Origin: Ignavibacteriota bacterium
GTDB lineage: Bacteria; Bacteroidota; Ignavibacteria; UBA10030; SZUA-254
Assembly (NCBI GenBank): GCA_025358305.1
Contig: JANYJZ010000042.1
Coordinates: forward strand, 1 to 48,951
Reading direction: 5' to 3'
DNA length: 48,951 nucleotides
The notes below the pieces were generated by a model. It made no database searches and was not told the origin of the DNA. It saw nothing but the letters and a program-made list of their open reading frames with translations. How positions within the stretch are numbered: position 1 is the first letter of the stretch; the number at the start of each line of letters is the position of its first letter. Of the stretch, positions 1 through 48,951 are shown in pieces. Position numbers and translations under genes: made by a program.

Positions 1-166
1 AAGAATTGCAGAGTTGAAACGAATAAATCGGACTACTTAGACCGCAATCGTCCAGGTGGGGAAGAGCGCGTAGCAATCCGAAGTCTGAATTTACAAAGTT
101 TCATGATCGCACACAAGCATATTGCTCGGATCTTGCCGAAGTGACGCGACGAGATTTTCGTTCGTG

Positions 167-239
167 AGCTGAAGGTCGGAATCGAACCGACGACCTGCTG
201 ATTACGAATCAGCTGCTCTACCAGCTGAGCTACTTCAGC
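167..239 (-). tRNA. tRNA-Thr (anticodon CGT)
   Basis: The minus strand folds into a complete 73-nt cloverleaf: a 7-bp acceptor stem (GCTGAAG with CTTCAGC), a D arm, a 5-bp anticodon stem with loop TTCGTAA, a 5-nt variable loop and a T arm with loop TTCGATT. Anticodon CGT reads the threonine codon ACG. CCA is not encoded, so it must be added after transcription. A promoter-like pair of boxes lies about 30 nt upstream. Confidence 0.96.
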
Positions 240-266
240 GTGTTCTTGCTGGTTGGAATTGCGCTA

Positions 267-297
267 AGAATATACGAAGATTTGCGCGGAAACTCAA
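267..297 (-). promoter_or_regulatory. Promoter of tRNA-Thr (TTG-N20-TATATTCT)
   Basis: On the minus strand TTG (297-295) is followed by a 20-base spacer and TATATTCT (274-267). This is the architecture seen at many other gene starts in the window, and it puts the transcription start about 20 nt before the mature tRNA. No gene is visible between here and 510. Confidence 0.6.
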
Positions 298-510
298 GAC
301 CTTTTTTCCCAGACGCTAAAGTCCCCTCGTACCATCCAATCCCTCAACTGCCTCAATTAACACTCTTAGCCTCGAACTTGTTCTACAGTTTTTCTACACC
401 TCAAGGCGGTAATCTTAGTGAGGATTACTGTGAACTGTAGAAGAATGTAACGGCTTCCGGAGAGAGCTGCAAGAGCTGGCTACTGGGAGTCAGAGTGACC
501 GCATTGGGAA

Positions 511-1020
511 TCAATTCTCTTCGAGCGGCTTCTTCTCCTTTAATTCCTCTTCAACGGTCTTGCCGCCAAACATTTTATTCGTCGCGTGTTGTATGATAAA
601 GTGCAGGGTGACCGTCCTACCATCCTGATATTTCGCCTGGAGAATATCGAGGAAGTTTCCATTCTTGTCGGTCCCCGAGCCCATCACTCCTATATCAGCC
701 CGTAAGACCTTTTGAATGTATACTTGACCGTCCGACGGTCCCAAGGCAAATACTGGCGTATCTGATGTTAGTCCGTCTCCGCAAAAGTTCATCGCTTTCA
801 ATATTCTCCATCCCTGATAAAGATAGTGCTGAGCACTGTCTTCGTTTCCAAGTTTATGGAACGCGTATGCCAGTTCGAATATTGCCCCAACGTTCAATGG
901 ATGTGACTTCACGAATGTCTGCCCGAGTTTAAGGGCTTCCTGATACTCCTTCCTACCATTGCCCTGCTTCCCGTCTCCCAAGCCACGAAATGCATCACAA
1001 CTGTAGTCGACACAATGCAC
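511..1020 (-). CDS. DUF4919 family protein, N-terminally short
   Basis: A 169-residue protein matching the C-terminal two thirds of DUF4919, a family of unknown function in Bacteroidota. Seen here are a TPR-like helical segment (HPLNVGAIFELAYAFHKLGN), the GDGLTSDTPVFAL turn and a closing strand ending in VTLHFIIQ, all typical of the family as I know it. It opens with GTG at 1020, and an in-frame TAG lies only one codon further upstream. The N-terminal portion I expect before the YSCDAFRG segment is therefore missing. It lies 17 nt behind a small membrane protein gene. It may be a 5'-truncated remnant or a short active version. The family call is fairly secure; its functionality is uncertain. 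Confidence 0.6.
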   Translation of the reverse strand: MHCVDYSCDAFRGLGDGKQGNGRKEYQEALKLGQTFVKSHPLNVGAIFELAYAFHKLGNEDSAQHYLYQGWRILKAMNFCGDGLTSDTPVFALGPSDGQVYIQKVLRADIGVMGSGTDKNGNFLDILQAKYQDGRTVTLHFIIQHATNKMFGGKTVEEELKEKKPLEEN

Positions 1021-1037
1021 CGGCTATAGGTTTAGAA

Positions 1038-1343
1038 CTAGTCGACGTGTTTTGATTGACTCGCATCTCCCTCGCGTAAAGTGCTTCGCCGAAATCGAAT
1101 TGCAAGAAGAGTAAGTGATACTACGTAATAGAACAAACCACAAGCGACCGCTACTTGGACTCGATCAATGCTGTGGATATTCTGTCCCCCATGAATGATC
1201 ATCACCAGAAAGAGCCCGGGAAGCGCAAGCCAATTAAAGATTTCACCAATTTCATCAGGGTTTAGCCATGAGATCACGAGTAGCGCAACCAGAATTGCCG
1301 GAAGCGGAACAGACCACATCATTGCTTTCAAAAACACCTTCAT
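1038..1343 (-). CDS. Small three-helix membrane protein, unknown function
   Basis: 101 residues with three hydrophobic segments at about 11-27, 38-52 and 64-84 and a basic, polar C-terminal tail (RFRRSTLREGD), which suggests an integral inner-membrane protein. The ATG at 1343 has a GGAG sequence about 8 nt upstream, which supports this start. It sits between a pseudopilin-like gene and the DUF4919 gene on the same strand, so the three may be co-transcribed. I recognise no family and assign no function. Confidence 0.55.
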   Translation of the reverse strand: MKVFLKAMMWSVPLPAILVALLVISWLNPDEIGEIFNWLALPGLFLVMIIHGGQNIHSIDRVQVAVACGLFYYVVSLTLLAIRFRRSTLREGDASQSKHVD

Positions 1344-1379
1344 ATGAATCTCCGGCTATGTATCCAACCTGCCTACCTG

Positions 1380-1916
1380 CTAGTGTTTATAGACCACGTC
1401 GTCTCCTCCGCCCGCTTCGTCCAACTTGTTCTCCCCAATACTGTAGAGTAAATAGGAATCAGGAGTAAGTCTTTTATACCGGATAGTCATATCGGAAGAA
1501 CCAACTCCCAAATAAGTGTGTTCGATATCATGAAAATTAAAACTCTCGCCTACGGGCTTCGCCACTGCAATTCCATGTCCGGAGCCATCCATCGAATCGG
1601 CATAGACATAAACCTCGGGCACACTAACATATTGCTTAATTGAATCATAATAATACTTTCCTTCCGTAGATGGGTAATGCCCACGATGCGAGTAGAACTG
1701 CCGCAATCCGACACTCACTGAATCAAACAGATCAACGGTAATTTCCTTGCGCAGCCCTTCCATCCTGTATCCACTACTCAGACTCTCCCGTAATTGCCGG
1801 AACTCATATATTCCAGCACAAGTCAGAATAACGAACACAAGGACTGTGATCAACAGCCCCCGCCGCCGGGCACCAACATTCAATCTGGGGCGATTCTGTT
1901 GAGAATCCAAGGTCAT
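1380..1916 (-). CDS. Membrane-anchored, pseudopilin-like protein
   Basis: 178 residues: a short basic N-terminus, one membrane anchor at about residues 20-37, then a soluble domain. The soluble part resembles type II secretion pseudopilins of the GspG kind: FYSHRGHYPST early on, and near the end a YLLYSIGENKLDEAGGGDD segment like the calcium-loop region (LYSxGxD...GGxxDD). Unlike true pseudopilins it has 19 residues before the anchor and no clear prepilin peptidase site (G-F-x4-E). No secretion genes are nearby. It is better described as a pseudopilin-like membrane protein than as GspG. Confidence 0.5.
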   Translation of the reverse strand: MTLDSQQNRPRLNVGARRRGLLITVLVFVILTCAGIYEFRQLRESLSSGYRMEGLRKEITVDLFDSVSVGLRQFYSHRGHYPSTEGKYYYDSIKQYVSVPEVYVYADSMDGSGHGIAVAKPVGESFNFHDIEHTYLGVGSSDMTIRYKRLTPDSYLLYSIGENKLDEAGGGDDVVYKH

Positions 1917-2430
1917 TTCTTAATAGGAATGTATTGCATCGTACCGAGATTCACATTTTACAAGGTGGGATGCCATGCATCAGCTGCTTGGTTTCAGCCC
2001 CCATCCACGGAATGCATTGCGAGTGGAACTTCGATCACTATTCCATTAAAACAAGCTGCAATCATTCATCGAGCAATCGCGGAATTGCTACCGCTTCTTG
2101 CGGAAGATAGCCATTAGCGAAACGAGATACAACGGATTCGAGGACCAACGAGTCCGAGACTGAACAGACAGAGCAACTGATTAACGATTAGCGTTGTTGT
2201 GGCAGAATTGAACGGCATTGAAGAAGTACGGATGAGGCTGTAGAACGGATTGAGTATGGATTGGTGGGATTCGTCGAGCCATGAGGTCGCTGGCAAAACG
2301 CTCCTTGTGTTCTCTTTAGAAATCCTCCAGAATCTGCTGTGAAGATCGAAGCGGTGATCCTGATAACCTTCTATCTTCAGTAGACCGAGGATCACTACAT
2401 CAGGCTCGTTTCGAGCATCGCCCCGTCGGG
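1917..2430. other. 514-bp AT-rich gap without a convincing gene
   Basis: Open frames here are short and overlap on both strands. The longest, a 93-codon minus-strand frame at 2114-2395, shows no domain, signal peptide or ribosome-binding site. No tRNA, repeat array or good terminator is visible. A sharp rise in GC content begins near 2400, where the cysteine synthase gene ends. Confidence 0.6.
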
Positions 2431-3528
2431 TCAGCAGCTTCGGGCGCCGGGCGACTCATGCTGGTCGCAGTCGTAGAGGTCGCAGCAGGTGTGGCAGACC
2501 CTTTTATGGGCGCGGACGTCGAGGAGCTCCACCTCCGGGCTGAGGTAGCCCGGTTTCACCGGCTCCTCCCGGAGGAGATCGGTGCTGAGGTATTTCTTGT
2601 TGTCGTCGGGAAAGACCGTCACAACAACAGCACTCTCCCCGAGCATCTCCTGGACCTTGATGGCGCCCACGAAATTCGCGCCCGACGAGATCCCCACGGC
2701 GATGCCGAGTTCGGCGCCGAGCTTCTGGGCCATGAGGATCGCGTCGCCGTCATTGGCGTCGACGACCTCGTCGATCGTGTCGAGCTTCACGATCGGTGGG
2801 ATGAACTCGTCGGAGATCCCCTGGATGCGGTGGTGGCCGACCTTCCGGCCGGCGGAGAGCGTTGGGCTCTCGGCGGGCTGGAGAGGATATATCTTGACCC
2901 CGGGTTTCTGGCGCCGGAGGTACTGCCCCACGCCCATGATGGTCCCCCCCGTCCCCACCCCTGCGACGAACGCGTCGGGCTGGAGGTTCTTAAAATGAAG
3001 CTGCCACCAGATCTCCGGACCCGTCGTCAGTTCGTGGGCCTCGACGTTCGATTGGTTGGAGAACTGCGACGGCAGAAAGACGTTCGGCTCGCGTGCGGCG
3101 AGCTCCTCCGCCTGGCGGATGCTTCCCAAAAATCCCCCATCCTCCTTGCTCACCGGCCGGACGGCCGCCCCGAGGCTTCGGATGAGATCGACGCGCTCCC
3201 TGCTCATCCAGTCGGGCATGAAGATGACCACGCGGTGGCCCAGCGCGCGGCCGATCGCCGCGAACGAGATCCCCGTATTGCCGCTTGTCGCCTCGGCGAT
3301 CAGTGCGCCGGGGGCGAGCGTCCCGGCACGGTAGGCACTCTGCATGATGTGGAACGCCATCCGGTCCTTGATGCTTCCGGTGAGGTTCATGTGCTCGGCC
3401 TTCGCGTAGAGTACCCTCATTCGCCCGCGGTAGCGGTACTGGATCTCGAGGAGCGGCGTATTGCCCACCATGTGCTTGATGCCCTTGAACCGGTCCGTGG
3501 CGGCGCCGGGCGATGCGGCGTTGGTCAT
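2431..3528 (-). CDS. PLP-dependent cysteine synthase with Cys-rich C-terminal tail
   Basis: 365 residues of the fold type II PLP enzymes that make cysteine from O-acetylserine (or O-phosphoserine) and sulfide. The PLP lysine lies in TGSIKDRMA near residue 54, followed by the asparagine loop [11 protein letters not shown], the phosphate-binding [12 protein letters not shown] and the GISSGANF segment. The catalytic core ends near residue 330. A roughly 25-residue extension follows that carries six cysteines (CHTCC, then C, C and a C-terminal C), which is not part of the usual enzyme and could bind a metal or a Fe-S cluster. A terminator separates it from the upstream ferredoxin gene. CysK and CysM types are not separable by eye, so no symbol is given. 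Confidence 0.88.
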
Positions 3529-3562
3529 GCGTACCTCGTCAGGAAAGAGGACTCATTGGTAT

Positions 3563-3592
3563 GGAATACAAAGGGGGAGCGAACTCCCCCTT
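3563..3592 (-). terminator. Terminator after the ferredoxin gene
   Basis: A perfect 9-bp stem (AAGGGGGAG at 3571-3579 with CTCCCCCTT at 3584-3592) closed by a UUCG tetraloop as read on the minus strand, followed by TTTGTATT. It lies 36 nt past the ferredoxin stop codon and before the cysteine synthase start. The U tract is short, so termination may be partial. Confidence 0.6.
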
Positions 3593-3628
3593 GCAGCGTA
3601 CTCTCAAACGATATCGGACAGACAGCCA

Positions 3629-4048
3629 CTACGTGTTCTCCGGCTTGGCGCCATAGAAGACGGTCGGAAAGAACTCGCCGACCTCGGCATTGGTCCCCTG
3701 CATCCAGTCCTTTCCAGGAAGCACGGTGCGCTCGGTCCAGTCCTTCGCGACCTCGAACGCCTGGTCGCTCGTGATCATCTCGATAGTGTCCCAGGGACAG
3801 TACTTGACGCAGAGCTTGCAGCCGATGCAGACATCGAGGTCGATCTCGACGAGCTTCTTGTGGACGTCATAGTCGGGTCCCGCGACGACGTAGATGCAGT
3901 CGACGGGGCAGACCTCGAGGCAGACCTCGCATCCGGTGCAGCCGGACTGGTTGATCACCGCGAGCTCGCGGGGGCGCTTCTTACGGGCAGGAGCAGGCGC
4001 GGCAGGCGGTTTTGCCGGTGCAGAAGCGGGAACGGGCGTATCAGACAT
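3629..4048 (-). CDS. 2x[4Fe-4S] ferredoxin
   Basis: 139 residues. The first about 28 residues are rich in Ala, Pro and Lys and look disordered. Two bacterial ferredoxin cluster motifs follow: CTGCEVCLEVCP and CIGCKLCVKYCP, each CxxCxxCxxxCP, with a longer segment between them (DCIYVVAGPDYDV). This predicts two [4Fe-4S] clusters and a role as a soluble low-potential electron carrier. About 45 residues follow the second motif without further cysteines. The RBS AAAGGATC precedes the ATG at 4048. It is monocistronic by context: a candidate promoter upstream and a hairpin terminator downstream. Its redox partner is not evident from the neighbours. Confidence 0.9.
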   Translation of the reverse strand: MSDTPVPASAPAKPPAAPAPARKKRPRELAVINQSGCTGCEVCLEVCPVDCIYVVAGPDYDVHKKLVEIDLDVCIGCKLCVKYCPWDTIEMITSDQAFEVAKDWTERTVLPGKDWMQGTNAEVGEFFPTVFYGAKPENT

Positions 4049-4083
4049 GCAAGGATCCTTTGGTCATCGATTGAACAGTAGGC

Positions 4084-4114
4084 TCAATAAATGAAATTTT
4101 TGACAGAGATTCAA
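4084..4114 (-). promoter_or_regulatory. Candidate promoter of the ferredoxin gene
   Basis: TTG at 4114-4112, a 20-base spacer, then TTTATTGA (4091-4084) on the minus strand. Spacing matches the other promoters in the window, but the -10 box starts TT instead of TA, so this is a weaker case. The predicted leader is about 30 nt. Confidence 0.35.
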
Positions 4115-4136
4115 GTGACGCTCGCCAGAAGGAGGC

Positions 4137-4619
4137 CTACGGGGTGATGCCGACACGCACTCTCGTTATATCGAGCGCTTTCAGGAGGTCGGCCGGCGCT
4201 ATCTCCACGAGAAACCCGCGCTTGCCGCCGTTGATGAGGATCGAGGGAAGCTCGAAGATCGTCTCCTCAGCGTAGACCGGGAGAGGGTTGCGCGTACCGA
4301 ACGGACTCGTCCCGCCGAACTGATACCCCGTTTGGCGCTGGGCCCCCGCTTCCTCGGCCGGCTCGACGCGCTTCACGCCGAGCACCCTAGCGAGCTCCTT
4401 CGTGGAGACCTCCCGATCTCCGTGCATGAGGACGAGGAGATGTTTGCGCTCGTCGCTCACAAGGACGAGCGTCTTGATGATCCGGTGCTCCGGAACTCCC
4501 AACGAAGAGGCCGAGACGCGCGTTCCTCCATGTTCCTCGTATGTGTAGAAATGCGGAATGAAGACGATCTTGCGGTCGCGCAGTGCACGAACGGCAGGTG
4601 TGACGGGGTATTCAGGCAT
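4137..4619 (-). CDS. ybaK: YbaK/EbsC-family Cys-tRNA(Pro) deacylase
   Basis: 160 residues, the normal length for YbaK, which removes cysteine wrongly attached to tRNA(Pro) by prolyl-tRNA synthetase. Family hallmarks are visible: TPAVRAL at the N-terminus, HGDREVSTKELARVLG, the GGTSPFGTRNPLPVY segment containing the conserved GxSPxG-type loop, and ILINGGKRGFLVEI near the end. It is the last gene of a tight operon, starting 6 nt after the alkyltransferase-like gene. A proS gene with its own editing insertion is also in this window (39618-41312). The start ATG at 4619 gives the usual N-terminus. Confidence 0.9.
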   Translation of the reverse strand: MPEYPVTPAVRALRDRKIVFIPHFYTYEEHGGTRVSASSLGVPEHRIIKTLVLVSDERKHLLVLMHGDREVSTKELARVLGVKRVEPAEEAGAQRQTGYQFGGTSPFGTRNPLPVYAEETIFELPSILINGGKRGFLVEIAPADLLKALDITRVRVGITP

Positions 4620-4625
4620 GGCGTT

Positions 4626-4976
4626 CTATCGTGTCCGGACCTTCCGGCCCCCACCCCGAAGCCACCCGAACCGGGCGAGATCCACGACGCCCTTGGTGAA
4701 CACGATCCCTTCCTTCCTCAGGAGCCGGACTTGGCGCTCGTACGCGCCGTCGATATCCGAGAGGGAGACCTTTCCCTGCGCGTTGATGACCCGGTGCCAG
4801 GGGACGCCCGTCCCAGGGGGAAGGTTGTGAAGCGCGTACCCGACGAGCCGCGCTTGCCGAAGGAGGCCGCTAATGCTCGCCACTTCGCCGTACGTTGATA
4901 CTTTTCCCGGAGGGATCCTGCGCACCGTCTCATAGATGCGTTCGTAGCTTCGGCTCGGCGATTTTGGAGCTGTCAT
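4626..4976 (-). CDS. Alkyltransferase-like (ATL) protein, catalytic Cys replaced by Trp
   Basis: 116 residues of the C-terminal DNA-binding domain of O6-alkylguanine-DNA alkyltransferases. The family's RxxGxVxTYGxxA helix-turn-helix region is clear (IPPGKVSTYGEVASISG), as is the AVGYAL-like segment (LVGYALHNLP). The active-site motif PCHRV reads PWHRV (about residues 59-63), so the alkyl-accepting cysteine is tryptophan. This is the signature of ATL proteins, which bind O6-alkylguanine and hand it to nucleotide excision repair instead of reversing it. It lies 13 nt after the secreted protein gene and 6 nt before ybaK. Confidence 0.9.
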   Translation of the reverse strand: MTAPKSPSRSYERIYETVRRIPPGKVSTYGEVASISGLLRQARLVGYALHNLPPGTGVPWHRVINAQGKVSLSDIDGAYERQVRLLRKEGIVFTKGVVDLARFGWLRGGGRKVRTR

Positions 4977-4989
4977 CGGAAAATGCCGG

Positions 4990-5757
4990 TCAGACGCCCG
5001 TCCGAGACGCGGTCCCGGCGGCGAGGTCGACCGTATAGGGGACCCCGTTGAGCGTGAGAAGCGCCTGGTGGTTGCCGAGGAACGTCACGGCCGCGACGAA
5101 CGAGAACGATGCGCCCGAACTCGCGCGTCCCGTCACCGTGTAGAGCGCCGTCCCGCTGTTGATCTGGTGCGTCGCCTTGCTGATCTTCACGTCCGTCGTC
5201 GTCCCGTTGATCATGCTCGAGAGGATCAGCCTGTCGCCGGTCTTTGACTGCTGCGTCCCTTTCCGAGTATACGTGGAGTTCACCGTATACTCGGTGTCGG
5301 CCGTGATGATGTTCGTGACGACGACCGAGCTTATCGCGCTGTCGATCGAGGAGATCCGGGGTGCGTCGTAGGTCCCGCTCATCGTGTAGTTGAAGTTCAA
5401 CCGGTTCCCGAAGTTCGCCAAGGCGACGCTGTAGTGGAACTCGTAGTGATATGTCACCGAACCATTCGACCCCTCCCGGACGATCGTCGTATCAAAGGTG
5501 GGGAGGTCCGCTCCCGCCGAGGCCTTCAAGAAGCCCCCTCCGCCGGCGAAGACAGCCGCTTCTTCCATTTGCGCCGTGGCCCCTTGCGTCGACGAGCCGC
5601 CTCCGAGCGATGCCGCCACCATGTCGGCCACGACAGCCCCGGCGACAGGGTTCACAATGGCACCCGGATCGCCGCCGGTCTTCGTGCAGCCGTTCTCCGG
5701 TACGATGAGTGCGAGGCTTGCCAGGAGCACGAGAGCGAACATGAGTATCGGTTTCAT
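4990..5757 (-). CDS. Secreted protein of unknown function, possible lipoprotein
   Basis: 255 residues beginning with a signal peptide (MKPILMFALVLLASLALIV) that runs to a cysteine at about residue 24 (VPENGC). Glycine at -1 fits a lipobox, but asparagine and glutamate at -2 and -3 do not, so lipidation is uncertain. The mature part has an Ala/Gly-rich stretch, then a beta-rich region with alternating polar and hydrophobic residues and many Ser/Thr (for example RLNFNYTMSGTYDAP), as in periplasmic or outer-membrane-associated beta proteins. It lies 14 nt behind fumarase and 13 nt ahead of the ATL gene, so it is transcribed with them. No family recognised. Confidence 0.7.
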   Translation of the reverse strand: MKPILMFALVLLASLALIVPENGCTKTGGDPGAIVNPVAGAVVADMVAASLGGGSSTQGATAQMEEAAVFAGGGGFLKASAGADLPTFDTTIVREGSNGSVTYHYEFHYSVALANFGNRLNFNYTMSGTYDAPRISSIDSAISSVVVTNIITADTEYTVNSTYTRKGTQQSKTGDRLILSSMINGTTTDVKISKATHQINSGTALYTVTGRASSGASFSFVAAVTFLGNHQALLTLNGVPYTVDLAAGTASRTGV

Positions 5758-5771
5758 AAGAGGTCCCTCGG

Positions 5772-7295
5772 CTACAGTGTCGCAGGTTCGGCGAACTTTG
5801 CAAGCTCCTTCGCGGAGGCCTTGTCCACATCAGCGTGAAGGCTGTTCCCGTGCGCGTCCATGGTCACAATCGCGGGAAAGTCCTTCACGCGCAAGTGCCA
5901 CATCGCTTCGGGGGTTCCGAACTCGAGATAATCCACGCCATCCACCGCCGTGATGCACCGCGCGTAGTACTGCGCAGCCCCGCCGATGGCGTTGAGGTAA
6001 ACCGCGCCGCTCTCCTTAAGTCCGGCGAGCGTCCTGGCGCCCATCCCGCCTTTGCCGATGACGGCGCGGATGCCGAACTTCTTGATGATCTCGGCCTGGT
6101 AGGGCTCCTCGCGGATGCTCGTCGTCGGCCCCGCGGCGTTCATCATCCACTTGTCGCCGGCCTGCATCGCAACCGGACCGCAGTGATAGAGCGCCGCCCC
6201 GTGGAGGTCGACGGGCGAGTCGTGCTTCATGAGGTACGTATGCATGGCGTCGCGGCCCGTATGCATCGCGCCGCTGAGGAGCACGACGTCCCCCACCTTG
6301 AGGGACCGGACCTGTTCCTCGGTGATCGGGGTCGTGAGTGAGATCTCGCGGCCCGTCAGGGGGAGCCCCGTCGACTTCGCCATCCGTTTCGCCGTCGATT
6401 CGTCGCGGTAGAGCCATGTGCTGATCGCGCCCGTGCCCGCATCGAGGACGACGCCGAGGCGCCGGAAGGCCCAGCAGTCGTACGCCACCGTCACGAAGAA
6501 ACTCGCCGGGAGGCGGTTGTAGACGCCGACCTTGCAGCCGATCAAGGAGACCTTGCCGCCGAAACCCATCGTCCCTATGCCGAGCGTGTTCGACTTCTCC
6601 ATGACGTACGCTTCGAGCTTTGCGAGTTCCGGATTGGGGTTCACATCGTCGAGCGTGCGGAAGAGCTGCTGTTTCGCGAACGCGTAGCCGGAGGCGCGGT
6701 CGCCGCCGACCGCGACGCCGATTGCTCCGATCGAGCATCCCTGGCCCTGGGCCTGGTAGACCGAGTGGAGGATGCATTTGCGAATGCCGTCCATGCTCCG
6801 GTCGGCGCGCCCGAGGTTCGGGAGCTCCTGGGGGAGCGAATACTGGATGTTCTTGTTTTCGCACCCTCCCCCCTTCAGGAGGAGCTTCACCTCGATCTCG
6901 TTCTTCTCCCACTGTTCGAAGTGGATCACGGGCGTGCCGCCGCCGAGGTTGTTCCCGCTGTTCTTGCCGGTGAGGGAGTCGACCGAATTGGGCCGGAGCT
7001 TCCCGAGTTTCGTCGCTTCGGCGATCGCTTCGTGGATCTGCTGCTTCATGACGATCTGGTTCACGCCGACGGGGGTCTTGATCTCGAAGGTCGGCATGCC
7101 GGTGTCCTGGCAGATCGGTACGGCGCCGTCGCAGGCCATGTCGACGTTGACGGCGATCGCCTGGAGCGCAAGGGCGGACTGCGTCCCGGCGGTCTCGGTC
7201 TTCATTGCCTGTTCGATGGCCCGGCGGACGTCCGCGGGTAGGTTGGCGGATGTTTCGGTGATCAGCTCGAGCATGCTTTCTTTAAAGTTCTTCAC
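5772..7295 (-). CDS. Class I fumarate hydratase (iron-sulfur)
   Basis: 507 residues with the fused alpha and beta parts of class I fumarases, which interconvert fumarate and malate in the TCA cycle using a labile [4Fe-4S] cluster. The three expected cluster cysteines can be placed at ICQDTGMP, QGCSIG and AYDCWAFRR. The substrate-binding GGGCENKN region and, in the C-terminal beta part, the KVGDVVLLSGAMHTGRDAMH and CGPVAM segments are present. It leads an operon with a secreted protein, an ATL protein and ybaK. A promoter and a GC-rich leader hairpin lie upstream. FumA, FumB and FumD types cannot be separated from sequence alone. Confidence 0.93.
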   Translation of the reverse strand: MKNFKESMLELITETSANLPADVRRAIEQAMKTETAGTQSALALQAIAVNVDMACDGAVPICQDTGMPTFEIKTPVGVNQIVMKQQIHEAIAEATKLGKLRPNSVDSLTGKNSGNNLGGGTPVIHFEQWEKNEIEVKLLLKGGGCENKNIQYSLPQELPNLGRADRSMDGIRKCILHSVYQAQGQGCSIGAIGVAVGGDRASGYAFAKQQLFRTLDDVNPNPELAKLEAYVMEKSNTLGIGTMGFGGKVSLIGCKVGVYNRLPASFFVTVAYDCWAFRRLGVVLDAGTGAISTWLYRDESTAKRMAKSTGLPLTGREISLTTPITEEQVRSLKVGDVVLLSGAMHTGRDAMHTYLMKHDSPVDLHGAALYHCGPVAMQAGDKWMMNAAGPTTSIREEPYQAEIIKKFGIRAVIGKGGMGARTLAGLKESGAVYLNAIGGAAQYYARCITAVDGVDYLEFGTPEAMWHLRVKDFPAIVTMDAHGNSLHADVDKASAKELAKFAEPATL

Positions 7296-7332
7296 AGCGC
7301 GTCTCCTTTGTCAGGGTTGAATCTCTCAAGGG

Positions 7333-7354
7333 CCCGGCCACGTGCGAGGCCGGG
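7333..7354 (-). promoter_or_regulatory. GC hairpin at the 5' end of the fumarase mRNA
   Basis: A perfect 7-bp stem (CCCGGCC with GGCCGGG) and an 8-nt loop, about 5 nt after the predicted transcription start and 38 nt before the ATG. It could stabilise the message or act in regulation; no known riboswitch is recognised. Role inferred only. Confidence 0.35.
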
Positions 7355-7365
7355 GGGTGCATACC

Positions 7366-7396
7366 TAAAAATACCAAAATTCCGAGCGTAAATCAA
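7366..7396 (-). promoter_or_regulatory. Promoter of the fumarase operon
   Basis: TTG (7396-7394), 20-base spacer, TATTTTTA (7373-7366) on the minus strand. It lies between the terminator of the TonB operon and the fumarase start, giving a leader of about 65 nt. Confidence 0.6.
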
Positions 7397-7418
7397 CGCA
7401 CGGGGATGTCGCCTTCAA

Positions 7419-7463
7419 AATGCGAACGGGGACCGTCCGCGATCAAGCGAAGGGTCCCCGTTC
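7419..7463 (-). terminator. Terminator of the STAS-Exb-TonB-TPR operon
   Basis: A perfect 11-bp inverted repeat, GAACGGGGACC (7424-7434) with GGTCCCCGTTC (7453-7463), separated by 18 nt. On the minus strand it is followed by GCATTTTG, a short U tract. It starts 28 nt past the TPR gene's stop codon. The long loop and weak U tract make its strength uncertain. Confidence 0.55.
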
Positions 7464-7490
7464 CGAAAACTCAGCCAGCGGCCGACGCCG

Positions 7491-9002
7491 CTAGTCCTCG
7501 CATTTGAGACCCAGCACCTCTAAGCCCTTTTGGGCATCCTTCGCCTGCGGCGTATTCGGGCAGGTCTTGAGGACCTTGCAGTAGTACTTCTTGGCCTCTT
7601 CCTTGTTATTGCTGTTCTGGTTCGACTGTGCGATCCAGAGGAGCACCTGGCAATCCTTCGGAGCGAACTCGAGCGCTTTCTTGAGCACCTCGACCGCCTT
7701 TGCGTATTTCTTGTCGAGGAGGTACTGGACGCCGATCATGCGGTAGGCTTCCGCCTTGTGGCCGTCATGAACGTTCGTCGTTGCGTTCGCTGTATCGGCT
7801 GCAATGAGATCCAGCACTTTCTGGTATGCATCGACCTTCTTCGTGTCCTCGCTCAACTGTGCGTAGTCCTGCGCGAGTGTAAGCCAAGCCTGGATATTGT
7901 CGGGGCGCCTGTCGATCGCCCCCTGGATATGGGCGAGGGCAGCCTTGAACTCCTTGATCTGCATCAGAGACATGCCCGCATTCAAGTGCGATGCGAACTG
8001 GAATCCCGTCGTCGTATCGCATGCGATCTTCTTCTCGAACATTGCGATGGCTTCGCGCCATTTCTTCAGTTTCATGTAGAAAGTGCCAAGATCGTATGGC
8101 ACATCGCAGGCGGAAGTATCCTTTCGATAGGCCCGCTCCATGATATCGGTCGCCTTGACATAGTCATCCTGCGACTTGAGTGCGATGGCGTACGCTTTGA
8201 GCTTGTCGCGGTCGAGAGAGTCCGCATTCACCGTACCGAACAGATCCGCCGCCTTTTTCAGGTCGCCCGGCTCGTTCCTTCGTTTGTACGCACCTGCGAG
8301 GGCCTCCTTCACATCCTGACTATCCTTGTTCAACGTGAGGATATGCTCGCCCACCTCAATGATGAGCGCGTATTCCTTGATCTCTTCCAGGGCTTTGAAA
8401 TAACTCATCTGGGTGGTAAGATCGGTCGGCTTCATCTTCGCGAGCATCCCGAGGACGCGCGCGGCGTTCGCCCACTGCTTGCCCCTCGTATAGAGACTGG
8501 CGAGTTCCGTCAGCGCCTTTTCGTTCACCGTATCAAGTTTGACGATCTGAGTATAGGCCGTGGCCGCTTCGGTGTACATCCGGGCCTTTTTGCTCGCATC
8601 GCCGAGCTTCATGAGGAGCGGGACGTTCGTCGAGTCGAGCTCGGAGGCCCGCTTGAACTGCTGGATGGCGGCCGCCGAGAGCTTCTGCGAGGCATAGACA
8701 TCGCCCATGAGTTCGTAGATGAGCGCGTTCTTCTCGTCGAGATCGCGCGCCTGGACGAGCGCCGCTCCGGCCTGGTCGAGCGACTCGGCCTTGAAGAAGG
8801 CCATGCCGAGCCAATAGAACGCCTGGGCGTTCTTCTTGTCCTTCTTGGCCGCATCCCGGAGATCGTCGATCGCCTTGAGGAAGTTGCCGTTCTTGATAGC
8901 CTCTTTCCCGACGTCTACCCCATCCTGGGCCCGAAGGGCAGGAGCGAGTGTCAGGAACGCCGCGAGGAGAGTGATGGAAAGTTTCATAGACGCCTTCATC
9001 AT
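7491..9002 (-). CDS. Exported TPR-repeat protein
   Basis: 503 residues: a signal peptide (LSITLLAAFLTLAPALRAQ) then tandem tetratricopeptide repeats through nearly the whole length, recognisable as repeated A..W..LG.A.....Y..A...F..A..LD patterns (for example NAQAFYWLGMAFFKAESLDQ and CQVLLWIAQSNQNSNNKEEA). This is a periplasmic protein-protein interaction scaffold. Its start overlaps the stop of the phosphate-binding-like lipoprotein gene by 4 nt, which implies translational coupling, and it is the last gene before the operon terminator. In related phyla, TPR proteins accompany ExbB/ExbD/TonB sets; the partner is unknown. ATG at 9002 and in-frame ATGs at 8999 and 8987 are alternative starts. 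Confidence 0.85.
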   Translation of the reverse strand: MMKASMKLSITLLAAFLTLAPALRAQDGVDVGKEAIKNGNFLKAIDDLRDAAKKDKKNAQAFYWLGMAFFKAESLDQAGAALVQARDLDEKNALIYELMGDVYASQKLSAAAIQQFKRASELDSTNVPLLMKLGDASKKARMYTEAATAYTQIVKLDTVNEKALTELASLYTRGKQWANAARVLGMLAKMKPTDLTTQMSYFKALEEIKEYALIIEVGEHILTLNKDSQDVKEALAGAYKRRNEPGDLKKAADLFGTVNADSLDRDKLKAYAIALKSQDDYVKATDIMERAYRKDTSACDVPYDLGTFYMKLKKWREAIAMFEKKIACDTTTGFQFASHLNAGMSLMQIKEFKAALAHIQGAIDRRPDNIQAWLTLAQDYAQLSEDTKKVDAYQKVLDLIAADTANATTNVHDGHKAEAYRMIGVQYLLDKKYAKAVEVLKKALEFAPKDCQVLLWIAQSNQNSNNKEEAKKYYCKVLKTCPNTPQAKDAQKGLEVLGLKCED

Positions 9003-9937
9003 TGTATGCTGTTGTTGGTCGTTTCGACAAGCCTGACCGGCATCGTTGCCGGCACCAGCCCGCTGTTAAGTACGATCTTCTGGCCCGGGCCGCTCGTGAT
9101 GAACGAGGTGAACCCGGCCGCCACGCCGTAGTTATCCGCGCGGGAGTAGATGTAGACCACGCGCGGGATCGGATAGTATCCCTGGTAGACATAGGCCTGG
9201 TACGGCGCAAAGAACTTGCCGCGCGTCCCCAAGGAATCCGCGGCATCCGGGTCGGCGAGCTCTAGTATGCGCACCTGGTCGCCTTTGTCCTTGAGCCAGT
9301 TCATCCCGACAAGCCCGATCGCATCGGGGTCCTTCACGACGTCCTGGATCATCTCCGGGGACGAACCGGCGATCTTGGCCGGATGCGCGAAGACGCCGCC
9401 GTGGAGGATCTTTACGACGACGACCTCGTGGGTGGCGGTGTTGATGTCGGGCAGGACGAGCGAGATCTTCGACGTCATCTTCGCCGCGCCGAGCTCGCTC
9501 CACCGGGTCACCGTCCCTTTGAGGAGGCTGTCGAGTTGCGTCGTCCGAAGCCGGCGCAGAGGGTTTTCGTTGTTCACGATCACCGCGACGGCGTCGATGG
9601 CGATCTTGTGCTCGTGCACCGCGAGATGGAACCGGTCCTTGACCGCGATCTCTTCCGCGTTGAGCGGCCGGGCGCTCACGATGACCGTGATACTGTCGTT
9701 AAAGAGCCGCGCGATCGCTTCCCGGTCCGAGGAGACCTCGATGTCGATGTGCGCCTGCGCGTATAGCTCCTCGAAGGTCGCCTTCTCCTGCTTCATCAGG
9801 GGAGCGACCGATTCGGACACCACCATCGTCACTCGGCCCTTCGTCGGCGTCTCGGGCGGTTCGCCCTGACACCCGGCCAAGAGCATGAGACACGTCAGTG
9901 CCGTGATCAGTGCGCCGTTATGTCGGTTCCGTGTCAT
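8999..9937 (-). CDS. PstS-like substrate-binding lipoprotein
   Basis: 312 residues. A lipobox (LMLLAGC, Cys at about residue 23) ends the signal peptide. The rest matches the periplasmic binding-protein fold of phosphate-binding PstS: an N-terminal lobe with ARLFNDSITVIVSARPLNAEE, then DAVAVIVNNENPLRRL, the WSELG segment, and a late IGLVGMNW and PRVVYIYSR region. No pstC, pstA or pstB is adjacent. Instead the gene is embedded in a TonB/ExbBD operon, overlapping the small membrane gene by 20 nt and the TPR gene by 4 nt. It may sense or capture a ligand for the complex; actual phosphate binding is unproven. Confidence 0.8.
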   Translation of the reverse strand: MTRNRHNGALITALTCLMLLAGCQGEPPETPTKGRVTMVVSESVAPLMKQEKATFEELYAQAHIDIEVSSDREAIARLFNDSITVIVSARPLNAEEIAVKDRFHLAVHEHKIAIDAVAVIVNNENPLRRLRTTQLDSLLKGTVTRWSELGAAKMTSKISLVLPDINTATHEVVVVKILHGGVFAHPAKIAGSSPEMIQDVVKDPDAIGLVGMNWLKDKGDQVRILELADPDAADSLGTRGKFFAPYQAYVYQGYYPIPRVVYIYSRADNYGVAAGFTSFITSGPGQKIVLNSGLVPATMPVRLVETTNNSIQ

Positions 9938-10151
9938 CGTTGTTCTGTTGTTTCGAACGTTTCAGCCAGAGCATCCAGAGACGGTACCCGCTGTAGAAGA
10001 TCATCAGCGACCCCATGAGGACCCTGAACCGGTCCGGCACCGCCGACGGCATCATCGTGCCGGTGAGCATGAACAATCCGATGATCAGGATCAGCGATGC
10101 GGTGCAGACGCTGACGATCCTGAGGATAGATTCAAGGTTCAGAGTTGTCAT
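9918..10151 (-). CDS. Small two-helix membrane protein
   Basis: 77 residues with two hydrophobic helices at about 9-31 and 43-62 joined by a short loop, and a polar tail ending NNDDTEPT. It overlaps the following PstS-like gene by 20 nt and lies 105 nt after the first TonB gene. The arrangement suggests a small accessory subunit of the membrane complex encoded around it. No family recognised. Confidence 0.6.
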   Translation of the reverse strand: MTTLNLESILRIVSVCTASLILIIGLFMLTGTMMPSAVPDRFRVLMGSLMIFYSGYRLWMLWLKRSKQQNNDDTEPT

Positions 10152-10256
10152 ACCGCGTCCTTCGGAGTGTCTCTCATTCTTTATACAAGCGCGCTCCAGC
10201 GAATGTTCCTTACGGCGCCGTACCGGCCCCTTCGGTCGAATTCCGCAGGGGGCGGG

Positions 10257-10994
10257 CTATTTGTTGAGCTTGAACCTGAACGGCATTGACGCCCACACCG
10301 CGACGGGACCATTGTTCATCATCGCAGGGGTGAAAACGAACTGCAAAGCGGCGTCGATGGCGTACTGGTTGAAGACATCCTCGTCGCTCTTCATGATCAA
10401 GGCCTTCTTGGCTTTTCCCGTCTTATCGACGAGGATCCTTACCCATACCGTACCTTCGATGCCGGCACGTTTCGCGATATCCGGATATTCGGGTGCTACC
10501 ACCTTCACCGGGACGGGGGGCAATTCCACCGGCAGGAATATCGGCGGATCCTCGTCCTCGATCTTCACCTCAGGCGGAGCCGGGACGGTTCCCGCCGTCG
10601 TTCCGGTCCCCGAACTCGTTCCGATCGGAGAGGTATCCCAGAAGTTATTCTGGGTCGGGATCGTCTGTTCCATCCGGACTTCCGGGTCCGGCACAGGCAC
10701 GGGAACCCCCGGGATCTCCTTGACAGCGGGTGCGGATACGCGCACCAGTGGGGAAGCATCGGTGTTCATGATCGACGGCGGCTGTACGAGCTGCCAGATG
10801 TTGATCTTATTGACGATCGAGGCGGGTGTTTCTACTGCGAAAAAAGTCCCCACCATGTAGTAGACCCCGATGGCGCTCAGGTGCGCGACGACGGCGATCA
10901 AGAGCGCGATCGTCGCATAGCGCTGATAGAGCTCGCGAAGTTCCCGAATACCGTAGCGCCCGCCAGATCCCGCAAATACTGTCTGCACTGTCAT
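10257..10994 (-). CDS. TonB family energy transducer (copy 1)
   Basis: 245 residues. An N-terminal cytoplasmic stretch (GRYGIRELRELYQRYATIA) leads into one membrane anchor at about 29-49, then a proline- and valine-rich periplasmic linker (VPVPVPDPEV, PPVPVKVV) and a C-terminal TonB domain (APEYPDIAKRAGIEGTVWVR ... DAALQFVFTPAMMNNGPVAV). TonB couples the proton motive force harvested by ExbB/ExbD to outer-membrane transporters. It is clearly a paralogue of the gene just upstream: the membrane region and the whole C-terminal domain are nearly the same, while the linker differs. The 150-nt gap between the two copies is longer than other gaps in the operon. Confidence 0.92.
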   Translation of the reverse strand: MTVQTVFAGSGGRYGIRELRELYQRYATIALLIAVVAHLSAIGVYYMVGTFFAVETPASIVNKINIWQLVQPPSIMNTDASPLVRVSAPAVKEIPGVPVPVPDPEVRMEQTIPTQNNFWDTSPIGTSSGTGTTAGTVPAPPEVKIEDEDPPIFLPVELPPVPVKVVAPEYPDIAKRAGIEGTVWVRILVDKTGKAKKALIMKSDEDVFNQYAIDAALQFVFTPAMMNNGPVAVWASMPFRFKLNK

Positions 10995-11144
10995 GGTCGT
11001 CTCTCCTTCTCTGAAGGTCGTTCTTCAACCATTGTCCACTCTCAAGGATCCGTTGTGCGCGGCGAGGGCCGCACGACGCCGGGCTATCTCACCCTCGTGG
11101 AGCGGGAGCGGAGTGCGATCGTCCGCGCCCGCCCTCATAGGGGT

Positions 11145-11876
11145 CTATTTATTCAGCTTGAACCGGAAGGGCATTGCCGCCCACACCGCGACGGGACCGT
11201 TGTTCATCATCGCCGGGGTGAACACCATTTGCATTGCCGCCTTGATCGCGGGTTCGTTGAAGATTTCCGCATCGCTCTTCATGACCAAGGCCTTCTTGGC
11301 CTTTCCTTCCTTGTCCACGAGGATCTTCACCCAGACCGTTCCTTCAATGCCGACGCGCCGCGCGATATCGGGATATTCGGGCACGACCTGCTTCACGGGA
11401 ACGGGCTGTTTTTCCACCGGCACGAAGTCCGCGGGCTCTTCGTCCTCGATCTTGATGTCCTGCTGGACCTGGACGTTGCCGCTGCCGGCCCCTTCACTCG
11501 ACGCAGGGGCGGAGATCTCCGAGAGCTCCTTCTGCGACGCGATCGTCTGTTCCGGGTTCACTTCCGCGTCCGGGACAGGCACGGGAACGCCGACGGTCGG
11601 CTTCGCGACAGGCACGGAGACCTGCACCTGCGGGGCCGCTTCGGTGTTCGTGATCGACGGCGGGGGGCCGAGCTCACTGTACTTCATGATCCGTACCAAC
11701 GCGACATGTTCATCATCCTGGGAGAGGATCCCCACAATGTAGTAGGCACCGATGGCGCACAGGTGCGCAATGACCGCGATAATGAGCGCGATCGTTGCAT
11801 AGCGCTGGTACAGCCCGCGCAGTTCCCGCATACCATAGTGTGCCACTGATTCTGCAGCAACAGCTTTCACTGCCAT
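11145..11876 (-). CDS. TonB family energy transducer (copy 2)
   Basis: 243 residues with the same plan as copy 1: juxtamembrane HYGMRELRGLYQRYATIA, an anchor at about 29-49, a Pro/Val-rich linker with an acidic IEDEEPADFVPVE part, and a C-terminal TonB domain (VPEYPDIARRVGIEGTVWVK, then MVFTPAMMNNGPVAVWAAMP). It follows the second ExbD by 12 nt, so it is the copy most tightly tied to the motor genes. A recent tandem duplication is the simplest origin. The two differ mainly between the anchor and the C-terminal domain, which may suit different outer-membrane receptors. Confidence 0.92.
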   Translation of the reverse strand: MAVKAVAAESVAHYGMRELRGLYQRYATIALIIAVIAHLCAIGAYYIVGILSQDDEHVALVRIMKYSELGPPPSITNTEAAPQVQVSVPVAKPTVGVPVPVPDAEVNPEQTIASQKELSEISAPASSEGAGSGNVQVQQDIKIEDEEPADFVPVEKQPVPVKQVVPEYPDIARRVGIEGTVWVKILVDKEGKAKKALVMKSDAEIFNEPAIKAAMQMVFTPAMMNNGPVAVWAAMPFRFKLNK

Positions 11877-11888
11877 GGCTAGCTCTCC

Positions 11889-12386
11889 TTATGAGGATAT
11901 TTGGTCGAGAATTTTCCTGTCACCGTCCTGCATCGGGGCAAGACTGAACCGCGTGATATTCGCCAGGTTCAACTCGTCCATCACGTCGACCATCATGTGG
12001 TACTTGCCTTTGCGGTCGACCTTGATGAGCGTGATGAGCTTGGGGTTTGCTTGGGACTGACGGACCATGAGCGCGCGAAGTGCCTTGTACTCCACCTTCA
12101 CGGGCTTGTCCGTCGCCATGTTCCAGTAGATCGTGCCGTCCTCTTTCACCAGGAGGGTCAGGAGGTTGCTCTGGGCGACCTCCACCGTCGTCTTTTCCGG
12201 CGGCAGATTGATCTCCATCGTCTGGGGGCGGTTCATGGTCGTCGTCAGCATAAAGAAGGTCAGCAGAAGAAAGGCCACGTCCACCATCGGTGTATTGTCG
12301 ATCTTTACACCAAGGCGGCGCTTTTTCTTCTTCTTTCCCTTTTTGCGATCGTGTCCGCCCCGGGGGGCGGTATCGACTGATGCCAT
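11889..12386 (-). CDS. exbD: ExbD/TolR biopolymer transport protein (second ExbD)
   Basis: 165 residues: a very basic N-terminus (KKGKKKKKRRLG), the ExbD hallmark DNTPMVDVAFLLLTFFMLTT whose aspartate in MVDV is the proton-carrying residue, then a periplasmic domain ending ANITRFSLAPM. It lies 12 nt from both the upstream exbD and the downstream tonB. With ExbB it forms the proton-driven motor for TonB. Two ExbD genes in a row is common in this phylum, presumably for a heteromeric dimer. Confidence 0.93.
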   Translation of the reverse strand: MASVDTAPRGGHDRKKGKKKKKRRLGVKIDNTPMVDVAFLLLTFFMLTTTMNRPQTMEINLPPEKTTVEVAQSNLLTLLVKEDGTIYWNMATDKPVKVEYKALRALMVRQSQANPKLITLIKVDRKGKYHMMVDVMDELNLANITRFSLAPMQDGDRKILDQISS

Positions 12387-12398
12387 AGTGGTGCTCCT

Positions 12399-12863
12399 TT
12401 AGTCTTTTTTCAGATCCGTCACGAGGTTGAACCTCGTGATGTTCGTCTTCTGGAGAATGTTCATGACGTCCTCCGTGATGCCGTACTCCGCGTCCTGATC
12501 GCCCTTCACCACGGTGCGAAGCTTGGTGTTGGCGATACGGGCGCGCACGAGCATGTCGGGAAGCTCCTTCAGCGTCACTTCCACCGCCGAGCGCAGCTTG
12601 TTCTCGTCGCCGAAGATCCTCGCGGTCATCCGCTGGGAGTCAAATCCCAAGAAGATGCGGTTGTCCTTGCTGATCGTGACGAGCATGACGTCCGATTCCG
12701 GCAGCTTGAACGCCGAATGGGACGACGGGAGGATGATGGTCACCTCTTCCGCCGGCTTGAACGTCGTGGTGAGCATGAAGAATGTCAGGAGCAGAAAACC
12801 GACGTCCACCAGGGGGGTGTTGTCGATCGCGATGTTCATCCTTCGTTTTTTGATTTTAGGCAT
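12399..12863 (-). CDS. exbD: ExbD/TolR biopolymer transport protein (first ExbD)
   Basis: 154 residues with a basic start (MPKIKKRRMNIA), the single membrane helix with the essential aspartate (DNTPLVDVGFLLLTFFMLTT) and a periplasmic domain ending NITRFNLVTDL. The helix is almost the same as in the other ExbD, but the periplasmic domain is divergent, so this is an old duplication, unlike the TonB pair. It lies 15 nt after exbB and 12 nt before the next exbD. Confidence 0.93.
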   Translation of the reverse strand: MPKIKKRRMNIAIDNTPLVDVGFLLLTFFMLTTTFKPAEEVTIILPSSHSAFKLPESDVMLVTISKDNRIFLGFDSQRMTARIFGDENKLRSAVEVTLKELPDMLVRARIANTKLRTVVKGDQDAEYGITEDVMNILQKTNITRFNLVTDLKKD

Positions 12864-12878
12864 GACGCAGCCCTTCCC

Positions 12879-13658
12879 TTATTTCTGTTTGGAAGTGATG
12901 GTCTGGATCACGTCGTAGCTCGCTTCGTCAATCATGTAGGTGAAGCTGTCGACCTTGTTGACGAAGAAGTTGTACGCGACGATGCCGACGATGGCGGCGA
13001 AGATCCCAAGGGCGGTGTTGATCAGAGCCTCGGAGATACCGACGGAGAGCTGGATCGCGTCCGGAGCGCCGGCCTGGGCCAGTGCCCGAAACGCGCGGAT
13101 CATGCCGATGACCGTTCCGAGAAGCCCCAGCATGGTCGAGATCGAGGCGATCGTCGAGAGCGCGATGAGGTTCTTCTCGAGGATCGGCATTTCGAGCATG
13201 GTCGCTTCTTCGATCGCGCGCTGGACCTCAGCCATCTGCTTTTCGGCTTCGAGGCCCTTCGTGTCCCTCGTGAGCGTCTGGTAGCGCTCGAGGCCCGCGC
13301 GAATGATGTTCGCCATGGACCCGCGCTGCTGGTCGCATGCGCCGATGGCGGCTTCAAGGTCGCCGGTCGCGAGGCTCTTCTGGAGGTTCTTCAGGAACGT
13401 CGTGAGCGGACCGCGGCCCTGGGCCTTGCGAAGGGAAAGGAGGCGCTCGATGATGAACGTGATGACCATGATGGAGAGGGAGATCAACACAGGCACGATG
13501 ACGCCGCCGGTGTAGACCTGTCCCATCATGTTGTTCGGCTTCAGGCGTCCTTCACCGTCCGAGAAGTTGGACGGGCTGCCGAGGACGAACATGTAGATCA
13601 AGACCGACGTCGCGAAGGCGGCGATCACCAGAGTGACAACGAATGTTGACTGTTTCAT
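12879..13658 (-). CDS. exbB: ExbB/TolQ/MotA-family proton channel protein
   Basis: 259 residues with three membrane helices: an N-terminal one at about 5-25, an early pair partner at about 50-70 (GGVIVPVLISLSIMVITFII), and the conserved C-terminal hairpin starting IALSTIASISTMLGLLGTVI and continuing ISEALINTALGIFAAIVGIV. The LGLLGTVxGM and EALxxTAxGxxAAI motifs are diagnostic. The long cytoplasmic middle contains LEAAIGACDQQRGSMANIIR, as usual. It heads the motor genes, 38 nt behind the STAS gene. Confidence 0.93.
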   Translation of the reverse strand: MKQSTFVVTLVIAAFATSVLIYMFVLGSPSNFSDGEGRLKPNNMMGQVYTGGVIVPVLISLSIMVITFIIERLLSLRKAQGRGPLTTFLKNLQKSLATGDLEAAIGACDQQRGSMANIIRAGLERYQTLTRDTKGLEAEKQMAEVQRAIEEATMLEMPILEKNLIALSTIASISTMLGLLGTVIGMIRAFRALAQAGAPDAIQLSVGISEALINTALGIFAAIVGIVAYNFFVNKVDSFTYMIDEASYDVIQTITSKQK

Positions 13659-13696
13659 CTGATACTACTCCTTTGAGATGTGAGATATGGTGATGA

Positions 13697-14059
13697 TTAT
13701 GAGAGTGAATCTACTTTGACAAATGCTTCCACTGCTTGATTCGGCGTGTCATACACGTCGAAGATATCGATGAGTTTCGTGACGGCGAGGAGGTTCTGGA
13801 CGTTCCCGCTCACCCCGGACACCTTCACTTCGCCGGCGTTCTTCTTGTAGCTCGCGTGCGCCGAGATGATGGCGCCGATGCCGGAGCTGTTGAGGTAGTT
13901 CACCTTCTGGAGGTTGATGACGAGGCGCAAGATCCCCTGCTCGAGGAAGTCCGCCACGGCCGAACGGAGCTGGTCCGTGTCCCCGTCGCCGATAAGGGAG
14001 CCGCGGATCTCGATGATCCCGATGGTGCCGTTCCGAGTTGTCGTTGCCTTGATGGACAT
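13697..14059 (-). CDS. STAS-domain protein, anti-anti-sigma factor type
   Basis: 120 residues forming one STAS domain like SpoIIAA/RsbV. The serine normally phosphorylated by a partner kinase lies in NYLNSSGIGAIISAH near residue 59, with the preceding strand GILRLVINLQKV. Such proteins release a sigma factor or other target when dephosphorylated. No anti-sigma kinase or phosphatase is adjacent; instead the gene sits 38 nt before exbB and about 140 nt behind a sigma-54 promoter. It is therefore probably the first gene of the TonB operon. What it binds is unknown. Confidence 0.88.
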   Translation of the reverse strand: MSIKATTTRNGTIGIIEIRGSLIGDGDTDQLRSAVADFLEQGILRLVINLQKVNYLNSSGIGAIISAHASYKKNAGEVKVSGVSGNVQNLLAVTKLIDIFDVYDTPNQAVEAFVKVDSLS

Positions 14060-14209
14060 GGTGTCCCGTGCTGGGTGAACTGTCGTGACCGGGCCGGTTC
14101 CGTGCGTGAGCGCCCGGAGGATGAGCGTGGGTCGATCGGCGCGAGCGAGAATGTGAGATGCGATGCGCCGGTACGACCGGAGAGAACCACGCTGCTACTC
14201 TCTTTGCCG

Positions 14210-14225
14210 TGCAAGATACGTGCCA
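14210..14225 (-). promoter_or_regulatory. Sigma-54 (RpoN) promoter of the STAS-Exb-TonB operon
   Basis: On the minus strand the sequence is TGGCACG, TATC, TTGCA, identical to the RpoN consensus TGGCACG-N4-TTGC[AT], with GG at -25/-24 and GC at -13/-12. Transcription would start near 14199 and read through STAS, exbB and onward. Directly upstream on the same strand is an NtrC-type activator gene, the regulator class RpoN promoters need. Confidence 0.85.
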
Positions 14226-14301
14226 TCGCTGGAGAATCAGGCCTCAGACGCGACAGGAGGGGATTTTCGAGAGTGGCGGCGGTCCGTCGACCGGCGAGAT
14301 C

Positions 14302-14316
14302 CGTGCAAAATGCACG
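14302..14316. promoter_or_regulatory. Candidate activator site (palindrome CGTGCA-AAA-TGCACG)
   Basis: A perfect 15-bp inverted repeat centred about 110 bp upstream of the predicted RpoN start, within the usual range for enhancer-type sites. It is a candidate operator for the adjacent NtrC-family regulator. No spacing or binding data support it beyond position and symmetry. Confidence 0.45.
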
Positions 14317-14383
14317 ATTGGGTCGTACAGTCCGGACGCCGAAGGCTTCATTCTTTTGGGAGAGAACGACTTACGCGGGGATT

Positions 14384-14397
14384 GCACATTGCAGTGC
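14384..14397. promoter_or_regulatory. Second candidate activator half-site pair (GCAC-N6-GTGC)
   Basis: A shorter palindrome about 190 bp upstream of the predicted start, sharing the GCAC/GTGC core with the site at 14302. The two together could form an enhancer. Weaker than the first site. Confidence 0.3.
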
Positions 14398-14417
14398 CTG
14401 CCGAACCTGCGCCAGAG

Positions 14418-15746
14418 CTAGAGTCCGTACTTCTTCCGTTTTCGCCAAAGTGTGGCAGGATCGATCGCCAGGACGCGCGCCGCCGCCTCGAGGTCGGCGG
14501 CAACGGCCAAGACGCGCGCAATGTGCTGGCGCTCGGTCTCTTCGAGCGAGAGCATGCCCGCGGGGCCCGACGGGCGTGGTTCGAGGAGCTCCGCCGGGAG
14601 GTGCGCGGGTTCGATGGGTCCGCCTCGGGCGAGGAGCACGGAGCGCTCCATGACGTTCTGGAGCTCGCGGATGTTCCCGGGCCACCGGTGCGCTGTGAGG
14701 ATCTTCAGCGCCTCGGGAGCGATCTCGGGCTCGGCCTTCGGAGAATACTTCTTCGCAAAATAATGGATGAGCAGCAAGATGTCCTCCGGCCTCTCCCGGA
14801 GCGGCGGCAGCGTGATCCGTACAGCGTTGAGGCGGTAGTAGAGGTCTTCGCGGAAGCTCCCCTCCTCGAGCGACTCGGAGAGCTTCCTGTTCGTCGCGGC
14901 GAGGATACGGACGTCGACCTTCCGGACGACGTTCTCCCCGACCCGCTCGAACTCCCGGTTCTGGAGGAAGCGCAGGAGCTTCACTTGGGTCGACTGGGGG
15001 ATCTCCCCCACCTCGTCGAGGAACACCGTGCCGCCGGCGGCCGATTCAAAGCGCCCCTCGCGCTCTTTCACTGCGCCGGTGAAGGCGCCCTTGACATGTC
15101 CGAAGAGCTCGCTTTCCAGGAGGTTCTCGGCCAAAGCGGCGCAGTTCACCTTCACGAACGGCTTCTCGCGCCTGCCGCTTTCGCCGTGGATGAACAGGGC
15201 GAGGAGCTCCTTCCCCGTGCCGCTCTCCCCTTCGATCAGGACCGAGAGAGGGCTGTCGGCCACCTGGCGTGCGAGTTCGATCTGCCGGCGCATGAGGACG
15301 TTTCGGGTGACGATGTCGCTTTCCGAGCGCGCGGAGGCGAGCTGGCGCCGGAGTTCCCGCACCTCGTGCCGGAGCGCGTGGTGATCGAGGATCTTCCCGG
15401 CAAACAGCTGGAGTTCCTTCAGGTCGAACGGCTTCTGGATGAAGTCGAACGCGCCGTTCTTGATCGCCTCGACCGCGCTGTCGATCGAGCCGTGCGCCGT
15501 GACCATGACCGCCGTGGTCGAGGGGGAGCGCTGGCGAAGCTCCCGGAGGACCTGCATCCCGTCGATCGGCTGCATCATGAGATCGATGAACGCGATGTCG
15601 TACGCGTCGGGCGTGAGCTGTTCGAGCGCTTCGACGGGGTTCGAAAACCCGTCAACGGAGAAGCCGATGGCCTCGAGGCCGATTTTGAGGGTCTTGAGGA
15701 TGTTCGGCTCGTCGTCGACGACGAGGACCTTTCCGCGCGGCGTCAT
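14418..15746 (-). CDS. NtrC-family sigma-54-dependent response regulator
   Basis: 442 residues: a receiver domain (1-118, phospho-acceptor Asp55 in IAFIDLMMQ), an AAA+ domain with Walker A GESGTGKE and the GAFTGA loop that contacts sigma-54 (LFGHVKGAFTGAVKERE), the switch RILAATNRKL and the arginine-finger REDLYYRLN segment, and a C-terminal Fis-type helix-turn-helix (ARVLAIDPATLWRKRKKYGL). It activates sigma-54 promoters when phosphorylated. Its start overlaps the stop of the sensor kinase gene by 4 nt. Domain order and the partner kinase recall AlgB of Pseudomonas. A consensus sigma-54 promoter about 190 bp downstream is a likely target. Confidence 0.93.
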   Translation of the reverse strand: MTPRGKVLVVDDEPNILKTLKIGLEAIGFSVDGFSNPVEALEQLTPDAYDIAFIDLMMQPIDGMQVLRELRQRSPSTTAVMVTAHGSIDSAVEAIKNGAFDFIQKPFDLKELQLFAGKILDHHALRHEVRELRRQLASARSESDIVTRNVLMRRQIELARQVADSPLSVLIEGESGTGKELLALFIHGESGRREKPFVKVNCAALAENLLESELFGHVKGAFTGAVKEREGRFESAAGGTVFLDEVGEIPQSTQVKLLRFLQNREFERVGENVVRKVDVRILAATNRKLSESLEEGSFREDLYYRLNAVRITLPPLRERPEDILLLIHYFAKKYSPKAEPEIAPEALKILTAHRWPGNIRELQNVMERSVLLARGGPIEPAHLPAELLEPRPSGPAGMLSLEETERQHIARVLAVAADLEAAARVLAIDPATLWRKRKKYGL

Positions 15747-17596
15747 GCGTGCTCCACATGGACCGCCGGGAGGCGGAAGGTGAACGTCGAACCCTCATTC
15801 ACGACGCTTTCGACCCAGATCGTCCCTCCGTAGAGCTCCACGATCTCCTTCGCGATCGCAAGACCCAGGCCGACGCTTCCCGGGGTCGTGCTCATGGAGT
15901 GCTTCACCTGGACGAACTTGTCGAAGATCGTCGAGAGGTATTCCGGGGCGATCCCCCGGCCGGTATCCCGGACCCGGACGACGACGTCGTCCCCACGAGA
16001 GGAGGCGGTGATCCGGACCGAGCCGCCGGCGTCGGTGTAGCGAAGCGCGTTGTTGACGAGGTTCGAGACGATCCACGAGAACTGCTGCTCGTCGCCGACG
16101 AGGATGGGCAGCTGACCCGCGAACTCCACCTCCAGGGCGACGCCTTTGTTCTTGAACTGGAGGTTCAAGGGCTCGATCGCCGACTCGATCGCCTTGCGCA
16201 TGTCGACCTGTTCCTCCCGGCGGTCGATCTTCCCTGATTCGAGCTTCGAGAGCTGGAGGAGCTCCCGGACGAGCTTCGTGAGCCGCTCGCAGTCCTGTTT
16301 CGAGGCGTTGAGAAGCTCCTCTTGGGCGTCGGTGATCGGCCCGAGGAGCCGCTGGCGCAGGATATCGACGCCCATGTTAATCGAGGTGAGGGGGGTGCGA
16401 AACTCGTGCGAGACGGCGGCCATGAAGTCGGACTTCATCTTGTCGAGCTCCTTGAACTGCGTCACATCCTGGAGGACGAGGACGACGCCGGCGCGCGAGC
16501 CGTGCGCGCCCGGGATCTCTGAGATGCGCGGGCGCATGTAGACCGGGCGTCCGAGGTACGTAAAGAGAAGGTACGGCTGGCCTGCGATCGCGGGATCGTC
16601 GGGCTTTCGGAAGATATTGAGAAGGCGTTCGTCGGCGATGCACTCACCGAGCGGCTTCCCGAGGACGGCTTGCTCGCTCAGTTGGAGGAGCTCCTCGGCG
16701 CTATGGTTGATGAGCTGGAGCGTGCCGCCCGAGTCGCAGACCATGATGGCGTCCGAGATGCTCTCGACGATCGTCTCCGACTTCTTCTTCTCCGAGAGGA
16801 TGTTCTCGATGTTCATCTCCTCGAACTTCCGGAGCCGCTCGGTCATCTTGTTGAACTCCCTGCTGAGTTCGCCCACCTCGTCGTTCGTGTTGATGTCGAG
16901 CTTCAGGTCGAGCCGGCCGCGGCCGATCCTGTGGACCGTCTCGGTGAGCCGCTCCGCCGGTTCGATGATGCGCTTCGTGAACTGGATGATCGTCAGGATG
17001 CTCAGGCCGGTGGCGAGGAAGGTCGCGAACAGGACGGCGATGATCGCCTCGTCCGAGGTCGACCGGGTCTGCCGGGCGACACGCTGCATCTGGATCTGGT
17101 TCTCCTCGATGAGCCAGAAGCAATTGTCGGAAAGGCGCTGGGAGAAGGGCCGCACCGTGTTGTAATAGTACGTCTTGGCTTCCCGCAGGTCCCCTTTCCG
17201 GGCCTGGCGCTCCAAGGGCTCGATGACGAGGAGGTAGCCTTCGTAGGTCGAACGGATGTTCTCGAGGATCGGTCCGGTCGCCGTGTCGCGGTGGTCGTAG
17301 ACCTGCTGGAAGATCTGGTAGAACTCGTCCTTCGCCTCGATGAGCTTCACGCGGCCGTCGTTGACGTCGCCGTTGAGGATGTTCGAGATCGCCTCCTCGT
17401 GGCGCTCGACGGAGCGCGTCATGTTCTCCACGATCATGACGTTCGGGTAGTTCTCCGTCAGGATGGTATTGAGGGCGTCGGTGAGCCGGTTGAAGTTATA
17501 GATCGCGTAGGACGTCGCGGCGATGTTGATCACCACCAGGACGACGTACCCGACGCCGATCTTGAACCGGAGGCTATTGAAGAAAGGTATCTGCAT
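15743..17596 (-). CDS. KinB-like membrane sensor histidine kinase
   Basis: 617 residues. Two membrane helices (about 10-30 and 187-207) bracket a helical periplasmic sensor that resembles a four-helix bundle. A HAMP domain, a PAS domain (VESISDAIMVCDSGGTLQLI), a HisKA domain with the phospho-accepting His in AVSHEFRTPLTS (about residue 395) and a HATPase domain with N, G1 and G2 boxes (NLVNNALRY, DTGRGI, GLGLAIAKEIV) follow. The layout matches KinB, the kinase of AlgB. It is co-translated with the downstream regulator (ATGA overlap). The 311-bp gap to the divergent permease gene shows no clear promoter for this strand. Confidence 0.9.
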   Translation of the reverse strand: MQIPFFNSLRFKIGVGYVVLVVINIAATSYAIYNFNRLTDALNTILTENYPNVMIVENMTRSVERHEEAISNILNGDVNDGRVKLIEAKDEFYQIFQQVYDHRDTATGPILENIRSTYEGYLLVIEPLERQARKGDLREAKTYYYNTVRPFSQRLSDNCFWLIEENQIQMQRVARQTRSTSDEAIIAVLFATFLATGLSILTIIQFTKRIIEPAERLTETVHRIGRGRLDLKLDINTNDEVGELSREFNKMTERLRKFEEMNIENILSEKKKSETIVESISDAIMVCDSGGTLQLINHSAEELLQLSEQAVLGKPLGECIADERLLNIFRKPDDPAIAGQPYLLFTYLGRPVYMRPRISEIPGAHGSRAGVVLVLQDVTQFKELDKMKSDFMAAVSHEFRTPLTSINMGVDILRQRLLGPITDAQEELLNASKQDCERLTKLVRELLQLSKLESGKIDRREEQVDMRKAIESAIEPLNLQFKNKGVALEVEFAGQLPILVGDEQQFSWIVSNLVNNALRYTDAGGSVRITASSRGDDVVVRVRDTGRGIAPEYLSTIFDKFVQVKHSMSTTPGSVGLGLAIAKEIVELYGGTIWVESVVNEGSTFTFRLPAVHVEHA

Positions 17597-17836
17597 GTTC
17601 TCTGGTACGGTTCAAGAATGTCCTTCTCAAAGTGCGTCCTGCTACAAATACAATGCAGAATTGCCGCGATAACCGCCGGGAATACAGAGCAATACAGATG
17701 CTCCGACCCGGCACCTCTCTGATGCGCTCGTAGGGGGGGCGCCTGCCCCGCTTGCGCGACCCTCACGTGCTCAAATGTAGTGATCCTCCGCATGAGAGTC
17801 AAAAGAATTTGCGAAAACGGCCTAAAATCCAACAAG

Positions 17837-17865
17837 TTGACTTTCGGGGATATTCTAGGTATTAT
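17837..17865 (+). promoter_or_regulatory. Promoter of the permease-USP gene (TTGACT-N17-TATTAT)
   Basis: Near-consensus housekeeping boxes with a 17-bp spacer (equivalent to TTG-N20-TA). Transcription would begin about 36 nt before the ATG at 17908. It lies in the 311-bp divergent gap between this gene and the sensor kinase; nothing else is evident in the gap. Confidence 0.65.
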
Positions 17866-17907
17866 GAAACCCACTTCAATCGTATGACTTCGATAATTTA
17901 GGCCCGT

Positions 17908-19626
17908 ATGGAGCTTTCCACCAGCCGGCCCCGCGTTCTGGGCTGGCTCCGCAGTGCTGCAATCCTCGATGGTGACTGGGGCACAAGCATAGCGTACGTG
18001 TTGGGTATCGCGTTCTATCACGCGGGTTACTTCAGCGGCTGGCATCTGATCATGATGCTGACTTTTACGACGCTCATCGCGCTGAATTACGTCACCATTT
18101 GCCGGCTCTACCCCGGCGGAGGCGGCGTCTACAGCTCCGTCAGCCACCGTTCCCGCACGTTCGCCGTCATCGGCGCGCTCCTTCTGACGGCGGATTACGT
18201 CATCACCGCGTCGCTCTCCGTCCTCGACGCCTGCCACTATCTCGCGCTCGACTACCCGGAACTCTGGGCGATCGGCATCATTCTCTGCATCGGCGCCCTC
18301 AACTGGTTCGGCCCCCGGCACGCCGGGAGCGTCGCGATCGTCATCTCCGCCGCCACCTTGGCCGGCCTCCTTGTGCTCATCGTCATGGCCTTTCCGGCCG
18401 CCACCCGCAGCGCCCATCTGGAACTCGCGCCCGGCGGACTGGGGACGAACTGGACGTTTTTCGTGGCGATCATCCTGTCGATCTCCGGCATCGAGGCGAT
18501 CTCGAACATGACCGGGGTGATGAAGGACCCCGCCAAGAGCTCCAAGAAGGCGATCTTAAGCGTCCTGGCGAAGATCTCCATCGCGACGGTCGTCCTCGGG
18601 TTCGCGATGCTGGCGATCCCGAACTTGAGCCAGACCGAGCATAAGGAGGAGATGATCCGCTACCTTGGGGAGTTCTACGTCGGCAACTGGTTCGGGCCCG
18701 TCATCGGCGTCGTCCTCGGGTTCCTCCTCATTTCCGCGGGGAACACCGCCATCAACGATCTCATCTCCATCCAGTTCCTCATGTCGGTGGACGGGGAGCT
18801 GCCGAAGAGCCTCAGGAAGCTCAACTCGTTCGGCGTCCCGATCCTCCCTCTTGTCATCGCAACGATGATCCCGGTCGTCGTCCTTTTGGTCATCCACGAC
18901 CTCATCACGCTGTCGTCCCTCTACGCCATCGGCGTCGTCGGCGCCATCATGATCAACGTCGGCTCGACGGGAACGGACAAGACGCTCAAACTCTCCTACT
19001 GGACCCGGGGGTTCATGATCCTCTCCGCGTTCGTCCTCTTTCTCATTGAAACGACGATCGTCATCGAGAAGCGCAAGGCCGTCATCTTCGCCTCGAGCGT
19101 CTTGGTCGTCGGCCTCATCGCCCGCCAGATCGCGAAGCGCCAGGCCGGCCCGAAGGGCATCATCGAGGCCGCTCCGCCGCCGCGCCCGGCGGTCTCCGGA
19201 ATCAGGGGCGAACCGATCTCCTTTACGACGAAGATCCTCCTTCCCATCCGAGACCGGGGAGAAAGCCTTCTTCGCCAAGTGTGCGAAGAGGCGAAGGTCC
19301 ACAAGTCGTTCCTGTTCGTCCTCCACATCAACCAGGTCTCCGTCGTGGGACTCCTCCCGGAGAAGCTCGCCTCCGAGTCGTACGCCAGCCAGGATTGGAT
19401 CGGGAAGGTCTGTTCCGAATACGGGATCCCGTTCCGGGTCATGAGCATCTTCTCGAGCGACATCGGCTACACGATCTGCGAGCAGGCCGCCACACTGGGC
19501 GTCGACAAGGTCATCATGGGCGCGACGCAGCGCACCCTCGTGGAGAAGGCATTGCGGGGAGACGTGATACAAACGGTGTCGGAACTGCTGCCGGAGGAGA
19601 TCCAGCTCGCCATCTACAGGGCGTAG
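17908..19626 (+). CDS. APC-family permease fused to a universal stress (USP) domain
   Basis: 572 residues. Residues 1-420 form an amino acid-polyamine-organocation transporter of about 12 helices; the first shows the unwound substrate-binding helix (ILDGDWGTSIAYVLGIA) and GGGGVYSSVSHRS follows. After a proline-rich linker (EAAPPPRPAVSG) comes a USP domain from about residue 440 (TKILLPIRDRGESLLRQVCE ... GVDKVIMGATQRTLVEKALRGD), in which the GATxR...L.GD part resembles the nucleotide-binding loop. Such fusions are thought to tie transport to cellular energy or stress state. The substrate cannot be told. It ends 9 nt from a convergent response regulator gene. Confidence 0.85.
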   Translation: MELSTSRPRVLGWLRSAAILDGDWGTSIAYVLGIAFYHAGYFSGWHLIMMLTFTTLIALNYVTICRLYPGGGGVYSSVSHRSRTFAVIGALLLTADYVITASLSVLDACHYLALDYPELWAIGIILCIGALNWFGPRHAGSVAIVISAATLAGLLVLIVMAFPAATRSAHLELAPGGLGTNWTFFVAIILSISGIEAISNMTGVMKDPAKSSKKAILSVLAKISIATVVLGFAMLAIPNLSQTEHKEEMIRYLGEFYVGNWFGPVIGVVLGFLLISAGNTAINDLISIQFLMSVDGELPKSLRKLNSFGVPILPLVIATMIPVVVLLVIHDLITLSSLYAIGVVGAIMINVGSTGTDKTLKLSYWTRGFMILSAFVLFLIETTIVIEKRKAVIFASSVLVVGLIARQIAKRQAGPKGIIEAAPPPRPAVSGIRGEPISFTTKILLPIRDRGESLLRQVCEEAKVHKSFLFVLHINQVSVVGLLPEKLASESYASQDWIGKVCSEYGIPFRVMSIFSSDIGYTICEQAATLGVDKVIMGATQRTLVEKALRGDVIQTVSELLPEEIQLAIYRA

Positions 19627-19635
19627 ACGGCCCGA

Positions 19636-20019
19636 TTATTTCTTGATGAGTTCGCGCAGACGGTTCTCGATCTGCTCGATATCGACCGGCTTGCGAAGGA
19701 TGCCGAACACACCCACCTTCCGGGCTTCCGCGAGCACGCGGTCGTCCTGAAACCCCGTAATGAAGAGGAACGGGATCGCCGCGGTCGCCGGGGACGCCTT
19801 CACCTTCTTGAACATCTCGAACCCGCTCAGTCGCGGCATGACGATATCCGAAATGATGGCGTCGGGGGTGAACGTCTGGAGCTTCTCGAGCGCCTCCTGG
19901 CCGTCGTAGGCGAGAACGACCTCATAACTGTCCATTTCGAGAAGATCCCTCAGAAGCTCGGCAAATCCCGCCTCGTCGTCGACGAGGAGTATCTTCCGTG
20001 GTTTTTTTTCTGCCGCCAT
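19636..20019 (-). CDS. Single-domain response regulator
   Basis: 127 residues, a CheY-like receiver with the acidic pair DDE (14-16), the phospho-acceptor Asp58 in AIISDIVMPRL, a conserved Thr/Ser (LFITGF) and Lys in ILRKPVD. No output domain is present, so it acts by protein contact or in a phosphorelay. The start is the ATG at 20019: the frame stays open much further upstream, but that part overlaps the secreted protein gene and looks non-coding, and a good promoter sits 23 nt before this ATG. A run of eight A residues in the gene encodes the EKK stretch near its start. Confidence 0.9.
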   Translation of the reverse strand: MAAEKKPRKILLVDDEAGFAELLRDLLEMDSYEVVLAYDGQEALEKLQTFTPDAIISDIVMPRLSGFEMFKKVKASPATAAIPFLFITGFQDDRVLAEARKVGVFGILRKPVDIEQIENRLRELIKK

Positions 20020-20048
20020 GTCGTTGCGCCGTGTGTGGTGAAGTTGTG

Positions 20049-20079
20049 TGAATATAGGGAATGCAAACCCAAGAATCAA
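20049..20079 (-). promoter_or_regulatory. Promoter of the response regulator (TTG-N20-TATATTCA)
   Basis: TTG at 20079-20077, 20-base spacer, TATATTCA at 20056-20049 on the minus strand. It decides the short start of the gene at 20019, since the longer frame begins upstream of this promoter. Confidence 0.65.
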
Positions 20080-20158
20080 GTTCCCCCACAGAACTGGACC
20101 CCTTGGCCGAAGCAGTGCAATTTCAACGCCTTCGATCGGTTCCCGCCTCCGTGATTCC

Positions 20159-20983
20159 CTACCGCAAAAGGACCATCTTCCGCACGTCGCTTCGGCCCGA
20201 CGCCGTGAGCCGGTAGAGGTAGATCCCGCTCGGCAGCGACCCAGCATCCCATAGGCTCGCATGGACCCCCGGCGACTGGCGCTCTCGCACAAGGGCGGCC
20301 ACGAGGCGGCCGCGTATATCGTATACCGAGAGTTCGACGAACCCCTCCCGGTCGAGTTCGTACCGGATGGTCGTCGCCGGATTGAAGGGATTGGGATAAT
20401 TCTGAAGGAGCGCGCGTTGCCGGGGCAGTTCTCCGGGCCCGACCGCGAGGACCGAGTCGTTCGTCAGATCGACGATGAAATTCGCGCCAAAGTTCCACTT
20501 GTCCCCCGTCGGGATCCCGTTGCCGTTCACGCTGTTCGCGCCGCTGAAGAGCGTGTCGAGGCTCGTATCGGCGGGCGCGGTGTAGAAGAAGTCCCAGCGG
20601 ACCGTGTCGGCCACGAACGCTTTCGGGGAGGTATGAGTGAGCTCCTGGCCGTCGATCGAAGGGAGGAGCTGCGACGTGCCGTCAGCCGGGGCCAGCGCGC
20701 CCCTCCCCGCCGCCACGTTGAGGCCCCCTTCAATGGCAGGGCCGCCGGTCATGAGGAGCGTATAACGCCCTTGCGTCCCCTGCCGGAGCCGGGCGGGTCC
20801 TTCGATCCAGACCGTGACGCTATCGGCCGGGGCGAACGCATGGCAGGTGCAGCCGAAGCCGTTCTTCTTCGTCACGCCGACGACGCCGCTGTCGTGGAGA
20901 AGGGTCCAGCCGGCAAAGAGCGCGTAGCACGAGGCGGCAAGCGCGACGGCGCACGCGCGGCGGGAAAAAGGGATCCTGTTCAT
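20159..20983 (-). CDS. Choice-of-anchor V protein with type IX sorting domain
   Basis: 274 residues: signal peptide, then a domain like the choice-of-anchor V / reeler-like domain (NGFGCTCH, then YTLLMTGGPAIEGGLNVAAG, GQELTHTSPK, DFFYTAPADTSLDTL), and a C-terminal type IX secretion sorting domain from about residue 190 (LLQNYPNPFNPATTIRYEL ... GIYLYRLTASGRSDVRKMVL). It should cross the outer membrane by T9SS and be released or attached there. The cysteine motif is CxCH, not the haem-binding CxxCH, so covalent haem is not predicted. Own promoter upstream. Confidence 0.85.
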   Translation of the reverse strand: MNRIPFSRRACAVALAASCYALFAGWTLLHDSGVVGVTKKNGFGCTCHAFAPADSVTVWIEGPARLRQGTQGRYTLLMTGGPAIEGGLNVAAGRGALAPADGTSQLLPSIDGQELTHTSPKAFVADTVRWDFFYTAPADTSLDTLFSGANSVNGNGIPTGDKWNFGANFIVDLTNDSVLAVGPGELPRQRALLQNYPNPFNPATTIRYELDREGFVELSVYDIRGRLVAALVRERQSPGVHASLWDAGSLPSGIYLYRLTASGRSDVRKMVLLR

Positions 20984-21026
20984 GGTCTCATCACCAGGTG
21001 GTCAAAGGTCAAAGGGATGTACTCAC

Positions 21027-21057
21027 CGAATATAGCGATCTGGGAGAATTCTATCAA
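21027..21057 (-). promoter_or_regulatory. Promoter of the choice-of-anchor V gene (TTG-N20-TATATTCG)
   Basis: TTG at 21057-21055, 20-base spacer, TATATTCG at 21034-21027 on the minus strand, about 45 nt ahead of the ATG at 20983. Confidence 0.65.
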
Positions 21058-21199
21058 TACCTGATTCCACGGATCCGTGCCGGCCCCCAGCATGATGGAG
21101 AACGGCCGATTCCGGCCAGTGTTTATAGGAGGTTGGAGATGAGACGGAACTGTTCGGGCAGCGCGGCGCTGGTCGTCCGTGTCATCGGGGGGGAGGGGC

Positions 21200-21295
21200 C
21201 TACCAGGCGGTACCCGAGCGCAAGACCGCCACGACGAAATAGCCTGCGATAAGGGCAAGGACGATCACAATGCGAAGGAGAGTCTCTCGTTTCAT
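21200..21295 (-). CDS. Possible 31-residue single-helix membrane peptide
   Basis: MKRETLL, then a continuous hydrophobic helix (RIVIVLALIAGYFVVAVL) and a short RSGTAW tail. Two facts favour a real gene: the composition is that of a membrane helix with positive-inside N-terminus, and a promoter-like TTG-N19-TACATTGG lies so close that the transcript would begin at about the ATG (leaderless). No Shine-Dalgarno sequence is visible. It could still be chance. Confidence 0.35.
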   Translation of the reverse strand: MKRETLLRIVIVLALIAGYFVVAVLRSGTAW

Positions 21296-21300
21296 GGGTG

Positions 21301-21330
21301 CCAATGTACGAAAATTCAACCATGATCCAA
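21301..21330 (-). promoter_or_regulatory. Candidate promoter of the 31-residue peptide (TTG-N19-TACATTGG)
   Basis: Minus-strand boxes at 21330-21328 and 21308-21301, divergent from the amidohydrolase promoter. The spacer is one base shorter than elsewhere in the window. Confidence 0.35.
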
Positions 21331-21349
21331 AATCCCTCCCCGGCCGGTC

Positions 21350-21380
21350 TTGACTCCGGTTTTCCTTCTGAGTATCTTGT
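21350..21380 (+). promoter_or_regulatory. Promoter of the TolB-amidohydrolase gene (TTG-N20-TATCTTGT)
   Basis: TTG at 21350-21352, 20-base spacer, TATCTTGT at 21373-21380. It lies inside an in-frame upstream extension of the gene, which argues for translation starting at the ATG at 21419. Confidence 0.6.
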
Positions 21381-21418
21381 TCATCATTTTCCATCACCCC
21401 ACACGAAGGATCAACGTC

Positions 21419-24400
21419 ATGGCTCGATCACTGCGCGGCGTCCTGGCCGCCCTCCTCTTTCTCCTGGTCCACCAATCGATCATTGCGTTTCCGGCGCTGC
21501 CCGACACGGCGGCGGCGAAGAAGGACGGCGCCAAGCCGGCCGATACGAAATGGGACGTCACGGCGAAGCACGGCCCGACCACCGACATTACGCTCGAGAC
21601 GAGCGAAGGGACCTGGATGTCCGTCGATGTGAGCCCGAACGGAAAGCAGCTCGTCTTCGACATGCTCGGGGACATCTATACCATGCCGATCACCGGCGGA
21701 ACGGCCGTCCTGTTGGCGGGGGGACCGGCGTATGAGTCACAGCCCCGGTTCAGCCCCGACGGCAAGAGGATCTCGTTCACCAGCGACCGCGACGGGACGG
21801 ACAATATCTGGGCCATGGACGCCGACGGCAAGAACCCGAAGCAGATCACGAAGGAGAAGGAACGTCAAACGAACAACGCCGTCTGGTCGCACGACGGGAA
21901 CTACATCGTCGCCCGGAAGCATTACCGCAATTCGCGCTCCCTCGGCGCGGGCGAGATGTGGATGTACTACATCGGCGGCGGCGACGGCCTGCAGCTGACG
22001 AAGCGGCGCAACTGGGAGCAGGACGCCGGTGAACCGTCGCTCTCCCCCGACGGCCGCTACCTCTACTACAGCGAAGATGTGAGTCCCGGAGGAGGGTTCC
22101 AGTACAACAAGGACCCGTACGGCGTCATCTACGTCATCCAGCGGCTCGACATGGAAAGCGGCAAGAAAGAGACGTTCATCCGGGGCGAGGGCGGCTCGGT
22201 CAGACCACAGGTCTCCCCGGACGGCAAAACCATCGCGTTCGTCCGCCGGGTGCGCCTCAAGACCGTGCTCTACCTCTATGACGTCGAGAGCGGCGTCGAG
22301 ACCCCCATCTACGACAACCTCAACCGCGACGCCCAGGAGACATGGGCGATCTTCGGGGTCCACCCAGGATTCTCGTGGACTCCGGACGGCGGTTCCATCG
22401 TCATCTCGGCGAAGGGCCACTTCTGGAAGGTCAACCTCAAGACGAAGGAGGCGGTGCAGATCCCCTTCCATGCGACCGTGCACCAGACGATCACCGAAGC
22501 GGTGCGTTTCCCCCAGGTCGTCGCGCCGGACTCGTTCGACGTCAAGATGCTCCGGTTCGTCACCGTCGCCCCCGACCAGCGGTCGGTCATCTACTCCGCC
22601 CTGGGCAAGCTCTACCGCAAGGAACTCCCCCACGGCAACGTCCGGCGCGTCACGAGCGACGCCGAGAACTTCGAGGTCGATCCCTCCTTCTCCCGCGACG
22701 GCCGGTGGATCGTCTACGCCACCTGGAACGACAAGGTGAAGGGCGGCATCTGGAAGGTCCATCCCGACGGGTCTGGGCAAACGAAAGTGACGAAACGGAT
22801 CGGGCACTACGTCGAGCCTCGGTTCTCGAACGACGGCTCGAAGATCGTCTTTCGGCGCACGGGCGGCGACGGCATCCGGGGCGACACGTACAGCAAGGAG
22901 CAGGGCATCTACTGGATCCCGGCCGACGGCGGCAAGGCCTCCCTCATCACCGACGAGGGGAGCAACCCGCTGTTCGCGACCTCCGGCGACAGGATCTATC
23001 TCTCCGCGAACGAAGGGGAGAAGAGCGCCTTGATCAGCATCGGACTCAGCGGCCAGGAACGCCGCGTGCACTTCACCTCCGACAACGCCGTCGAGTTCAT
23101 GCCTTCGCCCGATGAACAGTGGATCGCGATCGTCGAACGGTTCAATGCGTATGTAGGGCTCTTCCCGAAGACCGGCCAGGCGGTTTCCATCGGCCCCTCC
23201 ACGTCGGACTACCCGCTGAAGCGGATCAGCCGCGATGCAGCGTCGTATCTCAATTGGTCCTCCGACAGCAAGAAGGTCTTTTGGTCCCTCGGCCCGGAAC
23301 TCTTCACCCGCGACTTCACGAATACGTTCGCGTTCGTCAAGGGAGCCGCGGACAGCGTCCAGGACAAACCCGACACCGTCGGCATTCAGATCGGCTTCAA
23401 GGCCCTCACCGACAATCCGACCGGGTCCATCGCGCTCACGGGAGCGACCGTCATCACGATGAAGGGAGACGAGGTCATCCAGAACGCGACCGTGCTCGTC
23501 GAGCGCAACCGCGTGAAGGCCGTCGGCCCGGCGTCGGACATCAAGATCCCGGCCGGCACGACGACCATCGACGTCAAGGGAAAGTTCATCATGCCGGGCA
23601 TCATCGACGTCCACGCCCACATCGGTACGGGGAGCAACGACATCACCCCGCAAACGCACTGGCCCTACTACACGAACCTGGCCTTCGGCGTGACGACGTC
23701 GCACGACCCCTCCTCGGGCACCGAGATGGCCTTCACCAACTCCGAACTTCTCAAGGCGGGCATCCTGACGGGACCGCGGCTCTACACGACCGGGACGATC
23801 CTCTACGGCGCCGAAGCGCCATTTAAGGCGGTCATCACCTCCTTCGACGACGCGATGTCGCACTTGCGCCGGATGAAGGCGGTCGGCGCGTTTACCGTGA
23901 AGAGCTACAACCAGCCGCGCCGTGATCAGCGCCAGCAGATCATCGAGGCCGCACGCGCCTTGAAGATGATGGTCGTCCCCGAAGGTGGTTCGACCTTCTT
24001 CTGGAACATGTCGATGATTCTCGACGGCCACACGGGCATCGAGCATTCGCTCCCCGTCTCCCCGCTCTACGCCGACGCCACGACGCTCCTGGCGAAGAGC
24101 CATACCGGCTACACGCCGACGCTCATCGTGGGGTACGGCGGACTCTGGGGAGAGAACTACTGGTTCATGAAGACGAAGGTCTGGGAGAACAAGCGACTTC
24201 TCACCTTCACCCCGCGCGACGTCATCGACCCGCGCTCGCGCCGGAGGATGATGGCGGAAGAGGATGACTTCAACTACATCGAGAACGCGAAAGCGGCCAA
24301 AGGCGTCCTGGACGCCGGCGGCAAGGTGCAGTTGGGGGCGCACGGCCAGCTTCAGGGCCTCGGGGCGCACTGGGAACTCTGGATGTTCGTCCAGGGGGGC

Positions 24401-24652
24401 ATGACGCCGCTGGAGGCCATCCGTGCGGCGACACTCGCCGGCGCGCAGTATATCGGCCTCGACGCTGACCTCGGCTCCCTGGAGCCGGGCAAGCTCGCGG
24501 ACCTCATCGTCCTGGAGAAGAGCCCGCTCGACAACATTCAGAACAGCGAGTCGATCCAGTACGTCATGAAGAACGGTCGCCTCTACGACGGGGCCACGAT
24601 GAACGAGATCGGCAATCACCCGAAACACCGGGGAACCTTTTACTGGGAATAG
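21419..24652 (+). CDS. Exported TolB-propeller amidohydrolase
   Basis: 1077 residues. A signal peptide (SLRGVLAALLFLLVHQSIIA) is followed by a long beta-propeller of PD40/TolB-type repeats (for example FSPDGKRISFTSDRDG) and, from about residue 680, a metal-dependent amidohydrolase domain. The metal-binding HxH lies in GIIDVHAHIG near residue 730, and FTVKSYNQP, HTGIEHS and the closing LEPGKLADLIVLEKSPL are typical. It is probably a periplasmic enzyme acting on peptides or cyclic amides; the true substrate is unknown. The ATG at 21419 has AAGGA upstream and follows a promoter. A long hairpin lies downstream. Confidence 0.88.
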   Translation: MARSLRGVLAALLFLLVHQSIIAFPALPDTAAAKKDGAKPADTKWDVTAKHGPTTDITLETSEGTWMSVDVSPNGKQLVFDMLGDIYTMPITGGTAVLLAGGPAYESQPRFSPDGKRISFTSDRDGTDNIWAMDADGKNPKQITKEKERQTNNAVWSHDGNYIVARKHYRNSRSLGAGEMWMYYIGGGDGLQLTKRRNWEQDAGEPSLSPDGRYLYYSEDVSPGGGFQYNKDPYGVIYVIQRLDMESGKKETFIRGEGGSVRPQVSPDGKTIAFVRRVRLKTVLYLYDVESGVETPIYDNLNRDAQETWAIFGVHPGFSWTPDGGSIVISAKGHFWKVNLKTKEAVQIPFHATVHQTITEAVRFPQVVAPDSFDVKMLRFVTVAPDQRSVIYSALGKLYRKELPHGNVRRVTSDAENFEVDPSFSRDGRWIVYATWNDKVKGGIWKVHPDGSGQTKVTKRIGHYVEPRFSNDGSKIVFRRTGGDGIRGDTYSKEQGIYWIPADGGKASLITDEGSNPLFATSGDRIYLSANEGEKSALISIGLSGQERRVHFTSDNAVEFMPSPDEQWIAIVERFNAYVGLFPKTGQAVSIGPSTSDYPLKRISRDAASYLNWSSDSKKVFWSLGPELFTRDFTNTFAFVKGAADSVQDKPDTVGIQIGFKALTDNPTGSIALTGATVITMKGDEVIQNATVLVERNRVKAVGPASDIKIPAGTTTIDVKGKFIMPGIIDVHAHIGTGSNDITPQTHWPYYTNLAFGVTTSHDPSSGTEMAFTNSELLKAGILTGPRLYTTGTILYGAEAPFKAVITSFDDAMSHLRRMKAVGAFTVKSYNQPRRDQRQQIIEAARALKMMVVPEGGSTFFWNMSMILDGHTGIEHSLPVSPLYADATTLLAKSHTGYTPTLIVGYGGLWGENYWFMKTKVWENKRLLTFTPRDVIDPRSRRRMMAEEDDFNYIENAKAAKGVLDAGGKVQLGAHGQLQGLGAHWELWMFVQGGMTPLEAIRAATLAGAQYIGLDADLGSLEPGKLADLIVLEKSPLDNIQNSESIQYVMKNGRLYDGATMNEIGNHPKHRGTFYWE

Positions 24653-24668
24653 ACCCGTGCGCGCTTAC

Positions 24669-24706
24669 GGCGCGGAAAGGGGGCGTTCGAGCCCCCTTTC
24701 CGCGCC
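24669..24706 (+). terminator. Long GC hairpin after the amidohydrolase gene
   Basis: A perfect 16-bp stem (GGCGCGGAAAGGGGGC with GCCCCCTTTCCGCGCC) with a 6-nt loop, 16 nt past the stop codon. There is no U tract, so it is not a classical intrinsic terminator; it may protect the 3' end or pause polymerase before the next gene. Confidence 0.45.
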
Positions 24707-24752
24707 CCGCCCGGATGGGGACCAATCACTTTCAATCCGAGGAGATCAGGCC

Positions 24753-25121
24753 ATGGTGCACCACATGAAGATGCTCTGCGTCGACGATAACGAGGAGCTC
24801 CGGAACAACCTGGCGCAGCAGTTCATCAACGAGGACTTCGACGTCGACACGGCGAACGACGGGATCATGGCGCTCGAGATGATCACCGCGAACCAATACG
24901 ACATCGTCCTTCTCGACCTGAAGATGCCGAGAATGGACGGGGTCACACTCTTGAAGGAACTGAAGAAGATCACGAAGTACCCCCACGTCATCATGCTCAC
25001 GGGCGTGGACGACGTTCAGACGGCGATCGAATGCGTGAAGCTCGGGGCGAAGGACTACATCCAGAAACCGTACGACCCCCAGGACCTCCTCCACATCGTG
25101 ATCAAGGTCCTCGGTTCCTGA
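24753..25121 (+). CDS. Single-domain response regulator
   Basis: 122 residues, a stand-alone receiver: acidic DDN at 11-13, phospho-acceptor Asp55 in DIVLLDLKMPRMDG, Thr in MLTGVDD and the conserved Lys in DYIQKPYDP. It has no output domain. The start at the ATG at 24753 is fixed by a strong GAGGAGA Shine-Dalgarno sequence 7 nt before it; an upstream in-frame extension would run through the 24669 hairpin. It lies between the amidohydrolase and the chromate transporter and may be read through from the former. Confidence 0.9.
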   Translation: MVHHMKMLCVDDNEELRNNLAQQFINEDFDVDTANDGIMALEMITANQYDIVLLDLKMPRMDGVTLLKELKKITKYPHVIMLTGVDDVQTAIECVKLGAKDYIQKPYDPQDLLHIVIKVLGS

Positions 25122-25135
25122 CACCCCTGTGTCAG
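25118..25135 (+). other. Short hairpin overlapping the regulator stop codon
   Basis: CTGACAC, a 4-nt loop, GTGTCAG: a perfect 7-bp stem that includes the TGA stop. There is no U tract, so its role in termination is doubtful. Confidence 0.3.
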
Positions 25136-25168
25136 GAGCGCACCGATCGAACACGCCGCGGACCGATA

Positions 25169-26305
25169 GTGAAAGAACTCGCCCTCCTCTTCCTGAGACT
25201 CGGCACCACCGCCTTCGGCGGGCCTGCGGCGCATATCGCCATGATGGAGGATGAGGTCGTCCGGCGGAGGAAGTGGCTGACCCACGAGGATTTTCTGGAC
25301 CTCGTCGGCGCGACGAACCTCATTCCCGGCCCGAACTCCACCGAGATGGCTCTCCACATCGGCTTCCTGCGCGCGGGCATCCGCGGTCTCGCGATCGCCG
25401 GGGTCTGCTTCATCTTCCCTGCCCTCCTCATCACGCTCGTACTCGCCCGGCTCTACGTCGTTTCGGGCGCCCTGCCGGCGGTCCAGCCGTTCATCGCCGG
25501 CGTCCGGCCCGCGGTCATCGCCATATTGCTCGCCTCCCTTGTCCGGCTCGGGAGGACCGCCGCAAAAAAGCCCGCCGCGCTCGCCGCCGGCATCCTCGCC
25601 GCAGCCCTCAACCTTTTGGGAACGGATGAGATCATGCTGCTTGCGGGAGCATGCGCGCTCGGGTTTCTGTGGAGCAACCGGGATCGGTTCCGGCCGGCGA
25701 TCAGTGCCTGCATCCTCCTGTTGCAGCCGCTCATTGCAGCCGGCACCACCACGGTAACGACCCCCGCCCTCCAGGCCGCCTCGCTTTCAGGCCTCGGCCT
25801 CTTCTTTCTCAAAGTGGGGACCGTTCTCTACGGGAGCGGTTACGTCTTGATCGCGTTCCTCCAGAGCGGGCTCGTGGACGGCCGCCACTGGCTCTCACAA
25901 ACGCAGCTCTTCGACGCCGTCGCCGCCGGCCAGATCACGCCCGGCCCCGTGCTTTCCACCGCCACGTTCATCGGTTACGTCGTCGCTGGCCTTCCCGGCG
26001 CCGCCGTTGCGACGCTCGGGATCTTTCTCCCGTCGTTCCTCTTCGTGCTTGCGAGCGCCCCGTTCATCCCGAAGATCCGCTCATGGCCCGCGCTCGGGGG
26101 TGCACTCGACTGGGTGAACGGAGCATCACTCGGGCTCATGCTCGCGGTCGGCGTCAAGTTGGCCGCGACTGCGCTTATCGGGCCGGGCGCCTGGATCGTG
26201 TTTGCGGCGGCGGCCGTGGTACTCGTTGCGTGGAACATCAATCCCGGATGGATCGTCCTCGCGTCCGCATGCGCGATGTGGCTCTTGACGCTTTTGGGTC
26301 GTTAA
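25169..26305 (+). CDS. chrA: Chromate transporter (ChrA family, two-domain)
   Basis: 378 residues of the long-chain CHR family, made of two homologous halves of about six helices. The N-terminal half has FGGPAAHIAMMEDEVV and the GATNLIPGPNSTEMAL motif; the C-terminal half repeats it as GSGYVLIAFLQ ... AAGQITPGPVLSTATFIGYV. Such proteins export chromate from the cytoplasm, but homologues of other function exist. The start is chosen as GTG at 25169, which gives the usual short N-terminus (KELALLFLRLGTTAFGGP); the longer frame overlaps the preceding regulator. It ends 17 nt before a cytochrome gene. Confidence 0.85.
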   Translation: MKELALLFLRLGTTAFGGPAAHIAMMEDEVVRRRKWLTHEDFLDLVGATNLIPGPNSTEMALHIGFLRAGIRGLAIAGVCFIFPALLITLVLARLYVVSGALPAVQPFIAGVRPAVIAILLASLVRLGRTAAKKPAALAAGILAAALNLLGTDEIMLLAGACALGFLWSNRDRFRPAISACILLLQPLIAAGTTTVTTPALQAASLSGLGLFFLKVGTVLYGSGYVLIAFLQSGLVDGRHWLSQTQLFDAVAAGQITPGPVLSTATFIGYVVAGLPGAAVATLGIFLPSFLFVLASAPFIPKIRSWPALGGALDWVNGASLGLMLAVGVKLAATALIGPGAWIVFAAAAVVLVAWNINPGWIVLASACAMWLLTLLGR

Positions 26306-26322
26306 TCAAAAAAGGTATAGGT

Positions 26323-26883
26323 ATGAACAAAAACTTCGCTCTCATGGTACTCTTCGGAGCGCTGCTCCTCGCCCTGGGGTTCCTCGCGGCAAAGACCGCC
26401 TCGAACTCGGCGGACGCCGAGAGACAATCACGCGTTCTCGCCAATGTGAGCGACTCGCTCGCCTTCACCCGGCGCACGGTCGACTCACTCCGGGCCCAAA
26501 CACCGGGCCTGGGAGAATACATGTCGTCGATCCAGCTCCATGTCGCGAAACTCTGGTTCGCGGGCCAAGCGTCCAACTGGGCTCTCGCTCGGTACGAACT
26601 CGATGAACTTGCCGAGAACATGGAAGGGGCGGAAGCGCTTCACGCGAAGCGGGACTCCGTCGACATCTCGTCGGTCCTCGCGTCCGTGCGGCAGACCCAA
26701 CTGCCACTTCTCAAGACGTCGATCAACGGCCGCAACGCCCGCGGATTTGCCGATGCGTACGGCCAGACGCTCGCCGCCTGCAACGGATGCCACCGGCCGG
26801 CGGGATATCCGTTCATCCATATCATTACGCCGACAAGGGAGCCCGTGACGAACCAGGAGTGGAAAAGTTCCGAGACGCACTAG
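26323..26883 (+). CDS. Exported monohaem cytochrome c-like protein
   Basis: 186 residues. A signal anchor (FALMVLFGALLLALGFLAAK) is followed by a helical domain and a single CxxCH haem-attachment site near the C-terminus (LAACNGCHRPAGYPFIHI, about residue 146). A late CxxCH in a helix-rich domain is like cytochrome c' proteins or small c-type sensors. It directly follows the chromate transporter (17 nt) and was likely co-transcribed, which hints at an electron-transfer or redox-sensing role. The AAAAGGTATAGGT leader provides a ribosome-binding site for the ATG at 26323. Confidence 0.75.
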   Translation: MNKNFALMVLFGALLLALGFLAAKTASNSADAERQSRVLANVSDSLAFTRRTVDSLRAQTPGLGEYMSSIQLHVAKLWFAGQASNWALARYELDELAENMEGAEALHAKRDSVDISSVLASVRQTQLPLLKTSINGRNARGFADAYGQTLAACNGCHRPAGYPFIHIITPTREPVTNQEWKSSETH

Positions 26884-26912
26884 GGGGGGGGTGAAACTGC
26901 CGCGGGGGGGGG
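26883..26912. repeat. Two nine-G tracts between convergent genes
   Basis: G9 at 26883-26891 and G9 at 26904-26912, 12 nt apart, squeezed between the stop codons of the cytochrome gene and the small exported protein. Such tracts change length easily and could form a G-quadruplex. They can also be a sequencing or assembly weak point. Confidence 0.7.
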
Positions 26913-26913
26913 A

Positions 26914-27168
26914 TCAGCGGTGGACGGCGGGCTGCGGGATCGTTACGAGGCTGTCGAGATTACCGAGGTTCTCCCGTTCATGATCATAGAGCCCCTTCTC
27001 CTGCTCCACGGTATGAGGGATGGCGGCGGCGCGCGCCGAATCTTGCCGAAGGCTGTCAAGGCGCGCAGATTCGATCCGCCGGGATTTGGGACTCTGGCAT
27101 TGAAAAGCGAGGAAAGCGACGAGGAGGAACGGAAGCAGGTGCCGGAGGCGCGACGGCCGTTCCATCAT
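26914..27168 (-). CDS. Small exported protein
   Basis: 84 residues: a basic start, a hydrophobic segment (HLLPFLLVAFLAFQC) that ends at a cysteine and then a charged tail with Arg/Asp/Ser-rich repeats (ESARLDSLRQDSARAA). The residues before the Cys (A-F-Q) are a poor lipobox, so a lipoprotein is only possible. It lies 7 nt behind the DUF3098 gene at the end of the long aspS-prfB-lol operon. No family recognised. Confidence 0.55.
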   Translation of the reverse strand: MMERPSRLRHLLPFLLVAFLAFQCQSPKSRRIESARLDSLRQDSARAAAIPHTVEQEKGLYDHERENLGNLDSLVTIPQPAVHR

Positions 27169-27175
27169 GGGTGGA

Positions 27176-27448
27176 TCAGGCGCCCGGCGAGGCGGAAGGG
27201 GAGGTCTGGTCCTTCTTCTTTCGGTACATGATCCCCACCGGAATCACCACGCAGTATCCGATCACCAGGAGGATCGGCGCGAGCGTCAGGGGCACGAAAC
27301 CCTCCACCTTGTCGCCCGACAGGGCGATGTAGCCGACGATGATCAGGAGCAGCCCGACACCGAGGATGATGTAGTTCTCGCGATCGAACGGGAACGATCC
27401 GTCGAATTTCGGCTTCTTGAAGCTTTTATCTCGAACGACCTTTGCCAT
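27176..27448 (-). CDS. DUF3098 family membrane protein
   Basis: 90 residues with the DUF3098 signature seen across Bacteroidota: FPFDRENYIILGVGLLLIIV, a first helix, a GFVPLTLAPILLVIGYCVV second helix, and a basic end (MYRKKKDQ). Two membrane helices, function unknown. In related genomes it is found beside cell-division or lipoprotein-export genes, consistent with its place 66 nt after lolD here; I state that link from memory. Confidence 0.85.
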   Translation of the reverse strand: MAKVVRDKSFKKPKFDGSFPFDRENYIILGVGLLLIIVGYIALSGDKVEGFVPLTLAPILLVIGYCVVIPVGIMYRKKKDQTSPSASPGA

Positions 27449-27514
27449 GACTCTTCTTTCCGATGTTATGTTCTACGGTAAGTTAATGAAAAACCTCAGA
27501 AAAACAAGCCTGCC

Positions 27515-28213
27515 TCACGCCGTTTCCAGAAGCTTGCCGTCCTGCATCCGGAACCTGCGGTCCGAGTGTCGGGCGAACTCCTCGTTGTGCGTGACGATTA
27601 TGAAGGTTTGACCTTCGGTCCGGTTGAGTTCACCAAAGAGCTCCTGGAGCTGCGCGCTCGACGCTGAATCGAGATTCCCCGTCGGCTCGTCGGCGAGAAT
27701 GACCCGAGGGGCGTTCGCGAGCGCCCGGGCCACGGCAACGCGCTGCTGCTCGCCGCCGGAGAGTTCCGACGGCAGATGATGGAGCCTGTCGGAGAGTCCT
27801 ACCTTCCGGAGAAGCTCCTCCGCCCGAGTGCGGATCGTAACGCCCGACCTGCCCTGGATCATCTGCGGAATGAGGACGTTCTCCAGCGCGGTGAACTCCG
27901 GCAGGAGGTGATGGAACTGGAACACGAACCCGACGTGCGCCCCCCGCAACAGGGCAAGTGCGTCGTCATCAAGCCGGGAAAGGTCCTGTCCCCCCCAGAA
28001 GACCGAGCCGGACGACGCCCGGTCGAGGCCCCCGAGGATATGGAGGAGCGTGCTCTTGCCGGAACCCGACGCCCCGACGATCGTCACCACCTCGCCGGCG
28101 GCGACCGCCAGGTCGATCCCCCGGAGGATCTCGAGCGTGCGGCTTGTCGTTCGGTCGAGAAGGAACGACCGCTCGATCCCGGTGCATCGGATGACGATCT
28201 GTGATTCGGTCAT
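27515..28213 (-). CDS. lolD: Lipoprotein-release ABC transporter ATPase (LolD-type)
   Basis: 232 residues of the LolD/MacB ATPase branch. Walker A GASGSGKST, Q-loop FVFQFHHLLPEFTALENV, signature LSGGEQQR, Walker B VILADEPTGNLD and the H-loop ITHNEEFAR are all present. It powers the two FtsX-type membrane proteins encoded just upstream, starting 1 nt after the second. Together these would extract lipoproteins from the inner membrane for delivery to the outer membrane. Confidence 0.9.
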   Translation of the reverse strand: MTESQIVIRCTGIERSFLLDRTTSRTLEILRGIDLAVAAGEVVTIVGASGSGKSTLLHILGGLDRASSGSVFWGGQDLSRLDDDALALLRGAHVGFVFQFHHLLPEFTALENVLIPQMIQGRSGVTIRTRAEELLRKVGLSDRLHHLPSELSGGEQQRVAVARALANAPRVILADEPTGNLDSASSAQLQELFGELNRTEGQTFIIVTHNEEFARHSDRRFRMQDGKLLETA

Positions 28214-28214
28214 G

Positions 28215-29447
28215 TCACTCCCAGCGTAATGAGTCAGAGGGCAGGGTCGCCGCCGCCCTGCGGGCGGGATAGTACGCGGCGAGGAACGAAAGGCCGAGGG
28301 ACGACGCAGCGATCGCGAGAAAGTCCGCCAGGTGGATCTCCACCGGAATGGCCGGGATGATATACACGGTCGTATCGAGCGGGAAGATGCTGAACTCGAC
28401 CTGGAGGAAGAGGACGAAAAGCCCGATCGCGATCCCGAGGAGCGTCCCGATGATGCCGATGAGCATCCCCTCGAACATGAAGAGCCGCGTGATCCGCCGC
28501 GGCGTCATGCCCATCGCCTTGAGGACGCCGATGTCCCTCCGCTTTTCGATGACGCCCATCGTCAAGGAGCCGAGCATGTTGAAGGTCGCGACGACGATGA
28601 TGAGCGAGAGAAGGATGTACGCCGACCAGCGCTCGATCTGCATGACGGAGTAGAGCGTCCGGTGGAGGTCGTACCAGGTCGAGACGGTGTAACCCGCCGG
28701 TAACCGCTGAAGAATGAGCTCCTTCATCGCGTCGGCGCCCCGGACGTCCGCGAGCCGCAGTTCGATGCCGTTGTACGAACCCGAGGCATGGAACAGCTCC
28801 TGCGCCGACGCCACCGAAACGTAGGCGTACCCGGCGTCGTACTCCCGGTTGTTCGATTCAAAGATCCCGACGACGCGGAACCGAGTCGCTTCGGGCGCTC
28901 CCATCCCGGCGGCGGCGGCGCGGAAACCGTAGGGGCTGATGATCGAGATCTCCTCCCCTTCGACCGCGCTTAAACGGTCCGCAAGCGTCAGTCCGATGAC
29001 GATCCCGGGGAGTTCGCCCGTATCGGCGAGCGCGAGCGATCCCAGGACCATCCTCGACGAGATGCCGGAGACCGACGCGGCCCGGACAGGGTCGATCCCC
29101 CTCAGGACGACGACCCGGTTGAAGGACCCGGCAATGAGCATCGCCTTCCCAGACACGAACGGCGAATACCCCGTTATCCCCGGGAGGGAGTCGAGCACCC
29201 GGCTCACCAAGGCGATCTCCCCGGGCGTCACGTTCCCCTTCTTTTCGATGCGGACGTGGGGGTCGAACCCCACGAGGACTCCGGTCACGACGCCGTTGAA
29301 CCCGTTGAAAACGGAGAGGGCCACCACGAGCGCCGCGACGCCGATGGTGATCCCGGCGATCGAGATGAGGCCGATGACATTGATGAACCGGAGCTTCCGC
29401 TTCGACACCAGGAGCCGCTTCGCGATGAACGATTCAGCACTCGTCAT
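28215..29447 (-). CDS. Lipoprotein-release permease (LolC/LolE family)
   Basis: 410 residues. An N-terminal membrane helix (about 22-47), a large periplasmic MacB-like core, and three C-terminal helices with the FtsX pattern (KAMGMTPRRITRLFMFEGML). The opening IAKRLLVSKRKLRFINVIGL is typical of LolC/LolE. It lies 3 nt after the preceding permease and 1 nt before lolD. Which of the two is LolC and which is LolE cannot be settled by eye. Confidence 0.88.
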   Translation of the reverse strand: MTSAESFIAKRLLVSKRKLRFINVIGLISIAGITIGVAALVVALSVFNGFNGVVTGVLVGFDPHVRIEKKGNVTPGEIALVSRVLDSLPGITGYSPFVSGKAMLIAGSFNRVVVLRGIDPVRAASVSGISSRMVLGSLALADTGELPGIVIGLTLADRLSAVEGEEISIISPYGFRAAAAGMGAPEATRFRVVGIFESNNREYDAGYAYVSVASAQELFHASGSYNGIELRLADVRGADAMKELILQRLPAGYTVSTWYDLHRTLYSVMQIERWSAYILLSLIIVVATFNMLGSLTMGVIEKRRDIGVLKAMGMTPRRITRLFMFEGMLIGIIGTLLGIAIGLFVLFLQVEFSIFPLDTTVYIIPAIPVEIHLADFLAIAASSLGLSFLAAYYPARRAAATLPSDSLRWE

Positions 29448-29450
29448 GGC

Positions 29451-30665
29451 TCACCCGAACCGTAGTGCGTTGACGGGATCCATCTTGGCCGCCGCCCGGG
29501 ACGGCAGGAGCGTCGTCACCAGGCAGAGGACGAACGCAATGGCGGAGACGAGGAGATAGCGCACCGGGTCCAGGACGACGGGGACCGTGCTCATGTAGTA
29601 GATGTCGGCGGGGAGCGAAAAGATCTTGAACTCGATCTGGATCCAGGAAAGGGTCAGGGCGATGATGTTTCCGAGGACGATGCCGATGAGCGCGATGGCG
29701 AGGCCCTGGAGAAGGAAGATGCGCCGGATGAGCGACGGCCCGGCCCCGAGGGAGGTGAGGATCCCGATGGCCTTCGTTTTTTCAAGGACGAACATGAGGA
29801 GCGTACCGATGATGTTCACCGTTGCCACAATGATGATGAGGCTCAACAGGAGCGGCGAGAGCTGCTTCTGGAGGTCGACCCAGGAGAAGAGATTCCGGTA
29901 GAGTTGGAAGACCGACCGGGCGTAGTGGGGGTACCCCAGGGCCTCCTCGACGGCATGGGAGGTCGCCTCCACGGTCGAGAGGTCCGTCACAAGGATGTCA
30001 TAGCCGGTGACCGCGTCCCCGGTCTGAAAGAGGTCTTGGGCGAAGGCAAGGTTCGTGTAGGCGTAGACGTCGTCGTACTCCGACATGCCCGACTCATAGA
30101 GGCCGATGATCTCGAACTGCTTCGCGCGTGGCTGCGACGTCTGCGCCCCGCGCGGGAGGCCGTAGACGACGACCCTGTCCCCCACATTCACGTTGAGGCG
30201 GTCGGCGAGCTTTTTGCCGAGGACGACCACTGGAGCAGCAGGCGTTTTCTCATTCAGAAACGTCCCCGCCACGACGTAGCGCGCGGGGGTGAGCGCAAGC
30301 GTTCCCGGGTCGATGCCTTTGAGAAAGATCCCGTCCACGCCGTCGCGGGACTGGACCATCCCTTCGCGCGACACGAACGGTACGATGGCGCGGATGCCCG
30401 GGACGTCCCGGCGTATGCGGCCGGCGGCTTCGATCGGATGGTAGAGGAGCGCGTTCTGGTATCCCTGGACCTGGATGTGGGAGGAGAAATCGATGACCTT
30501 TTCCTTGATCTCGCGCTCGAACCCGTCGAGGATGGAGACCGTGAGGATGAGGGCTGCGGTTCCCATCGCAACGCCGACGACGGCGATCGTCGTGATGAAG
30601 GAAAGGAATCGCGTTCGCCGCTGGGAGCGGAAGTAGCGTTGTGCGATGAACCAGGCTATCGGCAT
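29451..30665 (-). CDS. Lipoprotein-release permease (LolC/LolE family), second copy
   Basis: 404 residues with the same build: IAQRYFRSQRRTRFLSFITT at the start, the first membrane helix, a periplasmic core (about 50-270) and the C-terminal FtsX domain (LTSLGAGPSLIRRIFLLQGL). It diverges clearly from its neighbour, so it is the other half of a LolC-LolE heterodimer, not a recent copy. It follows prfB by 30 nt. Confidence 0.88.
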   Translation of the reverse strand: MPIAWFIAQRYFRSQRRTRFLSFITTIAVVGVAMGTAALILTVSILDGFEREIKEKVIDFSSHIQVQGYQNALLYHPIEAAGRIRRDVPGIRAIVPFVSREGMVQSRDGVDGIFLKGIDPGTLALTPARYVVAGTFLNEKTPAAPVVVLGKKLADRLNVNVGDRVVVYGLPRGAQTSQPRAKQFEIIGLYESGMSEYDDVYAYTNLAFAQDLFQTGDAVTGYDILVTDLSTVEATSHAVEEALGYPHYARSVFQLYRNLFSWVDLQKQLSPLLLSLIIIVATVNIIGTLLMFVLEKTKAIGILTSLGAGPSLIRRIFLLQGLAIALIGIVLGNIIALTLSWIQIEFKIFSLPADIYYMSTVPVVLDPVRYLLVSAIAFVLCLVTTLLPSRAAAKMDPVNALRFG

Positions 30666-30695
30666 GATCGGTCTCGCAATGTCACGGCCATGGCG

Positions 30696-31806
30696 TCAGG
30701 AATTCGGCTTCGCGCCGAACTCCAGGAGGAATGCTTTGATGAAGGCGTCGATGTCGCCGTCCATGACCCCCTGGGTGTCGCTCGTCTCGACGTCCGTCCG
30801 GTGGTCCTTCACCATGTTGTAGGGATGGAAGACGTAGGAGCGGATCTGGCTTCCCCATTCGATCTTCTTCTTCACGCTGTTCACGGCGTCGCGCTTCGCC
30901 TCCTCCTCCTCTTTCCGGATCTGGTAGAGCCGCGACTTCAGCATCTTGAGGGCCCGTTCCTTGTTCTGGAACTGCGACCGCTCCTGCTGGCATGCGACGA
31001 TGACGCCGCTCGGCATGTGGGTGATACGGACGGCAGTCTCGACCTTGTTGACGTTCTGGCCTCCCTTGCCGCCGGAGCGGTACGTGTCGATCTTCAGGTC
31101 GACGGGATTAATCTCGATCGCGACGTCGTCCTCGACCTCGGGATAGATGAACACCGATGCGAACGACGTATGGCGCCTGGCGTTGGCGTCGAACGGGGAG
31201 ATCCGCACCAGGCGGTGGACGCCGTTCTCCGCCTTCAGGTACCCGTACGCGTATGGACCCTGGACCTCGATCGCGACGCTCTTGATGCCCGCGCCATCGC
31301 CGGCCTGCTCGTCCATGAGGAACGTCTTGAACCCCTTCTTCTCGCACCACCGGGCGTACATCCGGAAGAGCATCTCCGCCCAATCCTGGGACTCGGTGCC
31401 GCCGGCGCCCGAGTGGATGGTGAGGATGCAGTTCTTCTCGTCGTCCTCCCCGCTGAGCATGTTCCGAAACTCGAGGTCCTTCAGACCCTGCTCGACCGCC
31501 CGGATCTCCGATTCGATCTCGGGGCCGAAGGACGCATCGGCGGATTCGGCTGCGAGAGCGCGCAGGCCTTCCGCATCCTGGAGCTTGCGCTGGACGGTGT
31601 TCCACCCGTCGACCCAGAGCTTGCGGCTGCTGATCTGCTGCATGATCTTCTGGGCGGCGACGTTGTCGTTCCAGAAATCCGGCGCGTGGGTCCGCGCCTC
31701 CAAGTCGGCTATCTCTTTTTCCTTGGTACCGAGGTCAAAGATACCCCCGGAGGACGTTCAGCGATCCTTCGAGGTCGTGCAGTCGGTCTTTCAGATCTTC
31801 AAACAT
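30696..31806 (-). CDS. prfB: Peptide chain release factor 2, with programmed +1 frameshift
   Basis: The product reads stop codons UGA and UAA. Translation begins at the ATG at 31806 and gives 23 residues ([20 protein letters not shown] and GYL) to an in-frame TGA at 31737-31735. The second frame continues from GAC at 31736 and ends at 30696, giving 369 residues, the family length. The main frame holds the stop-recognising SPF ([12 protein letters not shown]) and the catalytic GGQ ([11 protein letters not shown]). The shift site is described separately. The start overlaps the end of the AtuA C-domain gene by 8 nt, so it is in the aspS operon. Confidence 0.95.
31734..31750 (-). promoter_or_regulatory. 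prfB autoregulatory frameshift site
   Basis: Minus-strand sequence GGGGGTATCTTTGAC: an internal Shine-Dalgarno-like G run, a slippery CTT codon, then the UGA stop with C. It agrees with the classical prfB site (AGGGGGTATCTTTGAC) except that the base before the G run is C, not A. Low release factor 2 favours the +1 slip and thus more synthesis of the factor. Confidence 0.93.
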
Positions 31807-32146
31807 AGGCCCTTGCTGAGAGAGAGAGTGGCTCTGCGACGTCGATCTCCATCCGGAGCATCGCGCTGCTCAAGGTCTTTCCCTGAGCGTCGTTCATGAG
31901 GGAGACGGTCCCGCCGCCCCCGAGGGAGTGGTGGAGAAGAAAATTGAGCGCCAGGAGGTTCGGCAGTTCGAACCGGTCCACCGGCCCGAGGCAGACGCCC
32001 GCAAAGTGCTTCTTCACCGCTTCCGCGGTGACATATTTCTTGATGACGGGATAATACTCCGGCTTCCGTGCGATGAGGCCGACGTTGCCGGTGTCGCCTT
32101 TGTCGCCCGACCGGGCGTGGCAGATCTGGAGGAGTTGTACGCGCAT
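31799..32146 (-). CDS. AtuA C-terminal-domain protein (ferredoxin-like fold)
   Basis: 115 residues matching the small domain that closes DUF1446/AtuA proteins: the opening ICHARSGDKGDTGNVGLIAR is distinctive, followed by FELPNLLALNFLLHHSLGGG. In many organisms this domain is fused to the large AtuA domain; here it is a separate gene 16 nt downstream of it. AtuA-type proteins take part in acyclic terpene or branched acyl degradation, but the exact reaction is not established. Its end overlaps the prfB start by 8 nt. Confidence 0.85.
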   Translation of the reverse strand: MRVQLLQICHARSGDKGDTGNVGLIARKPEYYPVIKKYVTAEAVKKHFAGVCLGPVDRFELPNLLALNFLLHHSLGGGGTVSLMNDAQGKTLSSAMLRMEIDVAEPLSLSARAYV

Positions 32147-32162
32147 AGCTGGATCTCTTCCG

Positions 32163-33524
32163 TTAGATGGTTTCGACGATGACGGACGGCGTCACGGCAT
32201 CCTTCGGCATGAGCGCGGGCCAGTAGGCGATGACCTCCGAGGGCTTCGGCCGTCCGCCGGCAAAGCCGGTCACGGCCGGGGGGCCCGTCAGGATGAGGGG
32301 CGCGATCTCCTTGCCGAACCGTTCCACGGCCGAAAAATCACGGCCCCGAACACCGATGCGAAGCACGACCTCATTGATGAGCGCGGGGATGGGCGCCATC
32401 GGACCGTGGCAGGAGTTCAAGCCGAGGAACTCCGTTCGGATCTCGTCGAACGAGAGCCCGAGGTCCGCGAGCCGCGTGCGAAGAATCTCGTCCGCCTTCT
32501 TCGCCTTCTCGAGCGCGTCAGGCCAGGCATAGGTCAGCGTGCTGATCGCCGTATAGCCGTCAGCGTACGACATCGAGACCTTGTAAGAGTCGGTGTTCGG
32601 CTTCCCTTTGACCCCGGAGACCTTCACGCGGTTCTTCCCGACTTGGTCGAGGCGGATCGTAGTGAAATCCGCGACGCACTCCGGCGTGATGTACTTCGTC
32701 GGATCGCCGATCTCGTAGAGGAGCTGCTCGCTGACGCTTTGAACGGTGACGAGACCGCCGGTCCCGTCATGCTTCGTAAAGATAACATCGCCGTTTGGAT
32801 ATGCTTCGGCGATCGGAAATCCGATATGGGCGAGATCGGGGACGTTCTTCCAGTCCGCGGAGAAGTTCCCGCCGGTCGCCTGGCCGCCGCATTCGTTGAT
32901 GTGGCCCGCGACGACGCCGGCGGCGAGCTTGTCCCAGTCGGACCAGCTCCATCCAAACTCGTGGATCATCGGCGCATACGTCAAAGCGGTGTCGGTCGTC
33001 CGGCCGGTCAAGACGATCTGCGCGCCCCGGTCGAGCGCCTCCACGATGGGCTTCGCGCCGAAATAGACGTTCGCGCTCACGAGCCGGTCGCGGACCGCAT
33101 CGAGGTTCTCGTCCGTCTCCATGTTCTTCAAGGCGACGCCCTTGGAGCGAAGCGCGTCAAGCTGGAGGAGAATGTCGTCCCCCACGACGACGCCGATGGT
33201 GAGCCCCGTGATGCCGAGCTTCGTCGCCGCGGCGAAGATCGCATCGCGGCAGCCGATCGGGTTGACGCCGCCGCCGTTCGTGATCACCCGGATCTTCTTC
33301 TCCATGATGACGGGAAGGATCCGCTCCATGAGCGGAACGAGGTCCTTCGCGTAGCCGAGAGCGGGGTTCTTCATCTTCTGCTTCTGCATGATGGACATGG
33401 TCACCTCGGCGAGGTAGTCCATCATCATGTAGTCGATCGGGCCTTTGGTCACTTGGTCGACCGGTGCGGTCAACAGATCGCCCCAGAAGCCCTGCCCGCT
33501 CGCAATCCTGATCTTTTCTTTCAT
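32163..33524 (-). CDS. AtuA/DUF1446 family protein (large domain)
   Basis: 453 residues of the acyclic terpene utilisation AtuA family (DUF1446). Visible blocks are ASGQGFWGDLLTAP and a following DYMMMDYLAEVTMSIMQKQK region, TNGGGVNPIGCRDAI, and FLGLNSCHGPMAP near the end. The enzymatic role is not well known; pathway members suggest acyl-CoA or terpenoid catabolism. It starts 31 nt after aspS and its product probably pairs with the separate C-domain gene downstream. Placement among translation genes looks like operon piggybacking, not a shared pathway. Confidence 0.85.
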   Translation of the reverse strand: MKEKIRIASGQGFWGDLLTAPVDQVTKGPIDYMMMDYLAEVTMSIMQKQKMKNPALGYAKDLVPLMERILPVIMEKKIRVITNGGGVNPIGCRDAIFAAATKLGITGLTIGVVVGDDILLQLDALRSKGVALKNMETDENLDAVRDRLVSANVYFGAKPIVEALDRGAQIVLTGRTTDTALTYAPMIHEFGWSWSDWDKLAAGVVAGHINECGGQATGGNFSADWKNVPDLAHIGFPIAEAYPNGDVIFTKHDGTGGLVTVQSVSEQLLYEIGDPTKYITPECVADFTTIRLDQVGKNRVKVSGVKGKPNTDSYKVSMSYADGYTAISTLTYAWPDALEKAKKADEILRTRLADLGLSFDEIRTEFLGLNSCHGPMAPIPALINEVVLRIGVRGRDFSAVERFGKEIAPLILTGPPAVTGFAGGRPKPSEVIAYWPALMPKDAVTPSVIVETI

Positions 33525-33555
33525 GGCCGTGTGTGAGGTATCGGAAGTACCGCGT

Positions 33556-35319
33556 TCATGCGAGCTTGATGTGAAGTTCCGCGAGCTGTTTCGCGTCGAC
33601 GTCCGACGGGGAGTCGTCCATAAGCGACATCGCGCTCGTCGTTTTCGGGAACGCGATGACGTCGCGGATAGACTTTTCCCCGTTGAGGATCATGCAGATC
33701 CGGTCGAAGCCGAACGCGATCCCGCCGTGGGGCGGAGCGCCGAACCGGAACGCCTCGAGCATGAACCCGAACTTCTTCTTTGCCTCCTCCGGACTGATGC
33801 CGAGGAGCCCGAAGACCTTGCTCTGAAGATCCCGGTCGTGGATCCTGATGCTCCCGCCGGCGATCTCGCTGCCGTTGAGGACGAGGTCGTAGGCGCGCGC
33901 GCGCGCGCGGGCCGGATCCGTGTCCAGGAGCGACAGGTCCTCCTCTTTCGGCGAGGTGAACGGATGATGGACGGCGACGTAGCGTTTTTCCGCCGGGTCG
34001 TACTCGAACATCGGGAAATCGGTCACCCAGAGAAGGTTGAACTTCTTCTCGTTGATGAGGTTGAGGCGCCGCGCCAGTTCCAGACGCAATGCGCCGAGGA
34101 TGGCGTACGTTTTGGACCATGCGTCCGAAACGAGGAGGATAAGGTCGCCCGGCGACGCGTGCATCGCTCCGCGGATCTGCTCCAGGAACTCTTTTCCGAG
34201 GAACTTTTCAACCGGCGTCTCGATGCCGGCCTCGGTCACTCTCATCCAGACGAGGCCGCCTGCGCCGAGCTTTTTTGTGAAGTCGGTCAGGACGTCGAGC
34301 TGGCTTCGGGTGTAGGCGCCGCAGCCCGGGGCGACAAAGCCCGCGACGACTCCCCCCTTGGCGACGTTGTCGCTGAACACTTTGAACGGGGCTCCTTTGA
34401 CGATCGCGCTGACGTCGGAAAATTTGAGATCGAACCGCGTGTCGGGCTTGTCCGAACCGTAGCCTTCCATCGCCTCTTTGTAGGTCATCCGGGCGAACGG
34501 CGCCGAGATCGAGATGCCGCAGATCTCGCGGAAGAATTCGGCCATGAGGCCTTCGACGACACTCATGATGTCCGGCTCGTCGACGAACGACATTTCAACG
34601 TCGATCTGGGTGAATTCCGGCTGCCGGTCGGCGCGCAGGTCCTCGTCCCGGAAGCATTTCACGATCTGGAAGTACCGGTCCATGCCGGCGACCATGAGGA
34701 TCTGCTTGTAGGTCTGCGGGGATTGGGGCAGCGCGTAGAACCTGCCGTGATGGACCCGGCTCGGAACGAGGTAGTCCCTCGCCCCTTCGGGGGTGCTCTT
34801 CATCAAGACGGGGGTCTCGACCTCCACGAACTTCAGCGCATCGAAATACTTCCTCGTGATGAGATACATCTTGTGGCGTGATATGAGGTTCTTTTGCATC
34901 GGCGCGCGGCGCAAATCGAGGTAGCGGTACTTCAGCCGCGTCTCTTCCTGGACGTCGATGGAGTCCTCGATGGGAAACGGCGGCGTGTCGGCGCGCGTGA
35001 TGATGGTGAGTTCACCGGCAAGGACGTCGATCTCGCCGGTCACGAGAGAGGCATTGAGCGTCCCTTCCGGGCGCCTCTGGACGGTGCCGCTCACCGAGAT
35101 GACGTACTCCGAGCGCAGCTCGCCTGCTAGGGCATGGACCTCTGAGTTCGTCTGCGGGTTGAAGACCACCTGCGTCTTGCCATAGCGGTCGCGCAGGTCG
35201 ATAAAGACGACGCCGCCGAGGTCCCGGCGGATGTCCACCCAGCCGGTGAGTGTGACGCTCGAGCCAATGTGTTGCGCACGGAGGTCTCCGCAGGTATGCG
35301 TACGCTTCTTGTACTGCAT
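33556..35319 (-). CDS. aspS: Aspartyl-tRNA synthetase, bacterial type
   Basis: 587 residues: N-terminal OB-fold anticodon-binding domain (VTLTGWVDIRRDLGGVVFID), class II core with motif 2 (FRDEDLRADRQPEFTQIDVE), the GAD insertion, and motif 3 (GGIAFGFDRICMIL). The long bacterial form is clear. A run of GC dinucleotides at 33892-33909 encodes ARARA in the DPARARARAYDLVLNG stretch, at a place where the family length is unchanged. It opens the long operon from a promoter 50 nt upstream of the ATG at 35319. Whether it also charges tRNA(Asn) cannot be judged here. Confidence 0.94.
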   Translation of the reverse strand: MQYKKRTHTCGDLRAQHIGSSVTLTGWVDIRRDLGGVVFIDLRDRYGKTQVVFNPQTNSEVHALAGELRSEYVISVSGTVQRRPEGTLNASLVTGEIDVLAGELTIITRADTPPFPIEDSIDVQEETRLKYRYLDLRRAPMQKNLISRHKMYLITRKYFDALKFVEVETPVLMKSTPEGARDYLVPSRVHHGRFYALPQSPQTYKQILMVAGMDRYFQIVKCFRDEDLRADRQPEFTQIDVEMSFVDEPDIMSVVEGLMAEFFREICGISISAPFARMTYKEAMEGYGSDKPDTRFDLKFSDVSAIVKGAPFKVFSDNVAKGGVVAGFVAPGCGAYTRSQLDVLTDFTKKLGAGGLVWMRVTEAGIETPVEKFLGKEFLEQIRGAMHASPGDLILLVSDAWSKTYAILGALRLELARRLNLINEKKFNLLWVTDFPMFEYDPAEKRYVAVHHPFTSPKEEDLSLLDTDPARARARAYDLVLNGSEIAGGSIRIHDRDLQSKVFGLLGISPEEAKKKFGFMLEAFRFGAPPHGGIAFGFDRICMILNGEKSIRDVIAFPKTTSAMSLMDDSPSDVDAKQLAELHIKLA

Positions 35320-35368
35320 GAAGTCGAAATACTTTCAAATGGATAAGAAATCATTGAATTGAAGCGTT

Positions 35369-35399
35369 GGAAGATAGGGAAATTTTGGCGAAGGAGCAA
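35369..35399 (-). promoter_or_regulatory. Promoter of the aspS-atuA-prfB-lol operon (TTG-N20-TATCTTCC)
   Basis: TTG at 35399-35397, 20-base spacer, TATCTTCC at 35376-35369 on the minus strand, leader about 43 nt. It is the only promoter-like signal I see in front of the nine-gene run. The 35400-35569 stretch holds no gene. Confidence 0.6.
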
Positions 35400-35569
35400 A
35401 CAATGGGGGGTATAACCCAGTGTGAAACGGCCCTCGGAGTTTCCCGCGCGCGCTCAGCGGGGGCCCACGGAGCATCAACTTCATCGTCGTGACGTGGGAT
35501 GCACGGGTCGTACCGTCATCCCTGCGCCGGCGGATTCACCGTGAGCCGGTGGGAGAAGAGGTAGGAAGC

Positions 35570-35599
35570 AAAAAAAACGGGAACGATTTCTCGTTCCCG
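35570..35599 (-). terminator. Strong intrinsic terminator of trxA
   Basis: A perfect 9-bp stem CGGGAACGA/TCGTTCCCG with a GAAA tetraloop on the minus strand, then a run of eight Ts. A textbook rho-independent terminator, 22 nt beyond the trxA stop codon. Confidence 0.93.
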
Positions 35600-35620
35600 C
35601 GAATCCATAGAAAGAGCGGC

Positions 35621-35944
35621 TTAGTTCAGATGCGGGGTCAGCTTGTCGATGAGGTGGCGTTTCGGAACGGCGCCAACGATCTGTTCCACGACCTGCCCTC
35701 CCTTGAAGACGAGGAGGGTCGGTATGCTCCGAATGCCGAATTGCATCGCCGTCTGCGGGTTCGCATCGACGTCCATCTTCGTGACCTTGAGTTTTCCGTC
35801 ATATTCGCTTGCGAGCTCTTCGACGACGGGCGCGATCATCTTGCAAGGACCGCACCAGACCGCCCAGAAATCCACAAGGACGGGCTTGTCGGATTTCAGC
35901 ACTTCGGCCTGAAAATTTGCATCATCCACTTGAAGGGTCTTCAT
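35621..35944 (-). CDS. trxA: Thioredoxin
   Basis: 107 residues, exactly the size of a classical thioredoxin. The redox active site WCGPCK lies at about 30-35 ([20 protein letters not shown]), followed by the cis-proline segment ([15 protein letters not shown]). It reduces protein disulfides using thioredoxin reductase. AGAGGA 8 nt before the ATG at 35944 is a good ribosome-binding site. It follows dnaE by 57 nt and is closed by a strong terminator. Confidence 0.96.
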
Positions 35945-35986
35945 GTATATATCCTCTATTGGAATCGGTGAGACGAATATCGTACT

Positions 35987-35994
35987 GTAATATA
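35987..35994 (-). promoter_or_regulatory. Possible trxA -10 box (TATATTAC)
   Basis: A good -10-like box 43 nt before the trxA ATG on the minus strand, in the gap after dnaE. No TTG is found at the expected distance, so this may be a weak or regulated promoter, or trxA may be read through from dnaE. Confidence 0.3.
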
Positions 35995-36001
35995 CGAAAA
36001 A

Positions 36002-39000
36002 TTAATTTGAAAATCTCAGGGCATCTCTGCCCAAGACCTGCTCCGCTTCCTGGATAAATTCATCGGAGGTGTCGACGCTGTATTTCGTCGACTGAAGCCG
36101 CAACCCCCCCTTTCCAGTGTCGTCTTGCACATTGAAGAAACAGGAGCATTTTCCCTTGTGCTTTTCAACGACCTTCCGAAGGTCCGTGACGGTGGATTCC
36201 TTCAATTCACGGGGGCGGATGTTGATAATAACGCGTTTCGCAAATATCTGACGTACCTTTTCCATGGCGTGGACGTCGCTGACGACGATGCGCAACGTGT
36301 CGCCGTTCTGCTCCGCCTTGCCGATGACCATGACCATGGATTCTGGTCCCAGGAGCAGTTGATATTTCTGGAAGGCATCGGAAAAAACGATGCATTCCCC
36401 CTTCCCTGTGAAATCCTCAAGCGTCAGAAAAGCCATCATGTTCCCCTTCTTGTCGAGCTTCTTCTTAAGGGAAGAGACGATGCCGCAGACGCGGACAATG
36501 CTCCCGGACTTCACTGCTCCCGGGTTGCCAAATTGGGCGGTGGAAAATGATTGTATATCCCGCTCGAAACGGATCAGGGGGTGTCCGGAGACGTAAAAAC
36601 CAAGAACCGCCTTTTCCTTTGAAAGTTTATCGCTTTCCGACCATTCGGGAGCATTGGGGAGCACGGGATAATGCTCCCGTATCGCTGCCTGCGCGGAAAC
36701 CTCAAAGAGCGACGATTGACCTTTGGATGTTTGGCTTTTCGCCTGCTGGCCGAATTGTATCGCCTTTTCTACGCCGTCAAAGAGCTGCGCCCTGTTCTTG
36801 GAAACACTGTCGAACGCCCCAGCCTGGATGAGCCCTTCGAGTGTCTTCTTGTTCACCAGCCGGAGGTCCACCCTCTTGCAGAATTCATACAGGTTGTCGA
36901 ATTTCCCCTGTTCCTCCCGGTTCTTGATGATCCCTTCCACCGCGCTGACGCCGACATTCTTGATGGCACTCAAGCCAAAGCGGATCCCGGCCGCGGTGAC
37001 GACGAACTTCACGCGACTTTCATTGACGTCCGGCGGCAGGACCTGGAGTCCCATCTTCCGGCATTCATCGATGAGCTGAACGACGTAGTCGGTGTCGCCG
37101 ATCTCGGCTGAGATGGCGGCGGCCATGTACTCGGCCGGATAATGCGCCTTGAGATACGCGGTTTGGTAGGCGAGGACGGAATACGCCACGCTGTGCGACT
37201 TGTTGAACCCGTAGGAGGCGAACTTCTCGATCATGTCGAAGATCTCGCCTGCGATCTTCTTCGAGAAGCCCTTCCCGACGGCACCGTCGATGAATTCGGA
37301 CTTCTGCTTCGCCATGAGCTCCTTGTCCTTCTTTCCCATGGCGCGGCGCATGATGTCGGCTTTCGCGAGGGAAAAACCCGCCACCTCGCTCGCGATCTTC
37401 ATGACCTGTTCCTGGTAGACGATGATGCCGTACGTCTCCTTCAGCACAGCTTCAAGCTGGGGATGGAGGTACTCGATCTTCTGGAGGCCCTGCTTCCGGC
37501 GGATGAAGTCGCCGATCATCTCCATCGGGCCGGGGCGGTAGAGCGCATTCATGGCGACGAGATCGCTGATCGTGGAGGGCTTCAATTTCCGGAGCCAGTC
37601 CTGCATGCCGGAGGATTCGAACTGGAAGACCCCGACCGTGTGCCCCTTGCCGAAGAGCTCAAAGGTCTTCGGATCCACCTCCGGAATGGCATCAAGATCG
37701 ACCTCGACGCCGTGGTTCTCCTTGATCAGGACGAGGGTATTCTCGATGATCGTGAGTGTCCGCAATCCCAGGAAGTCCATCTTCAAAAGGCCGGCATCCT
37801 CGAGGTCGAGCATGTTGTACTGCGTCATGAGCTCGGTCTGCGGCGTCTTGTAGAGCGGAACATAATCAACGAGCGGTCCGGGGGCGATGACGACGCCCGC
37901 GGCGTGCGTGGAGGAGTTCCGGTTCATCCCTTCGAGGACGAGGGAGATCTCCACGAGCTCCTTGATCTTCTCGTCCTTGCTTTCCTTTACCCATTTCAGG
38001 TCGGGGAGCGTCGCGATGGCCTCGGCCAAGGGCGTCACCTTCCCCTGGAAGACCGGGATCTGTTTCGTGATCGACTCCGTGACCTGCAAGGGGACGCCGA
38101 GGACGCGGCCGACGTCCTTGAGGACTGCGCGGGTCGAAAGGGTTCCGAATGTGATGATCTGGGAGACCGAATCCGCCCCGTATTTCTGCTTGACGTACTC
38201 GATGACCTCTTCGCGCTTGGCGTCCGAAAAATCGATATCGATGTCGGGCATGCTCACGCGGTCGGGGTTGAGGAAGCGCTCAAAAAGGAGGTCGTACTTC
38301 AGAGGGTCGACATTCGTGATCCCGATGACGTAGGAAACAAGGCTTCCCGCCGCGCTGCCGCGGCCCGGGCCGACGAGAATTCCCCGGGCCCGGGCGGCGT
38401 TGATGAAGTCTTGGGTGATGAGAAAATACCCGGCGTACCCCATCCTGTTGATGACGGAGAGCTCATGCTGCAGCCGTTCCCGGATGACGGGAGTGACGTC
38501 CGCGTAGCGCTTCCGTACCCCGTCCTGGGCGAGGCGCTCGAGGAACTCCTCCGGCGAAGAGACCCCCTTCGGCATCGGAAAGTCGGGCATGAACGACTTT
38601 CCCGGCTTGATATTGAAGTTCTCGATCTTTTCAGCGACCTCCAGCGTGGAACGGATCGCCTCGGGATGATGGCGGAAGAGCGCGCACATCTCCGCGGCGG
38701 TCTTGAAGTAGATCTGGTCCGTCTGGTAACGAAGCTGGCGGTAGTCCTGGACGTTCTGCGCGCTCGCGTCGGGGATCATGAGCATCACGTTGTGCGCGAT
38801 GGCATGCCCTTTCTCGATGTAATGGACGTCGTTCGTCGCGATGAGCTTGATGCCGAGTTCCTTCGACAGGAGGGGCATGCCCTCGAGGATGTACTTCTCC
38901 TTTTCGAGCGAATGGTCCTGGATCTCGAGGTAAAAATCCTCGCCGAAGATCTCTTTGAACCGGATGGCGGTCGCGCGGGCTTCCCCCTGGTTCCCGTTGA

Positions 39001-39469
39001 CGAGGTGATACGAGACGACGCCGGACGGGCAGGCCGAGAGAGCGATCAGGCCGGAGGCATAGCGCTCGAGGAGCTCCATGTCGATCCTCGGCTTGTAATA
39101 AAAGCCCTCGGTGTGCCCGAGGCTCACGAGGCGCATGAGGTTCTTGTAGCCGGTGTGGTTCTTCGCCAGGAGGACCAGGTGGTGGTAGATGCCTCGGCCG
39201 CGCCCCTCTTTCATGCTCTGGGCGTCGACCTCCTTGTCGAACCGGCTTCCCTTCGTGACGATGTAGACTTCGCACCCGATGATCGGCTTGATCCCCGCCT
39301 TCTTCGCGGTCTTGTAGAACTCGATCGAGCCGAACATGACGCCGTGGTCCGTCAGGGCGACGGCGGGCATCTTCTCCCTGACGGCCGACTGGACCAGGCC
39401 GTCGATCGTGGCCGCGCCGTCGAGAAGACTGTAATGCGAATGGTTATGGAGGTGGATGAACTCGGACAT
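36002..39469 (-). CDS. dnaE: DNA polymerase III alpha subunit
   Basis: 1155 residues, the replicative polymerase catalytic subunit of the DnaE1 type. N-terminal PHP domain (FIHLHNHSHYSLLDGA, residues 1-280), polymerase core with the catalytic aspartates in MPDIDIDFSD, palm and fingers, a helix-hairpin-helix region, and a C-terminal OB fold (IVRVCGIVSSLKKKLDKKGN). The ATG at 39469 is chosen because it gives the standard start MSEFIHLH; a further 33 in-frame residues upstream are not family sequence. No clear promoter is seen in the 148-nt gap behind proS. Confidence 0.95.
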   Translation of the reverse strand: MSEFIHLHNHSHYSLLDGAATIDGLVQSAVREKMPAVALTDHGVMFGSIEFYKTAKKAGIKPIIGCEVYIVTKGSRFDKEVDAQSMKEGRGRGIYHHLVLLAKNHTGYKNLMRLVSLGHTEGFYYKPRIDMELLERYASGLIALSACPSGVVSYHLVNGNQGEARATAIRFKEIFGEDFYLEIQDHSLEKEKYILEGMPLLSKELGIKLIATNDVHYIEKGHAIAHNVMLMIPDASAQNVQDYRQLRYQTDQIYFKTAAEMCALFRHHPEAIRSTLEVAEKIENFNIKPGKSFMPDFPMPKGVSSPEEFLERLAQDGVRKRYADVTPVIRERLQHELSVINRMGYAGYFLITQDFINAARARGILVGPGRGSAAGSLVSYVIGITNVDPLKYDLLFERFLNPDRVSMPDIDIDFSDAKREEVIEYVKQKYGADSVSQIITFGTLSTRAVLKDVGRVLGVPLQVTESITKQIPVFQGKVTPLAEAIATLPDLKWVKESKDEKIKELVEISLVLEGMNRNSSTHAAGVVIAPGPLVDYVPLYKTPQTELMTQYNMLDLEDAGLLKMDFLGLRTLTIIENTLVLIKENHGVEVDLDAIPEVDPKTFELFGKGHTVGVFQFESSGMQDWLRKLKPSTISDLVAMNALYRPGPMEMIGDFIRRKQGLQKIEYLHPQLEAVLKETYGIIVYQEQVMKIASEVAGFSLAKADIMRRAMGKKDKELMAKQKSEFIDGAVGKGFSKKIAGEIFDMIEKFASYGFNKSHSVAYSVLAYQTAYLKAHYPAEYMAAAISAEIGDTDYVVQLIDECRKMGLQVLPPDVNESRVKFVVTAAGIRFGLSAIKNVGVSAVEGIIKNREEQGKFDNLYEFCKRVDLRLVNKKTLEGLIQAGAFDSVSKNRAQLFDGVEKAIQFGQQAKSQTSKGQSSLFEVSAQAAIREHYPVLPNAPEWSESDKLSKEKAVLGFYVSGHPLIRFERDIQSFSTAQFGNPGAVKSGSIVRVCGIVSSLKKKLDKKGNMMAFLTLEDFTGKGECIVFSDAFQKYQLLLGPESMVMVIGKAEQNGDTLRIVVSDVHAMEKVRQIFAKRVIINIRPRELKESTVTDLRKVVEKHKGKCSCFFNVQDDTGKGGLRLQSTKYSVDTSDEFIQEAEQVLGRDALRFSN

Positions 39470-39530
39470 ACTGGAAACGACACTTGTCTGGTGGACAATG
39501 CGATACACGAACGCAGCCTCGTATCGCCTG

Positions 39531-39560
39531 AAAAGAAACGCCCGGCCGAGCCGGCCAGGC
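39531..39560 (-). terminator. Intrinsic terminator of proS
   Basis: On the minus strand, GCCTGGCCG, loop GCT, CGGCCGGGC (9 bp, one G-U pair), followed by GTTTCTTTTC. It lies 57 nt past the proS stop and ahead of dnaE. Confidence 0.75.
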
Positions 39561-39617
39561 TTTCTCACGAACGTACTACGCCGGCGGACTCCCCCATCCG
39601 CTCAAGAGCGAACGTAC

Positions 39618-41312
39618 CTACGACTCGTAATACTTCTCCACGTACTGGACCACCTTACCGATCTCGATGATCTCCCGTTCCCCTGTGGCCCGGTGCTTCA
39701 CCTCGACGTTGCCGTTCGCGACATGTTTCTCGCCGACAATGACCTGAAGGGGCATGCCGAGCAGGTCGGCGTCCTTGAACTTGAATCCCGGACTCACGTC
39801 GCCGCGGTCGTCGTACAAGACCCCCAGGAGGAGGGCTTCGAACTTCTCATTGAGGTCGTTGGCGACGGCGGTGATCTTCGCGTTATTGGCATTGACGAGA
39901 ACAAGGTGGACATGAAACGGCGTCAACCCCTTCGTCCAGACGATGCCGTTCTTGTCGTGGCTCTGCTCGATGTGGCATGCAATGACGCGTTCGACGCCAA
40001 TGCCGTAGCTTCCCATGATGATCGGCTTTTCCTTGCCGTGCTCGTCAAGGAACGAGGCCTTCATCGCGTCGGCGTACTTCGTCCCGAGCTTGAAGATATG
40101 GCCAAGTTCGATCGCCCTGATGACGCGAAGCGGCTTGCTGCACGTTGTGCAGGGTTCGCCGGCGAGGGCAGTGCGCAGGTCGTAGTACGCGTCGATTTTC
40201 GTGTCACGTTTCAAATCGATGTTGCGCAGGTGATAGTCGTTCTTGTTCGCGCCGCTGATCAAATTGTTCGCGCCTTCGAGGCGCTTGTCGGCGATGATCC
40301 TGAAACCGTCGAGGCCGATCGGCCCGATCGAGCCTCCATCGGCTCCGGTGAGCGCTTTGAGCTCGTCGGGATGGGCTGGCCGTGCATCTGCGCCTAAGAC
40401 GACCTGGAGCTTCGATTCGTTGAGCTGGTCGTTTCCCACCATGAGGATCATGACAGGCCTTTGGCCAGCCATGTAGACAAGCGATTTGGCGAGCACTGAC
40501 TCGTCGACCTTGAGGAACTCTCTGAGCTCGTCGATCGTCTTTACGCCAGGCGTGTGGATCTCCTCGACCGCCGCACTCTCTCCGTTTTTCAGCGCACCAG
40601 GAACGGCCGAGGCGGCGACCTCGATATTGGCGGCATATCCGCAGCCATCACAAATCGCACACGTATCTTCGCCCGCCTCCGATTCGACCATGAATTCCTG
40701 AGAAGCGCTGCCGCCCATCGCGCCGCTTGAGGCGCCGACGATGAAGAACTTCAAACCGACGCGTGTAAAGATGTTCTTGTAGGCTTGCGCATGGGCGTCG
40801 TAGCTCGCGTCCAGGCCAGGCCATGTCGCGTCGAGGCTGTACGAATCCTTCATGAGGAACTGACGGCCGCGGATAACGCCGGAGCGCGGACGGGCTTCGT
40901 TACGGAACTTCGTCTGGATCTGATACCAGATCTGGGGTAGGTCGCGGTAGGACCGGATATGGTTCTTGGCGATGGAACAAATGACCTCTTCGTGCGTCGG
41001 CGCAAGGACGAGCGCTCGGTTCTTGATATGGAACATCGTGTCCCCAAATGCCTTCACACGGTCGGTCTCTTCCCAAAGTTCGACAGGGTTCAAGGCAGGA
41101 AGATGGAACTCCTGGCCGCCGATACCGTCCATCTCATCACGGATTATCTCCATGACCTTCTTCATGAGCCGATATCCGAGGGGGAGGAATGAATAGATCC
41201 CCGCGCCCAGGGGACGGATCATCCCGGCGCGCAACATGAGCTGATGGCTCGGGATCAGAGCATCCGATGGGACTTCCTTTAACGTGGGGATGAAGATCTT
41301 GCTGAGTTTCAT
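39618..41312 (-). CDS. proS: Prolyl-tRNA synthetase, bacterial type with editing domain
   Basis: 564 residues. The class II catalytic core shows motif 2 (KFRNEARPRSGVIRGRQFLM) and motif 3 (GSYGIGVERVIACHIEQSHD). Between them lies the bacterial INS editing domain (about 230-400, related to YbaK), with VGNDQLNESKLQVVLG. Two cysteine pairs (CAICDGC and CTTC) may bind zinc. INS removes mischarged alanine; the separate ybaK (4137-4619) would deal with cysteine. The gene follows a tRNA-Arg by 22 nt and is likely transcribed with it. Confidence 0.94.
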   Translation of the reverse strand: MKLSKIFIPTLKEVPSDALIPSHQLMLRAGMIRPLGAGIYSFLPLGYRLMKKVMEIIRDEMDGIGGQEFHLPALNPVELWEETDRVKAFGDTMFHIKNRALVLAPTHEEVICSIAKNHIRSYRDLPQIWYQIQTKFRNEARPRSGVIRGRQFLMKDSYSLDATWPGLDASYDAHAQAYKNIFTRVGLKFFIVGASSGAMGGSASQEFMVESEAGEDTCAICDGCGYAANIEVAASAVPGALKNGESAAVEEIHTPGVKTIDELREFLKVDESVLAKSLVYMAGQRPVMILMVGNDQLNESKLQVVLGADARPAHPDELKALTGADGGSIGPIGLDGFRIIADKRLEGANNLISGANKNDYHLRNIDLKRDTKIDAYYDLRTALAGEPCTTCSKPLRVIRAIELGHIFKLGTKYADAMKASFLDEHGKEKPIIMGSYGIGVERVIACHIEQSHDKNGIVWTKGLTPFHVHLVLVNANNAKITAVANDLNEKFEALLLGVLYDDRGDVSPGFKFKDADLLGMPLQVIVGEKHVANGNVEVKHRATGEREIIEIGKVVQYVEKYYES

Positions 41313-41334
41313 GAATTTCCAATGATTGATGAAG

Positions 41335-41409
41335 TGCCCCTGAGAGGAGTCGAACCTCCGGCCAACGGTTTAGGAAACCGCTGCTCTATCCATACTGAGC
41401 TACAGGGGC
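41335..41409 (-). tRNA. tRNA-Arg (anticodon CCT)
   Basis: The minus strand folds into a 75-nt cloverleaf: acceptor GCCCCTG with CAGGGGC, D loop of 10, anticodon stem GCGGT/ACCGT with loop TTCCTAA, variable loop of 5, and T stem GGAGG/CCTCT with one G-U pair. Anticodon CCT reads AGG arginine codons. CCA is not encoded. It lies 22 nt in front of proS. Confidence 0.95.
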
Positions 41410-41490
41410 GGCATGTTCCAGTTCCCAACTGTAGACTTACTGTGGAATACTCTACAGCGTTTTCTGAACATGGTCGGACTGATTGATGGT

Positions 41491-41521
41491 CAAATATACT
41501 CAATCTTGTGTAATTTCACAA
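41491..41521 (-). promoter_or_regulatory. Promoter of tRNA-Arg and proS (TTG-N20-TATATTTG)
   Basis: TTG at 41521-41519, 20-base spacer, TATATTTG at 41498-41491. The -10 box equals the Bacteroidota consensus TAnnTTTG. The rest of the 41410-41798 gap holds no gene that I can support. Confidence 0.7.
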
Positions 41522-41772
41522 CCGTTGTGCTCAGTCATGTGCAACAATGTAAGAGCCCCCGAGTACAGGCGCAAACACTGAGAACTACAATGAGTGCCAT
41601 GAAGGAGTCGCCCTATTGCAGTCCAGTGTGAATCTCATCTCAGAATCTCAAGTCTAAATAGAGGAATTGGTGTTTTACCGGATTCATCTGCCGTGTAGGA
41701 TCAATATCTTTAGACTGCGCGTACCGACACAGCCCTTGATCTCGGAGGGCTGGATTCTGTCCCCCCTTTTCT

Positions 41773-41780
41773 TATATTAG
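41773..41780 (+). promoter_or_regulatory. Possible -10 box of the glycosyltransferase gene (TATATTAG)
   Basis: Lies 18 nt ahead of the ATG at 41799. The upstream element at the expected place reads CTG, not TTG, so the call is weak. Confidence 0.35.
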
Positions 41781-41798
41781 TGAAACTTTTCGTCTACA

Positions 41799-43964
41799 AT
41801 GGCAACCAAGAAGAACGCTACGAAACCAGGCAAGTCCGAGGGAATCATCAGACGATTCGATTTCAATGAGCATCGCTTGTTCCTTCTGATCTTGCTGGCC
41901 GGAGTGATCCTTCGTGTTTGGCAGATTACCTGGGGTCTCCCCCACATCTACGAAGAAGCGATCCCACTTCATTATGGGATGAAATTTTGGGACCTCGCAA
42001 AGAGCCCAATCGATCGCTTCTTCTTCGTCTACCCCGCGCTCACATATTACCTGCAGTTCGCCGCACAGTCCATTCTCTTCGGGCTGGGCTACGTTTCCGG
42101 ACAATATCAGAATGTGGCAGGCTTCCTCGCTGCTTTCGACGCTGATCCGACTGCCTTCGTTGTCTTGGGCCGCCTGATTTCAGTCGCTTTCGATGCAGGC
42201 ACAATCCTCGTGGCCTACCTCCTCTTGTGCCGTATCGCCACGAAACGAACTGCGCTTTTTGCTGCCGCTCTCGTTGCCTGCAACCCACTCCATATCTCCC
42301 AGGCACACCTTATCAATGTCGATACACCGCTGACATTTATCTCGCTGCTTCTCGTATACTTTTTGTATGCGCTCTTCGAACGCCCGGAGCGAATGTGGTA
42401 TATCCTGGCTGGACTGATGGTTGGCCTTGCCGCCGCCACGAAGTACAACGCCGCCATTCTCATCGTGGCGCTTGTCGTCGTTCATTCGATGAGAGCAAAC
42501 TCGCTTTCCGGCATGCTTCGGGGGCTCGCCGACAAGTCCCTCCTCGCGGGAATCGCCACTTCCGGGGTTGTATTCGTTATCCTCAACCCTCTGATCTTTA
42601 CGCACTTCAACGACTTCCTCTTCAAGTTCCAGTCGACCGAGCAACACTTGGAGGTCGGGCATCTCGGTATTGACACTGGGTCGAGTAGTATGTGGTTCTA
42701 TTTCTCGCAGTCCCTCCCTTCCAACCTTGGCTGGATCTTAACGATTGGGTCTCTGGCTGCGGCTGCATCACTCCTTTTCTCCAAGAAGAGGAAGGACTAT
42801 ACTCTGCTCGTCATCCCGACGCTCTATCTTCTCCTGTTGGCTTCATGGAAAATGCGGGCCGACCGCTATATCCTTCCTGTCGTCCCATTCCTGATCATTA
42901 TCGCATCAATAGGACTCATCCGGCTCTGGGACTACCTCGCACAGCGATTCCCGAGGTTCCTGAAGAGCGATAGAAGCCAACAGTACGCCCTTGCTGTACT
43001 CTTCCTCGTGGCTGGTTTCTCTTCCCTAGGGTCCGTGGCGAGTTATCACCGAACCATCGGGCTTCCCGATACCCGCACTGTCGCAACAGCGTGGATCGAA
43101 CAAAATCTCCCGGTCGGCGCGGCGATTGCTGCTGGGCCGTTTGGGATCGAACTGTCCGACAAGAGGTATTTGGCAATGCCGATCCAGTTCAACGCCGTGA
43201 ACTCTGAGGAAATGGCCCCGTTCTACGACACGAGATGGTACGAAGATCTCGACTTGCTCGTGGCGAGCGATTTTGACTACGGGCGGTATCTTCAGGACCC
43301 GAAACGGTACGGCGGAATGCTTGCGTTCTACGATTCGTTACGCGCGAGCTGGAAAATGTCGACGGAATACTCTCCCGGCGATGCATACACTGGGCCTACG
43401 ATTTGGCTCTATACATTCCCAAGATCCCAATCGTCAAGAGTGTTCGAGCCCGCGCTCTTCGCTCCACTGGACGCATCTTCACTTGAGAACGGGCGAAAGG
43501 TGAGATTTCTGGGAAAGCTCGGGCTTATCCTCATGGTAAAGCAGAAGCCTCAAAAGAGCGAACAGTGCTTCCGAAAATTGCTGGAGATTGACCCGGAAAA
43601 TGCGATCGCGAAGAACGCACTCGCCCAACTCGCCGTGCTATCACAGGGGCACGAGGATTCGGCGTTCCGAGGCAAAGACTCCGCTCCATCCGCTCCCGGA
43701 GGGATCCAGTCACTTGAGGAATCTGCGGCTCGTCTCGCCGAGGAAGGAAAGCTCGCAGAGGCTGAGACTGCATACAAGGCGATCCTGCGCAAGGATAAGA
43801 ACAGCCATGCCGCCTACCAAGGACTGATGATGATCTATGCATATCAGGATGATAGGGCAAAAGTAATCGAAATCCTCACGAGGTATTTGGAGATCCTGCC
43901 TCCAGGGAACAATGAGCACAAGCTGATCAAGCAGAAAATTGACGCTCTGAGAACGGGAAAATAG
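41799..43964 (+). CDS. GT39-type membrane glycosyltransferase with C-terminal TPR
   Basis: 721 residues. The first about 400 form a multi-helix membrane protein of the ArnT/dolichyl-phosphate-mannose mannosyltransferase (GT39/PMT) clan: the first helix ends RVWQITWGLPHIYEEA, with an acidic pair in the first periplasmic loop as in that clan, and CNPLHISQAHLINVDTPLTF follows. Such enzymes transfer sugars from a lipid carrier to protein, lipid or glycan. A soluble periplasmic part (about 400-560) and TPR-like repeats (about 565-720, such as AKNALAQLAVL and AETAYKAILRKDKNSHAAYQ) close the protein. The sugar and acceptor are unknown. Confidence 0.8.
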   Translation: MATKKNATKPGKSEGIIRRFDFNEHRLFLLILLAGVILRVWQITWGLPHIYEEAIPLHYGMKFWDLAKSPIDRFFFVYPALTYYLQFAAQSILFGLGYVSGQYQNVAGFLAAFDADPTAFVVLGRLISVAFDAGTILVAYLLLCRIATKRTALFAAALVACNPLHISQAHLINVDTPLTFISLLLVYFLYALFERPERMWYILAGLMVGLAAATKYNAAILIVALVVVHSMRANSLSGMLRGLADKSLLAGIATSGVVFVILNPLIFTHFNDFLFKFQSTEQHLEVGHLGIDTGSSSMWFYFSQSLPSNLGWILTIGSLAAAASLLFSKKRKDYTLLVIPTLYLLLLASWKMRADRYILPVVPFLIIIASIGLIRLWDYLAQRFPRFLKSDRSQQYALAVLFLVAGFSSLGSVASYHRTIGLPDTRTVATAWIEQNLPVGAAIAAGPFGIELSDKRYLAMPIQFNAVNSEEMAPFYDTRWYEDLDLLVASDFDYGRYLQDPKRYGGMLAFYDSLRASWKMSTEYSPGDAYTGPTIWLYTFPRSQSSRVFEPALFAPLDASSLENGRKVRFLGKLGLILMVKQKPQKSEQCFRKLLEIDPENAIAKNALAQLAVLSQGHEDSAFRGKDSAPSAPGGIQSLEESAARLAEEGKLAEAETAYKAILRKDKNSHAAYQGLMMIYAYQDDRAKVIEILTRYLEILPPGNNEHKLIKQKIDALRTGK

Positions 43965-43993
43965 TATTGGAGGGCGAGGGCTTCGAGACGATA

Positions 43994-44455
43994 CTACTTG
44001 ACAAGGTTGGCCTTCGTCACAAAGGAGTACTGACCAGCCGTCATCCGCATGAAATACACGCCGCTCGATTGCCCGCTTGCATTCCACTGGACGAGATGTT
44101 CTCCGGGGCCGCGATCCCCCCTCATCAGGGTTTGCACTTCTCGTCCAAGAACATCGTTCACGTTGATGCTAACAAACGTGGATTGGGCCACCCGGAACCG
44201 AATGTTGGAAGTCGCATTAAATGGATTGGGATATGCGTCGAGCAGAGCGTATTCGCTCGGAGCTCCGGGGTTGGCAGCTACTACTCTCGGGATGAGAATC
44301 GGGACATTGAGATATGTCGTAAACCTTCGGCCTAATTCTCTCCAGTGTTCGCCCAAAGATGAGAAGAGTGTCACAACGAGTGTGGTAGCGAACACCAGCA
44401 TACCAGCCCCACTCGCGGCGGTTCGGAAGAATGCTACGCGTCTTCTTGTTCGCAT
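43994..44455 (-). CDS. Minimal type IX sorting-domain protein
   Basis: 153 residues with a basic N-terminus, one hydrophobic signal or anchor segment (about 17-33), about 35 residues of linker, then a full T9SS C-terminal domain (LLDAYPNPFNATSNIRFRVA ... SGVYFMRMTAGQYSFVTKAN). There is almost no cargo domain. It could be a relic of a larger secreted protein or a small surface peptide. A clear promoter is not seen in the 281-bp gap upstream (44456-44736), where I find no gene either. Confidence 0.7.
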   Translation of the reverse strand: MRTRRRVAFFRTAASGAGMLVFATTLVVTLFSSLGEHWRELGRRFTTYLNVPILIPRVVAANPGAPSEYALLDAYPNPFNATSNIRFRVAQSTFVSINVNDVLGREVQTLMRGDRGPGEHLVQWNASGQSSGVYFMRMTAGQYSFVTKANLVK

Positions 44456-44736
44456 CGAAACCTCAACAGTGAGTCCTCAGCGAGATAATACGATATCCTC
44501 GATCAAGTATTAGATCCAGCGTCATCACCCTTAGGGTATCTTATGTGATATTCTCGGCCGAAGTCCTTTTATAATTTACGTAGTACTGTCGGTGCCAGCT
44601 ACACTTAACACCTATTCCCTCCCTCGTAGCGGGCTTGACTCGACTTTTCAATGAATTTGCGTAATTGTACCGTGCCCGTCACACGACCAAACGAATGAAA
44701 GATCTCTAGGGCGTGTGAACCTTTTGAAAAACATCT

Positions 44737-45576
44737 CTACTTGGTCAACACCTGCCTGATGGTGTTAAGGAGATCTCTACGCATGAACGGTTTACCGATG
44801 AAGTCATCTGCGCCCAACTCCTTACATTCCACGGCGAGTTTGAGCTCCGAATACGCTGTGAGCATAATTATTTTTGTCGATATATTATGTTCATTGATGA
44901 ACGTCAACACCCCGTACCCGGAGATATTCGGCATAAAAATGTCCAACAGTACAAGATCGTACGTGTGATTTCGCAAGAGCTCAATTGCCGCCTGTCCATC
45001 GATTGCCGTCGTAACGACAAATCCTTCCTTCAACAATATATCACTGAGGACCATTCTGAGCGCATCATCGTCGTCGACAACGAGTATGCGAGGATGCTCG
45101 GGCATCTTCGTCTGTTGTGTGAGATCGGGTGCGGGACTCTCTTTGAGCTGACCCGCTCCTTGTGACAATGCTTGGATCACTTCGGAGAAAGGCTGAGCCT
45201 CGGTGGGCTTCTCCATGGTTCCAAACTGTTTGATGAGTTGGAGGAGTTCATTCGCGGGGCGTCCTTTGCTTACGAACGCAGAGTTGCCGAGCGAGCTCAC
45301 TTGCGCGAGTATCTGTGTGTCCCCGTACGCAGAGACGAAGATAAACGGCATGTTCTTGAATCTTGCGTCGCTCCTTGCCGTCTTACAGAACGTGAGGCCA
45401 TCCATGACATGCATGTGGAGATCCGAGATGACGAAGTCGACCTCTTGTTCAATGAGCTTGCGAATGCCATCCTCTCCATTGTCTGCGAGATGCACAACAA
45501 ATCCTTCGTCGACAAGACTATCCCTCAAGAGCGATCTGAACAACACGTCATCATCGACTATGAGCACCTTTATCAC
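44737..45576 (-). CDS. Tandem-receiver response regulator
   Basis: 279 residues with two CheY-like receiver domains and no output domain. The first has DDD at 8-10 and phospho-acceptor Asp52 (FVISDLHMHVMDG); a linker follows at about 125-155; the second has DDDD at its start and its Asp in YDLVLLDIFMPN, with Lys in DDFIGKPFM. Such proteins work as phosphorelay hubs. It begins with GTG at 45576: the AGGAGGGG sequence 5 nt upstream fixes this start. No histidine kinase is adjacent. Confidence 0.9.
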   Translation of the reverse strand: MIKVLIVDDDVLFRSLLRDSLVDEGFVVHLADNGEDGIRKLIEQEVDFVISDLHMHVMDGLTFCKTARSDARFKNMPFIFVSAYGDTQILAQVSSLGNSAFVSKGRPANELLQLIKQFGTMEKPTEAQPFSEVIQALSQGAGQLKESPAPDLTQQTKMPEHPRILVVDDDDALRMVLSDILLKEGFVVTTAIDGQAAIELLRNHTYDLVLLDIFMPNISGYGVLTFINEHNISTKIIMLTAYSELKLAVECKELGADDFIGKPFMRRDLLNTIRQVLTK

Positions 45577-45631
45577 TCTAACCCCTCCTAAGCAATTGAA
45601 AGAAACGTCCCGTTCATCATCGTGATACGAT

Positions 45632-45661
45632 AGAGAGTAGAATAAATATCATTCACCTCAA
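45632..45661 (-). promoter_or_regulatory. Weak candidate promoter of the tandem-receiver gene
   Basis: TTG at 45661-45659, a 19-base spacer, TACTCTCT at 45639-45632. The box is poor, so this is only a suggestion. Confidence 0.25.
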
Positions 45662-45701
45662 AATGGTTCTCCACGAGCCGATGTCGCATCCCCCGCCCAA
45701 A

Positions 45702-46214
45702 TTAAAACCTGATCCGCTCGGCTTTGCCGACTCCTTCGCCGCCGCGGGTGGTAAGCTTTCCCTGCTGATCGAATATTTCAAAGACGAGCGAGGATTCAAA
45801 AGAGTTGCCGTCCTGAGAGAGAGTCATCTTCTCCGTGAGCACGCCGTACCCGTCCGGTACCCAGCCTCCGCCTTTGGCGATCTCATTTTGGATCGAATCG
45901 GCCGTTGTTTGCCAGACCATATATTTTGCTTCATACTGCCTCGCCCCGGTCTTCTGCCATATGCCGTATGCCGGCGGACCCGGAGGCGCGGCGTCGTAGT
46001 TCGAAGACTCCGTCATCGTGCCGCCCGCATTGAAGGCGTACATGAACTCGAGATCCTTGACCTCGGCATACACTCCAGACATGATCTGGATCTTTGCTCG
46101 CCATGCCCCCGTTACGTCGTCGGTCTTGCCGGTATCAGCACGGATAAAGCTCGAACAGAGACCCACAACCAGAGCGGCTGCGCATATCGCCAGCATGATC
46201 ATTTGCCTTTTCAT
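45702..46214 (-). CDS. Secreted protein of unknown function
   Basis: 170 residues: signal peptide (MIMLAICAAALVVGLCSSFI), then a small beta-rich domain with VTGAWRAKIQIM, LEFMYAFNAGGTMTESSNYD, and a PPAYGIWQKTGARQYEAKYM segment followed by a strand with TEKMTLSQDGNSFESSLVFE. The pattern (GAW..., F..GGTM..., PAYG.W, a Y.F strand) resembles lipocalin-like barrels of uncharacterised secreted proteins. There is no sorting domain, so it is probably periplasmic. It has its own promoter at 46278-46308. Confidence 0.7.
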   Translation of the reverse strand: MKRQMIMLAICAAALVVGLCSSFIRADTGKTDDVTGAWRAKIQIMSGVYAEVKDLEFMYAFNAGGTMTESSNYDAAPPGPPAYGIWQKTGARQYEAKYMVWQTTADSIQNEIAKGGGWVPDGYGVLTEKMTLSQDGNSFESSLVFEIFDQQGKLTTRGGEGVGKAERIRF

Positions 46215-46277
46215 CGCACGTCCTTTGTTGTAAGATAATGGGAGCTGCCCAGCATGAACATGTCATTTTGGATCGAA

Positions 46278-46308
46278 TCAATGTAATCACTCCCGCGCCA
46301 TAAATCAA
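46278..46308 (-). promoter_or_regulatory. Promoter of the secreted-protein gene (TTG-N20-TACATTGA)
   Basis: TTG at 46308-46306, 20-base spacer, TACATTGA at 46285-46278. It sits right after the terminator of the neighbouring gene and gives a leader of about 57 nt. Confidence 0.55.
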
Positions 46309-46311
46309 TTG

Positions 46312-46344
46312 GTCGAAAAATATTCACGCCGAAACGGCGCGAAT
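46312..46344 (-). terminator. Bidirectional-looking terminator
   Basis: ATTCACGCCG, loop AAA, CGGCGCGAAT (10 bp with one mismatch). On the minus strand ATATTTTTCG follows it; on the plus strand GCCCTTTTTT follows. It would stop transcription from the gene at 46492-47295. The 46345-46491 stretch holds no gene. Confidence 0.65.
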
Positions 46345-46491
46345 GCCCTTTTTTCGTTAGGTGTTACCGTGATTCTGGATGGTCGCATAAAGGGGTGGTG
46401 GTGTAGCGAGGATCTTGCGTTGAGCAATGGAGAGTCGTTCTAGCCCTCAGCGGGACGGGCGAGGCTCCTTACGCCGGTTTCGCTCTTCGCG

Positions 46492-47295
46492 TCACAGTTC
46501 GTAGCTGACGACGAACCAGACGGAGGGCAGGTTGAATTCCTCGCCGGAAACATATGAGAGGATGCCTTCACCGTTCCAGGATCTCGTATACAGACCGGGC
46601 TGCAACTCACCCGAAGCGAGTGTCGCGGTCCGGCGACCGAGCAGATCGTACACGGAGACGTCGATAAATGCCAATTTCGCAACCGTGAACTCGATCGTCG
46701 TCGAAGGATTAAATGGGTTCGGGTAATTCTGGAGTAGGGAAAAGGAACTCGGCGGGAGATCATCGCCCGGCTTTACTCCTTCACAGATAATGCCTCCGAT
46801 GATGTTCACCGAAGAAATAAACGACTGGGTGATCGTCACGCTCGAATCAGTGAGCATGTTGACGTTGACCAGACCGAGACCGAAGGCATCGGTGAGGTCC
46901 AGGCGCCACCACGAACCGTTATTCAAGCCAGCAGGCCAGCTGATCTTGAAAGTATATGGCCCATCGCCTTTCTGGAACGCGAGCTGAAAAGTGTCAGTGA
47001 TGCAGAAATACTGAATGTCCAATCGCAACCCTTGACCGAGGCATGGGGTGTCCCGGTGATCGACAAACCGAGCATCGAACACGCCTGTCGGGGGCTTCGG
47101 CGGAAGCTCCATTTCGCCGAGAAGAGAGTCCAGACAGTATGTGGCTGAATGCGCGAGGCCGAACGTATCCCTCCCTGTGTTCACACCCTGAGTGATGGTG
47201 ATCGGGACAGAAGAGAATATCTGTGAGTGGAGAGCATCAGAGAATGCACAGACGCACAGGATGACGGCGAGAACTCGTAGACGATGGATCTTCAT
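46492..47295 (-). CDS. Secreted protein with type IX sorting domain, unusual C-terminus
   Basis: 267 residues: signal peptide (LRVLAVILCVCAFSDALHSQ), a beta-type domain of no recognised family and, from about residue 184, the T9SS domain (LLQNYPNPFNPSTTIEFTVA ... FIDVSVYDLLGRR). After SWNGEG the usual GxYxYRL...R..V.LR end is not present; instead it finishes LPSVWFVVSYEL. It may be a diverged or frameshifted end. It lies 54 nt after the aminotransferase gene and before a terminator, so it may be the last gene of that transcript. Confidence 0.7.
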   Translation of the reverse strand: MKIHRLRVLAVILCVCAFSDALHSQIFSSVPITITQGVNTGRDTFGLAHSATYCLDSLLGEMELPPKPPTGVFDARFVDHRDTPCLGQGLRLDIQYFCITDTFQLAFQKGDGPYTFKISWPAGLNNGSWWRLDLTDAFGLGLVNVNMLTDSSVTITQSFISSVNIIGGIICEGVKPGDDLPPSSFSLLQNYPNPFNPSTTIEFTVAKLAFIDVSVYDLLGRRTATLASGELQPGLYTRSWNGEGILSYVSGEEFNLPSVWFVVSYEL

Positions 47296-47349
47296 ATTCT
47301 CCGACCCCCTTTCCCCGAGAGAACGTCGAGGATGATCCTCTGACGTGGC

Positions 47350-48681
47350 CTACTTCGGCAGTCCGTTCTTCGCCACCCGCGCCATCACGTCCACGAACCG
47401 GTCGAGCTCCTTCAAGGTCGTGTAGACGTTCGGCGTCACGCGCAATCCCTTGAACTCGTCGTGCACGATCGGCGTCGCGAAGATCTTGTGCTTGTCCATG
47501 AGGTAGGTCCCAAGAGCGCCCGGGTCGACGTTGACGATCTCGACGTTTCCGATGCCGCACGACTGATTCTCGTCGAAGGAGGTGTGGAACCGGACATTTT
47601 CCAGGCCGTTGAGTTTGTTCTCCCAGTACCGGGAAAGGAACCGGAGCCTCGCCTCTTTGCGCTTCGCGCCGATCCCGTTATGAAACAAGATCGCCTCGCC
47701 GATCGCGAGGTGCGGCGCGGCGGAATGCGTCCCGATCTCCTCGAACTTCCGAATGTCCGACGCCTGACTCTCACCGGCCGCCATGAGCGGCCAGATCTTC
47801 GAGATCTTCTCCCGCTTGATATACAACAGCCCCGTCCCCTTCGGCGCATAGAGCCACTTGTGGAGACTCGTGCCGAAATAGTCGCAGCCGAGGTCCTTTT
47901 GGGTGAAGGCGAAGTGCGCGAACGAGTGGGCTCCGTCTACGATGACCTCGATCCCTTTCGCTCTCGCCATCTCGCAGACCGCCTTCACCGGCAGGATCTG
48001 CCCCGTGAGGTTGATGACGTGGGAGATGAGGATGAGCTTCGTCTTCGGGGTGATCCCCCGCTCGAACGCCTCGGTGATCTCATTCAGATGCTTCGGCGGT
48101 ACGGGGACCTTGACGGTCTTCAGGACCAGCCCTTCGCGTTTTTCCCTCTGGCGCAGCGTCGTGAGCATGCGCGGATAGTCCTGCGTCGTGGTCAGGATCT
48201 CGTCGCCCGATTTCAGGTCCATGCCCATGAGGAGGATCTCCAAGGACTCGGAGGCGTTGCGGGTGATCGCGATCTCCTCGGGGTCGCAGTCGAACATGTC
48301 GGCCAGCCCGGCGCGGATCGTCTCGGTCTGCGGCTCGAGGATGGCCCACATTGTGTACGCCGTGGCATCCTCCTGTTCCCAGAGGTAGCGCGCCACCGCC
48401 TCGGTGACGATGCGCGGCGAGGGGGAAACGCCCCCGTTGTTGAGGTTGGTGATCCCGCGGGTGACGGAGAAGGCCTGCTGGATCTCGAACCAGAAGTCCT
48501 CGTCCGCGGCGGCATCCACCGGCGAAAGATGTTCGATACGCTTCGTGGCGGCCTTGACGTTCTCCAGGAGGGCCGCGACGGAAGTGGTGGTGAGCGCCGC
48601 AAGGCCGACGCCTTTGCCGACAAGGGAGAGGAATTTCCGGCGGTCGAAATCGTTTCCGATACCCGAAGTGAGATCAGACAT
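47350..48681 (-). CDS. Tat-exported class V aminotransferase-like protein
   Basis: 443 residues. A twin-arginine signal opens it (DRRKFLSLVGKGVGLAAL), then a class V PLP fold close to isopenicillin-N epimerase / cysteine desulfurase-like enzymes: NLNNGGVSPSP, the ITRNASESLEILL segment, VIVDGAHSFAHFAF with the PLP-binding Asp, and the Schiff-base Lys in GTSLHKWLYAPKGTG. The Tat signal predicts a folded, periplasmic PLP enzyme. The ATG at 48681 is preceded by GAGGA 5 nt upstream; a longer frame upstream lacks support. The reaction is unknown. Confidence 0.85.
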   Translation of the reverse strand: MSDLTSGIGNDFDRRKFLSLVGKGVGLAALTTTSVAALLENVKAATKRIEHLSPVDAAADEDFWFEIQQAFSVTRGITNLNNGGVSPSPRIVTEAVARYLWEQEDATAYTMWAILEPQTETIRAGLADMFDCDPEEIAITRNASESLEILLMGMDLKSGDEILTTTQDYPRMLTTLRQREKREGLVLKTVKVPVPPKHLNEITEAFERGITPKTKLILISHVINLTGQILPVKAVCEMARAKGIEVIVDGAHSFAHFAFTQKDLGCDYFGTSLHKWLYAPKGTGLLYIKREKISKIWPLMAAGESQASDIRKFEEIGTHSAAPHLAIGEAILFHNGIGAKRKEARLRFLSRYWENKLNGLENVRFHTSFDENQSCGIGNVEIVNVDPGALGTYLMDKHKIFATPIVHDEFKGLRVTPNVYTTLKELDRFVDVMARVAKNGLPK

Positions 48682-48753
48682 GGCAGTCCTCGATTTGGTG
48701 GTGAGAGTCAGAGGCATGAACCGGCCCCGCGAACGGCTCCTCATGGAATCCCA

Positions 48754-48784
48754 TGATGGTACACAATTATCGGAGGAGAGTCAA
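48754..48784 (-). promoter_or_regulatory. Promoter of the aminotransferase gene (TTG-N20-TACCATCA)
   Basis: TTG at 48784-48782, 20-base spacer, TACCATCA at 48761-48754 on the minus strand, about 75 nt ahead of the ATG at 48681. Confidence 0.5.
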
Positions 48785-48811
48785 GGAGGAAATTCGGGCG
48801 AGAGAGAGAAC

Positions 48812-48864
48812 TGTTACAACTTAATAGAAATGTCAGGTCTTAGAACTTAGTAGAAATGTCAGGT
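48812..48864. repeat. Direct repeats resembling an insertion-sequence end
   Basis: Two 21-bp units, each ending TAGAAATGTCAGGT (48818-48838 and 48844-48864), with a period of 26 bp and a single difference (A or G). Multiple TAGAAATGTC-type repeats behind a TG are, from memory, found at ends of IS21- or IS481-like elements. A TG at 48812-48813 would be the tip. No transposase is visible because the window ends 87 bp later. Confidence 0.4.
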
Positions 48865-48951
48865 AGGTGAGGTTAAGATACATACGATTTACGGTGTTTG
48901 TCAAGGGTTTTGGTGTGTTGCTTTTGGAGTAGAGTTTTGGGTCCTTTGCTA

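Follow-up and report, generated by a model that had tools for sequence, protein, structure and literature searches.

A SpoIIAA/RsbV-like STAS protein is encoded at the head of an ExbB-ExbD-TonB operon in Ignavibacteria

The anti-sigma factor antagonists SpoIIAA and RsbV (TIGR00377) are among the closest described relatives of the STAS protein treated here, and share with it the domain, the fold, the length and a phospho-acceptor serine. In SpoIIAA the residue before the acceptor serine is Asp. The operon STAS differs from these antagonists in having Asn before the serine and mostly Ala, not Gly, at position 60; its gene is tied to exbB, no gene for a kinase or phosphatase was found next to it, and a single region-3 sigma factor was matched in the host genome. 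A two-component operon of the NtrC/sigma-54 kind has the same histidine kinase, GAFTGA regulator, -24/-12 promoter and paired upstream dyads as the present locus, whereas the target operon here begins with a STAS gene. The ExbB-ExbD-ExbD-TonB-PstS-TPR loci of Bacteroidia (named by record title) are alike in ExbB and two ExbD and often in the TonB, PstS-like and TPR genes, but have no STAS gene in front. A further comparison is MlaB of the MlaFEDB lipid transporter, likewise a separate STAS polypeptide whose gene accompanies those of an envelope transporter (PMC7367683). MlaB binds MlaF with Thr52 in the interface, and the sections of that paper on MlaB propose a phosphorylation that they do not show (PMC7367683). 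The position that MlaB places in this interface is a conserved Ser/Thr in both MlaB and the operon STAS, while the MlaB partner is an ABC ATPase and the window operon encodes none. According to the same sections (PMC7367683) MlaB lacks the extra strand and the last helix of SpoIIAA, both of which are present in the model of the operon STAS.

The window, meaning the whole stretch of 48,951 nucleotides analysed here (contig JANYJZ010000042.1 of an Ignavibacteriota bacterium), carries on the minus strand between 17596 and 7491 the genes for a kinase, an NtrC-type regulator, STAS, ExbB, two ExbD, two TonB, a PstS-like protein and a TPR protein, in that order. The upstream regulators are a membrane sensor histidine kinase (15743-17596; HAMP-PAS-HisKA-HATPase by Pfam), which adjoins the response regulator also in relatives, and the NtrC-type response regulator itself (14418-15746), with a receiver domain, a sigma-54 AAA+ domain (Sigma54_activat, 1.1e-69, Pfam), a GAFTGA motif found by reading the sequence and a Fis helix-turn-helix. 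A gap of 358 nt separates the regulator gene from the STAS gene (13697-14059, minus strand, ATG start, 120 amino acids), and 38 nt further on follows exbB (12879-13658). The ExbB product belongs to the MotA/TolQ/ExbB proton-channel family (PF01618, 1.9e-32, 112.1 bits against a cut-off of 22.9) and scores under the cut-offs of the NCBIfam equivalog models for TolQ and ExbB. The two exbD genes (12399-12863 and 11889-12386; PF02472), of which the second encodes a basic N-terminal tail as judged from the sequence, precede two tonB genes (11145-11876 and 10257-10994; PF03544), the second of which is found in some relatives only. The remaining genes encode a PstS-like periplasmic binding protein (8999-9937; PBP_like_2, PF12849) and a TPR-repeat protein (7491-9002; Pfam TPR families) with a putative secretion signal by sequence reading. 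An earlier note had placed a STAS reading frame at 13697-14059, at the head of an operon whose next genes encode ExbB, ExbD and TonB. This description is borne out by PF01740 and TIGR00377 scores above cut-off for the STAS frame, by Pfam for the downstream genes and by a zero-mismatch sigma-54 site ending 151 nt before the STAS start. With STAS as its opening gene, the energy-transduction operon runs STAS-exbB-exbD-exbD-tonB-pstS-TPR. Divergent from the kinase gene lies an amino-acid-permease-like gene (17908-19626, plus strand) with a universal-stress-like C-terminal part by sequence reading and BLAST relatives in 10 other loci.

The STAS protein matches PF01740 (E=1.9e-15, 56.9 bits against a cut-off of 22.6) and the NCBIfam family of anti-sigma factor antagonists, TIGR00377 (58.9 bits against 53.45). 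All 39 members of the operon-STAS alignment match TIGR00377 at E<=0.001, the curated cut-off having been compared for the first member only. The protein falls below the cut-off of the equivalog for SpoIIAA proper (TIGR02886, 45.7 against 114.75 bits) and far below that of mlaB_1 (19.5 against 90 bits). An AlphaFold2 model built on the 39 sequences had a mean pLDDT of 90 and a pTM of 0.84, with SpoIIAA complexed with SpoIIAB and RsbV with RsbW as the nearest solved folds; sequence profiles agree, and the model carries a strand at E101-103 and a helix at H106-119. The phospho-site motif in the window is N57-S58-S59-G60. Among 84 distinct operon STAS sequences, 83 have the predicted acceptor Ser58, G144 with Pro being the sole exception, and 82 have Asn57; position 60 is Ala in 56 and Gly in 21. 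The motif had been described beforehand as intact, which is correct for the serine and not for the residue before it, Asn instead of Asp. By model and alignment, the STAS protein has the SpoIIAA/RsbV fold and retains the phospho-acceptor serine, and Ser58 is likely to be phosphorylated.

The 358-nt gap holds the sequence features that bear on transcription. The sequence TGGCACGTATCTTGCA at 14225-14210 on the minus strand has zero mismatches to the sigma-54 -24/-12 consensus and is the only match in the window at one mismatch or fewer. At least one match of this quality arose by chance in 52 of 100 shuffles, so it is the position and the perfection of the site that carry weight. We take the transcription start to lie near 14199, from the spacing rules that we assume for such promoters. 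Upstream of the promoter are two dyads of the form TTGCA-N3-TGCAA, predicted response-regulator sites (UAS) found by exact match and by alignment with relatives, one copy of TGCANNNTGCA at 14383-14393 and the other at 14304-14314, 79 nt away. These are the only two exact TGCANNNTGCA sites in the window, a number reached in 4 of 100 shuffles, and the pair is aligned, although not letter-identical throughout, in the window and nine family members (G005 left out). Two sites 75-79 nt apart were found in 13 of 25 STAS-carrying loci with the regulator, and at least one site in 19 of these 25 as against 3 of 59 STAS-carrying loci where the regulator is absent. At least one site was also found in 5 of 23 loci with neither STAS nor regulator, which speaks against strict specificity, and none occurs in any of the six regulator-carrying loci that lack STAS. 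With five duplicate loci removed, 14 of 31 loci that have the regulator show a best sigma-54 score of at least 13 within 250 nt, as against 7 of 82 that do not have it; related genomes are not independent in this comparison. A scan for sigma-70-type promoters yielded nothing useful.

The locus has both a -24/-12 promoter and an AAA+ activator with GAFTGA, as in a sigma-54 operon. Since the stretch between the regulator pair and the STAS gene holds both conserved dyads and the perfect sigma-54 site, transcription of the operon is very probably RpoN-dependent in the window genome. An RpoN-dependent signal had also been suggested in the earlier note, and is strongly indicated by the adjacent kinase/NtrC pair, the perfect promoter and the twin dyads. 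The dyads are likely to bind the adjacent NtrC-type regulator, and the promoter to drive STAS together with the motor.

The pairing of STAS with exbB extends far beyond the window genome and is therefore not private to it, as the earlier note had allowed that it might be. Among the nearest 20 relatives, 15 (G015 included) have a same-strand STAS directly upstream of exbB, G014 and G019 have another STAS type divergent from exbB, and no STAS-exbB locus was seen in G011, G012 and G017. A search of 149 genomes of the class with an ExbB profile (threshold 1e-50) gave 102 matches in 101 genomes and none in 48. STAS lies directly upstream on the same strand for 74 of the 102 matches, mostly with short gaps. 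Sixty-eight were paired by comparing ExbB with STAS matches (G144 from a separate search), and direct reading of the other 34 loci gave six further STAS, one as a tandem pair. Twenty-six matches are without STAS, namely G331, G172, the second copy in G255 and members of the families f7, f15, f9 and f8; in G191 and G277 the contig ends just upstream of exbB. The STAS-less G331, a 1.7-Mb genome with the motor, gave no STAS match at 1e-4 and no RsbW-like kinase at 1e-9. Remnants of STAS were sought with tblastn over 30 STAS-less loci and none was found except the STAS of G014 and G019. An assignment of f9 to Chlorobiaceae was dropped, the f9 ExbB being only 38-44% identical to those of two named Chlorobiaceae loci.

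The genes upstream of the operon are less constant. With named loci excluded, relatives included and at least 2.2 kb of upstream sequence, an NtrC-type regulator was matched in 23 of 74 STAS-carrying loci and not in the other 51, and in 6 STAS-less loci as against 21 without it. In ten loci where the upstream gene was typed it encodes PrmC (3), a DsbH-like protein (2), PEGA (2), a metallophosphoesterase, a receiver-domain protein or adenylate kinase. In the family of the window the kinase/regulator pair, STAS and the motor are neighbours. The neighbour that STAS keeps while the upstream genes change is therefore the motor.

When named genomes were scanned with a broad alignment of ExbB, 11 of the best 80 loci had STAS in front: three Ignavibacteria, one Kapaibacterium, one Chlorobi, four 'Bacteroidetes', one 'bacterium' MAG and one MAG labelled Eisenbacteria. 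Five of these 11 (L202, L204, L206, L222 and L269) duplicate G328, G329, G255, G349 and G073 with the same STAS sequences and are not independent; G073 belongs to the same order as the window genome. The motor is without STAS in 68 of the best 80, and L258 begins at a contig end. The STAS-less loci among these 80 include Flavobacterium, Prevotella, Pedobacter, Hymenobacter, Pontibacter and Cytophaga as well as two Chlorobiaceae and two Zixiibacteriota records. Almost all of them have ExbB with two ExbD genes, and TonB, PstS-like and TPR genes are frequent among them. None of the records whose title names an order, family or genus of Bacteroidia has STAS in front of exbB. Because the motor persists without STAS here and in 26 of the 102 class matches, STAS is not an obligatory part of it. 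No title treating a pairing of STAS or an anti-sigma antagonist with ExbB/TonB or SecDF was found among the open-access papers retrieved. The gene pairing is real, conserved and undescribed in the literature searched, the kinds of protein being known.

The phylogenetic tree comprised 103 STAS proteins, including every second of 92 operon rows. All 46 operon rows fell in one clade (99/99), and the partner-switch STAS of the window genome were placed far from it on long branches. Nested inside the operon clade were three paralogues that do not adjoin exbB (L051, L132 and L046). Those of L051 and L132 adjoin genes for GAF-SpoIIE phosphatases, which would suit a phosphorylated switch protein, and that of L046 adjoins a guanylate-cyclase/AAA gene and not a phosphatase. 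The divergent STAS beside exbB in G014 and G019 (L054 and L055) was considered as a variant of the pairing and rejected, since the tree groups it with the C27-type STAS. In these two loci a C27-like STAS stands beside exbB where the operon STAS of the family is absent, possibly as a replacement. Tandem STAS genes precede exbB in L180 (G176, 1732-2459), one of them on a long branch, and in L212 (4915-5758), a MAG labelled Candidatus Eisenbacteria. The L212 pair is nested in the Bacteroidota operon clade, which indicates either transfer between phyla or a mis-binned contig.

The window genome has nine STAS matches, ten SpoIIE matches and four matches to short RsbW-like kinases (E below 1e-16). 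The expectation that such STAS proteins sit beside a kinase holds for three of the nine, and three of the four kinases are beside a STAS; orphan STAS genes are not unusual here. The fourth kinase is itself an orphan of about 149 amino acids on contig C8 (L117:8532-8981), and this SpoIIAB/RsbW-like kinase was matched in 135 of 149 class genomes. It is a candidate for the anti-sigma partner encoded elsewhere that the earlier note named as counting against its reading. The match is absent in 4 of 74 STAS-carrying genomes (G304, G315, G333 and G345, the last with no RsbW-like kinase whatever at 1e-9), in 5 of 25 genomes with a STAS-less motor (G331, G284, G321, G219 and G235), in G277 with its contig end and in G298, G318, G334 and G347, which gave no motor match. 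Co-loss of the operon STAS and the orphan kinase is suggestive only. In family f9 the orphan kinase shares 44.5-45.9% identity with four outgroup kinases in the five genomes that keep the operon STAS and has drifted to 34.8-37.0% in three that are without it, while ExbB identity is alike across the nine f9 genomes (55.9-58.8%). By Pfam, only one STAS remains in each of the three drifted genomes. The fourth STAS-less f9 genome, G247, has a normal kinase (44.5%) and three STAS in all, so that the drift tracks the single remaining STAS and not the loss of the operon STAS as such. The orphan kinase seems to lose constraint once a single STAS is left, in three genomes that represent two or three events at most. 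A STAS of the SecDF type gave no match at 1e-10 in the drifted three, nor in G045, which has the operon STAS and a normal kinase, in a set of genomes that left out G247.

A second orphan STAS gene starts 2 nt after secF (L030:9065-9406, minus strand; G000:C31:50067-50405). SecDF, like ExbB-ExbD, is a machine driven by the proton-motive force. In the 30 best loci of the secF-linked STAS relatives SecF is directly upstream in 24 and SecD too in 22; SecF was assigned by Pfam, SecD solely from its position and sequence. The six remaining loci are L363 and, in f7, L364, L368, L369, L373 and L378. In the f7 loci this STAS precedes a gene of 422 amino acids and is divergent from a gene of about 198 amino acids, the latter an ECF sigma factor by Pfam in L364. 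The gene that follows STAS is adenylosuccinate synthetase by Pfam in L364 and in L363.

Our tentative preference, a little short of an even chance, is that the STAS protein acts on the ExbB-ExbD-TonB motor, comparably to MlaB on its transporter, as a regulator switched by phosphorylation; that it acts on the motor at all stands at about even against all the rival readings together. The adjacent HAMP-PAS kinase and NtrC-type regulator very probably turn the operon on through the two dyads and the sigma-54 promoter, and STAS, acting in the cytoplasm after translation, would turn the machine itself on or off. In its unphosphorylated form STAS would attach to ExbB or to the cytoplasmic tails of ExbD or TonB, an RsbW-like kinase encoded elsewhere would phosphorylate Ser58 and thereby detach it, and a phosphatase of the SpoIIE type would return it to the starting state. 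The two-component system would thus set the amount of the machine and STAS whether it runs, and the machine may itself be switched via phosphorylation. This reading is favoured by the pairing in 74 of 102 matches with STAS constant beside the motor despite changing upstream genes, by the single clade (99/99), by Ser58 in 83 of 84 sequences and by a model (pLDDT 90) near the SpoIIAA/RsbV folds. It is further favoured by the GAF-SpoIIE phosphatases beside two of the three nested paralogues, by the second orphan STAS behind secF of another proton-motive machine (24 of 30 loci), by the single region-3 sigma factor and by the drift of the f9 orphan kinase in three genomes that have no operon STAS. 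Counted against it are the motors without STAS, the L046 paralogue without a phosphatase, the four STAS-carrying genomes without an orphan-kinase match, the normal kinase of G247 and the absence of an ExbB position that tracks STAS loss. No column of the ExbB alignment follows that loss. Columns 1, 149 and 242 (at least 90% identity where STAS is present) change in at least three of six STAS-less groups, and a direct-contact signature was rejected because column 1 is the start codon and column 242, which changes in five STAS-less groups, also varies in five f9 genomes that keep STAS.

It is somewhat unlikely, though the strongest of the rivals, that STAS is instead a true anti-anti-sigma factor whose RpoN-dependent synthesis titrates a distant RsbW-like kinase and frees its target, a sigma factor or other protein, so that motor expression is coupled to a second regulon. 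TIGR00377 membership, the SpoIIAA-like fold and the near-invariant Ser58 suit such a relay, as do the class-wide orphan kinase (135 of 149 genomes), the ten SpoIIE matches and the ECF sigma gene divergent from the Sec-type STAS in one f7 locus examined. The earlier note had named a relay to another sigma pathway as one of its two options, and this part is weakened. The window genome gave one match to Sigma70_r3, a count that covers sigma factors other than the ECF type, which lacks region 3, and among 21 genomes 17 have one, three have two (one second match below cut-off) and one has none. Neither an RsbW-like kinase nor a SpoIIE gene was found in the sequence available around STAS-carrying loci; a phmmer search of 190 ExbB loci with the four kinases of the window genome gave one match, of 514 amino acids and 38 bits, in a STAS-less locus. 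Of the features of the partner-switching modules SpoIIAA-SpoIIAB-sigmaF and RsbV-RsbW-sigmaB, neither a kinase gene at the locus nor a second sigma of SigB/SigF type with region 3 was found, and a relay leaves unexplained why STAS stays with exbB where the regulator pair is absent or exchanged. That STAS came to lie in front of exbB by chance in an ancestral genome, where promoter and operon order have since kept it with no role in the motor, is improbable. As the 5' gene it would be retained by the upstream promoter, and it is missing from 26 of 102 matches though the motor is present; yet STAS and exbB remain joined, mostly over short gaps, in families that differ in upstream genes and promoter motifs, and a second STAS is similarly tied to secF. 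Service to the two-component pair, with STAS regulating the kinase or the NtrC-type protein and feeding the state of the motor back to transcription, is very improbable: it would fit the window's family, where pair, STAS and motor adjoin, but 51 of 74 STAS-carrying loci are without the regulator and six loci have regulator and motor and no STAS.

A regulator acting on the motor could be one case of a wider arrangement, which we regard as speculative and rather unlikely in its full form, in which STAS proteins serve across the class as phosphorylation-controlled clutches for proton-motive envelope machines, one for ExbB-ExbD-TonB and one for SecD-SecF, with a shared orphan RsbW-like kinase. To our knowledge the throttling of these spenders of the proton-motive force is hardly known beyond gene expression. 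If the arrangement is real, TonB energization and SecDF would be under post-translational control from the cytoplasm, and the two machine types would be added to the few transporters known to have a STAS regulator (MlaB, SulP/SLC26). A switch protein that keeps its phospho-site throughout the class and is encoded with each machine would make the question of throttling directly testable.
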